This document shows, piece by piece, positions 1 to 64,000 of a stretch of 64,000 bases of DNA. The stretch is from Muribaculaceae bacterium (GTDB taxonomy: Bacteria; Bacteroidota; Bacteroidia; Bacteroidales; Muribaculaceae): assembly GCA_017557625.1 (NCBI GenBank), contig JAFYYG010000028.1, forward strand, positions 24,629 to 88,628, written 5' to 3'. Under the pieces are notes generated by a model, which saw only the letters and a program-made list of their open reading frames with translations, did not search any database and was not told the DNA's origin. Positions within the stretch are counted from its first letter, which is position 1; every line of letters begins with the position of its first letter. The position numbers and the translations under genes are program-made.

Positions 1-2468
1 TGTACAACGGTTGATACTGTGATGATGCGCTCACGGTCTTTGCGCTCGATGGTTGGCGGGGTAAAACGTTCCACCACTTTACCCACTTCTTTGAGCTTGA
101 TGCCGTTGCCCATGGCGTTATAGAGAGTGATGTTCTCGATGTCCTCCAGCGACTGACGGTGCTCTGGGTCATACATCACCTTGATGTCATACTCGTCACC
201 ATCTTCACGGAAGTAACTTGCCGTGTTACCATTAATGCGGTTTCGGATATATGTGGCGGCAGTTGAGAGATTAAGGCCATATAGTGCCAGTTTTTCACGG
301 TCGAAGTCAACTTGATATTCAGGTTGATAGTCGCTTCGGCTGATGTTGATGTCGGCAGCTCCAGGCACATTCTCAAGAATGCGCTTGAGCTGTTGAGCAA
401 CACTATCGGTCTTCTCGAAGTCGTAGCCATAAATCTCATAGTTCAATGCCGATTGTCCGCTCATGCCACCTCCTCGTTGGCCACCCACATTAACAAGGGC
501 TTTCTTAAGCTCGGGATAATGCTTGAGGTCTTCACGCATAAGTCCCGCAATCTCGGTAATACTCCGCTTTCGTTCACCTGGGTTTACGAGCCTGAGGTTC
601 ATGGATATAATGTGTGAGCCGTTACTCTGCATGGATCCCCATGTGTTGTCGCTGCTGGCTTGGCCCACAGTGTAGTTGAACACTTGTATCTCAGGATACT
701 TTTCGGTCCACTCTTTATAAAGACGCTCACACACATCTTTAGCAACTTCAACTCGTGTTCCTATGGGGAGTTCAAGGTTGATTCCCAATCGGCTGTTGTC
801 CATTGTCGGGAAGAACTCACTGCCCACAAATTTCATCAGGAACATCGAAGCCACAAATACACCAAGAACCACTAGCGATGTTATCCAGCGATGTCGCACA
901 CAATGAGATAGCAACCAAGCGAAGACATCATCGAGTTTGTCGAGGACTTTCTCGATAGGCCCATAAATCTTGGTGAAGAATTTGTTTTCGGTGCGTTTAA
1001 GCCTGAGCATGCGGCTACAAAGCATTGGTGTGAGCGAAAGTGCAGCGGTGGTGGAGATAATCATCATGATAGTCACCATCCATCCCAACTGACGGAAGAA
1101 CACACCGGTCATACCCGTGATGAGAGTCAACGGGAAGAACACCGCAATAAGAGTCAACGTGGACGCTATTACCGATATCGCCACCTCATTGGTGCCATGC
1201 ACGGCCGCTTGTTTCGGGTCGGCCCCTCGCTCAATGTGTGTGGTCACGTTCTCAAGTACCACGATGGCATCGTCAACCACCATACCAATAGAAATTGACA
1301 ATGCCGATAGCGACACGATGTTCAATGAGTTTCCAGTGGCATATAGGTAGATGAACGAGGCGATGAGGGAGATTGGAATGGTGAGCACAATGATGATGGT
1401 TGCTCTCCATCGTCCGAGGAAGAAGAATACCACTATCACTACGAAGAGAAGTGCGAACAACACTGTCTCAACGAGAGAAGAAATAGTGTTGCGGATATTG
1501 TCACTGGTATCTACAATGTAGTCAAGCTTGATATCGGCAGGCAGGTTCTTCTGGATGTTGGGTAGCTGTTTCTGGATTTGATTAGAAATCTCTACCGAGT
1601 TGGCACCGCTCTGTTTTTGGACAATAATCATGGCGCCACGCACGCCATTGGTGAAGGTTTCTTGAGCTCGTTCCTCAAGAGAGTCGTCGATGCGTGCCAC
1701 ATCGCTCAGGTGAACTGCAGCTCCATTTGACACTCCCACAACGATGTTGGCAATCTCTTTTGGGTCTTTAAACTCACCCTCTACTCTAAGCGCATAGGTC
1801 TCGTTACCGATGTCAAAAGTACCACCTGGGATATTTCGGTTTTCGGCCCCGACGAGTGACGCTATTGTCTCTATACTAAGGTGATATGCTTCAAGTTTGA
1901 GAGGGTCAACATAGATGTGTACTTCACGCTTTGGAGCTCCCATGATAGATACCGAACCTACGCCATCAACACGAGCCAATGAGTTGGCAACATTCTCGTC
2001 AAGAATTTTGTATAGTCCTGGCACGCTTTCATGCGCTTGCGCCGAGAGTAGCACAATAGGAATCATGTCGCTCGAGAACTTGAAGATGATGGGTGTGTTG
2101 GCGTTGTCGGGCAACATACTCGACACCATGTTCAGTTTGTCACGTACATCGTTGGTGAGCACATCGATGTCGTATCCATACTCAAACTCGAGGGTCACAA
2201 TAGAGATGTTTTCTCTCGAAGTGGAAGTGATGTGCTTGAGGTGCTCAACCGAGTTGAGTGAGTTTTCAAGCGGTCGAGTGACGTTCTGCTCAATATCTTC
2301 GGCACTTGCTCCCGAATAGCTTGTCATTACCATGATGGTGTTGGTATCTATGTCGGGGTACAAGTCGATAGGCAATTTCTGTAGTGAGAACAGACCAAGA
2401 ATCACGACAGCCACGAAAATAAGGATTGTCGTTACTGGTCGTTTCACCGAGCTGGAATAAAGACTCAT
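1..2468 (-). CDS. RND multidrug efflux pump inner-membrane subunit (AcrB/HAE1 type), 3' end outside window
   Basis: This is the proton-driven inner-membrane pump of a tripartite efflux system. About 822 residues are visible of the roughly 1030 usual for the family; the C-terminal part lies beyond the left edge. The start MSLYSSSVKRPVTT is the usual RND N-terminus, a short cytoplasmic segment before TM1. The porter-domain motif SGASAEDIEQ, the central TM block with GMVVDDAIVVLEN (the TM4 Asp pair that relays protons) and the second porter half are all readable. It is the last gene of the run TetR-TolC-adaptor-pump, 67 nt after the adaptor gene, so co-transcription is likely. The sequence resembles drug-type HAE1 pumps more than heavy-metal CzcA pumps, but the substrate cannot be told. 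Confidence 0.95.
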   Translation of the reverse strand, partial: MSLYSSSVKRPVTTILIFVAVVILGLFSLQKLPIDLYPDIDTNTIMVMTSYSGASAEDIEQNVTRPLENSLNSVEHLKHITSTSRENISIVTLEFEYGYDIDVLTNDVRDKLNMVSSMLPDNANTPIIFKFSSDMIPIVLLSAQAHESVPGLYKILDENVANSLARVDGVGSVSIMGAPKREVHIYVDPLKLEAYHLSIETIASLVGAENRNIPGGTFDIGNETYALRVEGEFKDPKEIANIVVGVSNGAAVHLSDVARIDDSLEERAQETFTNGVRGAMIIVQKQSGANSVEISNQIQKQLPNIQKNLPADIKLDYIVDTSDNIRNTISSLVETVLFALLFVVIVVFFFLGRWRATIIIVLTIPISLIASFIYLYATGNSLNIVSLSALSISIGMVVDDAIVVLENVTTHIERGADPKQAAVHGTNEVAISVIASTLTLIAVFFPLTLITGMTGVFFRQLGWMVTIMMIISTTAALSLTPMLCSRMLRLKRTENKFFTKIYGPIEKVLDKLDDVFAWLLSHCVRHRWITSLVVLGVFVASMFLMKFVGSEFFPTMDNSRLGINLELPIGTRVEVAKDVCERLYKEWTEKYPEIQVFNYTVGQASSDNTWGSMQSNGSHIISMNLRLVNPGERKRSITEIAGLMREDLKHYPELKKALVNVGGQRGGGMSGQSALNYEIYGYDFEKTDSVAQQLKRILENVPGAADINISRSDYQPEYQVDFDREKLALYGLNLSTAATYIRNRINGNTASYFREDGDEYDIKVMYDPEHRQSLEDIENITLYNAMGNGIKLKEVGKVVERFTPPTIERKDRERIITVSTVV

Positions 2469-2535
2469 AATAGGATGTGATTATGATGTTTACTTTTTAT
2501 TGTCTAAATATGCTGTGAAATGGTTGTGATTAATG

Positions 2536-3732
2536 CTAATTAGAGGCGTTGTTGTCTTTGAGTTTCACTTTGACGCCATTGGTGAGCTTAGATTGCCCAG
2601 CAACAACCACGCGGTCGCCGTCGTTAAGGCCACTCAGAATCTCATAACGGTCGCCAAGTCGCATGCCAAGTTCTATCTCGGTATAAGTCACAGTGCCATT
2701 ATCGTTATAAACATAAACAAATCGTTTTCCTGAGCCTTGCATCTTCACGATGGCATTGTCGGGAACTACAATGTGTTTTTGAGTGCCATAATTGAATTTA
2801 ACACGTGCAAACATACCTGTGCTCACTTTGCCAGCGCCATTGTTGATGGTGACTTCCACTTGGAAAGTTCTAGTTTGCTGGTTGATTTCGGGGTGAATGA
2901 GATATACTGTGCCGTTAAACGTCTCGTCGGGGACTGCATCGAGAGTAACTGTTACAGGCATCCCATTCTTAATTTTGGCGAACTCTTCCTCGTTGACGTT
3001 TACGATGACCTTGAGAGGATTCATCTGCTGAACGGTGAGGATGGGGCCCATGGGCAGGTCACCAGCATCGTAGTTGCGAGCGCTAACTACACCACTGATG
3101 GGACTAGTTAAAACGGTGTTCTCCTGCACGGTCTGCATTGAACGCTGGCTGGCGCCAAGCGACGAGCGGCTTGCTTCGAGCGATGCTTTGCTGGCGTCGA
3201 GAGCGCGTTTGCGTGCTTTCAGCGACTCTTGTGCTGCATCGTAAGCTGCTTGCAGCTGGTCAACAGCCTGTTGGGTGCCCCCTCCAATTTTAACTAACTC
3301 CTTGGCACGGTCGAGGTCTTTCTTTTGCCTGGCCAGATTGATCTCCTCGCTTTTAAGTGCGGCCTCTTGACTGGCAAGTGCAGCAGCTTGGTTTTCAACT
3401 CCTGCTCTCTGTCCTGCGATAGCACTCTCTTGATTAACTGCCGACACGTTGTCGAGGATTACAACTGCCTGCCCAGCTCTTACATTGCTACCTACGTCAA
3501 CGAGAATGCGCTTGATGCGGTTTCCTGTTGATGATGAGATGTTGTTGATTTTGAAAGCCTCTATCGTAGCGGTATATTCGCTAATCTCGTCAACATCATC
3601 GGTGTGAACGCTTTGCAGTTCCACCATTGGTGTCTCATCTACATCTGGACCTTTCTTGTCCTTCTTTCCTGAGCAAGAGGAAAATAGTGCTGCGATTAAC
3701 ACTAATGCTGTGAATGATTTGTAAGTTTTCAT
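2536..3732 (-). CDS. Efflux RND periplasmic adaptor lipoprotein (AcrA/MexA family)
   Basis: A 398-residue membrane-fusion protein that joins the RND pump to the outer-membrane channel. The signal peptide ends in a lipobox (LFSSCSGK), so the mature protein should be anchored as a lipoprotein. A split biotinyl-lipoyl domain flanks a long Ala/Gln/Ser-rich helical hairpin (about residues 120-205, a coiled coil with repeated ALKSEE/SLEASR-type heptads). Beta-barrel and membrane-proximal domains follow (PDETFNGTVYLIHPEI; VPDNAIVKM). Length is normal for the family. It sits between the TolC-like gene (30 nt upstream) and the pump gene. Its upstream boundary lies in a three-copy 14-nt tandem repeat that also overlaps the porin stop codon. 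Confidence 0.95.
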   Translation of the reverse strand: MKTYKSFTALVLIAALFSSCSGKKDKKGPDVDETPMVELQSVHTDDVDEISEYTATIEAFKINNISSSTGNRIKRILVDVGSNVRAGQAVVILDNVSAVNQESAIAGQRAGVENQAAALASQEAALKSEEINLARQKKDLDRAKELVKIGGGTQQAVDQLQAAYDAAQESLKARKRALDASKASLEASRSSLGASQRSMQTVQENTVLTSPISGVVSARNYDAGDLPMGPILTVQQMNPLKVIVNVNEEEFAKIKNGMPVTVTLDAVPDETFNGTVYLIHPEINQQTRTFQVEVTINNGAGKVSTGMFARVKFNYGTQKHIVVPDNAIVKMQGSGKRFVYVYNDNGTVTYTEIELGMRLGDRYEILSGLNDGDRVVVAGQSKLTNGVKVKLKDNNASN

Positions 3733-3733
3733 C

Positions 3734-3775
3734 TTTATCGTTGTTCGTTTATTGTTGTTCGTTTATCGTTGTTCG
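3734..3775. repeat. Three tandem copies of a 14-nt unit at the porin/adaptor junction
   Basis: Three head-to-tail copies of TTTATYGTTGTTCG occupy 3734-3747, 3748-3761 and 3762-3775; only the sixth base differs, in the middle copy. The array overlaps the end of the TolC-like gene (stop at 3763-3765) and fills the gap before the adaptor start at 3732. Read on the minus strand, each unit carries a TAA, so copy-number change would alter the spacer rather than extend the porin much. Confidence 0.9.
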
Positions 3776-5109
3776 TTGGAGACTCCATATTTTGCCAAAG
3801 GCGCATTGCCGAGCATCAGTTCAAGGTTGCTCTGTGAAACGAGCAAGTTATAGATTGCTTGGTAGTAGGAGAGACGTGCGCCAAGTAATGCGTTTTGAGT
3901 GTCTTGAATTTGCAGGAAGGTGCCTACTCCGAGTTTGAAACTCTCTTGCATTATGTTGTCGCTTTTCTCGGCGAGTGCCACACTGGCTGCGTTACTCTCG
4001 ATTTGCTTTAGGTTGCTCTTGATGTTGTTGAGCTGAGTCTCAACTTGCGAGTTGAGAGTGCGAGTTAGGTTCTCGCGCTGCCATTTCATTTCATTGACAG
4101 CGATTTCGGCCTCTTTCTGCTTGAAATATCGCTGGCCACCTGAGAACAGATTCCACGACAGTGATAATGCTGCTTGTGAGTAGGGACTCCAGTTGAAGTT
4201 CTTGAAAGGACTACCGTTGCTCATGGAGTTCCAAGAATAGTTGATGCTGCCATATAGGTTTGGAAACCACGACATCTTCTGTGTCTCGAGGGCTTTCTTC
4301 ATATAGTCGGTCTGGAGGTCAAGTAGCCTAAGGCTGGGGTTGTTGACAAGCGAAGTGTCAACGGTCATGGTGTAGTCATACATCATTGCCTTGTAGCTGT
4401 CGAGTGTCTCGCTTGGTTCAATGTCAACGTTGGCATCCATGCCCATGAGCACCTTGAGCTGCAGTTTAAGAGCGTCGATAGAGTTCTGTGCGTCAAGAAT
4501 TGACGGCTCGAGTGTAGTGGCTGCCACGCGCGCACGGGTCATGTCATACTCACTGGCCACTCCAATCTCAAACTGCTTCTTGAATATTTCGGCGGTGAGC
4601 AGCGCCGTCTCGTGGTTGGCTTCTATCACCCGCTTGCTGTCGCGTGCCAGCAGCAGGGCATAATAGGCGTTTTTCACTTGGTTTACCAGCGAGAGGCGTG
4701 ATGAGCGTGCATTTTCAATGTTCTGGAGAATTTGGTTGTCGCTCAATTTTATAGATTTCCACAGTGCTGGAACGATTATTGGCAGTGTACCGCTAAACCC
4801 CACGCTGTGAGAATTGTCGGTGCCTACCTTGATTCTCTGTTCTCCCATCACAAATGTTTGCTTTGCAAGGGTTCGAGAGTAGCTGGCAGAGAAATCAACG
4901 TTAGGGAACAATTGCCCCAAGGTTTCTTTCTTGGAGTAATCGACACGTTGAATCTCCATGTCGGCGACAATGATTGATGGATTGTCGCTCAGAGCGATGC
5001 GGATGCAGTCGTCGAGAGTCACGTTAAGTGTCTCGGCTCCTGATGCTAATGATGTTGTTGTCAACGCAACAGCTATCAGCGCGATTTTAGATAATTTTTT
5101 CAGATGCAT
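3763..5109 (-). CDS. TolC-family outer-membrane efflux channel
   Basis: A 448-residue protein with a cleavable signal peptide (ending near LASGA) and two outer-membrane efflux-protein repeats. The first begins LNVTLDDCIRIALSDNPSI; the second contains the duplicated helical pattern ending FLQIQDTQNALLGARLSYYQAIYNLLVSQ, a hallmark of TolC-like proteins. It would form the trimeric outer-membrane exit duct for the pump encoded downstream. It lies 12 nt after the TetR-type regulator gene, so the four genes read as one operon. The start at 5109 follows directly from the signal peptide. Confidence 0.93.
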   Translation of the reverse strand: MHLKKLSKIALIAVALTTTSLASGAETLNVTLDDCIRIALSDNPSIIVADMEIQRVDYSKKETLGQLFPNVDFSASYSRTLAKQTFVMGEQRIKVGTDNSHSVGFSGTLPIIVPALWKSIKLSDNQILQNIENARSSRLSLVNQVKNAYYALLLARDSKRVIEANHETALLTAEIFKKQFEIGVASEYDMTRARVAATTLEPSILDAQNSIDALKLQLKVLMGMDANVDIEPSETLDSYKAMMYDYTMTVDTSLVNNPSLRLLDLQTDYMKKALETQKMSWFPNLYGSINYSWNSMSNGSPFKNFNWSPYSQAALSLSWNLFSGGQRYFKQKEAEIAVNEMKWQRENLTRTLNSQVETQLNNIKSNLKQIESNAASVALAEKSDNIMQESFKLGVGTFLQIQDTQNALLGARLSYYQAIYNLLVSQSNLELMLGNAPLAKYGVSNEQR

Positions 5110-5121
5110 ATTTTTATTTAT

Positions 5122-5745
5122 TTAGTTTTCTTCTTTTTTGAGGAGGTGTTTCACAACATAGTCTTCAATTATTTTCTGCCCTTTGGTTGTTGCCATGCCT
5201 CGCATGAAGTTGAGGAATGCCGCATCAAAGACTTCGGTGGCTGTGTATTCGGGGAACGGGAAGTCTTGCATGTGGTGAAGGGTCTTCATGTTGTTGCTGA
5301 ACACAAAAGCGGCGATCTTGCATTTGATGCTTGGAAGAACCAGACCTTCGTCTTTGGCCTTTCTGATGATGCGGGCCAACGACAGGATGTGGTCTATCTC
5401 TTGAGCCTTGTATTCATCAAACGCTTCGGGATAAAGTCGCTTGATGTCGGCAAGAAATGCGGGCGACACCTTCTGGATGAACTCTCGTGCTACAGTATAT
5501 ACACCTAGCAGGGCTTCGAAGTTGTTGGCCGACTGCTCAAAGATTTGAGAGAACTTCTTGTTAGTTTGCTGCTGGTTGTACTTGATGACATCGCTGATGA
5601 GGTTGTGTTTGTTGGGAAATGTCTCATAGAGCGTGCGCTTCGAGATGCCGCACTCTCGCGCCACCATGTCCATAGTCACCGACTGAGGACCGATGTGCAT
5701 CATCAAGTTCATAGAATTTTTTAAAATCTTCTCTCTTAAATCCAT
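5122..5745 (-). CDS. TetR/AcrR-family transcriptional regulator
   Basis: A 207-residue regulator. The N-terminal 50 residues hold the TetR helix-turn-helix (VTMDMVARECGISKRTLYETFPNK, in two parts: VTMDMVARECGISK and RTLYETFPNKHNL). The remainder is an all-helical ligand and dimerisation domain with no close known ligand signature. It is the first gene of the efflux operon and probably represses it: this is inferred from position and family, not shown. A 9-nt inverted repeat at 5810-5835 upstream is a candidate operator. Confidence 0.92.
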   Translation of the reverse strand: MDLREKILKNSMNLMMHIGPQSVTMDMVARECGISKRTLYETFPNKHNLISDVIKYNQQQTNKKFSQIFEQSANNFEALLGVYTVAREFIQKVSPAFLADIKRLYPEAFDEYKAQEIDHILSLARIIRKAKDEGLVLPSIKCKIAAFVFSNNMKTLHHMQDFPFPEYTATEVFDAAFLNFMRGMATTKGQKIIEDYVVKHLLKKEEN

Positions 5746-5809
5746 ATGATATAGGAGATTATAAATTTAGTTTGATTTTTTGCTTGAATAATCGATGCAA
5801 AGTACGTAA

Positions 5810-5835
5810 AAAACTTTTAAAACTCCAAAAGTTTT
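5810..5835. promoter_or_regulatory. Candidate TetR-type operator upstream of the efflux operon
   Basis: Perfect 9-nt inverted repeat, AAAACTTTT at 5810-5818 and AAAAGTTTT at 5827-5835, separated by 8 nt. Its centre lies about 77 nt before the regulator start codon, and the size fits TetR-family operators. The surrounding DNA is AT-rich, so chance occurrence is possible. Confidence 0.35.
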
Positions 5836-5929
5836 CTTGGTTCATTTGTTATATTTTTTTGTTCTTTTTAATTTTTTAGGTTGAGTCTCGGAAGTCTTGG
5901 AAACAAAAATCAGAAATTTTGTCTTTAAT

Positions 5930-5960
5930 TTTGTATTTCTTGCTACTTGCATTATCTTTG
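5930..5960 (+). promoter_or_regulatory. Bacteroidetes-type promoter for the DUF2461 gene
   Basis: TTTG at 5930-5933, a 19-nt spacer, then TATCTTTG at 5953-5960. This matches the Bacteroidetes -33/-7 consensus and predicts a short leader before the ATG at 5984. Confidence 0.7.
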
Positions 5961-5983
5961 TGAGTTGAAAAAAGAAATAATGC

Positions 5984-6658
5984 ATGAAATCACAGAGTAA
6001 TATTCATGAGGTGCTTGATTTTCTGCGGCTGTTAGGTGCCAACAACGACCGCATCTGGTTCAAGGCGAACAAAGAATCACTTTTTGACCCGCTGCGGCAA
6101 GCTTGGGAAAATGATATAGAGCGACTCATCATGCTCATGTCGGAGTGGGACGAGAAGGCTCGGGGACTTGACGTGAAGCAGGCGGTGTATCGTATCTACC
6201 GTGACATTCGCTTTTCGCACGACAAGCGGCCCTATAAGCAGTATTTCAGTGCGGTTATTGGACGCGGTGGTCGCCACTGTGTTTCAAGTGGTTATTACAT
6301 CCACTTTGAACCCGACCACCTGATGCTGTGCGGTGGGGTGTGGTGGCCAGCAAAGGACAAACTTGATGCCCTGCGCCGACTTATCGACGCAGAGCCTGAG
6401 GAGTTTGCTAAACTTGTAAACGACAAGCGTTTAGCGGTATCGGGATTTGGCTTTGAGGGAGAAACGCTCAAGAATGTGCCAAAAGAATACCCTAAAGACC
6501 ATCCCCTGGGCGATTATCTCAAGCGCAAGGAATATATCCTCGCCAAGCATGTTGATGAGGATTATTTTGCCTGCGATGACTGGGTGCAACGCGTCAACGA
6601 TGACTTCAAGGTGCTAAAACCCATCCACGATTTTTTGGACTATGTCTATGATGAGTGA
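5984..6658 (+). CDS. DUF2461 domain-containing protein
   Basis: A 224-residue cytoplasmic protein of the DUF2461 (TIGR02453) family, recognised by the start EVLDFLRLLGANNDRIWFKANK, the central motif YRIYRDIRFSHDKRPYK and the later GGVWWPAKDKLDALR. Members are widespread in bacteria and fungi, and their biochemical role is not established. The gene stands alone: it has its own promoter and its downstream neighbour is on the other strand. Length is normal for the family. Confidence 0.9.
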   Translation: MKSQSNIHEVLDFLRLLGANNDRIWFKANKESLFDPLRQAWENDIERLIMLMSEWDEKARGLDVKQAVYRIYRDIRFSHDKRPYKQYFSAVIGRGGRHCVSSGYYIHFEPDHLMLCGGVWWPAKDKLDALRRLIDAEPEEFAKLVNDKRLAVSGFGFEGETLKNVPKEYPKDHPLGDYLKRKEYILAKHVDEDYFACDDWVQRVNDDFKVLKPIHDFLDYVYDE

Positions 6659-6667
6659 CCAGTTTTA

Positions 6668-6817
6668 TTATTGCCTGTAACGAAAATGCTTGCGGTTCAT
6701 TAGGTAGTTCAGTTCCTCCTCATCTAAATCGCACAAAGTGAAGATGAAGCCAAACAAGTTAATTGCCAAATAGTTTCCTCCAAAAGGGTGCTTTTTGATA
6801 ATTCTAATGTAGTTCAT
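6668..6817 (-). pseudogene. Short remnant of a small Bacteroidetes protein (HPFGGNYLAINLFG motif)
   Basis: A 49-codon frame from the ATG at 6815-6817. It contains KKHPFGGNYLAINLFGFIF, a motif I associate with a family of roughly 90-110-residue Bacteroidetes proteins that continue into an NHE..IH..RQ metal-site-like segment and a membrane helix. Here that segment reads NRKHFRYRQ and then stops, 10 nt from the end of the DUF2461 gene. The Glu and one His of the putative site are missing, and so is the C-terminal half. A truncated, decayed gene is the simplest reading. A functional mini-protein cannot be excluded, and the family link rests on memory. Confidence 0.45.
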
Positions 6818-6866
6818 AGTGCTTAATTTAATGCATAATGCACAATGCATAATTCACAATTTATTC
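6818..6866. repeat. AT-rich spacer with tandem TGCATAATGCACAAT-like units
   Basis: Overlapping imperfect repeats of the type aATGCATAATGCACAATgcataattcaca fill the spacer upstream of the remnant gene. A related stretch (TAATGCACAATTCACAATGC) follows rarA at 35068-35087. Such low-complexity intergenic words recur in this window and carry no recognised function. The remaining bases to 6973 show no gene. Confidence 0.5.
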
Positions 6867-6973
6867 GCTCGTAAGCGTGTTGATTATTATATGCAAATTT
6901 GTTTTGCACTACAAAATTACAACACAAAAAAGCGGGTTAAATAGAAATGGCAACCTTGCACTTGTGTGTTTTT

Positions 6974-7822
6974 TTAGGAATCGTAAAGTGATCTTTCAAT
7001 GACCAATGGCATGCGTTTGCGCTTGAATTCAGAGCGGCGATGGCGGGTGAGCACACGTTCCACGGTTTCGGCGCTGTAGGCATCGACAAGTCGCTTCATC
7101 TCCTGCTCATCGTCGCCGTGTTGCAAATAGGTGTTGAGGATGTCGTCCACGTCCTCGTAGGTGTGACCTGGGGCTATTTGTGCCATGTCACCTCCAGCTG
7201 CCACGCCGTTGCCGTCGGTTGGCATGATGTCGTAGGCTGCACGCAGGGATTGATGGCGCGGGTCCTTCTCATCGGTGAAACGCTCGGTAAAGATATATTT
7301 GCATAGCTCATAGACCTCATGCTTCCACAGCCCGCCAATGGGGTTGTAGTCGGCAACGTCGCCGTGGATGGTCCAGAATCCCAGGTTGTGCTCTGTCAAG
7401 TTGTCGGTGTCCATCACCAGACCTCCTGTCACCGAGGCGAGATTGTAAAGGTAAATCATGCGCAGTCGGGCTTTGATATTGCCTTGTGAAATAGGTGTTG
7501 AGGGATAGCGTTGCTCGCAAGTGGCTTTCAAAAGCAAATACTGCGCTTGCAGGTTCTCCACCCAGTATTCATTGCAGAAAGCCTTCATTGCCAGACTCGC
7601 CGAGTCGTTCTCCTCAATGGTGTTAGACGAGCATGGCAAACTGACACCGATAAACTTGAACTGCTGCTCTGGATATTGGTTAACCACCTCGTGGCAGATG
7701 GCCGCAGTCACGGTAGAGTCAAGGCCCCCTGAGAGTCCCAATATCATTGTCTTCAGTCCATTTTCTGTTAGATACTTAGCCGTTTGGCTTACCATGGTCT
7801 CAAAAGCTTTCTTATAATTCAT
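6974..7822 (-). CDS. nadE: Ammonia-dependent NAD synthetase
   Basis: A 282-residue enzyme that amidates nicotinic acid adenine dinucleotide to NAD+ using ATP and ammonia. The PP-loop ATP-pyrophosphatase motif GLSGGLDSTVTAAIC lies at about residues 28-42. The deamido-NAD-binding segment reads MDTDNLTEHNLGFWTIHGDVADYNPIGG (in parts MDTDNLTEHNLGFWTIHGD and VADYNPIGGLWKHEV). There is no N-terminal nitrilase domain, so the enzyme is the ammonia-dependent short form. It is transcribed alone, away from the 111-residue membrane protein gene. The 7823-7880 leader consists of repeated TTTTGAGTTGTCAG-like words. Confidence 0.93.
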   Translation of the reverse strand: MNYKKAFETMVSQTAKYLTENGLKTMILGLSGGLDSTVTAAICHEVVNQYPEQQFKFIGVSLPCSSNTIEENDSASLAMKAFCNEYWVENLQAQYLLLKATCEQRYPSTPISQGNIKARLRMIYLYNLASVTGGLVMDTDNLTEHNLGFWTIHGDVADYNPIGGLWKHEVYELCKYIFTERFTDEKDPRHQSLRAAYDIMPTDGNGVAAGGDMAQIAPGHTYEDVDDILNTYLQHGDDEQEMKRLVDAYSAETVERVLTRHRRSEFKRKRMPLVIERSLYDS

Positions 7823-7828
7823 AGTTGT

Positions 7829-7879
7829 CAGTTTTGAGTTTTGAGTTGTCAGTTATCAGTTGTTGGTTTTGAGCTTTTC
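7829..7879. repeat. Low-complexity TTTTGAG/GTTGTCAG direct repeats
   Basis: Short words TTTTGAG (four times) and GTTGTCAG/GTTATCAG alternate just upstream of the nadE start. They occupy what should be the nadE leader or promoter. No clean TAnnTTTG element was found for nadE. Confidence 0.6.
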
Positions 7880-7946
7880 AGTTTGCAAATTTCGTCAAAA
7901 ATCTTGATGTATGCAAGTATTTCATAATATTGAGAAAGAAAAATAT

Positions 7947-7977
7947 TTTGTTGTTTTATAATTATTGCTTACCTTTG
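7947..7977 (+). promoter_or_regulatory. Bacteroidetes-type promoter for the 111-aa membrane protein/xth operon
   Basis: TTTG at 7947-7950, a 19-nt spacer and TACCTTTG at 7970-7977. It predicts a leader of about 65 nt before the ATG at 8051. Confidence 0.7.
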
Positions 7978-8050
7978 CAACAATTCAAGAAAATTGAATA
8001 GGCTACTTTTGTAATGTTTTGAGATTTTTAGACCAATTAAAATAACTATT

Positions 8051-8386
8051 ATGAACCAAGCGAAATTACTGATGAGGCACGCGTTTATTCTTTATGTGCT
8101 GTGCCTAGTGCTAGGCTTTGCTCTGCTGTTTTTGGGCAAAAAAGATCTTATTCCTTATTGGCTTCTTGTTGCAGGTACCGTGATAGTTTTTGTGGCTTTT
8201 GTGGCGTGGGTGTTCTTGCTTGTGAAAGCCCGCAAGCTTGACCGTGCTGAGTGTCGTCGTGTTGAGGCTGAGATTCTGAAAAATGCCGCCAAAGAAGATG
8301 CCGTTGACAAGGCGATAGAAAACGGCGACATTGTCGACGAGGTAACCTATGATCAGAGTGATTATAAAAACGACGACGAGCAATGA
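8051..8386 (+). CDS. Small two-helix membrane protein of unknown function
   Basis: A 111-residue protein with two closely spaced hydrophobic helices (about residues 10-30 and 36-58) and a soluble, strongly acidic C-terminal tail of about 45 residues (DAVDKAIENGDIVDEV...NDDEQ). I do not recognise a family with certainty. Its stop codon overlaps the exonuclease III start by 4 nt (ATGA), so the two are translationally coupled behind the promoter at 7947. That arrangement is the only hint of a functional link. The tail is probably cytoplasmic. Confidence 0.8.
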   Translation: MNQAKLLMRHAFILYVLCLVLGFALLFLGKKDLIPYWLLVAGTVIVFVAFVAWVFLLVKARKLDRAECRRVEAEILKNAAKEDAVDKAIENGDIVDEVTYDQSDYKNDDEQ

Positions 8387-9141
8387 CACGACTTATTTCT
8401 TGGAACGTGAACGGCCTGCGTGCCGTGGTGGGCAAAGACTTCGCCGAAACATTCAAGGCGCTTAACGCTGATTTCTTCTGTCTGCAAGAGACCAAAATGC
8501 AGGCAGGACAGCTCGACCTAGAGTTTGAAGGCTACCGCAGCTACTGGAACTATGCCGATAAAAAAGGCTATTCAGGTACTGCAATATACACTCGTCAAGA
8601 GCCGCTGAATGTGACTTTAGGCATTGGCGTTGACGAACATGACCATGAGGGTAGGGTGATAACTCTTGAAATGGGGAACTTTTACCTGGTAAACGTGTAT
8701 GTGCCTAATAGTCAGGATGGCTTGAAGCGCCTTGACTACCGCATGAAATGGGAAGATGACTTCAGGGCTTATCTGCTCAAACTCAATGAGACTAAACCTG
8801 TGATTGTGTGTGGCGACCTTAATGTGGCGCATCAGGAGATTGACCTCAAGAACCCAAAGACCAACCGCAAGAATGCTGGCTTCACCGACGAGGAGCGTGA
8901 GAAGATGACAACGTTGCTCAATGCCGGCTTTACCGACAGTTGGCGACATTTCAACCCCGATGTGGAGGGCGTGTATTCGTGGTGGAGTTACCGCTTCAGG
9001 GCACGCGAGAAGAATGCCGGCTGGCGCATCGACTACTTCCTGGTTAGCAACGATGCTCGCGACAAGATGCTCAACGCTAAAATACACACCGAGATTTACG
9101 GTAGTGATCACTGCCCAGTGGAGCTTGAAATAAATCTATAA
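8383..9141 (+). CDS. xth: Exodeoxyribonuclease III (AP endonuclease, ExoIII family)
   Basis: A 252-residue enzyme of base-excision repair. It starts MTRLISWNVNGLRAVVGKDF, with the conserved Asn of SWNVNGLR. FCLQETKMQ provides the metal-binding Glu, VCGDLNVAH the catalytic Asp-x-Asn, and the C-terminus ends with the GSDHCPVELE catalytic Asp-His. All hallmark residues are present, so the protein should be active as an AP endonuclease and 3'-5' exonuclease. The gene overlaps the preceding small membrane protein gene by 4 nt. Confidence 0.95.
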   Translation: MTRLISWNVNGLRAVVGKDFAETFKALNADFFCLQETKMQAGQLDLEFEGYRSYWNYADKKGYSGTAIYTRQEPLNVTLGIGVDEHDHEGRVITLEMGNFYLVNVYVPNSQDGLKRLDYRMKWEDDFRAYLLKLNETKPVIVCGDLNVAHQEIDLKNPKTNRKNAGFTDEEREKMTTLLNAGFTDSWRHFNPDVEGVYSWWSYRFRAREKNAGWRIDYFLVSNDARDKMLNAKIHTEIYGSDHCPVELEINL

Positions 9142-9150
9142 GTGTAAAAT

Positions 9151-9190
9151 GTTAAGTTTAAAGTAGGGACGAGACTGTCTCGTCCGTTTA
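9151..9190 (+). repeat. GGACGAG hairpin repeat, copy 1
   Basis: A perfect 8-bp stem GGACGAGA/TCTCGTCC (9167-9174 and 9178-9185) with a CTG loop, preceded by TTAAGTTTAAAGTAG. A matching copy lies in inverted orientation at 11471-11518. The two bracket the NagB-like/PIG-L gene. This copy may also act as a terminator for xth, though no T-tract follows directly. Confidence 0.8.
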
Positions 9191-9234
9191 CCATAGTTAT
9201 TCTAATAATTCTAGATTTTCTAGTTTTAGCAATA

Positions 9235-11223
9235 ATGAATATGAAATTTGACTTGAGTTCACACATAAAGCTTGAACAGGTGTCGAAGCGATGCTATCGC
9301 CCTGAGAGTGAGGTGGAGCTTATATCTCTCACGAGATATGAGAAGGTTCAAACCGAGGTTGTGGAAACGCCTCTCGAGGGTGCTGTGCTGGCTGCCCGTG
9401 AGGTGGTTGACACCATTGAGCGGTGCGTGCGGGAGAAAGGACGCTGTGTGCTCGGTCTTGGTGCTGGACGCTGTGCCATGGACGTGTACGGTGAGTTGGT
9501 GAAGCTATATTTTGCCGACAAGGTTAGCTTTAACAACGTTATAGTGTTCAACATGACGGAGTTGGGGCTTGGAGTACCTGTTGACGATGGTCAGAGCACC
9601 CTCAAACGCCTGAGTGATGGTTTTCTCAACAAGGTTGATATCCCTACCGAGAACATTCACACATTCAGCACCGAAGCCACCAAGGAGAATGTTTTCAAGC
9701 TCTGTCGAGCCTACGAGACCGAGATTGACGAATATGGCGGTCTTGACCTCGTGGTGTGCGAACTCACCAAGAATGGCGGGTTGGCGTTCAACGAGGCGGG
9801 CTCCACGAGCATGTCGTCGTGCCGACTGGTGTCACTCACTGGCGAGACGCGCACACGCATTGCCGACAGCTATCAGTGTGAGCAGTCGCCTAAGACGGCA
9901 GTGACGTTAGGCATAAGCAACATACTCAATGCCCATAAAATTATAAGCACAGCGTGGGGAGAGGGTAGTGCCAAAGCGGTGTTCAACACCATTGAGGGCA
10001 ATATCACCGACCAATATCCCGCATCGTTCCTGCAGATGCACCACAACGTGCAATTGGTTATTGACCTCGATGCCGCGTCGAGCCTCACCCGCATCAACTA
10101 CCCGTGGAAGGTGACGAGTTGCGAATGGAACCGCACCCTCCTGCGTCGTGCGTTGCTGTGGCTGAGCGAGCAGACTGGCAAACCCATATTAAAACTCACC
10201 AACAAAGATTATAACGATTATGGTTTGAGTGAGCTTGTGGCAGTATATGGCTCGGGATACAACGTTAATATTCAGATTTTCAATGATATACAGCGCACCA
10301 TCACGGGTTGGCCAGGTGGCAAGCCCAATGCCGACGACACCTATCGCCCTGAGCGCGCCAAGCCTTATCCCAAGCGCATCCTCGCCTTCAGTCCCCATCC
10401 AGATGACGTTATACTCGCTATGGGCGGCACGCTACGCCGACTTGTGGACCAGGGGCATGAGGTGCATGTCGCCTTTGAGACTTCGGGTGATATCATGGTC
10501 AACGATGAGGACATGAGGCGCTATGTGATGGTATCGAAACGGGCCGCCCTTAAGAATGGCTACTACAACGACAAGCAGCGTGCAGTGGTTGAGAAGATAG
10601 AGGAGAGCCTCAAGAACAAGACTCCCGGTGATGCCGACATCCCCGAGGTGCGTTTCTGCAAGGGTGAGATATTTGTGTGCGAAGGTATTACCAGTTGTCG
10701 ATATCTTGGAATAGATGAGAGGAACATTCATGAGTTGTCATTGCCTTTCTATGCTGATGCCCCCTTTGGCAAAGGGCGAGTCACCGAAGCCGATGTGCTG
10801 CCTATCAAGGAACTTATAGAGCGCATTAAGCCTCATCAGATTTTCTTTGCCGATGATCTCAACGACCCCTACGGCACTCACGAGCCAGCGGCCAATGTGG
10901 TGCTTGCTGCCATTGATGAGTTGAAAGACGAGTCTTTCATGCGCGACTGCCGTGTGTGGATGTATCGTGGGTTGTGGGCAGAGTGGGACATTGACCACAT
11001 CGAGATGGCAGTGCCTATTAGCCCAGAGGAGTTCCAATACAAGCGTGACGCCATCCTCAAGCATCAGTCGCAGGTGCATGACGCACCGTTCATCGACCCC
11101 GAAGACGAAGACCTCAATTGGCAACGCGTCCTCAAGCGCAACCAAGAGACCGCAGAGCTCTACAGCCGCCTCGGCCTTGCCAGCTACGAGGCGATAGAGG
11201 CGTTTGTGCAGTACAATCCTTAA
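9235..11223 (+). CDS. NagB-like isomerase domain fused to PIG-L/LmbE-type deacetylase
   Basis: A 662-residue two-domain protein of the long Bacteroidetes family usually labelled glucosamine-6-phosphate deaminase. Residues about 50-270 form a NagB/6-phosphogluconolactonase-like Rossmann domain. Residues about 380-650 are a PIG-L metal-dependent N-deacetylase with the zinc motif SPHPDDVILAMGG and the second motif DDLNDPYGTHE. The PIG-L domain looks intact. In the NagB domain the usual active-site words are altered: NMDEY is NMTEL and DGHIAFNEP is NGGLAFNEA. Deaminase activity is therefore doubtful, and a sensing or deacetylase role is an alternative. It has a strong terminator downstream and lies between two oppositely oriented hairpin repeats. 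Confidence 0.85.
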   Translation: MNMKFDLSSHIKLEQVSKRCYRPESEVELISLTRYEKVQTEVVETPLEGAVLAAREVVDTIERCVREKGRCVLGLGAGRCAMDVYGELVKLYFADKVSFNNVIVFNMTELGLGVPVDDGQSTLKRLSDGFLNKVDIPTENIHTFSTEATKENVFKLCRAYETEIDEYGGLDLVVCELTKNGGLAFNEAGSTSMSSCRLVSLTGETRTRIADSYQCEQSPKTAVTLGISNILNAHKIISTAWGEGSAKAVFNTIEGNITDQYPASFLQMHHNVQLVIDLDAASSLTRINYPWKVTSCEWNRTLLRRALLWLSEQTGKPILKLTNKDYNDYGLSELVAVYGSGYNVNIQIFNDIQRTITGWPGGKPNADDTYRPERAKPYPKRILAFSPHPDDVILAMGGTLRRLVDQGHEVHVAFETSGDIMVNDEDMRRYVMVSKRAALKNGYYNDKQRAVVEKIEESLKNKTPGDADIPEVRFCKGEIFVCEGITSCRYLGIDERNIHELSLPFYADAPFGKGRVTEADVLPIKELIERIKPHQIFFADDLNDPYGTHEPAANVVLAAIDELKDESFMRDCRVWMYRGLWAEWDIDHIEMAVPISPEEFQYKRDAILKHQSQVHDAPFIDPEDEDLNWQRVLKRNQETAELYSRLGLASYEAIEAFVQYNP

Positions 11224-11250
11224 GGTGTTAAAATAACGAAAAAAAGGATG

Positions 11251-11283
11251 AGGGTGGCAGAGGTTGCCACTCTTTCTTTTTTT
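11251..11283 (+). terminator. Intrinsic terminator of the NagB-like/PIG-L gene
   Basis: Stem AGGGTGGCA/TGCCACTCT (one G-T pair) with loop GAGGT, followed by a T-rich run at 11271-11283. It begins 28 nt after the stop codon. Confidence 0.85.
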
Positions 11284-11348
11284 AAGGTCTTTTGCAGTGA
11301 TTTACGTGGTGTTGCATTAAAATTGTTAATAACTTATTTGGGAAAAAT

Positions 11349-11380
11349 TTTGCGGGTGGGATTGTTTTGCTGTAACTTTA
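11349..11380 (+). promoter_or_regulatory. Possible dnaE promoter
   Basis: TTTG at 11349-11352, 20 nt, then TAACTTTA at 11373-11380, one base from the TAnnTTTG consensus. The implied leader of about 140 nt would include the hairpin repeat at 11471. Confidence 0.4.
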
Positions 11381-11470
11381 CACTCGCAAAAAAGCGTCAA
11401 AAAATGATGTCCTTGCCGCCTAAAAAGTGAGGACACATTGATTTGCCCGCTAATATTTGATTCTAGACAA

Positions 11471-11518
11471 ATAACGGACGAGGTAGGCCTCGTCCCTACT
11501 TAACACTTAAAACTTAGC
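11471..11518 (-). repeat. GGACGAG hairpin repeat, copy 2 (inverted relative to copy 1)
   Basis: Stem GGACGAGG/CCTCGTCC (11476-11483 and 11488-11495), loop TAGG, followed by CTACTTAACACTTAAAAC, which is the reverse complement of the flank of copy 1. Flanks plus stem match copy 1 closely. The stem base that differs is compensated on both sides, so the hairpin is conserved rather than the sequence. Confidence 0.8.
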
Positions 11519-11526
11519 ACTTATAT

Positions 11527-14500
11527 ATGTTTCCGTTCATTCATCTTCACGTTCACTCCCAGTATTCGCTTCTTGATGGCCAGGCACCCGTTAAGGGGAT
11601 AGTTGACAAGGCTATCGACAACGGCATGCGTGGCGTGGCTCTCACCGACCACGGCAATATGTTTGGCATCAAGGAACTTCACGACTATGTAAATAAAAAG
11701 AATTCTGACGTAAATGGCACCATCAAGGAACTCAAGAAAAAGCTCGAGGAAGAGCAGGCAAAGGAGACTCCTGATGCTGATGTGATCGCAAACCTCAAAA
11801 TTGACCTCAACGAGCAAGAAAGCAAGCTGTTCAAGCCAATCTTTGGCTGTGAAGCCTACGTTGCCAACGAGGATATGCATTCCCACACCGACAAACGCGA
11901 CATTGGCCGTCACCTCATTCTTCTCGCCAAGAACTTGCAGGGCTACCACAACCTCATCAAGATAGTGTCGAAGGCGTGGACCGATGGTTTCTATAGCCAC
12001 CCACGCACCGACCATAACGAGCTTGCAGCGCATCACGAGGGCGTGATTTGCTGCTCGGCGTGTCTCGGTGGCGAGGTGCCGCAACTCATCATGAACGGCG
12101 ACATCAATGGCGCCCGTGAGGCGATTAAGTGGTATAAGGGTGTGTTTGGTGATGACTATTACCTAGAACTTCAGCGCCACAAAGCAACTGTGCCTAATGC
12201 CAACCACGAGACATTCCAAAAGCAGCAGGAGGTGAATGCCGTGCTGTTGCAGTTGAGCAAAGAACTTGGCGTGAAAGTTATATGTACCAATGACTCCCAC
12301 TTCCTCAACGAAGACGATGCCGACGCCCACGAGCGCTTGGTGATGCTATCAACCGGACGCCGCATGAGCGACGAGCATTCTCTGCTCTACACCAAGCAGG
12401 AGTGGTTCAAGACCCAGGAGGAGATGAACGAGCTCTTTGCCGACGTTCCCGAGGCGTTGCAGAACACAATGGAGATTCTCGACAAAGTGGAGATTTACTC
12501 AATCAATCATGCTCCCATTCTTCCCGATTTCCCGCTTCCCGACGGCTTTGACAACGAAGACGACTATCTGCGCTATCTCGTGTATGAGGGCGCGAAGGAG
12601 CGTTGGCCCGATATGGACGATGAGCATCGCGAGCGCATCGACTTCGAGCTTGAGACCATTAAGAAGATGGGGTTCCCTGGCTACTTCCTCATCGTGCAGG
12701 ACTACATCCGTGTGGCACCATCGTTAGGTTGTACAGTGGGCCCAGGCCGTGGCTCGGCAGCTGGCTCAGCTGTGGCCTACTGCTTGGGAATCACCAAGAT
12801 AGACCCCATTAAATATGACTTGCTGTTTGAGCGCTTCTTGAATCCCGACCGCATCTCGTTACCCGATATTGACGTGGATTTTGATGACGATGGTCGAGCC
12901 GCTGTGCTCAAGTATGTGACCGAGAAATATGGTGCCGAGAAGGTTGCTCACATCATCACCTATGGAACAATGGCTGCAAAGATGGCTATAAAAGACGTGG
13001 CACGTGTCCACGACCTTCCTATTCCCGAAAGTAACCGCTTGGCAAACTTCATCCCCTCCCGTCCCAACGATATGCCCGAGGATGAGAAAGGCAAGAATTA
13101 TAAAATCACCATAAAAAATTGCCTCAAATGCTTTCCAGAGTTCCGCCAAGAACTCGAAAACCCTAACCCCATTGTGGGCGACACCATCAGGTATGCCGAG
13201 AAACTTGAGGGTAATGTGCGAGGCACTGGCGTTCATGCCTGCGGTGTGATTATCGGCCGTGACGACATTACCGACTGGGTGCCAGTGAGTACCGCTGTGG
13301 ATAAGGAAGACAAGGAAGGCGCACGCATCGTGGTTACACAATATGAGGGTAGTGTGATAGAGGAGACAGGTCTTATCAAGATGGACTTCTTAGGGCTGAA
13401 AACGCTGTCTATCATAAAAGACGCATTGGCAAATATCAAGCAGACTCACGGCATCGATATAGACATCGAGAAGATTCCTATCGATGATCCCAAAACCTAC
13501 CAGCTGTATTGTGAAGGCAAGACCACGGGAACATTCCAGTTTGAGTCGGCAGGTATGCAGAAGTACCTCATGGAGCTTCAGCCCAGTACATTTGAAGATT
13601 TGATTGCGATGAATGCCCTCTACCGTCCTGGTCCAATGGCTTATATCCCGCAGTTCATCGCGCGCAAACACGGTCGTGACCCCATTACCTATGATTTCCC
13701 CGAAATGGAGAAATATTTGAAGGACACCTATGGTATTACGGTCTATCAGGAGCAGGTGATGCTCTTGTCGCGACTGTTGGCTGGCTTCTCACGTGGCGAG
13801 AGCGACGTGCTGCGCAAGGCGATGGGCAAGAAGCAGAAAGACAAGCTCGACAAACTCAAACCCAAGTTCATCAAGGGCGGTGAGGAGCGAGGCCATGACA
13901 CCAAGACGCTAGAGAAGATTTGGAGTGACTGGGAGGCTTTTGCATCCTATGCCTTCAACAAGAGCCATGCCACCTGCTACAGTTGGATAGCCTATCAAAC
14001 CGCTTATCTTAAAGCCAATTATCCCAGCGAGTACATGGCAGCCGTGCTAAGCCGCTCGGGCGATGTGGAGAAGATGACCAAGTTTATGGACGAGTGTAAG
14101 GCGATTGGTGTGAAGGTCATGGGACCTGACATCAACGAGAGCTTCAAATCCTTTAGTGCCAATAAGGAAGGCATTATCCGTTTTGGCCTTAACGGCATCA
14201 AGGGCTTTGGTTCAAATTCGGTAGATGCAATCATTGATGAGCGTGAGAAGAACGGACCGTTTAAAGATATCTATGATGTGGTGGAGCGTGTGAACCTATC
14301 GGCGTGCAACCGTCGTGCCATTGAGTCGCTGGCACTCTCGGGGGCTTTCGACAGTTTTGGCGTGCAGCGTGAGGCGTTCTTCGAGAAGAACACAAAGGGA
14401 GAGGACTTTAGCGAGGTGCTTGTGAGATATGGCCAGCAATACCAGCAAGACAAGAGCAGCCAAGTCAATAGCCTCTTTGGTGACATGATGGACTCCTTTA

Positions 14501-15177
14501 CCTCCAAGCCCACCATCCCTAAAGCTGAAGCATGGCCCAATATGGAACGCCTGTCGCGTGAGCGCGAACTGGTGGGCATCTATCTATCGGCTCATCCTCT
14601 TGATCCATTCTTCATGGAGATGAAGTTTGGCTGTACGTCAACTATCAAGAACTTCGTTGAGACGGGCGAGAGCCATTTAGGTCAAGAATATGTCCTTGGC
14701 GGCGTGGTAACAGACTACACAGAGCGTCCCTCTAAGCGCGGCAACAACTTTGGCATTCTTAAGATTGAGGACAAGACAGGCAGCACCGAGTTCATGCTCT
14801 TTGACAAGGTATTTGCCGAATATCGAAACTACTGCATTCCTGGCACGGCTATTGCAGTGAAATGCAAGTATGAGATGAACACTTATAGTAATAAGGTGGC
14901 TCTCAGAGTTAGCAGCATAGCCTTCCTTAAGGATCTTAAGGGTAAAATGGTTCAGAGTATCGTCATCAGTCTCAATGAGAAACAGTTGCAGTTTAGCGGC
15001 ATAATGCTTGAGCAGTTAAAAGCAAAATCTGACACTAAATGCGACCTGGTATTCAAAATACACGACTTGGAGACCAACCGATATGTTGAGATGAAGTCGA
15101 AGTTCAAAATTCCACTTACGCGGGAGTTTATTGAGCAACTTGATGAATTGGGAATAAAATATAAAGTTGAAGTATAG
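11527..15177 (+). CDS. dnaE: DNA polymerase III alpha subunit
   Basis: A 1216-residue replicative polymerase. The N-terminal PHP domain begins FIHLHVHSQYSLLDGQAP and includes ALTDHGNMFG. The palm carries PDIDVDF with catalytic Asp447 and Asp449, and the third Asp lies in FEDLIAMNALYRPGP (Asp691). The helix-hairpin-helix region (FGLNGIKGFGSNSVDAI) and the C-terminal OB fold (about residue 1050 on) are present. There is no exonuclease insertion, so this is DnaE rather than PolC. Length is typical. The ATG at 11527 sits immediately before the PHP domain, as in other Bacteroidetes DnaE proteins. Confidence 0.97.
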   Translation: MFPFIHLHVHSQYSLLDGQAPVKGIVDKAIDNGMRGVALTDHGNMFGIKELHDYVNKKNSDVNGTIKELKKKLEEEQAKETPDADVIANLKIDLNEQESKLFKPIFGCEAYVANEDMHSHTDKRDIGRHLILLAKNLQGYHNLIKIVSKAWTDGFYSHPRTDHNELAAHHEGVICCSACLGGEVPQLIMNGDINGAREAIKWYKGVFGDDYYLELQRHKATVPNANHETFQKQQEVNAVLLQLSKELGVKVICTNDSHFLNEDDADAHERLVMLSTGRRMSDEHSLLYTKQEWFKTQEEMNELFADVPEALQNTMEILDKVEIYSINHAPILPDFPLPDGFDNEDDYLRYLVYEGAKERWPDMDDEHRERIDFELETIKKMGFPGYFLIVQDYIRVAPSLGCTVGPGRGSAAGSAVAYCLGITKIDPIKYDLLFERFLNPDRISLPDIDVDFDDDGRAAVLKYVTEKYGAEKVAHIITYGTMAAKMAIKDVARVHDLPIPESNRLANFIPSRPNDMPEDEKGKNYKITIKNCLKCFPEFRQELENPNPIVGDTIRYAEKLEGNVRGTGVHACGVIIGRDDITDWVPVSTAVDKEDKEGARIVVTQYEGSVIEETGLIKMDFLGLKTLSIIKDALANIKQTHGIDIDIEKIPIDDPKTYQLYCEGKTTGTFQFESAGMQKYLMELQPSTFEDLIAMNALYRPGPMAYIPQFIARKHGRDPITYDFPEMEKYLKDTYGITVYQEQVMLLSRLLAGFSRGESDVLRKAMGKKQKDKLDKLKPKFIKGGEERGHDTKTLEKIWSDWEAFASYAFNKSHATCYSWIAYQTAYLKANYPSEYMAAVLSRSGDVEKMTKFMDECKAIGVKVMGPDINESFKSFSANKEGIIRFGLNGIKGFGSNSVDAIIDEREKNGPFKDIYDVVERVNLSACNRRAIESLALSGAFDSFGVQREAFFEKNTKGEDFSEVLVRYGQQYQQDKSSQVNSLFGDMMDSFTSKPTIPKAEAWPNMERLSRERELVGIYLSAHPLDPFFMEMKFGCTSTIKNFVETGESHLGQEYVLGGVVTDYTERPSKRGNNFGILKIEDKTGSTEFMLFDKVFAEYRNYCIPGTAIAVKCKYEMNTYSNKVALRVSSIAFLKDLKGKMVQSIVISLNEKQLQFSGIMLEQLKAKSDTKCDLVFKIHDLETNRYVEMKSKFKIPLTREFIEQLDELGIKYKVEV

Positions 15178-15222
15178 GTTATTGTTCAGGGGTTATAGGT
15201 TATTGTTTAGGGGTTATTGTTT
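15175..15222. repeat. Direct repeat GGTTATTGTTYAGGGGTTAT after dnaE
   Basis: Two adjacent near-identical copies of a roughly 20-nt unit (GGTTATTGTTCAGGGGTTAT and the same with TTTAG) plus a third partial unit. No function is apparent. Confidence 0.7.
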
Positions 15223-15267
15223 TTTATTATAGTTTGAAGATTTTAAAAATAAATGATTATAAATATC

Positions 15268-15314
15268 GTTCAGCGGTTTTTTGTGACATTATGACAGTAC
15301 AGAAATAGCTGAAC
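15268..15314 (+). other. Inverted repeat in the trxA leader
   Basis: GTTCAGC at 15268-15274 pairs perfectly with GCTGAAC at 15308-15314 across a 33-nt loop, just upstream of the trxA start (15333). It may be a leader stem-loop; a 7-bp arm alone is weak evidence. Confidence 0.3.
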
Positions 15315-15332
15315 ACAAAACAAAAAACAATT

Positions 15333-15647
15333 ATGGCAAAAGAATTTAACGACAACAACATCAATGAGATTATCCAATCGGGCAAACCCGTAGTAGTTGA
15401 TTTCTGGGCAGAGTGGTGCGGACCTTGCAAGGCTGTGTCGCCCATCATAGACGAGCTGGCTCAGGAGTATGAGGGTAAAGTGGAGATTGGCAAGTACGAC
15501 GTTGACGAGGGCGGCGACTTCATGGCAGAGTACGGTATCCGTAACATCCCCACCATCCTTTTTTTCAAGAATGGCGAATTACAAGACCGCAACGTGGGCT
15601 CTATCGCCAAAGACGCTCTCAAGGCTAAGGTAGAGGCTCTGCTGTAA
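15333..15647 (+). CDS. trxA: Thioredoxin
   Basis: A 104-residue cytoplasmic thioredoxin, a disulfide reductase recycled by thioredoxin reductase. The active site WAEWCGPCK has Cys29 and Cys32, and the cis-Pro motif is RNIPTILFF. There is no signal peptide, in contrast to the exported thioredoxin at 35673. It is a single gene ending at a strong hairpin shared with the convergent phosphodiesterase gene. Confidence 0.95.
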   Translation: MAKEFNDNNINEIIQSGKPVVVDFWAEWCGPCKAVSPIIDELAQEYEGKVEIGKYDVDEGGDFMAEYGIRNIPTILFFKNGELQDRNVGSIAKDALKAKVEALL

Positions 15648-15670
15648 TTCACTTGTTGCTATGGCAAGAT

Positions 15671-15715
15671 ATCAAGAGGTGACATTTCGTTGAATGCCAC
15701 CTCTTGATGTTAATA
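15671..15715. terminator. Bidirectional terminator between trxA and the GDPD gene
   Basis: An 11-bp perfect stem ATCAAGAGGTG/CACCTCTTGAT, extended by CATT/AATG beyond a single mismatch, around the loop TCGTTG. It lies between two convergent stop codons. Confidence 0.8.
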
Positions 15716-15731
15716 TATTGTTGTCTTTTAA

Positions 15732-17639
15732 CTATTTGATTATAATCTTCTTGCCATTGTGGATGTAAATGCCAGCAGGGAGGTTGTTGCCGTTCATCAT
15801 TCGGCCCATCAGGTCATAGTAGTTGTTGTCGTGTGGGCGTGGAGTGTCGACATTGATATTGTCGATGGGAGTGTAGTCAGGGGTGTGAACACGGTAGGCG
15901 GCATAACCGTTGCCCATGGTATATTCATAAACCATAACACTCTTGCCTCTTTCGGGCACCACACGGAAGAATGAGCCTACAGAGGGATTGGCATAATAGC
16001 CGCCAGTCCCCATAGGAGGAATGGTGGCCACTGCTGTGGCTTCGGCGCTCATGTCGCGGATTGAGAAGCCGCCGTTGTAGTTGCTGCCGCTGGTGTAGAG
16101 AAACATCTCGTGGCCGTCGAGCTCAAAATAGGCACCTCCCACCGACGAGTTGCTGTTGGGGGTTGTGGTGTTGAGTGAGCCGGGGATATATTTGCCCTTG
16201 TCGGTGCCGTTGTAGAGATAGTAGCCCTGATTGCGCACTTGATAGACGAAGTGGTAAGGGTCGTTATCGATGGGGTAAATCACACCTGCCGTAGAACCAG
16301 CAAACGAGACTCCATCTGTCATTTCAACGCCATCAAACTCTCCGTTGACAATTTTGACGAGTGTAATATATGATCTTCCGTTTTGGTAGTGGTAAACGTA
16401 TCCGCCATCTTCGCTCATCACGTCGCCAATGGCACTGATGAAGTTGGTTTGACCAGCTTCATCGAGTTCAAAATCCACCTCAACAGGTTCGGCATTTATG
16501 TCACCGTTAGGATATATAATTAGTTTGTTGGGAGTCGATGTGACACCGTCGTTGCGCTGAATCAAGTTTCCTGCACTGTCGAAACAGATGCCATGGCTGC
16601 TCGTTCCAGGTGCTTCGGTTAATGTGCCGTCGGGCTTGAGAATTACAAGTTTGCTGGTTGTGTAGTTGTTAGCATAGAAAGTTCCATCGGTTGTGATAGC
16701 GGCTTGTTGCGCTGACTTGTAAGGAGAAGCGTCGGCATCAAGCCCCGAAGGAAAATTTGCTGGCAGGTTGCCTTTTTCGCGGGTGTAGGAGAACACGGTG
16801 TCAACCACCACTTGCAGCGGCTCCATAGGTTCCACGATGGCATCCCAGTTGATGTCTTGGAGTTCGGGCATATCGCTCGGCATGAGGTAGTCGCAGGTCA
16901 TCATCGCTACGCCCATATTGCCATAGAGGTTGTAGTTGGCTAGTGAGTTCACTGTCCACACAGCCACTTCAAGGCCCTTGTCATGGAACTTCTTTACGGT
17001 GTAAATGTCAAAGCAACCAGCCTCTATGCTTGGCGTTAATCCCCATTGCACAATCCAGTCGAAATGGGTTGACCAGTTGCTGTTACACAGGAACTGGCAT
17101 TTGAGAGCGGGGTAGTTGGTGCGAACATACTCCAGCGAGTTGCGCATCGAGGTAAGGATGATAGCCTTGTCGGTAAGACCTTTTTCCTCGATGAGAGCGG
17201 CAAGTCCAGGGAACTTGCTCATGTCGTTGTTGTTGATGCCTGTGGTCCATTTGAGCTCTATCACTGGCGTTACATTTTTCTCGGCACAGATGTCGAGATA
17301 CTCGGCAACAGTGCAGATGTGTCCAGTATAGGTCACGCCACCGCGGGTCTGTGTGTAGGTCTCGGCCTGCAGTTCGGCGAGGGTGGCGTTGGCAACGGTG
17401 AGGTTGCCGCCTACCGAGTTAGTGGTCTCGTCATGGCTAATCACGTAGTAGCCGTCGGCAGTGACACGCACGTCACACTCAAGGCCCTGATAGCCATAAT
17501 GGTCCACTCCGTTGTTGTAAGCCTCAACGGTGTTCATCACTCCCATGTAGCTGCCACGGTGGCCAATGAAGATGGGCTTCCATGCCCAAACACTTATCGC
17601 GCAGGCGACAGTAAGAATAGCTAGTAAAAATCTTTTCAT
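15732..17639 (-). CDS. Exported glycerophosphodiester phosphodiesterase-like protein with T9SS-type tail
   Basis: A 635-residue secreted protein. Signal peptide (MKRFLLAILTVACAISVWA), then a GDPD TIM-barrel at about residues 22-260 with the catalytic signatures FIGHRGSYMGVMNTVEAY and ECDVRVTADGYYVISHDET. Residues about 290-590 are a second, repeat-like beta-rich region (likely propeller) with recurring GG/Y..N patterns. The last 40 residues (YYDLMGRMMN...LPAGIYIHNGKKIIIK) match the Prevotella-type C-terminal sorting tail for type IX secretion or surface attachment. It should release glycerol-3-phosphate from phosphodiesters outside the cell; the substrate is unknown. It has its own promoter at 17676-17706. 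Confidence 0.85.
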   Translation of the reverse strand: MKRFLLAILTVACAISVWAWKPIFIGHRGSYMGVMNTVEAYNNGVDHYGYQGLECDVRVTADGYYVISHDETTNSVGGNLTVANATLAELQAETYTQTRGGVTYTGHICTVAEYLDICAEKNVTPVIELKWTTGINNNDMSKFPGLAALIEEKGLTDKAIILTSMRNSLEYVRTNYPALKCQFLCNSNWSTHFDWIVQWGLTPSIEAGCFDIYTVKKFHDKGLEVAVWTVNSLANYNLYGNMGVAMMTCDYLMPSDMPELQDINWDAIVEPMEPLQVVVDTVFSYTREKGNLPANFPSGLDADASPYKSAQQAAITTDGTFYANNYTTSKLVILKPDGTLTEAPGTSSHGICFDSAGNLIQRNDGVTSTPNKLIIYPNGDINAEPVEVDFELDEAGQTNFISAIGDVMSEDGGYVYHYQNGRSYITLVKIVNGEFDGVEMTDGVSFAGSTAGVIYPIDNDPYHFVYQVRNQGYYLYNGTDKGKYIPGSLNTTTPNSNSSVGGAYFELDGHEMFLYTSGSNYNGGFSIRDMSAEATAVATIPPMGTGGYYANPSVGSFFRVVPERGKSVMVYEYTMGNGYAAYRVHTPDYTPIDNINVDTPRPHDNNYYDLMGRMMNGNNLPAGIYIHNGKKIIIK

Positions 17640-17675
17640 AACACTATAAGTTTTAGATTGTTTGAAATTTTGCGG

Positions 17676-17706
17676 TAAAGATAATGATTGTTTTTGTTTT
17701 GTGCAA
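17676..17706 (-). promoter_or_regulatory. Promoter of the GDPD gene
   Basis: On the minus strand TTG (17704-17706), 20 nt, then TATCTTTA (17676-17683). It matches the Bacteroidetes consensus except for the last base. Confidence 0.55.
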
Positions 17707-17808
17707 GAAAATTGTGAAAATATTGAGTGTTGAAAGTTTGACTTGGTTTGTTGTGCCCATACTGGGGGAGATGATTTAGATGAAGCGGTGAGGTGTTTTA
17801 TTTCCGAA

Positions 17809-17824
17809 CGCCGTGCTTACGGCG
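17809..17824. other. Short GC-rich hairpin in a gene-free stretch
   Basis: CGCCGT/ACGGCG with loop GCTT. It lies in the 17640-18004 spacer, which otherwise holds the GDPD promoter, one copy of the dispersed element and the promoter of the HMA gene. Confidence 0.6.
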
Positions 17825-17863
17825 CAATACAACAACAGCGCTTAGGTTGATTTTTGCCCGCTC

Positions 17864-17935
17864 TTTTGAATAAAATGCTCACGCTTCGCAAAGCTTTAAG
17901 CAGGCTTAGCCTTGTCTCGCTTAATCGCATTTTTG
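17864..17935 (-). repeat. Dispersed intergenic element, copy A
   Basis: On the minus strand it begins AAAAATGCGATTAAGCGAG and ends AAGCGTGAGCATTTTATTCAAA, around a variable hairpin core (AAGGCTAAGCCTGCTT). The ends are shared almost exactly with copies at 21244-21335 and 28235-28308, while the cores differ. Confidence 0.85.
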
Positions 17936-17945
17936 TGGTATGGTT

Positions 17946-17979
17946 TTTGTCTGTTATTGGTAAATTATGTTTACCTTTG
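17946..17979 (+). promoter_or_regulatory. Promoter of the HMA protein/P-ATPase operon
   Basis: TACCTTTG at 17972-17979 is a perfect -7 element; TTTG at 17946-17949 lies 22 nt upstream. The ATG at 18005 follows with a short leader. Confidence 0.6.
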
Positions 17980-18004
17980 TGGTTAAAATAAACACATTGA
18001 AATT

Positions 18005-18217
18005 ATGACGAAGAATACCTTTACCGTTAGTGGCATGAAATGCGTGAACTGCAAGGCTAATGTGGAGCGTGCTATTAAGGCATTGCCTGGTGTGGCTGAG
18101 GCGGTTGTCAGTCTTGAGGATGCTTGTGTTGCAGTTGAGTATGACGAGGCACAAGTCACTGCACAAGATATGAAGGATGCAGTTGAGGACCTTGGGCGAT
18201 TTGAAATGACTATTTAA
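18005..18217 (+). CDS. Heavy-metal-associated (HMA) domain protein, CopZ-like
   Basis: A 70-residue stand-alone HMA domain with the metal-binding loop [15 protein letters not shown] (CxxC). It is probably a cytoplasmic Cu(I) chaperone that hands metal to the adjacent P-type ATPase. Its stop codon overlaps the ATPase start (TAATG), so the two are translationally coupled. Copper specificity is inferred from the family and the partner; the domain alone does not rule out other soft metals. Confidence 0.9.
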
Positions 18218-20160
18218 TGCGCAAGACTCTTCCTGTCATAGGTATGGCGTGCTCGGCTTGTTCGGCTAATGTGGAGAACAAGCTGCGGGAGATTGCTGGG
18301 GTTAATGAGGCTTCGGTGAACCTCGTTGGTCGCACCGCTACGATAGATTATGACCGTGCGCGGGTGTCGCTGGAAGAGATAAAGCGGCAAATTAGCGATA
18401 TAGGCTATGACATGGTGATTGACGATGATCGCAGTGTGCAGGAGATTGAGGCGCGCGAGTGGAAACTCCTCAAACGCAAGACCATAATGGCGTGGGTTTT
18501 TGCGGTCATGGTTATGTGTCTGTCGATGGGATGGGTTAATGCCGGTGGCAGGGATGCCGCAAATCAACTATCGCTGATAATCGCTCTTGCATGTATCATC
18601 TTGTGCGGCAGGGAGTTTTATGTGTCGGCGTTCAAGCAACTCAGGCATGGCATCACCAGCATGGATACGTTGGTGACACTGTCAACAGCTATAACATTCT
18701 TGTTCAGTGCTTTCAACACCTTTTATGGCGAAACTGTTTGGGGAACACGAGGCATAGAGTGGCACTCCTATTTCGACGCCGTGACGATGATTATCGCATT
18801 TGTCCTCACAGGAAGATTGCTGGAGGAAAAGGCGAAGGACAGCACCGCAACAAGTCTGCGCCAGCTCATGGGCATGTCGCCCAAGACGGCAAGGGTCGTC
18901 AGCAAGAAACATCCAGTAGAGGGCGATGAGGTTGGCGAAATGGTGCCGATTTCCACCATCGAGAAAGGTGACCTTCTTGAGGTGCGTGCCGGCGAGAAGA
19001 TTCCCGTTGATGGCGAGGTGACATGGGCGTCGAGTTTTATGACCGACGATGCCGCCTACGTTGACGAAAGCATGATAACCGGCGAACCCACGCCTGCCGT
19101 GAAACGTGTGGGCGACAAGGTGCTTGCTGGCACCATTCCGAGTCAGGGACGCTTGCGACTCAGGGCGCGCCAGGTGGGCGAGGAGACTGCCTTGGCGCAG
19201 ATCATCGCCATTGTCCAGCAGGCTCAAGGCTCTAAGGCTCCTGTTCAGCGACTCGTTGATAAGGCGGCGAGCGTGTTTGTGCCTGTAGTGGCGGTAGCAG
19301 CTTTGCTCACCTTTGTGCTATGGATAATAATTGCAGGTTTAGACTCACTGCCTCAGGCGATTATCTCAGCAGTAGCGGTGCTTGTAGTGGCATGTCCGTG
19401 CGCTATGGGTCTTGCCACTCCTACTGCATTGATGGTTGGCATGGGCAAAGCTGCCGAGCGGCAGGTTCTTATCAAAGACGCAACTGCCCTCGAACTGCTG
19501 CGCAAAGTCGATGCACTTGTCACCGACAAAACCGGGACATTGACTGTCCCCAACAAAAATCTGGTGGATTTTACCCGTGCCGACGATTTGGCACTTGATG
19601 AGCGAGAGACTATGAAACCTAACGTAAGAGAGGTGATTGATGCATTGAAACAGATGGGCATTGAGGTTCATCTGCTCAGCGGCGACAAGGAGGAAGCGGT
19701 GCGATATTGGGCACAGAAAGTAGGTGTCGAGCATTGTCAAAGCGGGGTTATGCCAGCCGATAAAGAGGCACTTGTCAAGCAGTTACAGAGCGAGGGAAAG
19801 ACCGTAGCTATGATGGGTGACGGTATCAACGACACCCAGGCTCTGGCTCTTGCCGACGTGAGCATAGCCATTGGCACCGGCACCGATGTGGCGATGGATG
19901 TGGCGCAGGTCACCCTTATGGGAAACGACCTGCAAAGTGTACCAACCGCCGTTAATTTGAGCCGAAAAACCGTCAAGATGATATGGCAGAATCTGTTTTG
20001 GGCTTTCATCTACAATATTGTGTGTCTGCCTCTTGCGGCAGGTGTGCTGCATCTTTTCGGTATCAACTTCCAGATAACTCCCATGTGGGCGGCAGCACTG
20101 ATGGCACTCTCGAGCCTCTCGGTGGTGCTTAACAGTTTGAGATTGAAGTTTTCAAGTTAG
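18217..20160 (+). CDS. Copper-type P1B ATPase lacking most of the nucleotide-binding domain
   Basis: A 647-residue ATPase. An N-terminal HMA domain ([11 protein letters not shown]) is followed by the P1B membrane core with the ion-site motif [12 protein letters not shown] (about 391-402), the actuator TGE (MITGEPTPA), the phosphorylation site DKTGTLT (Asp about 436) and the hinge [15 protein letters not shown] (about 533). Only about 50 residues separate DKTGT from the LLSGDK motif, against roughly 170 in ordinary CopA. The N-domain with its HP motif is absent, replaced by a short charged linker ([20 protein letters not shown]). The C-terminal helices ([18 protein letters not shown]) are intact. 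A clean reading frame argues against simple decay. How it binds ATP is the open question. Confidence 0.88.
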
Positions 20161-20236
20161 GTTATTGGTTAGAGTTTCTCGATTTATCGACTACTCGATT
20201 GCTCGATTTTTTGTCAAAATAAAATAAAGTAAATAT

Positions 20237-21004
20237 ATGAGACCATTGATTTTTATCAGTAACGATGACGGATACAATTATCCAGGTTTAAAGGCTTTAA
20301 TAGAAGTGGCGAGGGAGTTTGGCGATGTGATTGTCGCCGCTCCACTCAACCATCAGAGTGGCAAGGCATCGTCAATCACGATGGCCGAGCCTCTGCGTGT
20401 TATTAAGAAAAAGGAGGAACCCGGACTCACTGTTTATGCCGTGAACGGCACACCCACCGACTGCGCCAAGTTAGGTCTTGGAGTGCTTGTGGGAGACAGG
20501 AAAGTCGATTTGGTGCTTTCGGGTGTGAACCACGGCTTCAATCACGGAAATAGCGTGCTCTATAGTGGCACGTTAGGTGTGGTGATGGAGTCAGCTATGG
20601 CGGGGCTGCCAAGTGTGGCGTTCAGCTACGGTGACTATGCCTTTGATGCCGATTTCTCGTCGTGCCTGCCCATTATGCGCCATGTCATTGGCAAGGTTCT
20701 GGCAAATGGTTTGCCCAAGTTTGTGTGCCTAAGTGTCAACATTCCTATGGTGGAAGATGGTCTAAAGGGCATGAAGATGGCTATCTCGGCACCAGGGCGA
20801 TGGACCAACACCTGGGAACACCGTGTTGACCCCCGTGGCGGTGACTACTACTGGATGCTCGGCGACTATGAGGAGGAAAACCCCAATGATGACCGCACCG
20901 ACTTCTATTGGCTTCGTAAAGGTTTTGTCACAGTAACCCCCATCCACATAGACCAGACCGATTTCGACTCCATGCCAGCTATGCAAAAGATGCTGGAGAT
21001 TTAG
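20237..21004 (+). CDS. surE: 5'/3'-nucleotidase SurE
   Basis: A 255-residue survival-protein phosphatase. The metal site ISNDDGYNYPG at the N-terminus, NHQSGKASSITM and the signature SGVNHGFNHGNSVLYSGTLGVVMES (in parts SGVNHGFNHGNS and VLYSGTLGV) are intact. It dephosphorylates nucleoside monophosphates. It is a single gene, and a 12-bp hairpin follows about 80 nt after the stop. Confidence 0.95.
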   Translation: MRPLIFISNDDGYNYPGLKALIEVAREFGDVIVAAPLNHQSGKASSITMAEPLRVIKKKEEPGLTVYAVNGTPTDCAKLGLGVLVGDRKVDLVLSGVNHGFNHGNSVLYSGTLGVVMESAMAGLPSVAFSYGDYAFDADFSSCLPIMRHVIGKVLANGLPKFVCLSVNIPMVEDGLKGMKMAISAPGRWTNTWEHRVDPRGGDYYWMLGDYEEENPNDDRTDFYWLRKGFVTVTPIHIDQTDFDSMPAMQKMLEI

Positions 21005-21082
21005 CGAAGATTGAAGTTGGAGAGCTATAGGTGGCACAAGTTGCTGTTTTCAAAATTGTCGCGTTTGAAACAGTATAAAAAA

Positions 21083-21110
21083 TCAGAGCGGGTCTCCCGA
21101 CTCGCTCTGA
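21083..21110. terminator. Hairpin downstream of surE
   Basis: TCAGAGCG/CGCTCTGA stem continuing through a G-T pair and GTC/GAC around loop TCCC. No strong T-run follows on either strand, so termination is likely but not certain. Confidence 0.6.
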
Positions 21111-21243
21111 ATAATCTGTCTTAATAAACCAAATTTATCACATTTAAGTAATATATATATAGAATATTGTTCTTATTCTAATGCCCTGCAAAATCACATC
21201 ATTATTCTTGAAATTCCAAATAAATATGAACAAAAAATTGATT

Positions 21244-21335
21244 TTTATTCAAAAATGCGATTAAGCGAGAGTGTACAAGAACTTGTTCTTTGCATTCCGA
21301 GCGTGAGCATTATATTCAAAAAAGCATAAAAATCA
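21244..21335 (+). repeat. Dispersed intergenic element, copy B
   Basis: TTCAAAAATGCGATTAAGCG at the left, CGAGCGTGAGCATTATATTC at the right, and a palindromic core AGAACTTGTTCT. It lies in the 21005-21456 gene-free stretch, which otherwise holds the surE hairpin and the SUI1 promoter. Confidence 0.85.
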
Positions 21336-21398
21336 AAGTGTGGATTATGAATAAATGATTGTAAGGGCGAAATTTTGTATATTTTTCACTTGTCTGGA

Positions 21399-21430
21399 TT
21401 TGCTGTTTTTTGCGATTTTTTGTAACTTTG
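21399..21430 (+). promoter_or_regulatory. Promoter of the SUI1-like gene
   Basis: TTTG at 21399-21402, 20 nt, TAACTTTG at 21423-21430; the ATG is at 21457. A full consensus match. Confidence 0.75.
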
Positions 21431-21456
21431 CAATTCACAGATAAAATACATAATAG

Positions 21457-21810
21457 ATGAGCTCACAAGATTGGAAAGCGATGCTCGGGGCGGCGTTTAA
21501 TGTTGACCCCGATGCTGTGGAAAATGAGGGAGTGGCGCAAGAGGCTGCTCCGGTATCGGCTGCTGAGCAGCAGGGAAAGACGATGATAGACATCATCCTT
21601 GACAAGAAAGGCCGCAACGGCAAGAAGGCTACGATTGTTGCTAATCTTACCCTCGACGACGAGAACCTCAAGGCGCTTGCCGCAGAGCTCAAGCGTCACT
21701 GTGGTGTTGGCGGCTCTGCCCGAGGTGGTGAGATACTGATTCAGGGCGACAAACGCGATGCGGTCCTAAACTATCTTAAAAGCCAGGGATTTAAGGCAAG
21801 GATTATTTAG
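21457..21810 (+). CDS. SUI1/YciH-like translation initiation factor
   Basis: A 117-residue protein. Residues about 40-117 form an eIF1/SUI1 domain with IDIILDKKGRNGKKATIV, the core LKRHCGVGGSARGGEILIQG and the C-terminal VLNYLKSQGFKARII. The first 40 residues are an Ala/Glu-rich low-complexity leader. Bacterial members are thought to affect start-site fidelity at the 30S subunit; this is family knowledge. It is followed by a short repeat-rich spacer and the AddA-like helicase gene. Confidence 0.92.
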   Translation: MSSQDWKAMLGAAFNVDPDAVENEGVAQEAAPVSAAEQQGKTMIDIILDKKGRNGKKATIVANLTLDDENLKALAAELKRHCGVGGSARGGEILIQGDKRDAVLNYLKSQGFKARII

Positions 21811-21845
21811 TGTAGAGTGGAGAGTATAGAGTGTAGAGTGGAGAG
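21810..21845. repeat. 15-nt direct repeat
   Basis: GTGTAGAGTGGAGAG occurs at 21810-21824 and again at 21831-21845, separated by TATAGA. It lies in the SUI1-helicase spacer. Confidence 0.85.
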
Positions 21846-21856
21846 ATGTTCTCCGT

Positions 21857-21875
21857 GCAGCGGTTTTGCCGCTGC
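21857..21875 (+). terminator. Hairpin after the SUI1-like gene
   Basis: Perfect 7-bp stem GCAGCGG/CCGCTGC with loop TTTTG. It has no T-tract; it may be a weak terminator or part of the helicase leader. Confidence 0.4.
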
Positions 21876-21908
21876 CACATAAACCGATAACTAATAGCTA
21901 TTTAATAA

Positions 21909-24900
21909 ATGGGAAATATTAATATCATCAAGGCATCGGCGGGGTCGGGAAAGACTTATAACCTCGCGCGGACTTATATCGCAAATCTGATAGGTGTGCC
22001 TACTGGCTCAACGGTGACTGTGCAGAATAAGGAATATGAGCAGTTCACCTTGCGCAAGACGCTCAACTATCATCGGCATCTGCTTGCCATTACGTTCACC
22101 AACAAGGCGACCAACGAGATGAAGGAGCGCATCATCAGGGAACTTTACCTGCTCAGTAAGGGGCAGGGTGACTATGTTCAAGACTTTCACATCATGTTTG
22201 TGAACTGTCAGTTTTACGAGGTTGTTGCTGCCGCCTGTAAGGCGTTGGTATCCATTCTTTTCGACTATGCCAACTTCAACGTGAGCACCATCGATTCCTT
22301 TTTCCAACGTGTGCTGCGCAACTTTGCCCGCGAACTTGACCGAGACTATAATTATGAGGTTCAGATTGACAGTGACTATGCCACCAGCGTCGCTGTTCAC
22401 GACTTTTTGCTTGAACTAGGTTCCACCGACAAGAAACATGCCGCCATCAACAAGTGGGTTAAGGATTTCATCAGTCACAACATCAGCATCAATAAAGATT
22501 GGAACTTCTTCGGCCGAAGCGAAGACCTCAAAAAATTTGCCGGCAATATCTACAAGGAGTCGTTCCGTGAGCACCAGGATGAGATCATCAAATATCTACA
22601 GGACATTGGCAACGGTGCTACAGCCTCAAAGGTGGAAAAGTTCAGGCAGCGTATCATACAGGCTCGCAATGATTACAAAAACTGTTATGATAAATCGATA
22701 GAAAAATATTACGACTTTTTCTCAAGTCGCGGTATTGATGCCGATGATCTGAATATTGCAGTTGTCGTTAAGTTATTTAATCGCACCTTCACGGGGTTTG
22801 TGAACTCCGAAGAAGGCACGTTGAGAAACTATGGTGAATTACCTGATGCCCTCACGACGAAAGTGGTAAACGAAGATGCGAGACGCAAGTTGAGGGAGGG
22901 CGACGATGAACAGTTCCGGCAGTTGGTGGAAGAGACCTTCAAGAACTACGACAAGTTCCACCTCTATGACAGCATCCTCAAGAATATCTGGAACTTAGGC
23001 TTACTTGGTAAAATCAATGAGAAACTCGAGCAGTACCGCAAAGATAGCAACAGTATTCTTATAGCCGATACCAACGATCTGATAGGCAAGGCGTTGCAAA
23101 GCGGAGCAGATTTCATCTATGAGCATGTGGGAACCCAATTCAACAACTACATGATTGATGAGTTTCAGGACACAAGCAAAAAGCAGTACAGCAATTTCGA
23201 GCCGCTGCTCAGGGAAACCATTGCCCGAGGCAATGATAACCTCATTATCGGTGACGAGAAGCAGTCGATTTATCGTTTCCGCAACAGCGACCCCAGTTTG
23301 CTGCGCGATGTGATAGTTGGTGATTTCCCCGGGCGAATAAAACTCTCAACGCTCGATACTAATTACCGCAGCTTCAGGTCGATAGTAGAGTTCAACAACG
23401 AGCTGTTCACTTCAATAATTAACGAACTGAAATCTAATAACGCATATCCCTTGTTCGTCAAGACCTATAACAATATCACTCAAAAAGTGCACAAGAGCCA
23501 CAAGACGGGAAGGGTAGAGGTGAATTTTGTTCCTAATTTAGGAGGAAAAGGTGGTAGTGGTGAGAATATTACTCGCGCGGCGATAATCAAGACACTGCCG
23601 GGACTCATCAACTCTATGCTTAGCCGTGGCTATCGGATGGGCGATATCGCTATCCTTGTCACCTCCAACGATCATTCTAAGGAGATAATTGCCGAAGTCA
23701 TGAGATTCAACGAGTCGTTAAGTGATACTTCGAAGTATCGTCCCATCAACATCATCTCAAGCGAATCGCTGATGCTGGAGAACTCACCATCGGTAAAGCT
23801 CATTTTGAGTGCTTTGCGATTCCTGGAGATTACTCAATATCAGTTGCCTGAAGACAATGACGAGGCTATGTCGGAAGAGTTTGCCAAGTTTCTTGACAGC
23901 CGAATAAACGAGCAGCGTTACTACAAAATTCTCCATGATTTCATGGCAAACATACAAAAAGCCGGCCCAACGTCTAATCCAGGTGACATCCTGCACGATT
24001 GTGTGGAGAAAGACCATGGCGAGACTGCTACGCTCAAAAAAACTGAGCGATTGAAAAAATATGACGAAATCACTCAGGAACTGATGCCCGACAAGACGGC
24101 ACAACTGTCAAATCTTGTGAATGTAGTTGATAGGATTATCGCTAAATATCTCCTCACCGACAATACTACCGAACTCGAGAACTCCTATCTCATGGCATTT
24201 GTAGATGTGGTGCATAGTTTCTCTCGCCGGCACAATGGCGGCACAATAGCTGAGTTTCTGCAATACTGGGACTCGATGAGAGAGAATTTGACACTCGGTG
24301 CCAGTGGTAACATCGATGCAGTAAATGTAATGACAATACACAAGTCTAAAGGCTTGGAATTCAAGTGTGTGATAGTTCCTTTCGCAAACTGGCAGCTTGA
24401 CAAAATGGACAGTGTGTTCTGGATTGAGAAAGACAAGATAATCGAAAATCTCAACTCTTTTGATGCAATCAAGGACATCGACAATGCCTTGATTCCTCCG
24501 CTGGTGCCCATTGAGAGAACGAAGCTGAAAAACGTCGGACTTTTTTCCGACATCTTAGACAGCGAACTTGAAAACACTCTGATTGACAATCTCAACAAGC
24601 TTTATGTCGCACTCACCCGCCCCAAAGAGGAGCTCCATGTGTTTATGTGCATAGGCAAGAAAGAAAACCCCACTAAAAAGTTGAACGTGAAAAAGGTCAG
24701 CAAGTGTTCCCATTTGCTCCTCAAGTACGTGCCAAAACTGGTTATCAACGGTGAGACGATGAAGGTGAGCGAGAGGGATCTTGACACTTGCTATACACAG
24801 GGTGATGACTCGGCTGAAGGTAACAAACTCCACACTTTTACTTACTATCTAGGAGAGATTAACACCAATGCCGATAAAGAGGAGAAGTCTGACGTGCTTT

Positions 24901-25433
24901 CGGTGAGAGACTACTGGGTATCATCGGAGGTGCTGCCGGTTCATGTGTCGCTGCACAACACCAGCGGCACTTTGAAAGACGAGGGCCTTAAGATGCACGC
25001 GTTGTTCAGCATGATAAAAGGCGAGCGTGATTTTGACAAAGCGTTCAATTACGCCAAGAACAATGGTTTGCTCAGTGACAACATGTATTGGACAGAGGGG
25101 CGCGTGAGACAACTTTTCGAGAGTATAAAGGCAAGCGAGCAGCTCATGACGTGGTTTGATGACGACAACATCTGCTACAACGAGCGTAGTATCAGTTTTC
25201 AGCTGCACGACACAATAGACCACCGTCGCCCCGACCGAATCGTGAAGCGCGCCAACGGCGAGATGCTGATTATCGATTACAAATTTGGCTACAGCGATAA
25301 GGAAGAGACGATGGCCATGCACAAACGGCAGGTTCATGATTACATGATACTGATGAGCAAGCTGGGCGAGACCAATATCAAGGGATATGTATGGTACGCC
25401 CGCTCAGGAAAAATTGTTGAGGTTGAACCATAG
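21909..25433 (+). CDS. UvrD/AddA-like helicase with C-terminal PD-(D/E)XK nuclease
   Basis: An 1174-residue SF1 helicase-nuclease. Motifs run in order: Walker A (IKASAGSGKTYNLA, at the extreme N-terminus), AITFTNKATNEMKERI (Ia), MIDEFQDTSKKQ (II), GDEKQSIYRFRNSDPSLL (III), VMTIHKSKGLEFKCVIVP (V) and LYVALTRPKEELHVF (VI). The last 150 residues carry a RecB-type nuclease core (EMLIIDYKFGY with a downstream QVHDY). This is the architecture of AddA, which acts with AddB to resect double-strand breaks. No AddB-like gene is next to it here: a SUI1 gene lies upstream and a convergent gene downstream. The partner must lie elsewhere or be absent. Confidence 0.9.
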   Translation: MGNINIIKASAGSGKTYNLARTYIANLIGVPTGSTVTVQNKEYEQFTLRKTLNYHRHLLAITFTNKATNEMKERIIRELYLLSKGQGDYVQDFHIMFVNCQFYEVVAAACKALVSILFDYANFNVSTIDSFFQRVLRNFARELDRDYNYEVQIDSDYATSVAVHDFLLELGSTDKKHAAINKWVKDFISHNISINKDWNFFGRSEDLKKFAGNIYKESFREHQDEIIKYLQDIGNGATASKVEKFRQRIIQARNDYKNCYDKSIEKYYDFFSSRGIDADDLNIAVVVKLFNRTFTGFVNSEEGTLRNYGELPDALTTKVVNEDARRKLREGDDEQFRQLVEETFKNYDKFHLYDSILKNIWNLGLLGKINEKLEQYRKDSNSILIADTNDLIGKALQSGADFIYEHVGTQFNNYMIDEFQDTSKKQYSNFEPLLRETIARGNDNLIIGDEKQSIYRFRNSDPSLLRDVIVGDFPGRIKLSTLDTNYRSFRSIVEFNNELFTSIINELKSNNAYPLFVKTYNNITQKVHKSHKTGRVEVNFVPNLGGKGGSGENITRAAIIKTLPGLINSMLSRGYRMGDIAILVTSNDHSKEIIAEVMRFNESLSDTSKYRPINIISSESLMLENSPSVKLILSALRFLEITQYQLPEDNDEAMSEEFAKFLDSRINEQRYYKILHDFMANIQKAGPTSNPGDILHDCVEKDHGETATLKKTERLKKYDEITQELMPDKTAQLSNLVNVVDRIIAKYLLTDNTTELENSYLMAFVDVVHSFSRRHNGGTIAEFLQYWDSMRENLTLGASGNIDAVNVMTIHKSKGLEFKCVIVPFANWQLDKMDSVFWIEKDKIIENLNSFDAIKDIDNALIPPLVPIERTKLKNVGLFSDILDSELENTLIDNLNKLYVALTRPKEELHVFMCIGKKENPTKKLNVKKVSKCSHLLLKYVPKLVINGETMKVSERDLDTCYTQGDDSAEGNKLHTFTYYLGEINTNADKEEKSDVLSVRDYWVSSEVLPVHVSLHNTSGTLKDEGLKMHALFSMIKGERDFDKAFNYAKNNGLLSDNMYWTEGRVRQLFESIKASEQLMTWFDDDNICYNERSISFQLHDTIDHRRPDRIVKRANGEMLIIDYKFGYSDKEETMAMHKRQVHDYMILMSKLGETNIKGYVWYARSGKIVEVEP

Positions 25434-25506
25434 CGAGCAATTATCCCAAATCGGTCATTAGGTAACTATTCATCAACGACAGCATTGTCAAACAAAAACA
25501 ACAACA

Positions 25507-25569
25507 CTTTACAAAAACAACAAGAAAAAAATTATTTGTTGAATTTGTTTCCCCTTGTTGTGTTTGTTT
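25507..25569. terminator. Long-loop AT-rich hairpin between convergent genes
   Basis: CAAAAACAACAAG pairs with CTTGTTGTGTTTG (one mismatch-like G-T) across about 30 nt in the 25434-25657 spacer. Probably a bidirectional terminator of the helicase and transferase genes. Confidence 0.4.
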
Positions 25570-25657
25570 GATAAAAAATGTAGTTAAGATGACATAAACT
25601 CTTAATAGTTACGTCATTGGAAAAATCAATTGAAAATCCTAGTGACCGATTTTTGTT

Positions 25658-27475
25658 TTATTTCTCATCAAACCAGCGACTTGTGATTATCAGGTCGCTG
25701 ACACGCCAAGCCTCTTTTTGGCGGCTGATGAGTGGACTGTTGCCTGCCGACAATGTGGGCGCTGTGGCAACTGAAGTTATGTTTTTACGCAGCACGCTGT
25801 AGCCTAAGCCTTTCCATGATTGTGAGTTGAGTCCCAGCAGGTCAAGGAGAGTGGGGTAGATGTCGATTTGACCTATTGGTCCATTGATGCGTCCTGACTG
25901 GCCGGAGTTGAGGATGAGCATCACGCAGTCGTCGCCCTCTTTGTCGATGGCGGGTCGGCCGTTTGGCGCATCGTCAACCATCTCGTTATGGTCACTAACA
26001 ATCACTATCATAGTGTTGTCGTAGATGCCTTGCTGCTTAAGCTGGTTGATGAAATTGGCAAGCGCGGTGTCGAAGGCGTTGACGCGCTCAAGGTAGCAGC
26101 GCACCTCTCTGGTGTATTCACCGCTGTTCATAATCCATGTTGCCGGCTCCATTGCCTCGTCAAACGGATGATGCATTCCTGCTGTGGCTACCAGCGCCAT
26201 GAACGGCTGCTTGCGAGTGGGGATGATTTCTGTCACTTCTTCGAGCAACGTCTTGTCGAGAAGATAATTGTTGCGTTTTATGGCATCATTTATCTCATCT
26301 TTGCAATAGAAACTGCTGTATCCGTAGGTTTTAGCCATATTTTTGACGTTCCACAGCGATGGCTCATCGCAGCAGGCATAGAAGGTGTCGTAGTTGCCTA
26401 AAGCCTTGCAGAGAGTGGGATAGGAGGCGTTGCTGTAGCTGTTGGCAACTACTTTTGTGTTTAGAGGCAGCAAGCCGGTGTTATACATGAAGATTCCGTC
26501 GCTGGAACGTCCGTTCTTCACCTGCGACTTCATCGCAAGCGACACGAGGCATGTAGAGTCGCTGCACAGTTGCTTGAGCGTGGGTGCGACGTCTCGACCT
26601 TGGATTTGCATATTCACCGCCCAGGAGTTGAGCGATTCCACCACGAGCAGAATCACGTTCTTTCCTCGCGCAGTGGCATAGTCGTTGTCGGTGTAATGTG
26701 GCTGGTGTTCAATAAATTGCTCTACCTGTTTTTTCTCTTCCTCGCTCAACGTCTTGGTGTCAAAAATTGAAGTGATGCCACCGTAGATGACATAAGGCAC
26801 GGCACCGTTAAGGTTCATGTAGTCGCCTTGGCGGGTCCACATCACGCAGTAGTCATCGGTGAACTGCTGAGCAAATGTTGTGGGTTCATCGTTGTCGCTT
26901 TGGTGAATGGCAGTAGCGCCAAGCCTTATCACTACAAATCCAGCTATTCCTGCCGCAGCAAACAGTAGGCGGTGCTTGCTTGGCTGCTGTACTTTCTCCA
27001 TGGGCTTCTTGAGCCATATCCTATATATGGCATAGAGCATCAGTGGGGGCAGGATCACCTCGAGGATGCGCGGCTTTATTGAACCGACTATGCTGGTCCA
27101 GAGCGTGCCACCCATGTTCTCAGTCATGAAGAACGACGACAACGGCATCAGGTCGCGATAGGTAGGCATATACAGGAATTGCGCCAGGCACCACAGTGTG
27201 ACGAGCCACATCACTATCCAGCTCCACTTGCGCCAGCGGGGTGGCAGCAGCACTAGAGGCGTGAGCAGAAACAGCGCGTCGGCGAGGCTGTTGACAGCCA
27301 GCATCGCCTTGTCGCCCATCGCGGTGTGACTTAGCCACTCGGGATCAACAATCTTGTTGAACTGGTGGCTAACTGCCAGCAACTGCATCATAATACAAGC
27401 CATCGACAGGAGGTAGAACCACAGGTTCGGACTCTTGGGAGTATATTTCAGGATTTTCTTGATTTTCTCTTTCAT
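25658..27475 (-). CDS. Membrane phosphoglycerol/phosphoethanolamine transferase-like protein (sulfatase/LTA synthase fold)
   Basis: A 605-residue protein when started at MKEKIKKILKYTPKSPN. Four to five N-terminal membrane helices (to about residue 190) precede a periplasmic alkaline-phosphatase-fold domain. NVILLVVESLNSW (about 268) supplies the first metal Glu, KNGRSSDG (about 320) sits where LTA synthases have the catalytic Thr/Ser, and IVIVSDHNEM (about 493) is the second metal site. It likely transfers a phospho-head group to a lipid or glycan. A further upstream in-frame ATG (27538) is rejected because the promoter lies between the two: TAACTTTG ends 5 nt before the chosen ATG, so the mRNA may be leaderless. 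Confidence 0.85.
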   Translation of the reverse strand: MKEKIKKILKYTPKSPNLWFYLLSMACIMMQLLAVSHQFNKIVDPEWLSHTAMGDKAMLAVNSLADALFLLTPLVLLPPRWRKWSWIVMWLVTLWCLAQFLYMPTYRDLMPLSSFFMTENMGGTLWTSIVGSIKPRILEVILPPLMLYAIYRIWLKKPMEKVQQPSKHRLLFAAAGIAGFVVIRLGATAIHQSDNDEPTTFAQQFTDDYCVMWTRQGDYMNLNGAVPYVIYGGITSIFDTKTLSEEEKKQVEQFIEHQPHYTDNDYATARGKNVILLVVESLNSWAVNMQIQGRDVAPTLKQLCSDSTCLVSLAMKSQVKNGRSSDGIFMYNTGLLPLNTKVVANSYSNASYPTLCKALGNYDTFYACCDEPSLWNVKNMAKTYGYSSFYCKDEINDAIKRNNYLLDKTLLEEVTEIIPTRKQPFMALVATAGMHHPFDEAMEPATWIMNSGEYTREVRCYLERVNAFDTALANFINQLKQQGIYDNTMIVIVSDHNEMVDDAPNGRPAIDKEGDDCVMLILNSGQSGRINGPIGQIDIYPTLLDLLGLNSQSWKGLGYSVLRKNITSVATAPTLSAGNSPLISRQKEAWRVSDLIITSRWFDEK

Positions 27476-27480
27476 GACTG

Positions 27481-27512
27481 CAAAGTTACATAAAGTTTTT
27501 GTGTGGTACAAA
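27481..27512 (-). promoter_or_regulatory. Promoter abutting the transferase start codon
   Basis: On the minus strand TTTG (27509-27512), 20 nt, then TAACTTTG (27481-27488). Only CAGTC separates it from the ATG at 27473-27475. The match is full consensus and it decides the start. Confidence 0.75.
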
Positions 27513-27569
27513 AAGAAATAGGCACTGCACATTGGCAATGCCTATCTATTTTCTTGTAGTACGGGCAAA

Positions 27570-27737
27570 TTATCCCTCGCTAATTGCCTCGTTAGGGCAA
27601 GCCTCAGCGCAAGTACCGCAGCTGATGCAAGTATCGGGATCAATTACATAGATGTCACCCTCGCTGATAGCGCCAGTTGGACACATATCCATGCAAGTTC
27701 CGCATGCTACACAGTCGTCACTAATTACGTATGCCAT
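27570..27737 (-). CDS. 2[4Fe-4S] ferredoxin
   Basis: A 55-residue bacterial (clostridial-type) ferredoxin with two CxxCxxCxxxCP clusters: Cys9, 12, 15, 19 and Cys37, 40, 43, 47. It is a low-potential electron carrier, for example for pyruvate:ferredoxin oxidoreductase or hydrogenase in anaerobes. The sequence is internally duplicated (both halves end GAISEG or EAISEG). It is a single gene with its own promoter 56 nt upstream. It supports an anaerobic lifestyle. Confidence 0.96.
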   Translation of the reverse strand: MAYVISDDCVACGTCMDMCPTGAISEGDIYVIDPDTCISCGTCAEACPNEAISEG

Positions 27738-27792
27738 AGTCAAATAGTTTAAAATAGTTAAGTAAAAAATTAGTTAGTCTTGTAAACAGGTG

Positions 27793-27825
27793 CAAAATTA
27801 CAGTTTTTATTTTATTCTTACCAAA
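27793..27825 (-). promoter_or_regulatory. Promoter of the ferredoxin gene
   Basis: On the minus strand TTTG (27822-27825), 21 nt, TAATTTTG (27793-27800). Full -7 consensus. Confidence 0.7.
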
Positions 27826-27922
27826 TAATTCTGCAACTATTTTCAGTGGTAAATGCAAAAAATGTGCCAAAAAATGTGCAACAGCCTGATTTAGGGTCAC
27901 CTGCAAAAAACTGTGTTAGGGT

Positions 27923-28202
27923 GAGGCGTTGAGCGTCGAAGACGCTGGGCGGGTCGAAGACCCAGTTTCATCAGAAAGACCATGCTGCGAGGGTGTTGCA
28001 AAACTCCCGCAAAATAAAAAACTACGGATTAATCTGATTTTCTGATTATTTATTCGATTGAATTTCAGGCATCTGTATTTCTGTAAATTTCAGATTAATC
28101 AGAAAATCAGTTGTTTATTAGGTTTTGCAACAGCTTCTTGCATGGTCTTAAAGACAAATAGCTTCTCCGAAACATTCAGCGTATTCGACGCTCGTTACCT
28201 CA
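27923..28202. repeat. 280-bp fold-back element (long imperfect inverted repeat)
   Basis: At least four arm pairs are collinear and inverted about a centre near 28063. They are GAGCGTCGAAGACGCTG (27931-27947) with CAGCGTATTCGACGCTC (28177-28193), AAGACCATGC (27976-27985) with GCATGGTCTT (28140-28149), GTTGCAAAAC (27995-28004) with GTTTTGCAAC (28122-28131), and CTGATTTTCTGATTA (28034-28048) with TAATCAGAAAATCAG (28096-28110). Gaps between arms are nearly equal on both sides. No gene is seen in 27738-28308. It may be a MITE-like or fold-back element, or a large regulatory RNA structure. Confidence 0.85.
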
Positions 28203-28234
28203 TCAACAAAAAACACAGGTTTTTGCCCCTAATT

Positions 28235-28308
28235 TATCCAAAAATGCGATTAAGCGAGTCAAAGCTGAGCTTGCTCAATGCCTTGCGAGCGTGAGCATTT
28301 TATCCAAA
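28235..28308 (+). repeat. Dispersed intergenic element, copy C
   Basis: Starts TATCCAAAAATGCGATTAAG, ends GCGAGCGTGAGCATTTTATC, with core GAGCTTGCTC. It ends directly at the stop codon of the YitT gene and could serve as its terminator. Confidence 0.85.
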
Positions 28309-29244
28309 TTATTCTTCGGTTATGGTGTCATCTGTTGCAAACTGGGCAATCTCTTCGGCTTCCTGCTTTTTGATGTTCACCTTCACATGGTCGAAGCCCT
28401 CGCCATACACGCCTTTTACCTTAGCTTGAGAGACGAAAGCGTCGGGGTCGATGGCCTTGATGATGCGGAACATGTGCATGCTCTCATAGTTGCGGGCCAT
28501 AACCAGCAGCACTGTGGTTTCGGTTTGGGTGTACCAACCTGTGCCGTGCAGCACAGTGCAGCCACGATGTGTGTCTTTAGTGATGGCGTTGGCAATCTCT
28601 TTCCATTTCTTGGAGAAAATCATGAACTGCACACTCTGTCGGCTGCTGTCAATCACCATGTCGGCGGCAATGGAGCAAATGAACATGAAAATCAGACCAT
28701 ACACTATCTTGTCAATCTCATGGAAAATGAACCAGCTGGAACTGATGATAAGCAGGTCGATATATATTAATGTGCGGCCAAAGGAGATGTTACTGTGCTT
28801 GTTGACCATAGCGGCGATGATGTCGGTGCCGGCCGAGCTGCCATTGTGTGTGAACACTATGCCCAGGCCCACGCCACACAGCACAGCACCGATGATGACA
28901 TTCATAAACGTCTGCTGCTCAACGATGGGCTTGGTGAAGATGGGTGTCATAATTCCCAGCAAAACTGTGGCAATGGTAGCGCCTATGATGGTGCGTATCA
29001 CAAATTTCTTGCCCACAGCTCTGAAGGCTATAGCCAGCAGTATAGCGTTGATGGCATAGTAGGTTATGGCGAAGTTCCATTTCAGTCCAAAGTAGAAAAG
29101 AGAGGCAAGACCGGTAACGCCGCCAGTCACTACCTGCTCAGGCAGCACAAATGCCGAATACCCAAAGCAGTAACAGAACAAGCCAATGAATATCATCACA
29201 TAGTCTTTGACTTCATTAAGAACTTTCTTGCTTGATTCGTTCAT
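28309..29244 (-). CDS. YitT family membrane protein (DUF161 + DUF2179)
   Basis: A 311-residue protein with five to six membrane helices in the first 190 residues, including FCYCFGYSAFVLPEQVVTGG and the GSSAGTDIIAAMVNK signature of YitT proteins. A soluble C-terminal DUF2179 domain (about 220-290, RGCTVLHGTGWYTQTETTVL) follows; this domain is related to ligand-binding modules. The transport or sensing role is not established for the family. The gene is monocistronic, with a promoter at 29294-29324. Confidence 0.93.
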   Translation of the reverse strand: MNESSKKVLNEVKDYVMIFIGLFCYCFGYSAFVLPEQVVTGGVTGLASLFYFGLKWNFAITYYAINAILLAIAFRAVGKKFVIRTIIGATIATVLLGIMTPIFTKPIVEQQTFMNVIIGAVLCGVGLGIVFTHNGSSAGTDIIAAMVNKHSNISFGRTLIYIDLLIISSSWFIFHEIDKIVYGLIFMFICSIAADMVIDSSRQSVQFMIFSKKWKEIANAITKDTHRGCTVLHGTGWYTQTETTVLLVMARNYESMHMFRIIKAIDPDAFVSQAKVKGVYGEGFDHVKVNIKKQEAEEIAQFATDDTITEE

Positions 29245-29293
29245 AACTCGTTGATTATTTTATATAGTTCGTAATTGTAATTTTTTCGGGCTG

Positions 29294-29324
29294 CAAAATT
29301 AGTGCAAGTTGTGAGCAGAACAAA
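29294..29324 (-). promoter_or_regulatory. Promoter of the YitT gene
   Basis: On the minus strand TTTG (29321-29324), 19 nt, TAATTTTG (29294-29301). Confidence 0.7.
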
Positions 29325-29453
29325 ATGAAAAACGAAGTTTTATCATTTTTTATGCCTCGACGCCGACGCAGCCTAATTTATCCAACAGTAGTAAAAATCT
29401 TAATCATTGAATAAAATTTACCGATTGATGGTGTTTTTTTCAGAGAAAAGGAT

Positions 29454-29461
29454 TAACTTTG
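29454..29461 (+). promoter_or_regulatory. -7 element of the first lipoprotein gene
   Basis: TAACTTTG, a perfect -7 element 45 nt before the ATG at 29506. No clear TTTG lies at the usual distance; a T-run (29434-29440) is there instead. Confidence 0.5.
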
Positions 29462-29505
29462 CATACATTATTAAATTTAATCTAATTCTAAACTAATTTT
29501 TTATT

Positions 29506-30036
29506 ATGAAAAAGTCATTATTATTTTTGTTGACAATTGTATCAGTTGCAATGTTTGTTAGCTGTGGTGGCGACAAGAAGTCGGGCTCAGGTAGCGATGC
29601 AAGCGAGGAGAACATTGAAGGTGTAAAGTATGAGAACAAGGACTTCGGTTACTTAGTAGTATTGCCCGAGGGTTTCGAGCAGCAGAACGACGATGCCAAG
29701 ATGGAGAAAGAACGCGGTGGAAAGCTCTTCCTCGGTGATGGATGCACTATTGATGTGACTTGCAGCAAGATGAATTACATTGGTGACACAACTCCTGAAG
29801 CATCGATTGATCAAAGCATTGAAATGGTAAAGGCATTAAATGAAGGAGCTGAGGTTGAAAAGCTTGATGCTGTGTCATTTGTGTCTAAGAGTCAAGACGA
29901 TAATTATCTTCGTGCTCATTATGAGCTTCAAAAGAATGGCAACAAATACATGATTGATTTTACTTATACACTGGACAAGAAGGACCAATTTGATAAAGAT
30001 GTTGAGGCTGTAGTCAAGTCATTTAAGGCAGAATAA
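29506..30036 (+). CDS. Tandem paralogous lipoprotein 1 of 4
   Basis: A 176-residue lipoprotein with signal peptide and lipobox FVSCGGDKK (Cys about 21). The mature domain of about 140 residues has the layout shared by all four neighbours: a FGYLVVLPEGF-like strand, GGKLFLGDGCTIDVT, a TTPEASIDQSIEMVKAL helix, a central beta hairpin, and a C-terminal DKKDQFDKDVEAVVKSFK helix. The pattern recalls PsbP/DcrB-like small domains, but I cannot assign a family. An intrinsic terminator follows, and the next gene has its own promoter. Confidence 0.85.
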   Translation: MKKSLLFLLTIVSVAMFVSCGGDKKSGSGSDASEENIEGVKYENKDFGYLVVLPEGFEQQNDDAKMEKERGGKLFLGDGCTIDVTCSKMNYIGDTTPEASIDQSIEMVKALNEGAEVEKLDAVSFVSKSQDDNYLRAHYELQKNGNKYMIDFTYTLDKKDQFDKDVEAVVKSFKAE

Positions 30037-30057
30037 TTATCGCTTGCAAATAAAAAA

Positions 30058-30100
30058 CAATGCAGAAATCCCAAAATTGAGGATTCTGCATTGTTTTTTG
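30058..30100 (+). terminator. Intrinsic terminator between lipoproteins 1 and 2
   Basis: CAATGCAGAA(A)TCC/GGATTCTGCATTG, a 13-bp stem with one bulged base, followed by six T. Its 3' arm overlaps the -33 region of the next promoter. Confidence 0.85.
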
Positions 30101-30121
30101 AAATAATATTAACTATCTTTG
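30091..30121 (+). promoter_or_regulatory. Promoter of lipoproteins 2-4
   Basis: TTG at 30091-30093, 20 nt, TATCTTTG at 30114-30121; the ATG is at 30149. Confidence 0.65.
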
Positions 30122-30148
30122 CGGTTATAATTCAAAGATGTTGATTTT

Positions 30149-30649
30149 ATGAGAAAGTCATTATTTGTATTATTGTCAATATTGTTTGTTTCTCTAGTCT
30201 CTGGTTGTTGTGGAGGTTCTAAGGATGATTCTAAACAAGAAAGAGTGGAGTATGAGAACACAGATTTCAACTATTCTATAGTGTTGCCGGCAGGTTTTGG
30301 CACTTCTACCGTAGATTCGATCGAGAATGTTAGAGGAGGCAAGCTGTTTACTAAAGAAGGCTGCCAAATTGATGTCACAGCCATGAAAATGGAACCCATA
30401 ACATCGGCTGAATTGCTGGTAAAAGAGAGCATGAGAGTGCAGAAAGATGTCTATGAGGATGGTGAAGCCAAGATGATTGATAGTTTATCATTTATTGTTA
30501 AAGGCACCGATGATTTCGGTCTACATGCAAACTATGAGAGCCAACAAAAAGGCAACAAGTATAGGATTGACATGACCTATCCACCCAACAAGAAAGAACA
30601 ATTTGAGAAGGATGTGGATGAAGTGATTAAGTCTTTTAAGGTTAAGTGA
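30149..30649 (+). CDS. Tandem paralogous lipoprotein 2 of 4
   Basis: A 166-residue paralogue. Lipobox VSGCCGG; FNYSIVLPAGF, RGGKLFTKEGCQIDVTAMKM and the closing helix EQFEKDVDEVIKSFK align with lipoprotein 1 throughout. It is the shortest and most compact copy. It lies 16 nt before lipoprotein 3 and probably heads a three-gene operon behind the promoter at 30091. The function is unknown, and outer- or inner-membrane anchoring cannot be told from the residue after the Cys. Confidence 0.83.
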   Translation: MRKSLFVLLSILFVSLVSGCCGGSKDDSKQERVEYENTDFNYSIVLPAGFGTSTVDSIENVRGGKLFTKEGCQIDVTAMKMEPITSAELLVKESMRVQKDVYEDGEAKMIDSLSFIVKGTDDFGLHANYESQQKGNKYRIDMTYPPNKKEQFEKDVDEVIKSFKVK

Positions 30650-30665
30650 TTAAAGTAAACATGTT

Positions 30666-31235
30666 ATGAAAAAGTTTTTGTTGTTTTTCTTATTGCCGCT
30701 TCTCGCAATTGCATTGCTGGCAAGTTGCGGATCAAGCAAATCATCAGATGATGGTGGGACAGATGGCGATATTATCAAAAGTGATAAGTTTGGATACTCA
30801 GTATTGGTTCCCGATGAATTTAAACACGGTAAAGAAGCCGGAGTTCACCATGGTAGAGAAAGTGCTAGAAAAAGTGAATCTTCTGGCAGCCAGCAACAAG
30901 GAGAGAGCGATGAAGAATGTCAGGGTTATGGTTGTGATGGATATGAATTCAACATCTGTGCTAGAACCATGAACTACATAGGCGGCACAACTCCTGAGCA
31001 ATCGGTAAAGCAGAGTTTTGAGATGAATAAGTCATTTTATGGCAATGCCAAAGCAAAAATGCTCGACGACACTTCATATTATATTATAGGAGAGAAATAC
31101 TCTAAACTTGAGGCCTACATAGAGTTTCAGCTGAAAGGTAAAAAGTTCACTATTACCATGAATTATCCTGTCAACGAGCGAGATGAGTTTGAAGAAGTGG
31201 TTGAAGCAGTTATTGATTCGTTTGAAGTTAAATAA
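30666..31235 (+). CDS. Tandem paralogous lipoprotein 3 of 4, with charged insert
   Basis: A 189-residue paralogue (lipobox LLASCGSSK). The fold signatures are FGYSVLVPDEF, NYIGGTTPEQSVKQSFEM and the final FEEVVEAVIDSF. Between the first strand and NICARTMNYIGG it carries an extra stretch of about 40 residues, rich in His, Ser, Gln, Glu and Gly (HHGRESARKSESSGSQQQ), with a Cys pair (ECQGYGCDGY). This replaces the GGKLF segment of the others. The insert looks disordered or possibly metal-binding; the latter is speculation. Confidence 0.82.
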   Translation: MKKFLLFFLLPLLAIALLASCGSSKSSDDGGTDGDIIKSDKFGYSVLVPDEFKHGKEAGVHHGRESARKSESSGSQQQGESDEECQGYGCDGYEFNICARTMNYIGGTTPEQSVKQSFEMNKSFYGNAKAKMLDDTSYYIIGEKYSKLEAYIEFQLKGKKFTITMNYPVNERDEFEEVVEAVIDSFEVK

Positions 31236-31257
31236 ATATCAAAATAAATATCAGATT

Positions 31258-31785
31258 ATGAAAAAGTTTTTATTTTTTTTGTTGACAGTGGTTTCTATTT
31301 CATTGTTGACAAGTTGTGGAGGAGAGAAAAACGCTTCAAATACTTCGAGCAATCCTGCCGAAGAAAAAGGCATGAAGTATGTGGACGAGGAAAATGGCTA
31401 TTCGATAGATTTGCCTCCAGGTTTTGCCCCAGCAGATGAATCCAATCCTTTTGGTATTAGGCAATTCATAAAAGGTGGGTGCATGATCAGTATAGAGGTT
31501 AAAGACATTGAATTGGAAAAGGGCAAGAATGTCACTCAGATGGTAAAGGAAAAATATGAGGAACTAAAAAAAGGCATTACTAAAGATGATTCCGAGGAAG
31601 AAGTGAAAATGCTTGATGATTTGTCTTTAGTCCATAAATGGAGGGCGGAGCCTGATTTGAATGCTGATATTGAAATCTATAAAAACGGTAAGATTTTCTT
31701 GATTTCCTTTGAAGGTGTTGGGGAAACTAGTGAATCGTATGACGAATTCATAGACATTATGTCTAAGTCCTTGAAAATGGAGTAA
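31258..31785 (+). CDS. Tandem paralogous lipoprotein 4 of 4
   Basis: A 175-residue lipoprotein when started at MKKFLFFLLTVVS, chosen because it gives a clean signal peptide and lipobox (LLTSCGGEK); upstream in-frame Met codons lie inside lipoprotein 3. NGYSIDLPPGF, QFIKGGCMISIEVK and the C-terminal DEFIDIMSKSLK keep the common layout, but this is the most divergent copy. It ends at a strong terminator. Confidence 0.83.
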   Translation: MKKFLFFLLTVVSISLLTSCGGEKNASNTSSNPAEEKGMKYVDEENGYSIDLPPGFAPADESNPFGIRQFIKGGCMISIEVKDIELEKGKNVTQMVKEKYEELKKGITKDDSEEEVKMLDDLSLVHKWRAEPDLNADIEIYKNGKIFLISFEGVGETSESYDEFIDIMSKSLKME

Positions 31786-31810
31786 CACTATTTCATACAA
31801 TTAAAAGGAT

Positions 31811-31850
31811 AATGCAGAGCCCTGAAAATGAGGGCTCTGCATTGCTTTTT
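31811..31850 (+). terminator. Intrinsic terminator of the lipoprotein array
   Basis: A perfect 13-bp stem AATGCAGAGCCCT/AGGGCTCTGCATT, loop GAAAATG, then GCTTTTT. It ends just before the 3' end of the opposing tRNA gene. Confidence 0.92.
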
Positions 31851-31856
31851 ATGGTG

Positions 31857-31944
31857 CGGAGTGACCGAGATTCGAACTCGGGAGCCGCTTTTGACGACTA
31901 CACGCTTTCCAGGCGTGCCTCTTCAGCCACTCGAGCATCACTCC
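31857..31944 (-). tRNA. tRNA-Ser (anticodon GGA)
   Basis: An 88-nt type II tRNA on the minus strand. The acceptor stem is GGAGTGA/TCACTCC with discriminator G. The anticodon arm is CACGC-CTGGAAA-GCGTG with anticodon GGA. A long variable arm (TAGTCGTCAAAAGCGGCTC region) is typical of serine tRNAs, and the T arm is CCGAG-TTCGAAT-CTCGG. CCA is not directly encoded after the discriminator. It reads serine codons TCC and TCT. Confidence 0.95.
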
Positions 31945-31966
31945 AATATTTTTGCAAAATGCGCTG

Positions 31967-31974
31967 CAAAGGTA
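31967..31974 (-). promoter_or_regulatory. -7 element of the tRNA-Ser gene
   Basis: TACCTTTG on the minus strand, 22 nt upstream of the tRNA 5' end; TTTG elements lie further upstream at variable spacing. Confidence 0.6.
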
Positions 31975-32080
31975 ATTATTTTTTATCAAACAATTACAAA
32001 CAATTTAAATATTTTTCAGTAAATGTGCAACGTGAAACGTGAAACACGAAATGAGCGAATTGTCTATGAATACTTTGCGG

Positions 32081-33565
32081 TTATTCTGTGGTTTCTTCGG
32101 GAGATTCCGCCATATTGTTGTCATCAGTTGTGGGTTTCAGTTGCTTGATTTTCCATCCTAAGGCTGCGATGGTTATGGTCATTATGGGGCATAGGATGTT
32201 GAAAAAGCAGTATGGCAGGTAGGTTAGTGTGGGCACTCCGAGCACTGTGGCTTGCGTCATGCCGCAGGTGTTCCAGGGCACAAGCACCGAGGTGACGGTG
32301 GCGGCATCCTCGGTGGTGCGGCTGAGCAGTCGTTGCTCAAAGCCTTTTTGCTTGTAGGCGTTGCTGAAAGTATCGGCTGTGAGGACGATACTGATGAACT
32401 GGTCGCCAGTGGTGAGGTTTAGGAAGATGCCCGAAACCACTGTTGATGATACAAGGCTGGTTCTTGACTTCGCCCAATGGATGATGACCTGCGTGATGCT
32501 GTGAATCATGCCGCTTGCCACCATTGCAGCCCCGAAGCACATGGCGCAGATGATAAGCCATATGGTGTTGAGCATTCCTGTCATGCCGCCAGTGGACACC
32601 AGGTCGTTGAGAGCAGCAAAGCCAGTATCGACCGATGTCGCCCCATAGTAGGTGATTGCGAGGCCTTTAGTAAGTGCTGCGGGGTGGGAGATTGCCGGGT
32701 CGGCGGCAATCTGTGTAAGAATGTTCGGCTGTAGAATCAGCGCCACTATTCCTGCCATAATAGAAGATGTGAAGAGTACGATGAGCGAAGGGGTCTTGCG
32801 GGCTATCAGTATGCCAGTGATTATCGGCACGAGCAGTGTCCATGCCGAGATGTTGAACGACGAGGCAAGACCATGGGTGTATTGCTCAATATTTATTGCC
32901 CCATCGCCATGTCCTAATCCGGCGATGGTGAAGATAATCAGCGAGATGATGAGTGCCGGCACGGTGGTGTGCATCATGTAGCGGATGTGCTCAAAAATAT
33001 CTACTCTAGTACTTGACGATGCGAGGATGGTGGTGTCGCTCAATGGTGACATTTTATCGCCGAAATAAGCTCCTGAAATTATGGCACCCGCTGTCCATGC
33101 CTGGCTTACACCCAACGCATCACCAATGCCTAATAGTGCCACACCAATGGTGGCAATGGTCGTCCACGAACTTCCTGACAGTAGCGAGACGATAGCGCAT
33201 ATGATACAGGCTGTTACAAGGAAGAACTTGGGTGATAGCAACTGCACGCCATAATATATTAATGTGGGCACCACACCGCTAATCATCCATGACCCTGCTA
33301 GCATTCCCACCGACAGCAGTATGAGCAGCGTGATGAATATGCCGCCCATGGTCTTGGAAATCTGCTGCTCGAAGTTTTTCCACGGCACTTTATAGAAGAT
33401 GGTGGAAATCAGCACGCACACCGCCATCGCCATGATTAACGCCACTTGGCTAGCACCGCTCAGTGAGTCGGAACCGAAGAGTGTGATGGCGACTGCAAGG
33501 AGTCCAATTAGTATGATGATTGGTATTGAAGCTATAAGAGGATGTGGGGTGGTGCGTTCAGTCAT
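32081..33565 (-). CDS. nhaC: Na+/H+ antiporter NhaC family
   Basis: A 494-residue inner-membrane protein with about 11-12 helices. Family signatures include SGSSWTTIATIGVALLGIG, ISGAYFGDKMSPLSDTT and TSVDTGFAALNDLVSTGGM. It exchanges sodium for protons, giving pH and sodium homeostasis; some NhaC paralogues carry organic anions instead. The C-terminal tail is short, hydrophilic and acidic. It is a single gene, divergent from rarA. A TATTTTTG -7 element lies at 33595-33602 on the minus strand. Confidence 0.92.
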   Translation of the reverse strand: MTERTTPHPLIASIPIIILIGLLAVAITLFGSDSLSGASQVALIMAMAVCVLISTIFYKVPWKNFEQQISKTMGGIFITLLILLSVGMLAGSWMISGVVPTLIYYGVQLLSPKFFLVTACIICAIVSLLSGSSWTTIATIGVALLGIGDALGVSQAWTAGAIISGAYFGDKMSPLSDTTILASSSTRVDIFEHIRYMMHTTVPALIISLIIFTIAGLGHGDGAINIEQYTHGLASSFNISAWTLLVPIITGILIARKTPSLIVLFTSSIMAGIVALILQPNILTQIAADPAISHPAALTKGLAITYYGATSVDTGFAALNDLVSTGGMTGMLNTIWLIICAMCFGAAMVASGMIHSITQVIIHWAKSRTSLVSSTVVSGIFLNLTTGDQFISIVLTADTFSNAYKQKGFEQRLLSRTTEDAATVTSVLVPWNTCGMTQATVLGVPTLTYLPYCFFNILCPIMTITIAALGWKIKQLKPTTDDNNMAESPEETTE

Positions 33566-33652
33566 GCTTAATGAGTATTTGAAAATTTAGAGTGCAAAAA
33601 TACAAAAAAGATTTTAGATATTAGTTTTTACTAGTGCATTTTTAGGTTTATA

Positions 33653-33668
33653 GCCAAGTATACTTGGC
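33653..33668. promoter_or_regulatory. Perfect 16-nt palindrome between nhaC and rarA
   Basis: GCCAAGTATACTTGGC reads the same on both strands. It lies 88 nt from the nhaC start and 125 nt from rarA, in an otherwise AT-rich divergent spacer. It is a candidate operator. Confidence 0.5.
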
Positions 33669-33737
33669 GACCTGCTGACTGATTTTGCTGATACTGATTG
33701 TGCTTGCGGTTATATTGACTTATATCTTTTCATTTAT

Positions 33738-33768
33738 TTTGTGGTTTGTGATTTTTTTTGTAAATTTG
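33738..33768 (+). promoter_or_regulatory. Promoter of rarA
   Basis: TTTG at 33738-33741, 19 nt, TAAATTTG at 33761-33768. The ATG at 33793 follows by 24 nt. Confidence 0.7.
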
Positions 33769-33792
33769 TGGGTTGATAAATGATTGACAATT

Positions 33793-35070
33793 ATGTACGA
33801 ACCATTGGCAGAGCGCATGAGACCCAAGTCGCTCGATGATTATATAGGGCAAAAGCACCTCGTGGGTGAGGGCGCTGTGATACGTCGCATGATAGAGAGT
33901 GGCAATATCTCGTCGTTTATCCTATGGGGGCCGCCGGGAGTGGGCAAGACCACGTTGGCGCGCATCATCGCCGAGCAGACTAAGGTTCCGTTTTACACCC
34001 TCAGTGCAGTGACAAGCGGCGTTAAAGAGGTGCGTGAGGTGCTTGACCGATGCCGTGCAGACGCTGGCAGCATATTCACGAAAGGTCGCCCGGTGCTTTT
34101 CATCGACGAGATACACCGCTTCAACAAGTCGCAGCAGGACTCTCTGCTCGGTGCCGTGGAGAAAGGCACGGTGACACTTATAGGCGCCACTACCGAGAAC
34201 CCGTCGTTTGAGGTGATTCGTCCGTTGCTCTCCCGCGCTCAGGTTTATGTCTTGGAGCCGCTCACTAATGACGACTTGTTGCAGCTTCTCGACCGTGCCA
34301 TCAAGACCGATAAAATTTTTAAAGACCGTGAGGTTAAGGTGGAGGAGACCGAGGCGATGCTTCGTTACAGCGGCGGGGATGCCCGCAAACTGCTCAATAT
34401 CCTGGACCTGATTTACCAGTCTCTTGATGCCCATGAGGCGTTTGTAATTAACGACAAAATAGTAACCGACCGTCTGCAGCAGAACCCGCTCGCCTTTGAC
34501 AAAAACGGTGAGATGCATTATGACATTATCTCTGCGTTTATCAAGTCTATACGCGGCAGCGATCCTGATGCCGCCGTTTATTGGCTCGCGCGACTTATCG
34601 CCGGTGGCGAGGACCCCAAATTTATCGCTCGTCGCCTGTGCATTCTTGCTGCCGAGGACATAGGCCTTGCCAATCCTAACGCCCTGCTTCTCGCCAATGC
34701 CACCTTCGACGTTATCAACAAGATAGGTTGGCCAGAGGGGCGCATTCCGCTGAGCGAGTGTGCCATATATCTAGCTACCAGCGAGAAAAGCAACAGCGCT
34801 TATCTTGCCATTGACGATGCTCTACATCTCGTGGAGCAGACGGGCAATCTGCCCGTGCCATTGCACTTGCGTAACGCTCCCACAAAACTCATGAAAGAGC
34901 TGGGTTATGGTGCCGATTACAAATATGCCCACGACTTCCCTGGGCATTTTGTAAATCAAGATTATCTGCCCAAGGAATTAAAAGACACAAAAATATGGAA
35001 TCCCCAACCGCACACTGCGGCCGAGGCAAAACTCAAAGAGCGGCAAGACAAGCGCTGGGGGGATGATTAA
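33793..35070 (+). CDS. rarA: Replication-associated recombination protein A (MgsA/WRNIP1 family AAA+ ATPase)
   Basis: A 425-residue clamp-loader-like ATPase that acts at stalled forks. It starts MYEPLAERMRPKSLDDYIGQ. Walker A is WGPPGVGKTTLAR, Walker B is VLFIDEIHRFNK, sensor 1 is IGATTENPSFE, and the RarA-specific tail includes SDPDAAVYWLARLIAGGEDP and RNAPTKLMKELGYG. The ATG at 33793 is preferred over an upstream TTG (33784), because the protein then begins at the conserved N-terminus. Confidence 0.96.
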   Translation: MYEPLAERMRPKSLDDYIGQKHLVGEGAVIRRMIESGNISSFILWGPPGVGKTTLARIIAEQTKVPFYTLSAVTSGVKEVREVLDRCRADAGSIFTKGRPVLFIDEIHRFNKSQQDSLLGAVEKGTVTLIGATTENPSFEVIRPLLSRAQVYVLEPLTNDDLLQLLDRAIKTDKIFKDREVKVEETEAMLRYSGGDARKLLNILDLIYQSLDAHEAFVINDKIVTDRLQQNPLAFDKNGEMHYDIISAFIKSIRGSDPDAAVYWLARLIAGGEDPKFIARRLCILAAEDIGLANPNALLLANATFDVINKIGWPEGRIPLSECAIYLATSEKSNSAYLAIDDALHLVEQTGNLPVPLHLRNAPTKLMKELGYGADYKYAHDFPGHFVNQDYLPKELKDTKIWNPQPHTAAEAKLKERQDKRWGDD

Positions 35071-35096
35071 TGCACAATTCACAATGCTAAAAAATA

Positions 35097-35123
35097 AGAG
35101 AACAGACTTGTTGCCTGTTCTCT
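35097..35123. terminator. Terminator between rarA and the convergent 173-aa gene
   Basis: A 9-bp perfect stem AGAGAACAG/CTGTTCTCT. On the minus strand it is followed by TTATTTTTT, so it chiefly serves the gene at 35146-35667. Confidence 0.75.
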
Positions 35124-35145
35124 AATTCTCTTGTCCTCTTGTTTT

Positions 35146-35667
35146 CTACTTGAAATAGATGTCGATGTAATCAATGCATTCATCAGCCGGGTTTTTCATT
35201 TCTTGCATTCTCCAGAACTTGCGATTGCCGGTTGCTTCGAAATTGAAGGTGCCTTCTCTCAAAAGTTCTTGCCCATTGTTGATGTGATAGATTTTCGTCC
35301 TAATCTGTCCTATGAAGATGAGGTGGTTTCTGTCAACAATCTCAATTTTACCGTCAAGTTTCACGTAGTCGCCATTGGCTTTGCATCCTTCCTCGGCATC
35401 CTTGCATTTGACTGCAAGCTGTTCTCCTTTACAAGTGTAAGTTCCGTCGGCTTCTTTCTTGATTTCTACTGAGCCAAAGTAATTCCACGAAATCCATTGT
35501 AGGCTAAGCATGTGCTTTCCCACCACTTTGCGCTCTGCTGAAACACGTCTTGCATCTTGCTCGGTGCGATGCTTCATTGTTGTTTTCTTCTTGGTCTTAG
35601 CATCAATGGTGCTAGGCACCGAAGCTACCAAGAGTGCAATTAGCATTGTGAAGATGATTTTTCTCAT
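35146..35667 (-). CDS. Exported protein of unknown function, paired with a periplasmic thioredoxin
   Basis: A 173-residue protein with an N-terminal signal peptide (MRKIIFTMLIALLVASVPSTIDA) and no lipobox. The mature part begins very basic (KTKKKTTMKHR) and continues as a beta-rich domain with a Cys pair (TCKGEQLAVKCKDAEEGCKAN). I do not recognise the family. It begins 5 nt after the stop of the exported thioredoxin gene, so the two are co-transcribed. Its cysteines make it a plausible redox client of that thioredoxin (inference). Confidence 0.75.
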   Translation of the reverse strand: MRKIIFTMLIALLVASVPSTIDAKTKKKTTMKHRTEQDARRVSAERKVVGKHMLSLQWISWNYFGSVEIKKEADGTYTCKGEQLAVKCKDAEEGCKANGDYVKLDGKIEIVDRNHLIFIGQIRTKIYHINNGQELLREGTFNFEATGNRKFWRMQEMKNPADECIDYIDIYFK

Positions 35668-35672
35668 AATTG

Positions 35673-36089
35673 TTATTCTTTAGGTTGCAAAATTTTCTCT
35701 ATATAGGCTTTCACTTCTTCTTTGGATGATAGTCCTATCATTTCCTCAGGATCATCGCCGTTGGTTCCGAAAAATAGCACGTAAGGGATGCTCTCAATTT
35801 GCATTGCCTGAGCAAGTTGTTTGTTCTTGTCAACATCGATGCTGTAGAAGTTAACGCGTCCTTCATATTCGGCGGCAAGCTCCTCGAGGATTGGTGCCAG
35901 TTGACGGCAGGGGCCGCACCATGTGGCATTGAAGTCAAACACTGAAGGCTGTGCAATTGTGCCAGCTTCCATGTCGAAGAGGTTGATAAACTCCTCCATG
36001 CCAATTTCTTTTACTTTACTCTCGGTTTGTGCGCTGGCAACGGTCCAAATAGTGAATATTGCCGCAAAAATCAATAATGCTTTTTTCAT
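35673..36089 (-). CDS. Exported thioredoxin-fold protein
   Basis: A 138-residue thioredoxin with a signal peptide ending ASA at about residue 20. Active site FNATWCGPCRQL (Cys58/Cys61) and cis-Pro loop ESIPYVLFF. Periplasmic location suggests a disulfide exchange or cytochrome-maturation-type role rather than a ribonucleotide reductase donor. It heads a two-gene operon with the 173-residue exported protein. Confidence 0.9.
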   Translation of the reverse strand: MKKALLIFAAIFTIWTVASAQTESKVKEIGMEEFINLFDMEAGTIAQPSVFDFNATWCGPCRQLAPILEELAAEYEGRVNFYSIDVDKNKQLAQAMQIESIPYVLFFGTNGDDPEEMIGLSSKEEVKAYIEKILQPKE

Positions 36090-36162
36090 TTGTGATAATG
36101 TATTTAGGAAATATATAATCTTAGATTGTAAAATCGTATAAAAGTTTAATTCTCAATATTTT

Positions 36163-37683
36163 TTATTGATGTTGTGGACGCAGCAGGTCATTGACGGTCT
36201 TCACGGGGTTGAAGGTTTCAATTGGAACCTCCACAAAGACGGTGTTCCAGTCGCTCATTGAGCCGTTCCACAAGCCTGGCAGCTCCAATGCCTTGATTTC
36301 CACGCCACCAGTCGATTTCATTGAGATGAGACCAGTGTCGGGATCAACAAACTGCTTGAGATTGAACTTATTGCCCTTATAGTCCTTGAGGTAGCACACC
36401 AAGTCAACGGGGTTGAAGTGCGTGCCGCTCTTCATCAACTCTAAAGCTTTGGGATCGTTCTCGTCGATTTGGGCTGCTTCGAGGATTTGTGGTGAGTAGC
36501 TGCCGTCGGGGTTATAGGCGAGGTAAGGCCCGCCGCCTGGCTCACCCTCGTTGAGTACCATGCCGCACACGCGGATGGGGCGGTTGAGTTTGCCGCGTAG
36601 GTATTCGGCGAGCTGTTTCTCGTCCATGCTTGCAGTTGCCTCGTTGCGTGTGCAAAGTCGGTTCTCCACAAACTTGAGGATGCTTTTGAGCTCATTGGCG
36701 TTAGCCCCTTTGTCGAGAGTTGTCAGGTGCTTTGTTATAGCACGTTGCACGTCAATGAGGTAGCCTCCAATCGCCTTCTTATAACGCACAGTAACGTTGC
36801 GTAGTCGCAGTGGCACCACGTTGTCGATGTTCTTGACAAACACCACGTCGGCGTCGCGCTCGTTGAGGTTCTCGATAAGTGCTCCATGCCCTGCAGGGCG
36901 GAAGAACAGGTTGCCGTCTTGGTCACGATATGGCGTGTTGTCGAGGTTTACGGCTATGGTGTCGGTCGATTGCTTCTGTTCGCTCATGGTGACGTTATAT
37001 TTCACACCCCACACCATTTCCATTGCGGGCAGCTTGGCTTTAAGCACTTTGTCAAATTCCTTGCGGTGCTCAGGCGAGACGGTGAAGTGGATGTTTACCT
37101 CACGTTTGCCGTTGGCGGCATATTGTGCCCCTTCCTCCAGATGCTCCTCGAGCGAGGTGTGAACACCGCCTCCTGCTGCCCGGTGGAACAGTAGCAGTGC
37201 CTTAGGCAGGGAGCCATAGTTCAACCCGTTGCTCTCGAGCATGGTCTTGGCAATTTCTACATATTTCCCATCCTTGATGAGTTGTGGAATGGTGACTTTG
37301 TAGAGTTTATCGCACGCCTTGTTGAGGGCTGGGTAAAAGGCGAAGTGATTGATGTTGTCGAAATATTGCTTCTCGAAGTCGGTCTCTGGTTCTGTTCTTC
37401 CCGAGGTGGTAAAGGCAAACATGTTCTTGAACATGCGGCTTGCGGCTCCTGATGCCGGCACAAACTTCTCGATGGTCACGCCATCTTGCTGTGCCTGTCT
37501 CCACACCTTGATGTAATGGTTGATGTCTTTTTCACTAAGTCGCATGATGCCGTTTCCCACTTTTGCCACCGATTTGATGCCAAGCTGTGGGAACCCCTTT
37601 TCAAAACGATTGATCTGCTCGTCAATCATTGTGGCTGTAATGCCCTTTTTCTCAATTAATTGGAGGTCTTTTTCGTTAAGCAT
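36163..37683 (-). CDS. DUF4301 family protein
   Basis: A 506-residue cytoplasmic protein characteristic of Bacteroidetes. Recognisable words are FVPASGAASRMFKNMFAF (a nucleotide-binding-like loop near residue 80), LLLFHRAAGGGVHTSLEEHL, FRPAGHGALIENLN, and VCGMVLNEGEPGGGPY with a C-terminal THFNPVDLVCYLKDYKG. The FRPAGHGALIENLN segment resembles sugar-nucleotidyltransferase binding loops, but the function is not established. It is transcribed divergently from the RelA/SpoT-like gene. Confidence 0.85.
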   Translation of the reverse strand: MLNEKDLQLIEKKGITATMIDEQINRFEKGFPQLGIKSVAKVGNGIMRLSEKDINHYIKVWRQAQQDGVTIEKFVPASGAASRMFKNMFAFTTSGRTEPETDFEKQYFDNINHFAFYPALNKACDKLYKVTIPQLIKDGKYVEIAKTMLESNGLNYGSLPKALLLFHRAAGGGVHTSLEEHLEEGAQYAANGKREVNIHFTVSPEHRKEFDKVLKAKLPAMEMVWGVKYNVTMSEQKQSTDTIAVNLDNTPYRDQDGNLFFRPAGHGALIENLNERDADVVFVKNIDNVVPLRLRNVTVRYKKAIGGYLIDVQRAITKHLTTLDKGANANELKSILKFVENRLCTRNEATASMDEKQLAEYLRGKLNRPIRVCGMVLNEGEPGGGPYLAYNPDGSYSPQILEAAQIDENDPKALELMKSGTHFNPVDLVCYLKDYKGNKFNLKQFVDPDTGLISMKSTGGVEIKALELPGLWNGSMSDWNTVFVEVPIETFNPVKTVNDLLRPQHQ

Positions 37684-37717
37684 AGTATATGTGATTTTGA
37701 GATTTGTTGCTAATAAA

Positions 37718-37749
37718 TTTGTAAAGTTACTAAGAAAAAATTAATTTTG
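37718..37749 (+). promoter_or_regulatory. Promoter of the RelA/SpoT-like gene (decides its start)
   Basis: TTTG at 37718-37721, 20 nt, TAATTTTG at 37742-37749. Transcription would begin near 37755, downstream of the in-frame ATG at 37751, so translation must start at the ATG at 37778. Confidence 0.75.
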
Positions 37750-37777
37750 GATGATTTTTTTAGCAAAAGAAGAAAAA

Positions 37778-39997
37778 ATGACTGAAAAAAAATATTATCA
37801 AGGCGATGAGGGTCACGAATTGCTGCGTATGGTGCGTAAATTGTGGAAACAGCTTCGCTATAAAGATGTCACTGTTGATGACGTGAAACATCTCCACTCA
37901 ATAATTGCGGGAGGGGTGGAGCAAGGTGTGTATAAGCGCGACAAGTACGGCATCAATCCCGTGATAAGAACGCTGCACACCGCCGAGCTTATCACAGATT
38001 ATATCGCTCCCGACCGCAGCATGACAATAGCGGTGCTACTCTATAACCTGAGCCGTAATGAATTTGTTTCAGAGAGGCAGATTGCCGACTGGTTCGGAGA
38101 CGACGTGGCGAAGTTGGTGCACGGTCTCATCAAGATTTCGCATCTTTACAAGAAGCAAGCGGCAGTCGAGGACGAGAATTTCCGCAAACTCCTTGTAGCT
38201 TTTGCCCAAGACATCCGTGTGGTGATTATTATGATTATTGACCGCTTTGGCCTGATGCGAGAAATCAACAACCATCCCGACGAGAAGTTTGTTCGCGACA
38301 TGTCGCTTGAGTCGCGATATCTCTATGCTCCACTCGCCCATAAATTGGGCTTGTATCAAGTCAAGACCGAGCTTGAAGACCTCTCGCTCAAATATTTGCA
38401 GCGTGATGTCTATAACAAGATCGCCGCTTTTCTCAACGAGACTAAATCGGTGCGCGACAAATATATAGAGGAATTTTCCGCTCCTATCAAAAAGGTGCTG
38501 GAGCGTGAACACATCAAGTGCCATGTGAAAGGACGTACCAAGTCAATCAACTCCATATGGAACAAGGTGAGGACCAAAAAGGTGGAGATGAACGACATTT
38601 ATGACCTCTTCGCAATCAGGATTATCATTGACACGCCACTCGAATATGAGAAGCGTGACTGCTGGTACACCTATTCACTCGTGGGCGACATCTACCAGGC
38701 GAACCCGTCGCGATTGCGTGACTGGATTACGATGCCCAAGAGCAACGGCTACGAGTCGCTTCAAGGCACTTTCAAGGGTAAGGACGACAAATGGGTGGAG
38801 GTGCAGATTCGCACCGAGCGCATGGACGAAGTGGCGGAGCGAGGTCTTGCTGCACACTGGCGTTATAAGGGAGTGAAAGCCGACGGCAGCATCGACCGCT
38901 GGATGAACAACGTGCGCGAGGTACTCGAGGAGGGCAGCAAGAACCGTATGGACCTTATTCGCGATATGCACACCAACCTTTATGACGATGAGGTGTTTGT
39001 GTTCACGCCTCGTGGCGATGTGTTCCAGTTCCCCAAGGGGGCGACGGTGCTCGACTTCGCCTTCCGCATCCACTCGCGGGTGGGACGCAGCTGCATCGGC
39101 GCAAAGGTTGACGGCAAGAACCAGAAAATCAATTACAAGCTGCACAGCGGCGACACTGTGGAGATTCTTACCTCCTCGACTCAGGTGCCGCGTGTTGACT
39201 GGCTCAATATAGTGAAGACCAGTAGGGCGCGCAACAAGATAAAGCAGGCTCTCAACGAGGCGCAGTCGAAGCATGCCGAAATGGGGCGCGAACTTGTGCA
39301 GCGTCGTTTCAAAAACCGCAAGATAGAGATTGATGTCGCAACCATGAACCGTTTCATCAAGAAGAAGGGTTACAAAGCGACTACTGATTTCTATGTGGCT
39401 ATTGGCGAGGGGAAAATTGATGTTAATTCGTTGATTGAGGAATATCTCGAATTCCACGCTCGGCAGCAAGACACGGGCAAGCCTCACGAGACTGCCGAGA
39501 ATTTCGTCTTGCAACAGAAAAATGACGACGATGACCGTGGCGGTGACGACATCTTGGTGATTGGAAACAACGTGAAGGGTATAAACTACAAGCTCTCACG
39601 CTGCTGCAACCCCATCTATGGCGATGCTATCATGGGATTCATAGCAAGTGATGGGGCCATCAAGATTCACCGTCGCGACTGCGGCAATGTGAAGCATCTG
39701 CTCGCCAAGTACCCCTACCGCATTATCCGTTCGCAGTGGAGCGGGAAGGTGGGCAAACAATTTGCTGCTACGCTAAAAGTGGTGGGCAACGACGATATCG
39801 GCATAGTGTCAAATATCACTTCGCTCATCAACAAGGAAGGCGACACCGTGCTTCGCAGCGTGTCAATCAACAGCTCCGGAGGAATATTTGAGGGGACACT
39901 TGTCATAGGCATCAGCAGCCTTGACAACCTTGCGCTCCTTATAAAGAAAATCAAAAACCTCAAAGGCGTGAAAGACGTGCAACGCACAAGCCATTAA
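37778..39997 (+). CDS. RelA/SpoT homologue with degenerate HD hydrolase domain
   Basis: A 739-residue (p)ppGpp enzyme starting MTEKKYYQGDEG. In the N-terminal HD region His67 (RTLHTAEL) remains, but the HDxxED motif reads LLYNLSRN (about 87-94), so ppGpp hydrolysis is probably lost. The synthetase domain keeps VKGRTKSINSIWNKV, DIYDLFAIR, GYESLQG and WVEVQIRT, with Gln where most enzymes have His after YxSL. TGS (VFVFTPRGDVFQFPKGAT) and C-terminal ACT domains are present. It is likely the synthetase-only RSH of the pair usual in Bacteroidetes (inference). Confidence 0.9.
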   Translation: MTEKKYYQGDEGHELLRMVRKLWKQLRYKDVTVDDVKHLHSIIAGGVEQGVYKRDKYGINPVIRTLHTAELITDYIAPDRSMTIAVLLYNLSRNEFVSERQIADWFGDDVAKLVHGLIKISHLYKKQAAVEDENFRKLLVAFAQDIRVVIIMIIDRFGLMREINNHPDEKFVRDMSLESRYLYAPLAHKLGLYQVKTELEDLSLKYLQRDVYNKIAAFLNETKSVRDKYIEEFSAPIKKVLEREHIKCHVKGRTKSINSIWNKVRTKKVEMNDIYDLFAIRIIIDTPLEYEKRDCWYTYSLVGDIYQANPSRLRDWITMPKSNGYESLQGTFKGKDDKWVEVQIRTERMDEVAERGLAAHWRYKGVKADGSIDRWMNNVREVLEEGSKNRMDLIRDMHTNLYDDEVFVFTPRGDVFQFPKGATVLDFAFRIHSRVGRSCIGAKVDGKNQKINYKLHSGDTVEILTSSTQVPRVDWLNIVKTSRARNKIKQALNEAQSKHAEMGRELVQRRFKNRKIEIDVATMNRFIKKKGYKATTDFYVAIGEGKIDVNSLIEEYLEFHARQQDTGKPHETAENFVLQQKNDDDDRGGDDILVIGNNVKGINYKLSRCCNPIYGDAIMGFIASDGAIKIHRRDCGNVKHLLAKYPYRIIRSQWSGKVGKQFAATLKVVGNDDIGIVSNITSLINKEGDTVLRSVSINSSGGIFEGTLVIGISSLDNLALLIKKIKNLKGVKDVQRTSH

Positions 39998-40099
39998 TTG
40001 TTTACAATTTTCAGGTAAGTCAACTAAAAGAAGAAAGTCAAAATAATTATTGGTTATAAGATGCTTATCATCTGACCGATTCGGAATAAATTTCGTTCA

Positions 40100-41467
40100 C
40101 TACTTCATTTTGGTGATATTTGCCTTTTGGAGGCCATAGTTTTTGCGTCGGTCTATGAGAAGTATCATCACTGAGACGATGATTGCAGCTACGCCTATGC
40201 CAGTGAAGATCCACATCGCCTGGGTGTAGTCAACGTTGTCCCCCACAGTGTTGCGCTCAATTACTCCGCCAATTACGATTGGAACCAGCATCAGACCTAT
40301 ATTCTGGATGTAGTAGATGATGGAGTAGGCGGTTCCCAACTGCTTCATCGGTACAATCTTGGGCACTGCGGGCCACAGCACGCTAGGAAGTAGCGAGAAG
40401 GCAATGCCCAGGATGAACATAAGACAAACTGCCAAAATGCTGGAGTTAAGTGGCATAGCAAAAACTGCGAGCACGAGAGTGAGCATTATGGTGCCTATAA
40501 TCATAATAGATGCTCCCTTGCCAATCTTGTCGTACATGCCGCCAAAGAGAGGTGTCAAAACGATGGAAGTGAATGGCAGTATTGATGAAATCAAGCCAGC
40601 GAATGATGGTTCTACGCCATATTTTGAAATCATCAGTTTGGTTGCGAAGTCAAGGAAGGGATAAAGTGCCGAATAATAGAGCAAGCACAGCAAGGTGATG
40701 AGCCAAAAGCCTGGATTCTTCATGGTCGCTCCCATATCCTTGAAGTGAAATTTCTCGTCATCGTCGGTAGTCGTCTCTTGTAACAAAGATTCGTTTTTTC
40801 GGTCTATTGAGCAGTAAATCAGGTAGATGATCAGCCCCACTCCAACCGAGAACAGTCCAATGAGGATTGGTGTGCTCAATGAGATTTTGTCGGCCAATAT
40901 TGGCGCTCCCGCCAGAGCTAATCCTGTGCCTAATCGAGCCAGAGCGACCTGTATGCCCATGGCAAGAGCCATTTCTTTGCCTGAGAACCACTTGACGACG
41001 ACTTTCGACACTGTGATGCCGCACAGTTCATAACCCACTCCAAAAGTGGCAAATCCTAATGCCGCAACAAGGACCTGAAGTTTGATGGATGGGTCGGTAT
41101 AAGCAATCCATTGCAGGTTGATGTCAAGTACCTGTGAGGAGTCCATGAAAGCAATCGCGTAAAAGTCGATAGCCGTGCCGCCAAGCATGAGTGCACACGA
41201 CAGTATTCCGGCAAATCGCACTCCTGTCTTGTCGAGAATAATGCCGCCCACAAAGAGCATGAGCAAAAACACGTTGAAGAACCCACGTGACCCAGCAAGA
41301 ACGCCAAACTCACTGCTTGTCCATCCTAAATCGCTTTCAAGGAAGTGCTGCAACGGTGACATCTGCTTGGCGACGATATATCCCATCATCATGGTGACGG
41401 AGACAAGTCCCAGCACCGTCCAACGCAGGGTGGGTGAGTTGTTGATTTTTTGTGCTACTTTTGTCAT
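40100..41467 (-). CDS. MFS transporter, paralogue without insert
   Basis: A 455-residue transporter with 12 predicted helices, starting MTKVAQKINNSPTLRWTVLG. The loop-2/3 motif is DKTGVRFAG, and loop 8/9 reads GGMYDKIGKGAS. It aligns along its whole length with the upstream MFS gene, and the loop between the last two helices is short (about 15 residues). The substrate is not predictable from the sequence; the pair loosely recalls oxalate/formate-antiporter-like MFS proteins. A start further upstream (41509) is rejected, as it would run through the terminator hairpin. Confidence 0.87.
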   Translation of the reverse strand: MTKVAQKINNSPTLRWTVLGLVSVTMMMGYIVAKQMSPLQHFLESDLGWTSSEFGVLAGSRGFFNVFLLMLFVGGIILDKTGVRFAGILSCALMLGGTAIDFYAIAFMDSSQVLDINLQWIAYTDPSIKLQVLVAALGFATFGVGYELCGITVSKVVVKWFSGKEMALAMGIQVALARLGTGLALAGAPILADKISLSTPILIGLFSVGVGLIIYLIYCSIDRKNESLLQETTTDDDEKFHFKDMGATMKNPGFWLITLLCLLYYSALYPFLDFATKLMISKYGVEPSFAGLISSILPFTSIVLTPLFGGMYDKIGKGASIMIIGTIMLTLVLAVFAMPLNSSILAVCLMFILGIAFSLLPSVLWPAVPKIVPMKQLGTAYSIIYYIQNIGLMLVPIVIGGVIERNTVGDNVDYTQAMWIFTGIGVAAIIVSVMILLIDRRKNYGLQKANITKMK

Positions 41468-41475
41468 TTGTTTAT

Positions 41476-41517
41476 AAAAACAGGGCGTGCTAGCCACAGT
41501 GAGCAACACACGCCCTG
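41476..41517 (-). terminator. Terminator between the two MFS genes
   Basis: On the minus strand CAGGGCGTG/CACGCCCTG (9 bp) followed by TTTTTAT. It lies 72 nt after the upstream gene, just before the start of the second. The second gene then depends on read-through or a promoter I could not locate. Confidence 0.8.
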
Positions 41518-41539
41518 AGAGATTGTTACAAATAATGAA

Positions 41540-43306
41540 TTACTCTTTAGCTTCTTCAGTCTCTTTATTTTGGATATTAGGTAACTCGAGACCGAACTTG
41601 TTCTTTTTGTCGATAGCTTTGAGATAGAGAGCAAAGAATAATGCGAAGATGCCGAAGCATGCAAATACTATCAGAGGCACGGTAAAGTCATAAGGAACAA
41701 ATACTTTGCCTGTTTCTTCATCTATTTCGTCTTTAATCTTACTGATTTCGGTCTCAGCCTTCTTCTCTTTGCTCAAGAAATCCCAAAAGCCAGCTTTCTC
41801 TTCGGTTTTGGTATTTGTTGCCAGTAAATTTTTGATGTTTTCTTTGTTGGCTTTGAGAATATCGCAAGCCTTCTTAGTGTGTTCGTAGGTGTTCTCAATA
41901 GCTTTAGTTTTCTGTTTTTCATCGAGTTTGTTGTATTCAGACTCAATCTTATTGAAATCCATCAATACGCTATCACACATCTTGGAAAAATCTTCTTGCT
42001 TGTTAGTCTCCATCAGTAGGGCTAATTTCTGCGAGTGCTCAGTGTATTCTTTGGTATGTTTCACTATAGCGTTGTCGCTATTGCTTGAAGAAAGCACTAC
42101 ACCAATGAGCATGGGCACTAAGCAGAGACCTATGTTCTGAACCCAGAAGATAAGGCAATAGGCACTACCGAGCACCTTCTCATCAATGATTTTAGGAACA
42201 CTGGGCCAGAGCGAAGCGGGCACAAGAGCAAACGAGACGCCGAGAACAACAATTGTCACGTAGGCTATTAGCGCGCTACTTGTTGCCGGCACTATGAATG
42301 CGAATATCAGGTGGCAGCAGATTAGTAGCAAAGCACCCCACATGAGCATTGTCGCGCCTTTACCTTTACGGTCAAGGTAGTTGCCCAAGAATGGAGTGAT
42401 AACAGCTGCACCAATCGGGAACCAGCGGAAAATGTTAGAAGCGGTGGATGCGTCAATACCTAAGTTGCACTGAAGCATATTAGCACCATAGCGCTGGAAT
42501 GGGAAGATTGCCGAGTAGTAGAGCACACAAAGCAATGCCACAATCCAGAACACGCGGCTGGAGAAAATTTTACCAATATCACTGACTTTAAACTCTTCCT
42601 CGGCCTCCTCATTGGCATCGGCACCAAGTTGGGTGTCAAGTTTCTTGTCCATGAAGGTGAAGACGATGAAGGTTATCAAACCAATTATCAGAAGTACGGT
42701 GCAGAATGCCAACGGAGCAACTACAGTTCCAAATTTTTCTGCAATGATGGGTGAGATAGAGAAGACAGCAAAAACACCCACACGAGCGATTGCCATCTCA
42801 AGACCCATAGCGAGAGCCATCTCCTTGCCTTTAAACCATTTAGCGATAGCTTTACTAACAGTAGTACCAGCCATCTCGCATCCGCAGCCGAAAATCATGA
42901 AACCTAACGAAGCCATCTTTGCACTTGCTGGCATAGATGTCCACCAAGAGTTCAGCCAGTCGGCGAATGCTGTGGTTTGGAACCAGTCGTTAATACCAAT
43001 AAACTTGATGGTAGCACCAATCACCATTAACGAAGCTGACAGCGTACCGGTGAATCGTATTCCGCACTTGTCGAGGATAACGCCTGCGATGATGAGGAAT
43101 CCAAATACATTTAATATGTACTCACTTGCTGCATAGTTGCCAAACACTGTTGGAGACCAACTTCGCTCGGCTTCAATCAAGCTCTCCAGAGGAGACATAA
43201 CGTCAACAAACATATACCCGAAGAACATCATCAAAGCGATCAAGATTAATGCAGTCCATCGAGCAGCTGTTGAATCATTTAAATACTTTTGAATAGTTTG
43301 TGTCAT
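41540..43306 (-). CDS. MFS transporter with ~130-residue soluble insert before the last helix
   Basis: A 588-residue MFS protein. Residues 1-405 give 11 helices with the signatures DKCGIRFTG and GNYLDRKGKGAT, closely related to the downstream paralogue. Between helices 11 and 12 (about 405-535) lies a hydrophilic, Lys/Glu-rich, strongly helical stretch (KLALLMETNKQEDFSKMCDS, NKLDEKQKTKAIENTYEHTK). It is likely coiled coil and should face the periplasm. Helix 12 (FTVPLIVFACFGIFALFFALYL) follows. The rest is typical MFS. A TATCTTTG -7 element (43363-43370, minus strand) precedes it. Confidence 0.88.
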   Translation of the reverse strand: MTQTIQKYLNDSTAARWTALILIALMMFFGYMFVDVMSPLESLIEAERSWSPTVFGNYAASEYILNVFGFLIIAGVILDKCGIRFTGTLSASLMVIGATIKFIGINDWFQTTAFADWLNSWWTSMPASAKMASLGFMIFGCGCEMAGTTVSKAIAKWFKGKEMALAMGLEMAIARVGVFAVFSISPIIAEKFGTVVAPLAFCTVLLIIGLITFIVFTFMDKKLDTQLGADANEEAEEEFKVSDIGKIFSSRVFWIVALLCVLYYSAIFPFQRYGANMLQCNLGIDASTASNIFRWFPIGAAVITPFLGNYLDRKGKGATMLMWGALLLICCHLIFAFIVPATSSALIAYVTIVVLGVSFALVPASLWPSVPKIIDEKVLGSAYCLIFWVQNIGLCLVPMLIGVVLSSSNSDNAIVKHTKEYTEHSQKLALLMETNKQEDFSKMCDSVLMDFNKIESEYNKLDEKQKTKAIENTYEHTKKACDILKANKENIKNLLATNTKTEEKAGFWDFLSKEKKAETEISKIKDEIDEETGKVFVPYDFTVPLIVFACFGIFALFFALYLKAIDKKNKFGLELPNIQNKETEEAKE

Positions 43307-43362
43307 ACTGATTGTAATTAGTTTGTTATGTTTATGTTTGTTTGATTTCAGAAATATGGGTG

Positions 43363-43370
43363 CAAAGATA
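43363..43370 (-). promoter_or_regulatory. -7 element of the insert-bearing MFS gene
   Basis: TATCTTTG on the minus strand, 56 nt before the start codon; no TTTG at the expected distance. Confidence 0.5.
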
Positions 43371-43404
43371 CATTATTTTATTTAATTAGTGTAATATTTT
43401 TTAT

Positions 43405-43453
43405 GACAAAATGTCGCTATAGAGAAAAAGAGTGTTTTTGGCACAAATTGTGC
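43405..43453. promoter_or_regulatory. Palindromes upstream of groES
   Basis: GACA-AAA-TGTC at 43405-43415 and GCACAA-A-TTGTGC at 43441-43453, in the spacer between the divergent MFS and groES genes. No CIRCE element and no clear TAnnTTTG promoter were found, so heat-shock control may act here. This is tentative. Confidence 0.3.
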
Positions 43454-43524
43454 ATAATAGAGAGTGGCGTTTAGAGCGCTTTTAATATTGCAAATAATAT
43501 ATTTAACTTAAAACATATAACAAG

Positions 43525-43800
43525 ATGACTATTAAACCATTAAGTGACAGGGTTCTTATTGAGCCCGCAAAAGCCGAAGAGGTTACCGCTGGCGGCATCA
43601 TTATACCCGACAGCGCAAAAGAGAAACCCTTGAAGGGTATTGTAAAAGCCGTTGGTCATGGTACCAAAGACGAGGAAATGGTAGTAAAAGCTGGCGACAC
43701 TGTGCTCTATGGCAAGTATGCCGGCACCGAGATTGAGGTAGATGGCGCAAAACTGTTGATGATGCGTCAGAGTGACATTTTGGCAATTGTAGAAGACTAA
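43525..43800 (+). CDS. groES: Co-chaperonin GroES
   Basis: A 91-residue heptameric lid of the GroEL chamber. [19 protein letters not shown] at the N-terminus, the mobile loop [13 protein letters not shown]-like [18 protein letters not shown], and [11 protein letters not shown] and [11 protein letters not shown] at the C-terminus. Length and motifs are standard. It precedes groEL by 23 nt. Confidence 0.98.
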
Positions 43801-43811
43801 AAAATTATTAA

Positions 43812-45458
<1,647 letters not shown>

Positions 45459-45483
45459 CGTTAAGACATAACAATATTAATAG

Positions 45484-45516
45484 CCGAAGGTTCATGTTTG
45501 AGCCTTCGGTTTTTTG
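45484..45516 (+). terminator. Intrinsic terminator of groESL
   Basis: CCGAAGGTTCA/TGAGCCTTCGG (one G-T pair), loop TGTT, then TTTTTT. The rest of the 45459-45861 spacer holds no gene. Confidence 0.93.
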
Positions 45517-45754
45517 TCACTCGATGGGTGCCATCCTTTCCAACCATTCACTCTATAAAAAATGAAAAATGGGAAATGAAATAATTGCATATTAACAAAA
45601 TAATAAGTAATTTTGTGGGCTAAATGAGATTTTGCGCCTTTGAAAGAGGGTGTTAAAATCGTGAGAAAAAATTGTGGATAAGAATTAATTCGTTGAGTGT
45701 TAGTATTTTGTATGACACTTGATGTCCTAAAGTTATGTATTTGTGTAATCATCT

Positions 45755-45777
45755 CTATCAAGTTTACAATTTGATAG
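45755..45777 (+). other. Hairpin in the leader of the polysaccharide locus
   Basis: CTATCAAGTT/AATTTGATAG (one G-T pair), loop TAC, about 85 nt before the first gene of the locus. No UpxY-type antiterminator gene or clear TAnnTTTG promoter precedes it. It may be an operator or attenuator. Confidence 0.4.
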
Positions 45778-45861
45778 TAGTTCGAGAAAATTAAGGATAA
45801 ACACTTCAAAACTGTTATTAAAATTTAAAATCGAAAAATATTAATCAAAAAATATCTAGTT

Positions 45862-46656
45862 ATGAAAATTACAAAACTGATAATGTTGATGAGCCTGGCC
45901 CTTGTGGTTGCATCATGTAGTGCACCCAAGTTGGGTTATTTCCAGGACGTACAATCGGGACAGGTGCAGGAATTGCAGCAACCCAAGCTTGTGACAGTTC
46001 AACCAGGTGACAAATTGTCAATTCTCGTTGGCAGTAAAGACCCTGGACTTGCTTATCTGTTTAACCTGCAGATTGTGGGTCGCTACAAGACCTCGCAGTC
46101 GGATGCCAGTTTGAGCACCAACCAGGTGGCAAGTTACACTGTAGATGAAAATGGCGAAATTGATTTTCCTGTTCTTGGCAAAATTTCGCTTAAAGGCATG
46201 ACTCGTAGCCAAATCGCTGCTTACATCAAGAATCAGCTCATTTCGCGTGAGATGCTCAAGGATCCTGTTGTGACAGTTGATTTCCTTGACCTGTATTTCT
46301 CGGTCATGGGTGAAGTTAATGAGCCGGGGCGTTTCTTGATGGATCACGATGTGACCACCATTATCGACGCATTGAGCCGTGCTGGTGACCTAACTATCAA
46401 CGGTAAGCGTGAAAATGTCCTGGTCATGCGTGAAGAGAATGGCAAGCAAATGGCTTATCGCGTGGACTTGACCAACCTTCAGAGTTTATATAACTCACCT
46501 GTTTATTATCTCAAACAAGGCGACATGATTTATGTTGAGCCCAATGAGAAGAAAGCCCGCGAAGCTACAGCAGCCGGTAATGCGTTCTTACAGCCTACAT
46601 TATGGATATCGCTTGCGTCGCTTCTTACATCGGTTTCGGTTCTTATCTTTAAATAA
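45862..46656 (+). CDS. Polysaccharide export lipoprotein (Wza/OPX family)
   Basis: A 264-residue outer-membrane polysaccharide export protein. Lipobox VASCSAPK; a polysaccharide-export beta domain (VQPGDKLSILVGSKDP to DENGEIDFPVLGKISLKGMT); an SLBB-like segment (VMGEVNEPGRFLMDHDVTTI, GDLTINGKRENVLVMRE); and a C-terminal hydrophobic helix (TLWISLASLLTSVSVLIF), a feature of short Bacteroidetes OPX proteins. It forms the exit channel for the polymer and works with the Wzc-like kinase encoded 9 nt downstream. Confidence 0.93.
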   Translation: MKITKLIMLMSLALVVASCSAPKLGYFQDVQSGQVQELQQPKLVTVQPGDKLSILVGSKDPGLAYLFNLQIVGRYKTSQSDASLSTNQVASYTVDENGEIDFPVLGKISLKGMTRSQIAAYIKNQLISREMLKDPVVTVDFLDLYFSVMGEVNEPGRFLMDHDVTTIIDALSRAGDLTINGKRENVLVMREENGKQMAYRVDLTNLQSLYNSPVYYLKQGDMIYVEPNEKKAREATAAGNAFLQPTLWISLASLLTSVSVLIFK

Positions 46657-46665
46657 TTTTGAAAG

Positions 46666-49071
46666 ATGGCAGAAGAAGTAAAACAGTCTTACGGAGGAAC
46701 AACAAACGAAGATTTTGAGAAGATACAGGAATGGCTATACATGTGTCTATCGAAGTGGTATTGGTTTGTGATATCGCTTGTTATTGCGTTGGGCCTTGCG
46801 ATGCTATACCTGTTGGTCACTACTCCCACCTACACACGAAAAGCGTCAATATTAATCAAGGATGATGAGAAGTCGTCGACTCTATCTAATGAGTTCAGCC
46901 AGTTCTCCGACATGGGGTTACAGGTAGGAAAGACAAACATCTACAACGAGATGATCACTTTTTCCTCTCCCTCCTATATGAGAGAGGTAGCCGAGGAATT
47001 GCATCTCGATATGAACTACAAGACCGATGGTCGCTTCCACGAGTTGACACTTTATGGAAAGACTCAGCCAGTAATTGTGTCGCTTATAGATATTGATCCC
47101 GATAGTTATGCGTCTTTCACCATGATGCTTAAGGACGATAATAAGGTAGAACTCACCGACTTCAAGTCTGAAGAGATGCAAGAAGTCTCTACACAAGTTG
47201 TAGAAGGCACATTCAGGACACCGATAAAGACCCCTATAGGTCAGATTGTTATAACTCCCACACAGCATTATTATGGTAAATATGAAACCCCTATCAGGGT
47301 TTCGAAAAACCGTATCAGTGATGTCGCCAACTATTATGCCAGCAGGTTGACAGTGGAGTTGAATCAGGAGCGTGCCTCGGTAGTTGACATCTCAATCAGT
47401 GATGTGAGTGCCGAGAGAGCCGAAGATGTGCTAAACACCCTTTTTAAAGTCTATAAAGAGAAGTGGAAAGAAGATATCAACGAGCAGGCTGTGAATGCGT
47501 GCAAGTATATAGACCGCGAGCTTGACAGCATCCGTAGCCAGCTTGGCACTGTAGATGCAGACATTGCTATGCAGAAGAGTGCTACGTTGACACCCGATAT
47601 GGGAGTTGCCACCCAAATCAATCTCAATAAGATTGAGAACACCAGTTCTCAGTTAATTGATATCGACAATCAGATTTACATGGCCAAGTTAATAAAGGAC
47701 CAATTGTCGAACAGTGAATATAAACTGCTTCCTCCAAATTCAGGAATTGACAATCAGGCAGTGTCTGCTCAAATCAAAGACTATAACGAGAAAGTTCTCC
47801 AGCGCAATAGCTTGGCAGAGAACAGCGGCAAGAACAATCCGCTTGTACAAGATCTCGATGCCCAGCTTAATTCATCACGCGCTTCGATTATCACTTCTCT
47901 TAACACTGTGATATCGACTCTTAATGACCGCAAAAATTCACTTGAAGCAGCAAAGACAGTAACAACCCAGAAAATACAATCCACTCCCACTCAGGCCAAA
48001 GACCTGCTGGGTGCTGAGCGCAACCAGAAAGTAAAGGAGCAGCTATACTTGTTCTTGCTCCAGAAACGCGAGGAAAATCAGCTGTCTCGAAACACCGTTG
48101 CCAACAATGCCAAGCTGCTTAATCCGCCTTCAGGTAGCCGTTCTCCATCTTCGCCTGTTAAGATGAATGTGCTGATTATCGCTATTGTGCTTGGCTTGCT
48201 ACTGCCAATGTTGATACTTTTCATCGTCAACAACTTGAATACCAAAGTGCGTGGTCGTCAGGATATTCAGCAACTCTCTATCCCATTTGTTGGCGAAATA
48301 CCATTGTCTTATCGCAAGCGCAAAGGCTTGTTTGCCCTATTCAACCGTCGCAAGGATGTTAGAGAAATTGTTGTTCAAGAAAAGAACAGCAACAATATCA
48401 ATGAGGCATTCCGTGTGGTTAGAACCAATCTTGAGTTTGTGTTAGGCAAGGATAACAAGGTGGTGATGCTCACCTCATCAAATGTGGGTTCTGGTAAAAC
48501 CTTTATTTCAACCAACTTGGCAGCGAGCTTCGCTATCAAGGGCAAGAAGACATTGCTTGTTGACCTTGACTTGCGTAAAGCCTCAATGTCAACGTTTGTT
48601 GACTCGCCTCCACGCGGTATCTCTGATTACCTCAATGGCCGCTACGAAGACATTAATGATGTGATGGTTAAGGGCAAGATTCACGAGAATCTTGATGTGC
48701 TTCCTGTGGGTACTATACCCCCTAACCCCACTGAATTGCTCTTCAGTGACCTTCTCAGTACATTGATTGCAGAGATGCGTGAGAAGTATGATTATATTAT
48801 TATAGACTGTCCACCAATCGATATCGTTGCCGACGCTTCAATCATCAACAAGTATGTAGACGTCACGCTCTATGTCCTTCGTTCAGGATTACTCGACCGA
48901 CAGATGCTGCCAGAGATTGAGAAGTATTATGTTGAGAAGCGCTTCAACAATATGGTTATCTTGCTCAACGGCACCACAGAGGAGTCTAATGGTTATGGCT
49001 ATCGCCGCTATGGTTATGGCTACGGCTACGGATATGGAAACAGTTCTGGTTCAAAGAAGAAAAAAGACTAA
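46666..49071 (+). CDS. Wzc-like polysaccharide co-polymerase and tyrosine autokinase
   Basis: An 801-residue fusion of a Wzz chain-length domain and a BY-kinase. TM1 lies at about residues 30-52, the periplasmic coiled-coil region runs to about 500, and TM2 is VLIIAIVLGLLLPMLILFIV. The cytosolic kinase has Walker A SSNVGSGKTFISTN (about 602-615), Walker A' LLVDLDLRKASM and Walker B YDYIIIDCPP. A Tyr/Gly-rich autophosphorylation tail (YGYRRYGYGYGYGYGNSSG) ends in KKKKD. It controls polymer length and export together with the OPX protein. Nothing is missing. Confidence 0.95.
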   Translation: MAEEVKQSYGGTTNEDFEKIQEWLYMCLSKWYWFVISLVIALGLAMLYLLVTTPTYTRKASILIKDDEKSSTLSNEFSQFSDMGLQVGKTNIYNEMITFSSPSYMREVAEELHLDMNYKTDGRFHELTLYGKTQPVIVSLIDIDPDSYASFTMMLKDDNKVELTDFKSEEMQEVSTQVVEGTFRTPIKTPIGQIVITPTQHYYGKYETPIRVSKNRISDVANYYASRLTVELNQERASVVDISISDVSAERAEDVLNTLFKVYKEKWKEDINEQAVNACKYIDRELDSIRSQLGTVDADIAMQKSATLTPDMGVATQINLNKIENTSSQLIDIDNQIYMAKLIKDQLSNSEYKLLPPNSGIDNQAVSAQIKDYNEKVLQRNSLAENSGKNNPLVQDLDAQLNSSRASIITSLNTVISTLNDRKNSLEAAKTVTTQKIQSTPTQAKDLLGAERNQKVKEQLYLFLLQKREENQLSRNTVANNAKLLNPPSGSRSPSSPVKMNVLIIAIVLGLLLPMLILFIVNNLNTKVRGRQDIQQLSIPFVGEIPLSYRKRKGLFALFNRRKDVREIVVQEKNSNNINEAFRVVRTNLEFVLGKDNKVVMLTSSNVGSGKTFISTNLAASFAIKGKKTLLVDLDLRKASMSTFVDSPPRGISDYLNGRYEDINDVMVKGKIHENLDVLPVGTIPPNPTELLFSDLLSTLIAEMREKYDYIIIDCPPIDIVADASIINKYVDVTLYVLRSGLLDRQMLPEIEKYYVEKRFNNMVILLNGTTEESNGYGYRRYGYGYGYGYGNSSGSKKKKD

Positions 49072-49109
49072 GTTACTAATCACTAAGACAATATAATAAA
49101 GGATTATAT

Positions 49110-50312
49110 ATGAAAGCATGTTTCATGGGATTGGGCTACATAGGCCTTCCCACAGCGATAATAGCTGCAAAGAGTGGCATAGATATAGTCGGTGTTGATA
49201 TCAATTCAAAGGTAGTGGAGCAGACTAATGCTGGTCACCTCCATATTGTGGAACCTGGTCTCGAGGATTTGTTGAAAGAAGTCATTAAAAGTGGCAAATT
49301 TAGAGCCATGTCACAGCCCGAAGTGAGTGACGCCTATTTTATCGTGGTTCCAACGCCTTTTAAGGGAGAACATCAGCCCGACATCTCTTACGTTGAGAAT
49401 GCTACCCGCATGGTTCTGCCATTGCTCAAGAGTGGTGACCTTTTTGTTATTGAGTCGACATCTCCAGTGGGAACCACCGAGCAGATGGCGGAGCTCATTT
49501 ATTCAGAGCGTCCAGAATTGAAAGGCAATGTTCACATCGCTTATTGCCCTGAGCGAGTGCTTCCTGGAAATGTGATTTATGAGTTGGCGCATAACGATCG
49601 TGTGATAGGTGGCATAGATGAGGATTCTACTTCTCATGCCATTGAGTTCTATTCACAGTTTGTGATTGGCCAGCTTCATCGCACCAATGCCCGCACCGCT
49701 GAATTGTGCAAACTCACCGAAAATTCCAGCCGCGACGTTCAGATTGCCTTTGCCAATGAACTGTCGATGATATGTGAGCTGGCTGGCGTTAACGTGTGGG
49801 ATTTGATAGATCTTGCCAATAAGCATCCCCGTGTAAACATTCTTCAGCCAGGTTGTGGCGTAGGTGGCCATTGCATTGCCGTTGATCCTTATTTCATAAC
49901 TGCTGCCTACCCCAAACAGGCCCGCATTATAGCTCAGGCTCGTGAGATAAACAACTATAAAGCTCAGTGGTGTGCCGAGAAGGTGAAAAATGCAATGCTT
50001 GAGTTCGAACTCAGAAACAGTCGCAAACCAGTAGTTGCAATGATGGGACTGGCGTTTAAGCCCAATATTGATGACTTGCGCGAGTCGCCTGCAAAACGCA
50101 TCACTACCGAGGTGATGCAGAGCAAGAACAATGCCGAGTTCCTTGTGGTAGAACCCAACATTAAGGAGCATAACGTGTTTAAACTCACTCCATATAATGA
50201 CGCCTATGAGAGAGCCGACATTGTAGTGTTCTTGACAGCCCATGATGAGTTTAAGCGACTTGAGAGGCGAGATGATAAGGTTATTTTAGACTTTTGTGGC
50301 ATCTTCAAATAA
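49110..50312 (+). CDS. wecC: UDP-N-acetyl-D-mannosamine dehydrogenase (WecC/UGD family)
   Basis: A 400-residue NAD-dependent dehydrogenase that oxidises a UDP-HexNAc C6 to the uronic acid. The Rossmann motif FMGLGYIGLPTA is at the N-terminus. The catalytic Cys is in LQPGCGVGGHCIAVDPYF (about 247-257). TENSSRDVQIAFANEL and MGLAFKPNIDDLRESPA are typical of the WecC subgroup rather than UDP-glucose dehydrogenase. The product would be UDP-ManNAcA, fitting the WecG-like transferase later in the locus. The epimerase WecB is not in the window. Confidence 0.88.
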   Translation: MKACFMGLGYIGLPTAIIAAKSGIDIVGVDINSKVVEQTNAGHLHIVEPGLEDLLKEVIKSGKFRAMSQPEVSDAYFIVVPTPFKGEHQPDISYVENATRMVLPLLKSGDLFVIESTSPVGTTEQMAELIYSERPELKGNVHIAYCPERVLPGNVIYELAHNDRVIGGIDEDSTSHAIEFYSQFVIGQLHRTNARTAELCKLTENSSRDVQIAFANELSMICELAGVNVWDLIDLANKHPRVNILQPGCGVGGHCIAVDPYFITAAYPKQARIIAQAREINNYKAQWCAEKVKNAMLEFELRNSRKPVVAMMGLAFKPNIDDLRESPAKRITTEVMQSKNNAEFLVVEPNIKEHNVFKLTPYNDAYERADIVVFLTAHDEFKRLERRDDKVILDFCGIFK

Positions 50313-50315
50313 TAG

Positions 50316-51485
50316 ATGTTACTGAGCCTCTTGGTATATAGTTTGACAGGTGCCACCTTGTTTTTCTTGGGTTGGCATGTCAACAAGCGCGAACAGCAAT
50401 CTCTACTTCAGGATGGTGCGAAACTGCCATTCTATAGTTGGGAGATATTGCTGTCGTTGCTTATTTTTGCTGTTATCGCTGGCGCGCGTTATCACACAGG
50501 CTATGACCATGCTATGTACCTGGACCAGTATCAGATCTTGCAGGAGACGGGAGATTTCAGCCGCCATAATTTTGAATATGGTTTTGAGTGGATTTCCCGC
50601 CTTTTTGCTTATTTCAAGATTCATTATTTCTTCTATTTCGCCTTTTGGGCTCTGTTGCAGATAGGCTTCCTGTATTTTGGGCTGCGCAATCATAAGCATT
50701 TGCTGTGCTGGGTGGGATTGGGCATCATGTGTGGATCTTATTTCTTGGGCTGGATGAATTCTATTCGTCAAGCTGTTGTTGTGTGTCTCTTTGTTGCACT
50801 TGTTCCACTTATAAAGAACCGAAAGTTTGAGTTTTATGTTTTAGCCGTCATTCTAGCCGCTCTGTTTCATAAGTCGGCACTTCTGCTGCTTGCAGTTTTG
50901 GTTATACCATTTTTCAAGCTTAAGGACAATTTGCCAAACAAATGGGTGCTTCTTTCAGTTTTTGCAGTGTTTGTATTGCTGGGTTCTTTTCCTTTTTGGA
51001 TTGATTTCTTTTATGATAACCAATGGTTTTTGGACTTAACTGGATATAGCAACTATAGTAACATGAATGATCCCAATGTTGCTGGTAAATTCAGAATGGT
51101 GAATTGGGGCCCTAGCCGCTTGTTGATATTGTTTGGAAATCTTTCTGTAATATGGTTTTATCCCGAGCTGAAATCGCACTTCAAAGATGACAAATTATTG
51201 CCTTATTTCTTCATGCTGGCGTTTGTTGGTATGTGTTTGAGCAATTTGTTGATGAATACTACACACTTCATCTTGCGCCCGGTAGAATATTTCATTATTT
51301 TTTATTTAGTAATGAGTGCATATCTGATGTGTTATTTATTTAATACAAAGAAGTATGCAATTTGCGCTGTAATGTTTATGGCTTTTTATCTGCTTTTTGT
51401 TAACAATGTTTATAAAGCGGTATATTTACCTAGTGTTACCAATCAACCTTTTTTATATCATTTCTTTTTTTACCCATCATTATAA
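50316..51485 (+). CDS. EpsG/Wzy-like polysaccharide polymerase, first copy
   Basis: A 389-residue integral membrane protein with about 10 helices. The early motif ARYHTGYDHAMYLDQYQ and GFEWISRLFAYFKIHYFFYF match the EpsG family, and SIRQAVVVCLF resembles the conserved MRQ-like segment. It probably polymerises repeat units on the periplasmic side. It starts 3 nt after the dehydrogenase gene. From here on the coding DNA is notably AT-richer. Confidence 0.82.
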   Translation: MLLSLLVYSLTGATLFFLGWHVNKREQQSLLQDGAKLPFYSWEILLSLLIFAVIAGARYHTGYDHAMYLDQYQILQETGDFSRHNFEYGFEWISRLFAYFKIHYFFYFAFWALLQIGFLYFGLRNHKHLLCWVGLGIMCGSYFLGWMNSIRQAVVVCLFVALVPLIKNRKFEFYVLAVILAALFHKSALLLLAVLVIPFFKLKDNLPNKWVLLSVFAVFVLLGSFPFWIDFFYDNQWFLDLTGYSNYSNMNDPNVAGKFRMVNWGPSRLLILFGNLSVIWFYPELKSHFKDDKLLPYFFMLAFVGMCLSNLLMNTTHFILRPVEYFIIFYLVMSAYLMCYLFNTKKYAICAVMFMAFYLLFVNNVYKAVYLPSVTNQPFLYHFFFYPSL

Positions 51486-51488
51486 AAT

Positions 51489-52469
51489 ATGTTAGTGTCA
51501 ATCGTTATACCTGTTTATCGCAGTAGAAAATATATCGAGAAATGTGTTAGGTCTGTTCTTGATCAAACATACAAGGACATAGAAATAATAATCGTTGATG
51601 ATGGAGGAAAAGATGGCAGTATCGATATAATCAAACGAGTGCTCATGGAGTATCCTGATATGGTCTCAAAAGTGAGGTTCATATATCACGAGTTTAACAA
51701 GGGGTGCGCCGCAGCTAGGCGTGATGGCATGAAAGAGGCAATAGGAGATTATATCCTTCAAGTAGATAGTGACGATTATGTCGATCCAACTATAGTTGAG
51801 AAAATGGTTAAGAAAGCTCAAGAGGATGATGCTGACATGGTTGTGTGTAATTACTATTATACAACTTCAACTCGTCGCACACTTGTTGAGGTGATAAGGC
51901 CTAAAGACAATCTTGATTTTGCTTCTAAAGTATTACAGGGCTATATTCATGCAGGTGCATGGAACAAGATGATGCGTCGTTCAATACTTAAAGACCATGA
52001 AATATATCCTGTCGCAGGAATCAATATGGGTGACGATATGACAATATTGATGCAGGCATTGTTTTTTATGAACCGCATAAGCTATGTGAAAGACGCGCTA
52101 TATTTCTATAACTGCAGTGGAGAAGAACGTTTTTCACGCAGTGTATATCCGATGGTAAATGACATAAAGCTGATAAATCTTTTTTCTCATTTTTTTGAAG
52201 AGAATAAGATTGAAGAAAAAGAGGTGTGTCGTTCTTTTGGTCTGTTTAAAATTGGACGTTTAAGCCGTAATCTTTTATATAATGATCTTGATGAAGTTAA
52301 TCGAAATCGTAAAGTGTATAATGTGAACAAACCCAGTCAGGCATTCGAACATAAACGCTTGCCCTTGCATTATAAACTTGTGGTCTATTTTTATCTTAAG
52401 AATTTTAACTTGGGCGTTAAGGTTTTGCGTCGCCTTATAAGGTTTAAGAAAAACATAAATGTTCAGTAA
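51489..52469 (+). CDS. Family 2 glycosyltransferase
   Basis: A 326-residue GT-A enzyme. SIVIPVYRSRKYIEKCVRSV at the start, VDDGGKDGSIDI for nucleotide binding, and the DxD motif in LQVDSDDYVDP. The C-terminal third lacks membrane helices, so it is a peripheral cytosolic enzyme that adds one sugar to the lipid-linked repeat unit. The donor and linkage cannot be read from the sequence. It overlaps the next gene by 11 nt. Confidence 0.92.
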   Translation: MLVSIVIPVYRSRKYIEKCVRSVLDQTYKDIEIIIVDDGGKDGSIDIIKRVLMEYPDMVSKVRFIYHEFNKGCAAARRDGMKEAIGDYILQVDSDDYVDPTIVEKMVKKAQEDDADMVVCNYYYTTSTRRTLVEVIRPKDNLDFASKVLQGYIHAGAWNKMMRRSILKDHEIYPVAGINMGDDMTILMQALFFMNRISYVKDALYFYNCSGEERFSRSVYPMVNDIKLINLFSHFFEENKIEEKEVCRSFGLFKIGRLSRNLLYNDLDEVNRNRKVYNVNKPSQAFEHKRLPLHYKLVVYFYLKNFNLGVKVLRRLIRFKKNINVQ

Positions 52470-53691
52470 AGGAAAATATTTTCTGTTTCAGTCATTTTTA
52501 ATGTTGGTGTCACCACTGGCAAGTTTTATTGTGGCATTGCGATTCTATAAGAATCCAATATCGCAAGTTTTCATGTTGATATTCGCATTTTATTTTGGCT
52601 ATCATTTCTACTGTGGAGATGATTTAATTATGCACTATAGATATATGCGAATATTTTTTGTTAATAAAACTTGGAAAGAGATTGTTAGCAATCCCTATGC
52701 ATTGATGGCGGGCAAAGATTATTACCATGTTTTGTTGAAGTTTTTAATATCGAGGGTTTCTGATTCACGTGAGTTTTTCTGTGCAGTGAACTGCACTTTA
52801 TACTCTGCCATGTTTTTGTTCTTCTTTAACCAGTTTAAGATATTCTATAAAAACTTCCTGCCTGTGTCTTGTGGCATTTTACTGCTATGTGTAGTCTTTA
52901 CCGTGGAGTTCAGTTGGTACCAAGGTGTTAGATTTTGGATTGGAGTTTTCTATTTTGCTGCCTTTTATTTGAGGTTCATTAATACTGGTAAAAAGAGGTT
53001 CCTGATACTTTCTGCTGGTTGTGTGTTCTTCCATTACACACTTGTCAACATACTTTTAATACTTATTGCTAACTGGTTGTTAAGTAAGATCTGGGTTTGG
53101 TTTAGGGCAATATTATTAGGTATATCTTTTATTGTGAGGTCAATGAACATCGACTTCATGAAATGGATTATAAAAAATGTCCCTGAGTTAGACTTGGGAA
53201 GTAGAACTGTAGGCTATATTCATGATGATATGCAGAAAGGTGCAGCCTATGCACGTGAGCATGCTAATGTTTTCTATGCTTATCGTCTTGACTTAATGCT
53301 TGTCTTTGGAATATTGATATTGATGGTTTTTGTGAACCGAAGAGTTAAGTTTAACCCCAAGTATTTACAGATTTTCTTTTTTGCTCTGACAATATATACA
53401 TTTGTGAATTTTGGATATGCTGAGATGATATTATATGCGAGATTCTTCAAAATTGCAATACTTATGTTTTACACATTTTTATTTATTACAGCATATCAAA
53501 ATTATGATAAAATAAAAGGAGTTAGTCTCATCATAATGATTCTCGCATTTGTTCCAATGGTCTATGCAATTCTTTCATCTGTTATTGAGATGAGAGCTCA
53601 TTTGTTTGAGAAGGATTTGTGGTTTGGCAATTTCCTTTCTGATTGGAATGGTGGTTTTTCTTCAAGACATGGAAAACAATATACTGATTAA
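52459..53691 (+). CDS. EpsG-like polytopic membrane protein, second copy
   Basis: A 410-residue membrane protein with about 10-11 helices. The segment FYFGYHFYCGDDLIMHYRYM and FYFAAFYLRFINTGKKRFLI, plus FFHYTLVNILLILIANWLLS, follow the EpsG/Wzy layout (acidic-aromatic first loop, later Arg-rich loop). Two Wzy-like genes in one locus are unusual. This one might polymerise a second linkage or act as a membrane acyl or glycosyl transfer enzyme. Assignment below family level is uncertain. Confidence 0.78.
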   Translation: MFSKGKYFLFQSFLMLVSPLASFIVALRFYKNPISQVFMLIFAFYFGYHFYCGDDLIMHYRYMRIFFVNKTWKEIVSNPYALMAGKDYYHVLLKFLISRVSDSREFFCAVNCTLYSAMFLFFFNQFKIFYKNFLPVSCGILLLCVVFTVEFSWYQGVRFWIGVFYFAAFYLRFINTGKKRFLILSAGCVFFHYTLVNILLILIANWLLSKIWVWFRAILLGISFIVRSMNIDFMKWIIKNVPELDLGSRTVGYIHDDMQKGAAYAREHANVFYAYRLDLMLVFGILILMVFVNRRVKFNPKYLQIFFFALTIYTFVNFGYAEMILYARFFKIAILMFYTFLFITAYQNYDKIKGVSLIIMILAFVPMVYAILSSVIEMRAHLFEKDLWFGNFLSDWNGGFSSRHGKQYTD

Positions 53692-54754
53692 TAATAGTTT
53701 GTCATCAAGAATCTTGACGATTGGATGTAAATACAATCCTCCACGTGGTGGGATTGCTCAAGTGTTGTGGAATTATGATAATTATGTGTTTGAGAAATTC
53801 AATTTCATAGAGAATTCTCGCAAGAGCAATGCGTTTATCAATGTTTTCATTGCATTAGGAGCAGTCTTTAAGCTGATTTATAAACTTCTTTTTGATAAGA
53901 AGATAAAGATTGTTCATATTCATTCGGCTTCAAAAATAAGCTTTAAGCGCTCAACAATATTTATCAGAATATCAAAGTTGTTTAAGAAAAGAGTCGTAAT
54001 ACACATACATGGTGGTGGTTTTGAGAAGTATTATAATGCAAATGAAAGTTTTGTTAGAAAAAATCTCAAACACTGTGACAAGATTATTACATTGTCACAA
54101 GATTGGGTTAATTTCTACTCATCAATAGGCTTTGAAAGCACATGTGTTGAAAATGTTATTCCTGTACCACAGATTCAAGAGAAGACCACAAATGATGGGG
54201 TGCTCCACATGCTTTATTTGGGCCTAATAATTGAGCGAAAAGGTATTTATGACTTCTTAGATGTGCTGTCGGACCACAAACAAGAGTTTGCTGGAAAATT
54301 GATGCTTCATATTGGTGGCAATGGCGAGGTGGAGCTGTTGGACAAAAAAATAAAGTCGCAAGGTCTTGGTGATATTGTTAAATATGAAGGTTGGGTTGAT
54401 AGCGAGAAGAAAGTGTCGTTGTTAAACTTGTGCGATGTGTTTGTTCTGCCATCCTACGTGGAGGGACTCCCGCTATCGATTCTTGAGGCAATGTCTTATA
54501 ATATGGCTATAATCTCTACTCCTGTAGGTGGTATTCCATCTCTTGTTAAAGACCAAGAGAATGGCTTCCTGTTTGAACCAGGAGATAAAGCCGCGATGTA
54601 CAAAACAATAAAGCTGTTTCTTGAAGATAAAGACACACTTGATGACAAGAGAAAGGACAATAATCAAGTCGCAATTAGATATTATCCTGAAAATGTTGCA
54701 AAGAAGCTGAAATCAATTTATAGCTCATTATTGGACAATGAATTTGACAGTTAG
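53669..54754 (+). CDS. Family 4 glycosyltransferase
   Basis: A 361-residue GT-B enzyme when started at MENNILINNSLSSRIL, which leads straight into the Rossmann strand; longer starts lie deep in the preceding gene. Acceptor-side words are NPPRGGIAQV and VIHIHGGGFEKYY. The donor site is VLPSYVEGLPLSILEAMSYN with the conserved EX7E. It overlaps the upstream gene by 23 nt and the next by 17 nt. It adds a retaining-linked sugar to the repeat unit. Confidence 0.9.
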   Translation: MENNILINNSLSSRILTIGCKYNPPRGGIAQVLWNYDNYVFEKFNFIENSRKSNAFINVFIALGAVFKLIYKLLFDKKIKIVHIHSASKISFKRSTIFIRISKLFKKRVVIHIHGGGFEKYYNANESFVRKNLKHCDKIITLSQDWVNFYSSIGFESTCVENVIPVPQIQEKTTNDGVLHMLYLGLIIERKGIYDFLDVLSDHKQEFAGKLMLHIGGNGEVELLDKKIKSQGLGDIVKYEGWVDSEKKVSLLNLCDVFVLPSYVEGLPLSILEAMSYNMAIISTPVGGIPSLVKDQENGFLFEPGDKAAMYKTIKLFLEDKDTLDDKRKDNNQVAIRYYPENVAKKLKSIYSSLLDNEFDS

Positions 54755-55601
54755 AAAGATACTCAAATCTGTGTCGTCATCGTCGTCGCGCAAGAAAGTT
54801 AGACGCATGAAACGTCATATTATCGGTGTCTTTAAACCGATAAAAAAACTTTCTTTGAATGATATGCGTCATTTGATAGTAGATGATTTGGGTATCAAAA
54901 AAGGTGATCGCGTAATTGTGACATCTGGATTTGGAAATCTCAACGCAGACTTTTCCCCTAAAGAGTTGATAAGCTTAATAATGGAAATCATTACCGAGGA
55001 AGGTTTGATTGTGATGCCTTATTATCCTCCTATTAGTTCAACAGAATGGGTTAAACGACACGAGCCGTTTGATATGAGGAATACAAAGTCGGGCATGGGT
55101 ATTTTGACTAATTATTTTGCTCGTTTTCCTGATGTGGTCATGAGTAAGCATCCTATAAAAGCTGTGTGTGCTTGGGGCAAGGACGCAGAGGTATTAGTCA
55201 CAGGACATGAGAACTCGACGACCCCATATTATTGGGATTCACCTTATGGCAAGCTGTTGAAGATGGGCAGCAAATCAATGGGATTAGGAGTAACTCATAT
55301 ACCTATTTATCATGCGATAGATGATGTGCTCTCTGACCAGGTAGATTTTTTCTATCAAAAGAATAAATACACACTTGAGGTAATAGATAAAGAAGGTAAG
55401 AACTCTATGGTTGAGACCTATGTCCATGATGACACAATCATAGATAATGGCATGCATCCTCGTGATTTTGTGGCGACATTAAATTGCAAGACTTATAAGC
55501 GCATACCAGTTGGTTACAATGTGGTTTATGTGATTGATAATCAAGACTTGCTAGAAACATGCAAGGATTGTTTTGCAAAAGGAGTAAATCGTTTTAAATG
55601 A
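54738..55601 (+). CDS. AAC(3)-family (antibiotic N-acetyltransferase fold) acyltransferase
   Basis: A 287-residue protein of the AAC(3)/YokD/FrbF superfamily. A basic N-terminal extension (SSSSSRKKVRRMKRH) is followed by LGIKKGDRVIVTSGFG, GLIVMPYYPP, the active-site loop MSKHPIKAVCAWGKDAE (catalytic His) and VTHIPIYHAIDD. Inside a polysaccharide locus it most likely acetylates an amino sugar rather than an aminoglycoside. The Ser/Thr usually preceding the His-Pro (SxHP) is kept as Ser-Lys-His-Pro. It overlaps both neighbours. Confidence 0.82.
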   Translation: MNLTVRKILKSVSSSSSRKKVRRMKRHIIGVFKPIKKLSLNDMRHLIVDDLGIKKGDRVIVTSGFGNLNADFSPKELISLIMEIITEEGLIVMPYYPPISSTEWVKRHEPFDMRNTKSGMGILTNYFARFPDVVMSKHPIKAVCAWGKDAEVLVTGHENSTTPYYWDSPYGKLLKMGSKSMGLGVTHIPIYHAIDDVLSDQVDFFYQKNKYTLEVIDKEGKNSMVETYVHDDTIIDNGMHPRDFVATLNCKTYKRIPVGYNVVYVIDNQDLLETCKDCFAKGVNRFK

Positions 55602-56665
55602 AACATTTGATTCTCACTCTCGACTATGAACTATTTGGCGATGGCTCAGGCGATGTGTTCAAGCACATTGTTGAGCCCACCAATGCAATTCTGGAAGTTG
55701 CCGAGGGTTATGGCGCAAAGATTACCACTTTTTTTGAGGTGGTGGAGTATTGGCGCCTGAAGCAGGAGTGGGAGAGTGGTAACAGCATGGGCTATGACCG
55801 TAATCCTGCTGAGGCGATGGAACAACAGGTGCTTGATATGATGAGCCGTGGCCATGATGTGCAGCTTCACATTCACCCACAATGGGTAGATGCCAAGTGG
55901 GAAGACGGTCGATGGATTGTTGATTTTGACAATTGGCGACTTAGCGACTTCAAGACTCCCACTATGACGCTCAATCAGCTGATAAGCAAGGGCAAGGAAA
56001 CTTTAGAGGCGATTATTAAACCTCATTTCCCAGACTACGAGTGTTATGCCATTAGGGCGGGAGGTTACAATGCACAGCCGTCGATTGAGATTGTCAGTGC
56101 AATGAGAGGTTTAGGCTTTCGTGTTGACTCCTCGATAGTTCCAGGTGCCAGAGAGCAAGGCATGTTGTCGGTTTATGATTATAGTCATGTGCCTCTTGAC
56201 TGTGGTGTGTGGAATGTGAGAGAAGAATTGGATAAGCAATACTCACAATCAACAGGTATTATAGAATTGCCTATTGTCGCATTTCCTGTTTTGAGGCTTC
56301 TTAAATTCATGTCCTTAACAAGAATAAAATCTATTTTGCAGAACCGTAAGTCGGCAAAAGCGTCTTTCTCGGCTAAGACCTCAGAGGGTGGTAAAAGTGG
56401 GGGTGTATTAAACAAATTATCTTTCTTCTTCAAGAAGGAATATCAAACCTGGGATTATTGCTTGTTTCCCAACTGGATGCATCGTCATTTCTTGCGTAAA
56501 GTTTTAAAACAACAATCGCGAGATACTTTCATTGTTATTGGTCATCCTAAAAGTTTGGTGTCAATAAAAAGCTTGGATTATCTTCTCAAGAAAACACATT
56601 CCCGTTTTTCGTTCGAAACAATTTCGGGGTATCATGACATTATTTTGAAACGTAATGAATATTAA
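55598..56665 (+). CDS. NodB-fold polysaccharide deacetylase-like protein (WalW-like)
   Basis: A 355-residue cytoplasmic protein. LILTLDYELFGDGSGD replaces the canonical TFDDG start, GHDVQLHIHPQWVD supplies the His pair, and AIRAGGYNAQPSI matches the RxP/RAG-type motif. This divergent, signal-less subgroup is found in polysaccharide loci beside CapK-like ligases. The metal triad seems preserved (Asp, His, His), but activity is unproven. It starts 4 nt inside the preceding gene. Confidence 0.8.
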   Translation: MKHLILTLDYELFGDGSGDVFKHIVEPTNAILEVAEGYGAKITTFFEVVEYWRLKQEWESGNSMGYDRNPAEAMEQQVLDMMSRGHDVQLHIHPQWVDAKWEDGRWIVDFDNWRLSDFKTPTMTLNQLISKGKETLEAIIKPHFPDYECYAIRAGGYNAQPSIEIVSAMRGLGFRVDSSIVPGAREQGMLSVYDYSHVPLDCGVWNVREELDKQYSQSTGIIELPIVAFPVLRLLKFMSLTRIKSILQNRKSAKASFSAKTSEGGKSGGVLNKLSFFFKKEYQTWDYCLFPNWMHRHFLRKVLKQQSRDTFIVIGHPKSLVSIKSLDYLLKKTHSRFSFETISGYHDIILKRNEY

Positions 56666-57932
56666 GTTAAAGGAATTTGTTCGTGATTTAGTGCGTTTTA
56701 CGCCTCGATACTTCAAGACTCGCCGCCATTTGACCCAGGAATTTTCAATAGATAAGCTTCAATCTGCTGTAGAGAAGGCCATTATCAATGTGCCTTATTA
56801 TAGGTCACATGATTACTCTTCTTATCTTCCAAGCAATAGCGGGCAGTTTAGTCTAGACAGATTTCCAATCATTGATAAAGACGAAGTGCTTGGTCGAGAG
56901 CGCGAATTTGTTTCACGCAAATTTATAAAAAGTCTTTTGCGTGAAGAAAAGACTGGAGGCTCTTCGGGCAAAACCATGAAGCTTTATTATTCTCCAACAT
57001 TGTCAATTGATCGCACCGTGTTTCCTAATATGATATATGACAAATATGTTGGAAAAAAACATCAATTGGCTCTTTTGCGTGGCATCACACCACATAACGG
57101 GCAGCTTTTTGAGCGAGTGGGAGGACATCGTGTGCTGTTGTCTTCACATTTGATGACTGCCGACAATGTTGAGCAATATTTACAGATTCTAAACGATGAG
57201 AAAATCACGTGCCTGCTGGCTTATCCTTCGGCACTAATTGTTTTTGCTGGCCTTATTAGTGACTCAAAGGTCAGAGTGCAACTGCCTAATCTTAAGGCGA
57301 TTTTTGCCAGTAGCGAGATTTTTTCATTGGAGGATAAGAAATTTGTGAAAAAGGTGTTTAATGATGTGACAATCATTGATTATTACTCCATGTCGGAGTT
57401 TGCTTTGGCTGCCTATAGTGTTGACCTGGGATCGTATCAGTTTAATTACAATTACGGATATGTTGAGTTTTTGCCAACAGAATATGATACCCCGCAGGGT
57501 AATAAAATAGCAAAGATAGTCGCAACCAGCATTATGAATAGCACAATGCCACTCATTCGTTATGATACAGGTGATCTAGCCGAGATTGACGAGCATGGAG
57601 ATGTCGTGTCAATAGTTGGACGTGTTAATCATTTTGCGGTAAACAAGAGTAATTCTCTAGTGCCTTGTATTGTGATTTTTAGTAATGAGTCGGCAAAGAG
57701 GGTGAAACAATATCAGTACTATCAAGATACACCAGGTGTCCTTGAAGTGAGGGTTTTGCCAAAATCCGATTTCAGTAATGACGATAAACTTGCACTTCAA
57801 GCCGACATGGAAATGTGTTTTAATGACACAATGGATTGTGTGGTTAGAGTTGTTGATTCATTGGAAATATCCACTGTTGGAAAACTCAAGCGCATGATTC
57901 AGAAACTGGATATTTCTAAATATATGAATTGA
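56655..57932 (+). CDS. CapK/PaaK-like adenylate-forming ligase
   Basis: A 425-residue protein with the AMP-binding loop KTGGSSGKTMKLYYSP, IFASSEIFSLEDKKF, YYSMSEFALAAY, and IRYDTGDLAEIDEHG with VSIVGRVNHF. This is the CapK subgroup of the phenylacetate-CoA ligase family. It would adenylate a carboxylic or amino acid for attachment to a sugar. The substrate is unknown. It overlaps the preceding gene by 11 nt, and only 2 nt separate it from the next. Confidence 0.85.
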   Translation: MNIKLKEFVRDLVRFTPRYFKTRRHLTQEFSIDKLQSAVEKAIINVPYYRSHDYSSYLPSNSGQFSLDRFPIIDKDEVLGREREFVSRKFIKSLLREEKTGGSSGKTMKLYYSPTLSIDRTVFPNMIYDKYVGKKHQLALLRGITPHNGQLFERVGGHRVLLSSHLMTADNVEQYLQILNDEKITCLLAYPSALIVFAGLISDSKVRVQLPNLKAIFASSEIFSLEDKKFVKKVFNDVTIIDYYSMSEFALAAYSVDLGSYQFNYNYGYVEFLPTEYDTPQGNKIAKIVATSIMNSTMPLIRYDTGDLAEIDEHGDVVSIVGRVNHFAVNKSNSLVPCIVIFSNESAKRVKQYQYYQDTPGVLEVRVLPKSDFSNDDKLALQADMEMCFNDTMDCVVRVVDSLEISTVGKLKRMIQKLDISKYMN

Positions 57933-57934
57933 CT

Positions 57935-59146
57935 ATGACAAGAGTTGTAGAAACATTCTTGTTAAAGCTAAAGGATTATTGCGAGCGTGAGCAGTTCAAG
58001 GGCTGGGATCCCTACGATGGACTGAACTCCAAGCTTTTCATGTCGATTCCTGGACTGAAGAACAACAGTTATTATCGGCTTGCGGTGATTCAACTTTTCA
58101 AACGCAATCCCATTAACATCAGGAAAATTGCTCTTGTCCCTAAAGATTACAACGCTAAAGGTATAGGGCTTCTCTTGCAGGGTTATTGCAACATGTACCA
58201 AGCAATAGTCAATGACTCCAAGCTTGCCGAGACTTTTGGAGAGCTACAAGAAATAGAGAAGCAGATTGATTACCTTGCTGCATTGCTGATATCTTTGCGT
58301 TCACAAGGCGACTATCATGGGGCGTGTTGGGGATACAACTTTGATTGGCAGAACCGCACTGGATTCAACTTCCCCAAATACACTCCAACCGTAGTTGCTA
58401 CTTGTTTTTGTGCCACAGCGTTGATGAGCGCTTATGAGATAACCAAGAATCGAGAGTATCTTGATGTGGCGCTTAGTTCGGCCCATTTTGTGATTGAGGA
58501 TTTGCATCGAACCGAGTGTAATGGTGGTTTTCTCTTCTCTTACAGCCCTCTTCAAGGTCACGAAACAGTTTATAATGCTTCGCTGCTTGGCAGTAAGTTG
58601 CTGAGCTGGTGCTATAAATACACTGGCAACGAGATATATAAGAAACTAGCCCTTGCTTCGGTCAAGGCTTGTTGTGCCGGTCAGCAGGAGAGTGGCGCAT
58701 GGGTTTATGGCATGTTGCCAGTGCAGCAGTGGGTTGACAGTTTCCACACTGGTTACAATCTTGAAGGCCTCAATGATTATGAGCTACTTACTGGTGATTC
58801 CTCTTTTCATGAATTTCTTGTCAAGGGGTTTGATTACTACATAAAAAACTTCTTTGAAGAAGATGGATGCCCCAAATATTATGACAACAGTACATATCCC
58901 ATTGATATTCATTGCCCTGCACAGTTGTTTGTGACTTTGGTAAAACTTAATGAGTTTGGCAATTATCATGACCTTGCTCAAAAGGTGCTTCAATGGACTT
59001 GCGATAATATGCAGTCAAAGAAAGGATATTTTTATTATCAATTAAAGAAAGGCATTAGTTCAAAAATATCTTACATGCGCTGGAGCAATGCGTTTATGTT
59101 CTATGCGTTAACCTATTATTTACTCAATGAACAAGATAACAATTAA
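57935..59146 (+). CDS. Alpha/alpha-toroid (six-hairpin-like) protein of polysaccharide loci
   Basis: A 403-residue protein from the ATG at 57935 (an in-frame TTG at 57929 is rejected). Repeated helical hairpins with aromatic clusters (HGACWGYNFDWQNRTGFNFP, QESGAWVYGMLPVQQWVDSF, DIHCPAQLFVTLVKLN) fit the six-hairpin glycosidase or epimerase-like toroid fold. There is no signal peptide, so it acts in the cytosol. Close relatives are often labelled delta-aminolevulinic acid dehydratase; nothing in the sequence supports that. It overlaps the WecG-like gene by 20 nt. Its reaction is unknown. Confidence 0.75.
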   Translation: MTRVVETFLLKLKDYCEREQFKGWDPYDGLNSKLFMSIPGLKNNSYYRLAVIQLFKRNPINIRKIALVPKDYNAKGIGLLLQGYCNMYQAIVNDSKLAETFGELQEIEKQIDYLAALLISLRSQGDYHGACWGYNFDWQNRTGFNFPKYTPTVVATCFCATALMSAYEITKNREYLDVALSSAHFVIEDLHRTECNGGFLFSYSPLQGHETVYNASLLGSKLLSWCYKYTGNEIYKKLALASVKACCAGQQESGAWVYGMLPVQQWVDSFHTGYNLEGLNDYELLTGDSSFHEFLVKGFDYYIKNFFEEDGCPKYYDNSTYPIDIHCPAQLFVTLVKLNEFGNYHDLAQKVLQWTCDNMQSKKGYFYYQLKKGISSKISYMRWSNAFMFYALTYYLLNEQDNN

Positions 59147-59825
59147 TGGAGTTGACATTTGTCCATTTTCTTCGAGAGAAGAGTTGATGGACTATGTTGA
59201 TGAGAACAAGTCTATCCTTGTGGCTATCAATGCCGAAAAGGTGATGAACGCCACCGACCAGACCCGCGCAATCATTAATGGCAACACTGGCTATTGTGAC
59301 GGTGTCGGGGCGGTGTGGGCTCTAAAGCAGAAAGGGGCCAAGAATGCGGTGAAAATTCCTGGCTGCGAGTTGTGGCTTAATATTGTGAACCGATATCATG
59401 ACTGCAAGAGTTTCTATCTTGTGGGAGGCAAGCAGGAAGTGATTGACGCAACGATTGCTAAACTAAAAGAAGAATACCCCAAGATCAACATATTGGGTTA
59501 TCGCAACGGATATCTCAAGAGTGAAGAAGAGCGCCAGGCATTGATTGACGATGTCGTAAACAAAAAACCAGATGTGGTGTTTGTGGCCATGGGTAGTCCA
59601 AAGCAAGAATTGCTTATGGGTGAGATGCAGCAACGTCACAAGGCCATATATCAGGGGCTTGGCGGCAGTTTTGATGTTTACACTGGTAATGCCGACCGCG
59701 CACCCAAATGGTGGCTCGACCACAACCTGGAGTTTGCATATCGCTTCTTCAAGAACCCTAAGCGCATAAAACGCCAGGTGCCTATCATTAAATTGGCGAT
59801 AAAGCTACTATTCCATAAAGTGTGA
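59127..59825 (+). CDS. WecG/TagA/CpsF family glycosyltransferase
   Basis: A 232-residue GT26 enzyme. LVAINAEKVMNATDQTRAI, YCDGVGAVWALKQKG, GCELWLNIVNRY, YLVGGKQEVID and the signature VFVAMGSPKQELLM then GLGGSFDVYTGNADRAP are all present. WecG adds ManNAcA and TagA adds ManNAc to lipid-linked GlcNAc. With the dehydrogenase at 49110, ManNAcA is the likely sugar. It is a peripheral membrane enzyme. Confidence 0.93.
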   Translation: MNKITINGVDICPFSSREELMDYVDENKSILVAINAEKVMNATDQTRAIINGNTGYCDGVGAVWALKQKGAKNAVKIPGCELWLNIVNRYHDCKSFYLVGGKQEVIDATIAKLKEEYPKINILGYRNGYLKSEEERQALIDDVVNKKPDVVFVAMGSPKQELLMGEMQQRHKAIYQGLGGSFDVYTGNADRAPKWWLDHNLEFAYRFFKNPKRIKRQVPIIKLAIKLLFHKV

Positions 59826-59846
59826 TTTGTTTTGTAGTTGCTGAAT

Positions 59847-60470
59847 ATGCGTTTTTTTCATAAAATAAAAAGCACTTATAGGCTTTTAGGATTAAAATTC
59901 ACGTTACTAAAACTTTTTAAATCGGCACTATATGCTATAACATCTTTCCGTTGGGAAAAATGCTATCTAATGAGTAAAACCCTTGAATCTGCAATAGATA
60001 TAGATCTACCCAACCAGAATTATGATGTTAGGTTAATCTCGCTCGATGATTATGATGACAACTGGAAATCAGATTATCTTACCCAGAGTAGATATGAGCA
60101 ATACCGAGAAAGATTCAAGCGTGATGATGCGGTTGACATAGGGTGCTTTATTGATGGAAAACTTGCCTATTCAACTTGGATATTGTTTAATGGAATAGAG
60201 TGTAATGGCAAGATAATGAAGAAAGATTCGATAGCTTTTTTATGGGATAGTTATTGCTATCCACTTTATAGAGGCCGTGGACTTCACAATTACATGAATG
60301 CCTATAGCTTAAACATGATGTTAGAAAAAGGCATGGAGAAAGGTGCTGTTATTGTGTTGTCATCAAATAGACCAGCTATAAAAACACAATTAAAATGTGG
60401 AATGAGCATAGAGCGTGTTTTCTATACTTATAAGTTTATGAAAAAGAAATACTCCAGCTTAAATTTATAA
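59847..60470 (+). CDS. GNAT-fold N-acetyltransferase-like protein
   Basis: A 207-residue protein from the ATG at 59847 (the in-frame TTG at 59838 is rejected). The C-terminal half has the acetyl-CoA loop YPLYRGRGLHNYMN and SSNRPAIKTQLKCGMSIERV, typical of GNAT enzymes. The N-terminal 60 residues are basic and helical. It probably acetylates an amino sugar of the repeat unit; the substrate is not evident. It lies 5 nt before the second deacetylase gene. Confidence 0.75.
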   Translation: MRFFHKIKSTYRLLGLKFTLLKLFKSALYAITSFRWEKCYLMSKTLESAIDIDLPNQNYDVRLISLDDYDDNWKSDYLTQSRYEQYRERFKRDDAVDIGCFIDGKLAYSTWILFNGIECNGKIMKKDSIAFLWDSYCYPLYRGRGLHNYMNAYSLNMMLEKGMEKGAVIVLSSNRPAIKTQLKCGMSIERVFYTYKFMKKKYSSLNL

Positions 60471-60475
60471 CTCAA

Positions 60476-61267
60476 ATGAAATTTTTCCCACAAAGTATTG
60501 CAGTTTATTTTCATGACGTTGATGTAAATGAGTTTGAAAAAACGATAAAGTGGTTTGTGCGTCACAAATACCGGTTTGTTAGTACAGATGAATTGAAGCA
60601 ATGGTATGAAGGTAAGTTTAACCCTACCCAAAAGATATGTCATGTGTCATTTGACGATGGAAAGCGTTCTAATGTTAATTTGTTGGGAATATGTGAAAAG
60701 TATAATGTCCCCATTACGATTTGTATTGCTACCGGAGCATTGCATACAGGCAATTATTGGTGGGAATATGTAAAGGCCGAAAAAGGTCATTTTGAGGCGT
60801 TTAAGAAATATGACTTTGATAGATTCAACCAAGAGTTGAAATTGTTAAAAGAGAAATATGAGTTACAACGATCGGCATTAACGGTTGAAGAGCTAATAGA
60901 ATTTGAAAAATCGCCCTTGGTGACAATAGCTTCTCACACGGTGTCTCATTATATTTTGACTGTGGTTCCCGATAATGTTCTTGAAACAGAACTTGTTGAG
61001 TCAAAAAATGAGCTTGAGAAATTGCTCAAAAAAGAGATTGACGTTTTCTGTTACCCTAATGGGTCATTTAGTAAGAGAGAAATAGAAAGAGCACGCAAGC
61101 ACTATCGTTTTGCGTTTACAACAGAATCAAAGTATTTAAATAGAAATACTGATGACCACATGTTAATACCAAGAATTGCTTTGACTGGCAAATATCATCG
61201 AAATTTGTTAAAAATATTTAGGATTTGGCAATTTTTTAAAAGATATAAAAAGTTTTTTTCAAAATAG
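60476..61267 (+). CDS. Polysaccharide deacetylase (NodB domain, CE4)
   Basis: A 263-residue protein. The NodB motif 1 is CHVSFDDGKRSN (Asp-Asp), motif 2 is IASHTVSHYIL (HxxxH), and motif 3 is VFCYPNGSFSKRE. All metal-binding residues are present, so de-N- or de-O-acetylation of a glycan intermediate is plausible. No signal peptide was found, so it acts in the cytoplasm or with a non-classical location. It differs clearly from the divergent NodB-fold protein at 55598. Confidence 0.88.
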   Translation: MKFFPQSIAVYFHDVDVNEFEKTIKWFVRHKYRFVSTDELKQWYEGKFNPTQKICHVSFDDGKRSNVNLLGICEKYNVPITICIATGALHTGNYWWEYVKAEKGHFEAFKKYDFDRFNQELKLLKEKYELQRSALTVEELIEFEKSPLVTIASHTVSHYILTVVPDNVLETELVESKNELEKLLKKEIDVFCYPNGSFSKREIERARKHYRFAFTTESKYLNRNTDDHMLIPRIALTGKYHRNLLKIFRIWQFFKRYKKFFSK

Positions 61268-61304
61268 TTGTATCAAAACAATATAATAGACAATTATAAT
61301 ATAT

Positions 61305-62303
61305 ATGACTTATAGAATTGAGAAATTATTATCAAATGAACTAAAGGATTTTATGAAAGTAAAATACCAAAGTTCATTTGTTACAGATATATACCTAAAA
61401 AGCCGGTATCTAGACAATCAGGTCGCTTTGCAGTATTTTTGTGTATATGATACTCAAAATTCATTGCAAGATGTGCTTGTTTTTTATATAAAGAAAAAGG
61501 CAGTTGTTGTTGCTAACTGGCTTGTTGACATTAGTGATGAGTTGGCATCTTTCTTTCAAAAGAGCATTTTCTCTGAACATCCTGAGATAGATAGAATTGT
61601 TTGGGAAATGACTCAGAATGCCATAAATGTGAAGAACTCGTTCTCTTATGTCAATAATTATGATATGTGCATCATGTTGCCAGGAAGTGTGGATGAATAT
61701 AACAAGATGCTTAGTTCTAACTCACGCAAATTATATGTCAAGAAAACTCATCGTGTGGAGCGTGATATGGAGAAGATTGTTATTGATGAAACGGCAACAG
61801 CTGATAATTTATATATGATTGACCGTCTGGATGACTGGAAAAGGTCTCAATTGGCTAAACGAGGCGAGAAATCTAAGATGTCTGTTAGTCTGTTGAAAAA
61901 TGTGGCTTTAAAGTTCGGTTCTATCTCTTATATTATTGCTGATGGTGATGTGGCCTGTGTGTGCTTGTTCTATAAAATAGGAACACACATATATTATGAG
62001 CAAACAGCCTATGATGAGAAATATGCCTACTATAGCTTGGGTAGAGTTGCTGTGTATCAGTCAATACTTCATTTCATTCAACAGGGATTCACTCATTTTC
62101 ATTTCTTGTGGAAAGGCGCTGATTATAAGAAACATTATTGCGCTAAAGAGTTGCCATTGTATGAAACTGTTACATATAAACGCAAAGGATTTTCCTATTG
62201 TTATGACTACACTAAGCGTATGATGCGACTTAAAATAAGGCATGCAATGCACACAAAATATGGTCAATCACTTAGGAAATTTATCAGAAAACTGAAAAAA
62301 TGA
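61305..62303 (+). CDS. GNAT/FemAB-like acetyltransferase-fold protein
   Basis: A 332-residue protein of the Acetyltransf_6/BioF2-like group. DDWKRSQLAKRGEKSKMSV and YIIADGDVACVCLFYKIGTH, then SLGRVAVYQSILHFIQQGF and FLWKGADYKKHYC, match the C-terminal GNAT domain. The N-terminal half (to about residue 150) is a divergent second GNAT-like unit. FemAB relatives use aminoacyl-tRNA, while others use acyl-CoA. Its role in glycan modification is inferred from position. Confidence 0.75.
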   Translation: MTYRIEKLLSNELKDFMKVKYQSSFVTDIYLKSRYLDNQVALQYFCVYDTQNSLQDVLVFYIKKKAVVVANWLVDISDELASFFQKSIFSEHPEIDRIVWEMTQNAINVKNSFSYVNNYDMCIMLPGSVDEYNKMLSSNSRKLYVKKTHRVERDMEKIVIDETATADNLYMIDRLDDWKRSQLAKRGEKSKMSVSLLKNVALKFGSISYIIADGDVACVCLFYKIGTHIYYEQTAYDEKYAYYSLGRVAVYQSILHFIQQGFTHFHFLWKGADYKKHYCAKELPLYETVTYKRKGFSYCYDYTKRMMRLKIRHAMHTKYGQSLRKFIRKLKK

Positions 62304-62328
62304 GAAGGTGTTACCCGGGCCTCATTTT
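62297..62328. terminator. Compact bidirectional terminator overlapping two stop codons
   Basis: AAAATGAG (62297-62304) pairs with CTCATTTT (62321-62328); the loop contains a nested GGT/ACC. The TGA of the plus-strand gene and the TAA of the minus-strand gene both lie inside the hairpin. Confidence 0.75.
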
Positions 62329-63744
62329 ATGACCAATTTTTTTTGAAATAAAGTTTGTAATATCCCTTACAGGTATAGTTTTAAATAATACTATTAGACA
62401 TAAGGCAATAAAAGCTAAATCCCCCCACCAGGGGATTTCTTTTGTATTATATACTATAGCACCAGCTATCACTATCAGGAGGTGCAGGATAGATGTCTTG
62501 CTGATTTTTATTGTGAAATATCTCTTGGTGTCGAAATACCTGTATATTATTAGGAACGTGTAGGCGGTCATCGTGGATGCCAAAACCCCGTATATGCCAA
62601 AGAACCTGGTTAATGTTAAGTTTAGGCCTACATTGATGACGGCAGTGAAGAAAATTCCTTTTATGGCACGTTTTGTCTCTTTTGCACATTGGTAGCCTAA
62701 ATCAAAGTAGGTGGTCATGGTGAACAATAGAGTAGATATCCCAATCAAATAAAGATACTGTGAGCCGCTTTGATAACTATCAGGTAAAAAGCCATAAATA
62801 AGCCTTATCCCAAAAACATAGAAAATGAGCACGAATGACAATATAGTGACATAAGAGTTAAAGACTTTTGAGAAAAAGGTGTTTCGGTCTTTGCTATGAT
62901 ATTGCTGAATGGCATTCTCCTGCCATGTTTGATAAAAAATGATACCTAATAATTGCAGTATAGAGGCAAGCTTTGTTGCTACGGCATAGATTCCGGTCAT
63001 TCCTTCCCCAAGGTATCCAAAGACGAAATATCTATTCACTGTTGATGTCATCCACCAGCACACGGCAACTGGAATGAGGGGCAGACAATATCTTATCAGC
63101 TTCCTCTTGATTTCCCTGGTGTCGATGTTGCGGCGATAGTATTTCTTGAATATTCGTTCTTTGTATTCACTGTAGATGAGAGCTGGCACTCGCGATAAGG
63201 TGTTGGCTATAAAAATTCCTGTAATATCCCATTTCACTACAGCAACAAGAAAAACGCTGAGCAAAGCAGTGCACACGGTGCAAATAAGGTTGGCCTTGAC
63301 AAAGGTCTGGTTGTTACCTAACCCCCTAACAACGTGCAGTATCACATCGCACATCGCCATCAGCATGAGCATCACGGTAATCATCCATTGGTAACGGATA
63401 GGATGAATGGCGTAAAGCAACAATGAGATTGTCACAATCACAATCAGCGAGATCCACATTGTGTTCAGGCTGAAGGTTATCACCTCTTTCCTCTCGTCAT
63501 CATTAGTCGATATTATCAGGTGACGGAATGCGCCGTCACGGAGTTGAAGAGTGACAAGTGGCGATAGCAACATGCAGGTTTGAAAACAAATGTCGTAGTA
63601 GCCTAGATTTTCCTTCGCAATAAAAAAGGCATAAAAAATGATCATCAAAAATGATATGAGCTTCGAGCCCAATACGCCTATTGAGTACACCCCAAAATCC
63701 TTGATGAACTTTTTTTTGCGACTTTGTTGTTTAACTTCTGCCAT
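62311..63744 (-). CDS. Wzx-like polysaccharide flippase (MATE/MOP superfamily)
   Basis: A 477-residue protein with 14 predicted helices, starting MAEVKQQSRKKKFIKDFGVY. This start is chosen because the -7 element TAACTTTG (63766-63773) covers the more upstream Met. GVLGSKLISFLMIIFYAFFI and YEVATKL-like GIYAVATKLASILQ are typical of oligosaccharide flippases. It moves the lipid-linked repeat unit to the periplasmic face for the Wzy-like polymerases. It faces the rest of the locus on the opposite strand. Confidence 0.9.
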   Translation of the reverse strand: MAEVKQQSRKKKFIKDFGVYSIGVLGSKLISFLMIIFYAFFIAKENLGYYDICFQTCMLLSPLVTLQLRDGAFRHLIISTNDDERKEVITFSLNTMWISLIVIVTISLLLYAIHPIRYQWMITVMLMLMAMCDVILHVVRGLGNNQTFVKANLICTVCTALLSVFLVAVVKWDITGIFIANTLSRVPALIYSEYKERIFKKYYRRNIDTREIKRKLIRYCLPLIPVAVCWWMTSTVNRYFVFGYLGEGMTGIYAVATKLASILQLLGIIFYQTWQENAIQQYHSKDRNTFFSKVFNSYVTILSFVLIFYVFGIRLIYGFLPDSYQSGSQYLYLIGISTLLFTMTTYFDLGYQCAKETKRAIKGIFFTAVINVGLNLTLTRFFGIYGVLASTMTAYTFLIIYRYFDTKRYFTIKISKTSILHLLIVIAGAIVYNTKEIPWWGDLAFIALCLIVLFKTIPVRDITNFISKKIGHKMRPG

Positions 63745-63765
63745 TAGAGTTATTAGTTTAGGGTG

Positions 63766-63773
63766 CAAAGTTA
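63766..63773 (-). promoter_or_regulatory. -7 element of the flippase gene
   Basis: TAACTTTG on the minus strand, 21 nt before the chosen start; the -33 element is not clear. Confidence 0.6.
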
Positions 63774-63811
63774 CTTGTTTTTTGCCGATTTGAGAAAAAA
63801 AATGGGGATTA

Positions 63812-63844
63812 TTGCTTCTTATTGGGCAAGATTGTTTACTTTTG
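63812..63844 (+). promoter_or_regulatory. Promoter of the right-edge glycosyltransferase
   Basis: TTG at 63812-63814, 22 nt, TACTTTTG at 63837-63844. The predicted transcription start (about 63850) coincides with the first ATG. Confidence 0.55.
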
Positions 63845-63849
63845 CATAA

Positions 63850-64000
63850 ATGTTAGACGAAATGAAAGTGTCGGTGCTTGTGCCAGTGTATGGTGTTGAG
63901 AGGTATATAGAGCAGTGCGCTGAATCTCTCATGCAACAGACTTACAAGGATGTGGAATATATCTTTGTGAATGACTGCACGCCCGATGCCTCCATTGAGC
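63850..64000 (+). CDS. Family 2 glycosyltransferase, 5' part only
   Basis: About 50 codons are visible: MKVSVLVPVYGVERYIEQCA and YIFVNDCTPDASIE are the nucleotide-binding start of a GT-A glycosyltransferase. The first ATG is at 63850. The one at 63862 (MKVSV) is at least as likely, since the promoter places the transcript start at about 63850. The gene continues beyond the window. Confidence 0.85.
   Translation, partial: MLDEMKVSVLVPVYGVERYIEQCAESLMQQTYKDVEYIFVNDCTPDASIE

Follow-up and report, generated by a model that had tools for sequence, protein, structure and literature searches.

A copper-type P1B ATPase without a nucleotide-binding domain and its N-domain-less relatives in Bacteroidales and other bacteria

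Known P-type ATPases and related proteins

The nucleotide-binding domain (N-domain) is regarded as one of the features that define P-type ATPases. The closest described relatives of the protein reported here are the P1B-1 Cu+-ATPases (CopA, ATP7A/B), with which it shares the HMA domain, the membrane plan and the motifs TGE, CPC, YN, MxxSS, DKTGT and GDGxND; its best matches among solved structures are ATP7B (7xuk) and AfCopA (7r0g). It differs from them in having no N-domain and in reading SGD instead of TGD at motif II. The P1B-2 Zn/Cd-ATPases (ZntA/CadA) belong to the same superfamily and have N-domain-less forms of their own (L074, L117, L147), whereas our protein combines the ion site CPCAMGLAT, and not CPCALV, with Cu-type transport-site residues. 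KdsC, KDN-9-phosphatase and other cap-less (C0) HAD phosphatases also have a bare HAD Rossmann domain, but the P-domain studied here is joined in one protein with an A-domain and an entire P1B membrane domain, and it keeps DKTGT where these phosphatases have DxD. The NCBIfam model of KDN-9-phosphatase matches residues 477–551 only weakly (31.8 bits versus a cut-off of 180). Mj0968 of Methanocaldococcus is a soluble, P-domain-like HAD protein without N-domain, membrane domain or A-domain and is not known to be an ion pump; a literature search for it found nothing. No description of N-domain-less P-type ATPases was found either among the titles and abstract openings of the matches listed, in a search that covered subscription journals thinly.

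A copper-type P1B ATPase lacking the N-domain

The gene is a single clean open frame in the window, i.e. the whole stretch of 64,000 nucleotides that was analysed, and encodes a protein of 647 amino acids. Its features are given below; invariance refers to an alignment (A1) of 61 N-domain-less proteins, most of which were retrieved with a DNA pattern demanding DKTG, GD and GDGxND, so that at these letters it is partly by construction.

18005–18217, forward strand: CopZ-like HMA protein of 70 amino acids with CxxC (open reading frame; Pfam HMA, E 1.8e-15)
18217–20160, forward strand: N-domain-less Cu(I)-type P1B ATPase of 647 amino acids (open reading frame, Pfam, motif gaps, carriers in the genus, TIGR01511)
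18226–18411, forward strand: N-terminal HMA metal-binding domain, residues 4–65 (Pfam PF00403, E 6.4e-15)
19078–19086, forward strand: dephosphorylation motif TGE of the A-domain, residues 288–290 (G289 and E290 invariant)
19393–19401, forward strand: ion-site motif CPC, residues 393–395 (invariant)
19525–19539, forward strand: catalytic DKTGT with Asp437 (first base of the pattern match at 19525; present in all 22 genus carriers identified by protein search; invariant)
19546–19614, forward strand: short linker in place of the N-domain, residues 444–466 (AlphaFold2 model, dN/dS)
19678–19686, forward strand: HAD motif II, SGD, residues 488–490 (TGD in most full-length Cu pumps)
19762–19764, forward strand: P-domain Lys516 of PxDK, presumably motif III (invariant)
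19816–19833, forward strand: GDGIND, residues 534–539 (motif gaps, pattern match, A1 alignment)
20101–20115, forward strand: MxxSS, residues 629–633, with YN at 599–600 (Y599, N600, M629, S632 and S633 invariant); we take YN and MxxSS to be the Cu(I) transport-site residues of P1B-1 pumps

Pfam recognised E1-E2_ATPase at residues 220–415 (E 1.4e-47), while the Hydrolase model was matched at residues 456–547 by its profile positions 89–191 only, i.e. the C-terminal part of the HAD model. The protein scored 498 bits against the copper-translocating P-type ATPase model TIGR01511 (cut-off 397), in two stretches, and did not pass TIGR01512 (305.6 bits, cut-off 313.5).

Asp437 is separated by 51 residues from SGD and by 97 residues from GDGIND, and there is no HP between DKTGT and motif II. 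Among 41 full-length loci from the order, three of which duplicate a gene already in the set and which do not include a reading for L184, DKTGT and GDGxND are 181–219 residues apart in 39; the remaining two read 314, apparently because the regular expression matched an earlier chance motif. From DKTGT to motif II, 13 full-length loci (L010–L022) have 136–173 residues. The absent piece corresponds to the whole N-domain of about 100 residues, including the motifs SEHPL and GxG; an alignment of 30 N-domains of full-length relatives shows little or no variation in these motifs. The short-gap motif pattern matched once in the window and not at all in 100 shuffles of it. An AlphaFold2 model of the protein has a complete P-domain and, in place of the N-domain, a linker of about 25 residues whose only secondary structure is a pair of short strands and a pair of short helices (pLDDT by block 61–78).

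These data agree with the initial annotation in that the N-domain has been excised and replaced by a short linker while CPC, TGE, DKTGT and GDGIND are all present in one clean frame. The estimated gaps of about 50 and 97 residues also stood, with the catalytic Asp at residue 437 rather than about 436; the gaps of about 170 and 220 given for full-length pumps were right in kind and slightly too high. Neither of the two explanations that it had named against itself was found. A frameshift, assembly or read error hiding an N-domain is ruled out by the clean frame and by the same short gap in 22 of 101 genomes of the genus and in further carriers including isolates, and a minimal N-domain within the linker by the predicted structure, where the linker has short helices and strands only, and by the unrelated lengths and sequences of the linkers across lineages. 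The gene is therefore a descendant of P1B-1 ATPases that has lost one of their defining features, and not a standard member, although its product is predicted from the retained residues to work like one.

Distribution and purifying selection

A protein search without any motif pattern (E ≤ 1e-60) identified the gene in 22 of 101 genomes of the window's genus. All carriers retain DKTGT and GDGxND (22/22) at a distance of 94–97 residues. The gene is also present in named isolates, among them P. denticola NCTC13067, H. buccalis ATCC 35310, H. bergensis DSM 17361 and Segatella baroniae B14. The N-domain-less gene has a dN/dS of about 0.05 and no internal stops; for linker residues 447–466 dN/dS is 0.14. 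In an order-wide sample of 198 genomes, the match of the window was the only one among the matches listed that spans the N-domain position and reaches the query end.

A contig scan for DKTG, short gap, GD, short gap and GDGxND returned at least 118 loci; because it recognises the Asp codon only when spelt GAC and leaves N-domain-less forms with broken motifs outside its reach, the taxonomic spread is a lower bound from which no prevalence can be derived. At least 115 of these loci are N-domain-less and three are full-length genes with chance matches (L081, L119, L128). As assigned from sequence and record titles, the N-domain-less loci comprise the Prevotella type of the window (at least 89, some from isolates), a second Bacteroidales type (at least 12), Bifidobacteriaceae (at least 7), Lachnospiraceae (at least 2), Kiritimatiellae (at least 2) and Zn-type pumps from Prevotella relatives (at least 3). 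In a family sample centred on Bifidobacterium, at least 26 of 121 genomes carry an N-domain-less orthologue (loci L204–L229), some with an insert after motif II, and many others carry a full-length orthologue. Low-complexity inserts that vary in length lie close to motif II and GDGIND in the Bifidobacterium N-domain-less pumps L218–L222, L224, L229 and L252. In two Bifidobacterium N-domain-less pumps (L048:472–3045 and L126:369–3164), the N-terminus carries a cupredoxin-like domain and the C-terminus a YHS domain, and HMA is not matched. The Lachnospiraceae search, at a strict E of 1e-120, matched the query genome only (1/100), so the sister of that N-domain-less lineage is poorly sampled.

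A plasmid search gave three records, of which one is N-domain-less. This pump (L293) lies on a complete 317-kb plasmid-labelled replicon of Segatella hominis HDD12 (NZ_CP137560.1), and its annotation, heavy metal translocating P-type ATPase, is that of an ordinary pump. A Spirosoma plasmid match that at first seemed N-domain-less proved to be full-length. Since family models continue to assign the names copper-translocating or heavy-metal P-type ATPase, pumps without the N-domain can escape notice in databases: the window protein exceeds the TIGR01511 cut-off by 101 bits, and the S. hominis copy bears its ordinary name.

Apparent repeated loss of the N-domain

Trees were calculated after the N-domain columns had been removed from the alignments. 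A quick tree of 98 rows had nine changes between full-length and N-domain-less labels, at least seven of them forced by starred branches. A careful tree of 68 of these rows, the other 30 having been removed by hand as long branches or near neighbours, had eight changes, all forced by starred branches, and eight to nine in bootstraps. A single origin of the Cu-type N-domain-less rows was rejected by the AU test (p 1.14e-44; 37 rows versus 31). As other P-type families have an N-domain, we read the changes as eight independent losses of the N-domain, of which six concern Cu-type and two Zn-type pumps, hosted by Bacteroidales, Bifidobacteriaceae, Lachnospiraceae and Kiritimatiellae. That the loss would be both widespread and repeated had not been foreseen by the initial annotation.

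The Cu-type lineages are the Prevotella type of the window, the second Bacteroidales type, Bifidobacterium, the pair L249/L250, Lachnospiraceae and Kiritimatiellae; the Zn-type lineages are L117 and L074 with L147, the union of the latter two having no resolution in the careful tree. The Kiritimatiellae loss looks recent, since the N-domain-less L121 is 73% identical to the full-length pump of genome G608 over residues 7–516 and 70% over 470–783. Linkers vary in length and sequence and have no visible motif common to the lineages. The shortest form, with 34 residues from DKTGT to SGD and about five residues left where the N-domain would be, is that of L249 and L250, which come from genomes of 0.7–1.0 Mb in the Bifidobacterium-centred sample. 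The Zn/Cd-type N-domain-less pumps L074, L117 and L147 have CPCALV and derive from Prevotella relatives. Genomes G319 and G321 hold an N-domain-less Zn-type pump alongside an N-domain-less Cu-type pump and no full-length P1B pump at E ≤ 1e-20.

Convergent change at motif II

Each of the eight N-domain-less lineages was compared with its full-length sisters over 576 alignment columns. The most convergent was column 488, the Thr of TGD, which is Ser in five of the eight lineages; the next best columns reach three. Bifidobacterium also has Ser here and was left out of the five because one of its two full-length sisters has Ser as well. Among Cu-type rows, Ser/Thr counts are 149/3 in N-domain-less (four undetermined) and 44 Thr to 3 Ser in full-length pumps (one undetermined). 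Rows called Zn-type by script, an automatic typing that includes the Cu-type L233, have 3 Ser and 1 Thr without the N-domain and 11 Ser and 20 Thr with it. Since rows are related by descent, such counts are no independent test, and a sign test for Thr to Ser over eight independent pairs was borderline (median p 0.0625, range 0.016–0.375). The change is absent from the Zn-type N-domain-less lineages, and Ser is present in some full-length pumps. The DxxK/R segment directly after the N-domain position is kept in nearly all lineages and reads ExxK in the Prevotella type of the window. The chemistry of the P-domain appears to have been preserved and retuned.

Putative mechanism and alternatives

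At a probability of roughly 45%, our main reading is that the window protein is a working P1B-1-type Cu+ exporter without N-domain, in which Asp437 is phosphorylated directly by a donor that needs no adenosine grip. It is based on the loss of the domain, its spread and repetition, the selected catalytic residues, the Thr-to-Ser change and the lack of a P1B-type N-domain elsewhere in the genome; from these we infer pumping, the hand-over by CopZ and the identity of the donor. In the proposed cycle, CopZ would pass Cu+ to the pump, where it would bind the CPC/YN/MxxSS site. Asp437 of the intact, cap-less HAD-type P-domain would then receive the phosphoryl group directly from the donor, the aspartyl phosphate would drive E1–E2 switching, and TGE of the A-domain would dephosphorylate it. 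The conserved catalytic residues, the strong purifying selection and the overlapping CopZ-like gene favour such a pump over the phosphatase, chaperone or sensor that had also been suggested for this protein.

The most plausible donor would be a small acyl phosphate, in particular acetyl phosphate, which has a higher energy content than ATP and which the carriers are able to make. ATP docked by its phosphates alone would rank second and a protein that does not pump third. Small donors can still serve a P-type pump in which the ATP site of the N-domain is blocked: H+,K+-ATPase treated with FITC retained 76% of the pNPPase activity and 1.7% of the ATPase activity and, as the authors state, hydrolyses acetyl phosphate (PMC4215238). 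Acetate kinase was found in 23 of 23 N-domain-less genomes (partial matches in G353 and G364), and PTA_PTB in 20 of 21 carriers, with weak matches (E 1e-38 to 1e-39) in three of the 20 (G314, G315, G318), all from the second Bacteroidales lineage, and no match in G312. Acyl-phosphate genes were rejected as a discriminating marker: of 51 genomes selected because they have full-length P1B pumps, 50 contain acetate kinase as well (weak matches only in G209 of these), and acyl-phosphate metabolism is thus consistent with the proposed donor, no more.

The repeated losses suggest that N-domain-less pumps are powered in a way so far without description. Tentatively, those of fermenters from the gut, the rumen and the mouth might make up a convergent class of P-type ion pumps independent of nucleotides that spans Cu- and Zn-type P1B ATPases, with about eight N-domain losses in our sample, acetyl phosphate or another acyl phosphate as the power source, reacting directly with the aspartate, and Thr-to-Ser at motif II in the Cu-type lines. 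If so, repeated loss with the phosphorylation machinery under selection would mean that the pump cycle can run without a grip on the nucleotide, and these proteins would be a natural test of whether acyl phosphates power P-type pumps.

The alternative that survives best, which we nevertheless consider unlikely, is an active Cu+ pump for which ATP remains the energy source, the P-domain alone binding ATP weakly by its phosphates or other cytosolic parts assisting. Loss of the N-domain would then merely lower affinity, which millimolar ATP and low demand would tolerate. The P-domain residues kept in the 22 genus carriers and in the A1 alignment, which we take to be those handling the transferred phosphate and Mg, would suit this explanation, as would the retained DxxK/R segment, ExxK in the Prevotella type. 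Yet no conserved substitute for adenine binding is seen, the linkers differing between lineages and shrinking to the short form of L249, and the parallel change from Thr to Ser at motif II suggests an altered use of the active site.

It is likewise improbable, if only a little more so, that the protein no longer pumps and instead acts as a phosphatase or sensor gated by Cu+, or lets Cu+ pass through the transport site as a passive conduit. Cap-less HAD domains are often phosphatases, and N-domain-less paralogues from Bifidobacterium that have also lost DKTGT and GDGxND indicate that the scaffold can persist without its phosphorylation site. A passive conduit, however, would need none of the following retained residues: DKTGT and GDGxND in 22 of 22 genus carriers and TGE (G289, E290) and Lys516, invariant in A1, and the Bacteroidales carriers inspected have no other CPC Cu-type pump. 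The genome of the window has no second Cu-type pump, only a 952-amino-acid P-type ATPase of another kind. Further matches in the 21 other genus carriers share 29–34% identity over the first piece and 36–42% over the P-domain pieces; the 13 inspected are Zn-type, and H. buccalis and H. bergensis have a CPH-type gene in addition. Among 45 genomes with N-domain-less pumps, for some of which this status was read from an unbroken match rather than a fetched locus, 44 have a Cu-type protein of this kind and one (G320) a Zn-type protein only.

Apparent pseudo-pumps occur in the Bifidobacteriaceae sample (L230/L243, L234–L237, L239–L242, L244–L247, L251). These P1B-like proteins form a second group, with frames of about 640–740 amino acids (450 in L251) whose matches run through the site of the missing N-domain. 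DKTGT and GDGxND are gone from them too, as is CPC or TGE in some, and several of their genomes hold a full-length Cu pump as well. Lacking the catalytic Asp, these paralogues indicate that loss of the N-domain can yield a protein unable to be phosphorylated there.

Far less probable is an N-domain supplied in trans by another protein, although a split P-type ATPase is conceivable and ATP binding via a separate protein had been raised in the initial annotation. A profile built from 30 N-domains, all of P1B type so that unrelated nucleotide-binding folds are outside its reach, had no match at E ≤ 0.01 in the genome of the window (88% complete). In 20 other carriers it had 23 matches, and the 21 inspected all lie within P1B pumps, namely 19 full-length CPCALV Zn-type pumps and two CPH-type pumps, one of them in a broken frame. 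The idea of a separate ATP-binding partner thus found no backing, as no stand-alone N-domain gene was seen in the window's genome or among these 21 matches. Domain deletions often mark pseudogenes, but a decaying gene on its way to loss is hardly credible given the dN/dS of about 0.05, the lack of internal stops, the presence in 22 of 101 genomes and the upstream HMA gene kept in the three genus neighbours examined.

Gene neighbourhood

The stop codon TAA of the CopZ-like gene overlaps the ATG of the pump by one base (TAATG), and NCBIfam CopZ models match its product below their cut-offs. An HMA open reading frame lies directly upstream of the pump, with or without overlap, in L034, L036, L037, L290 and L291, and none adjoins it at L289 or at the loci L048, L059, L074, L079 and L121 of other lineages. 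In Bifidobacterium callitrichos, the N-domain-less pump is divergent from a RicR/CsoR-like gene of 93 amino acids (137 bits versus the RicR cut-off of 175). Elsewhere in the window, positions 15732–17639 of the reverse strand hold an open reading frame of 635 amino acids with a long C-terminal part, the start of which looks to us like a glycerophosphodiester phosphodiesterase.
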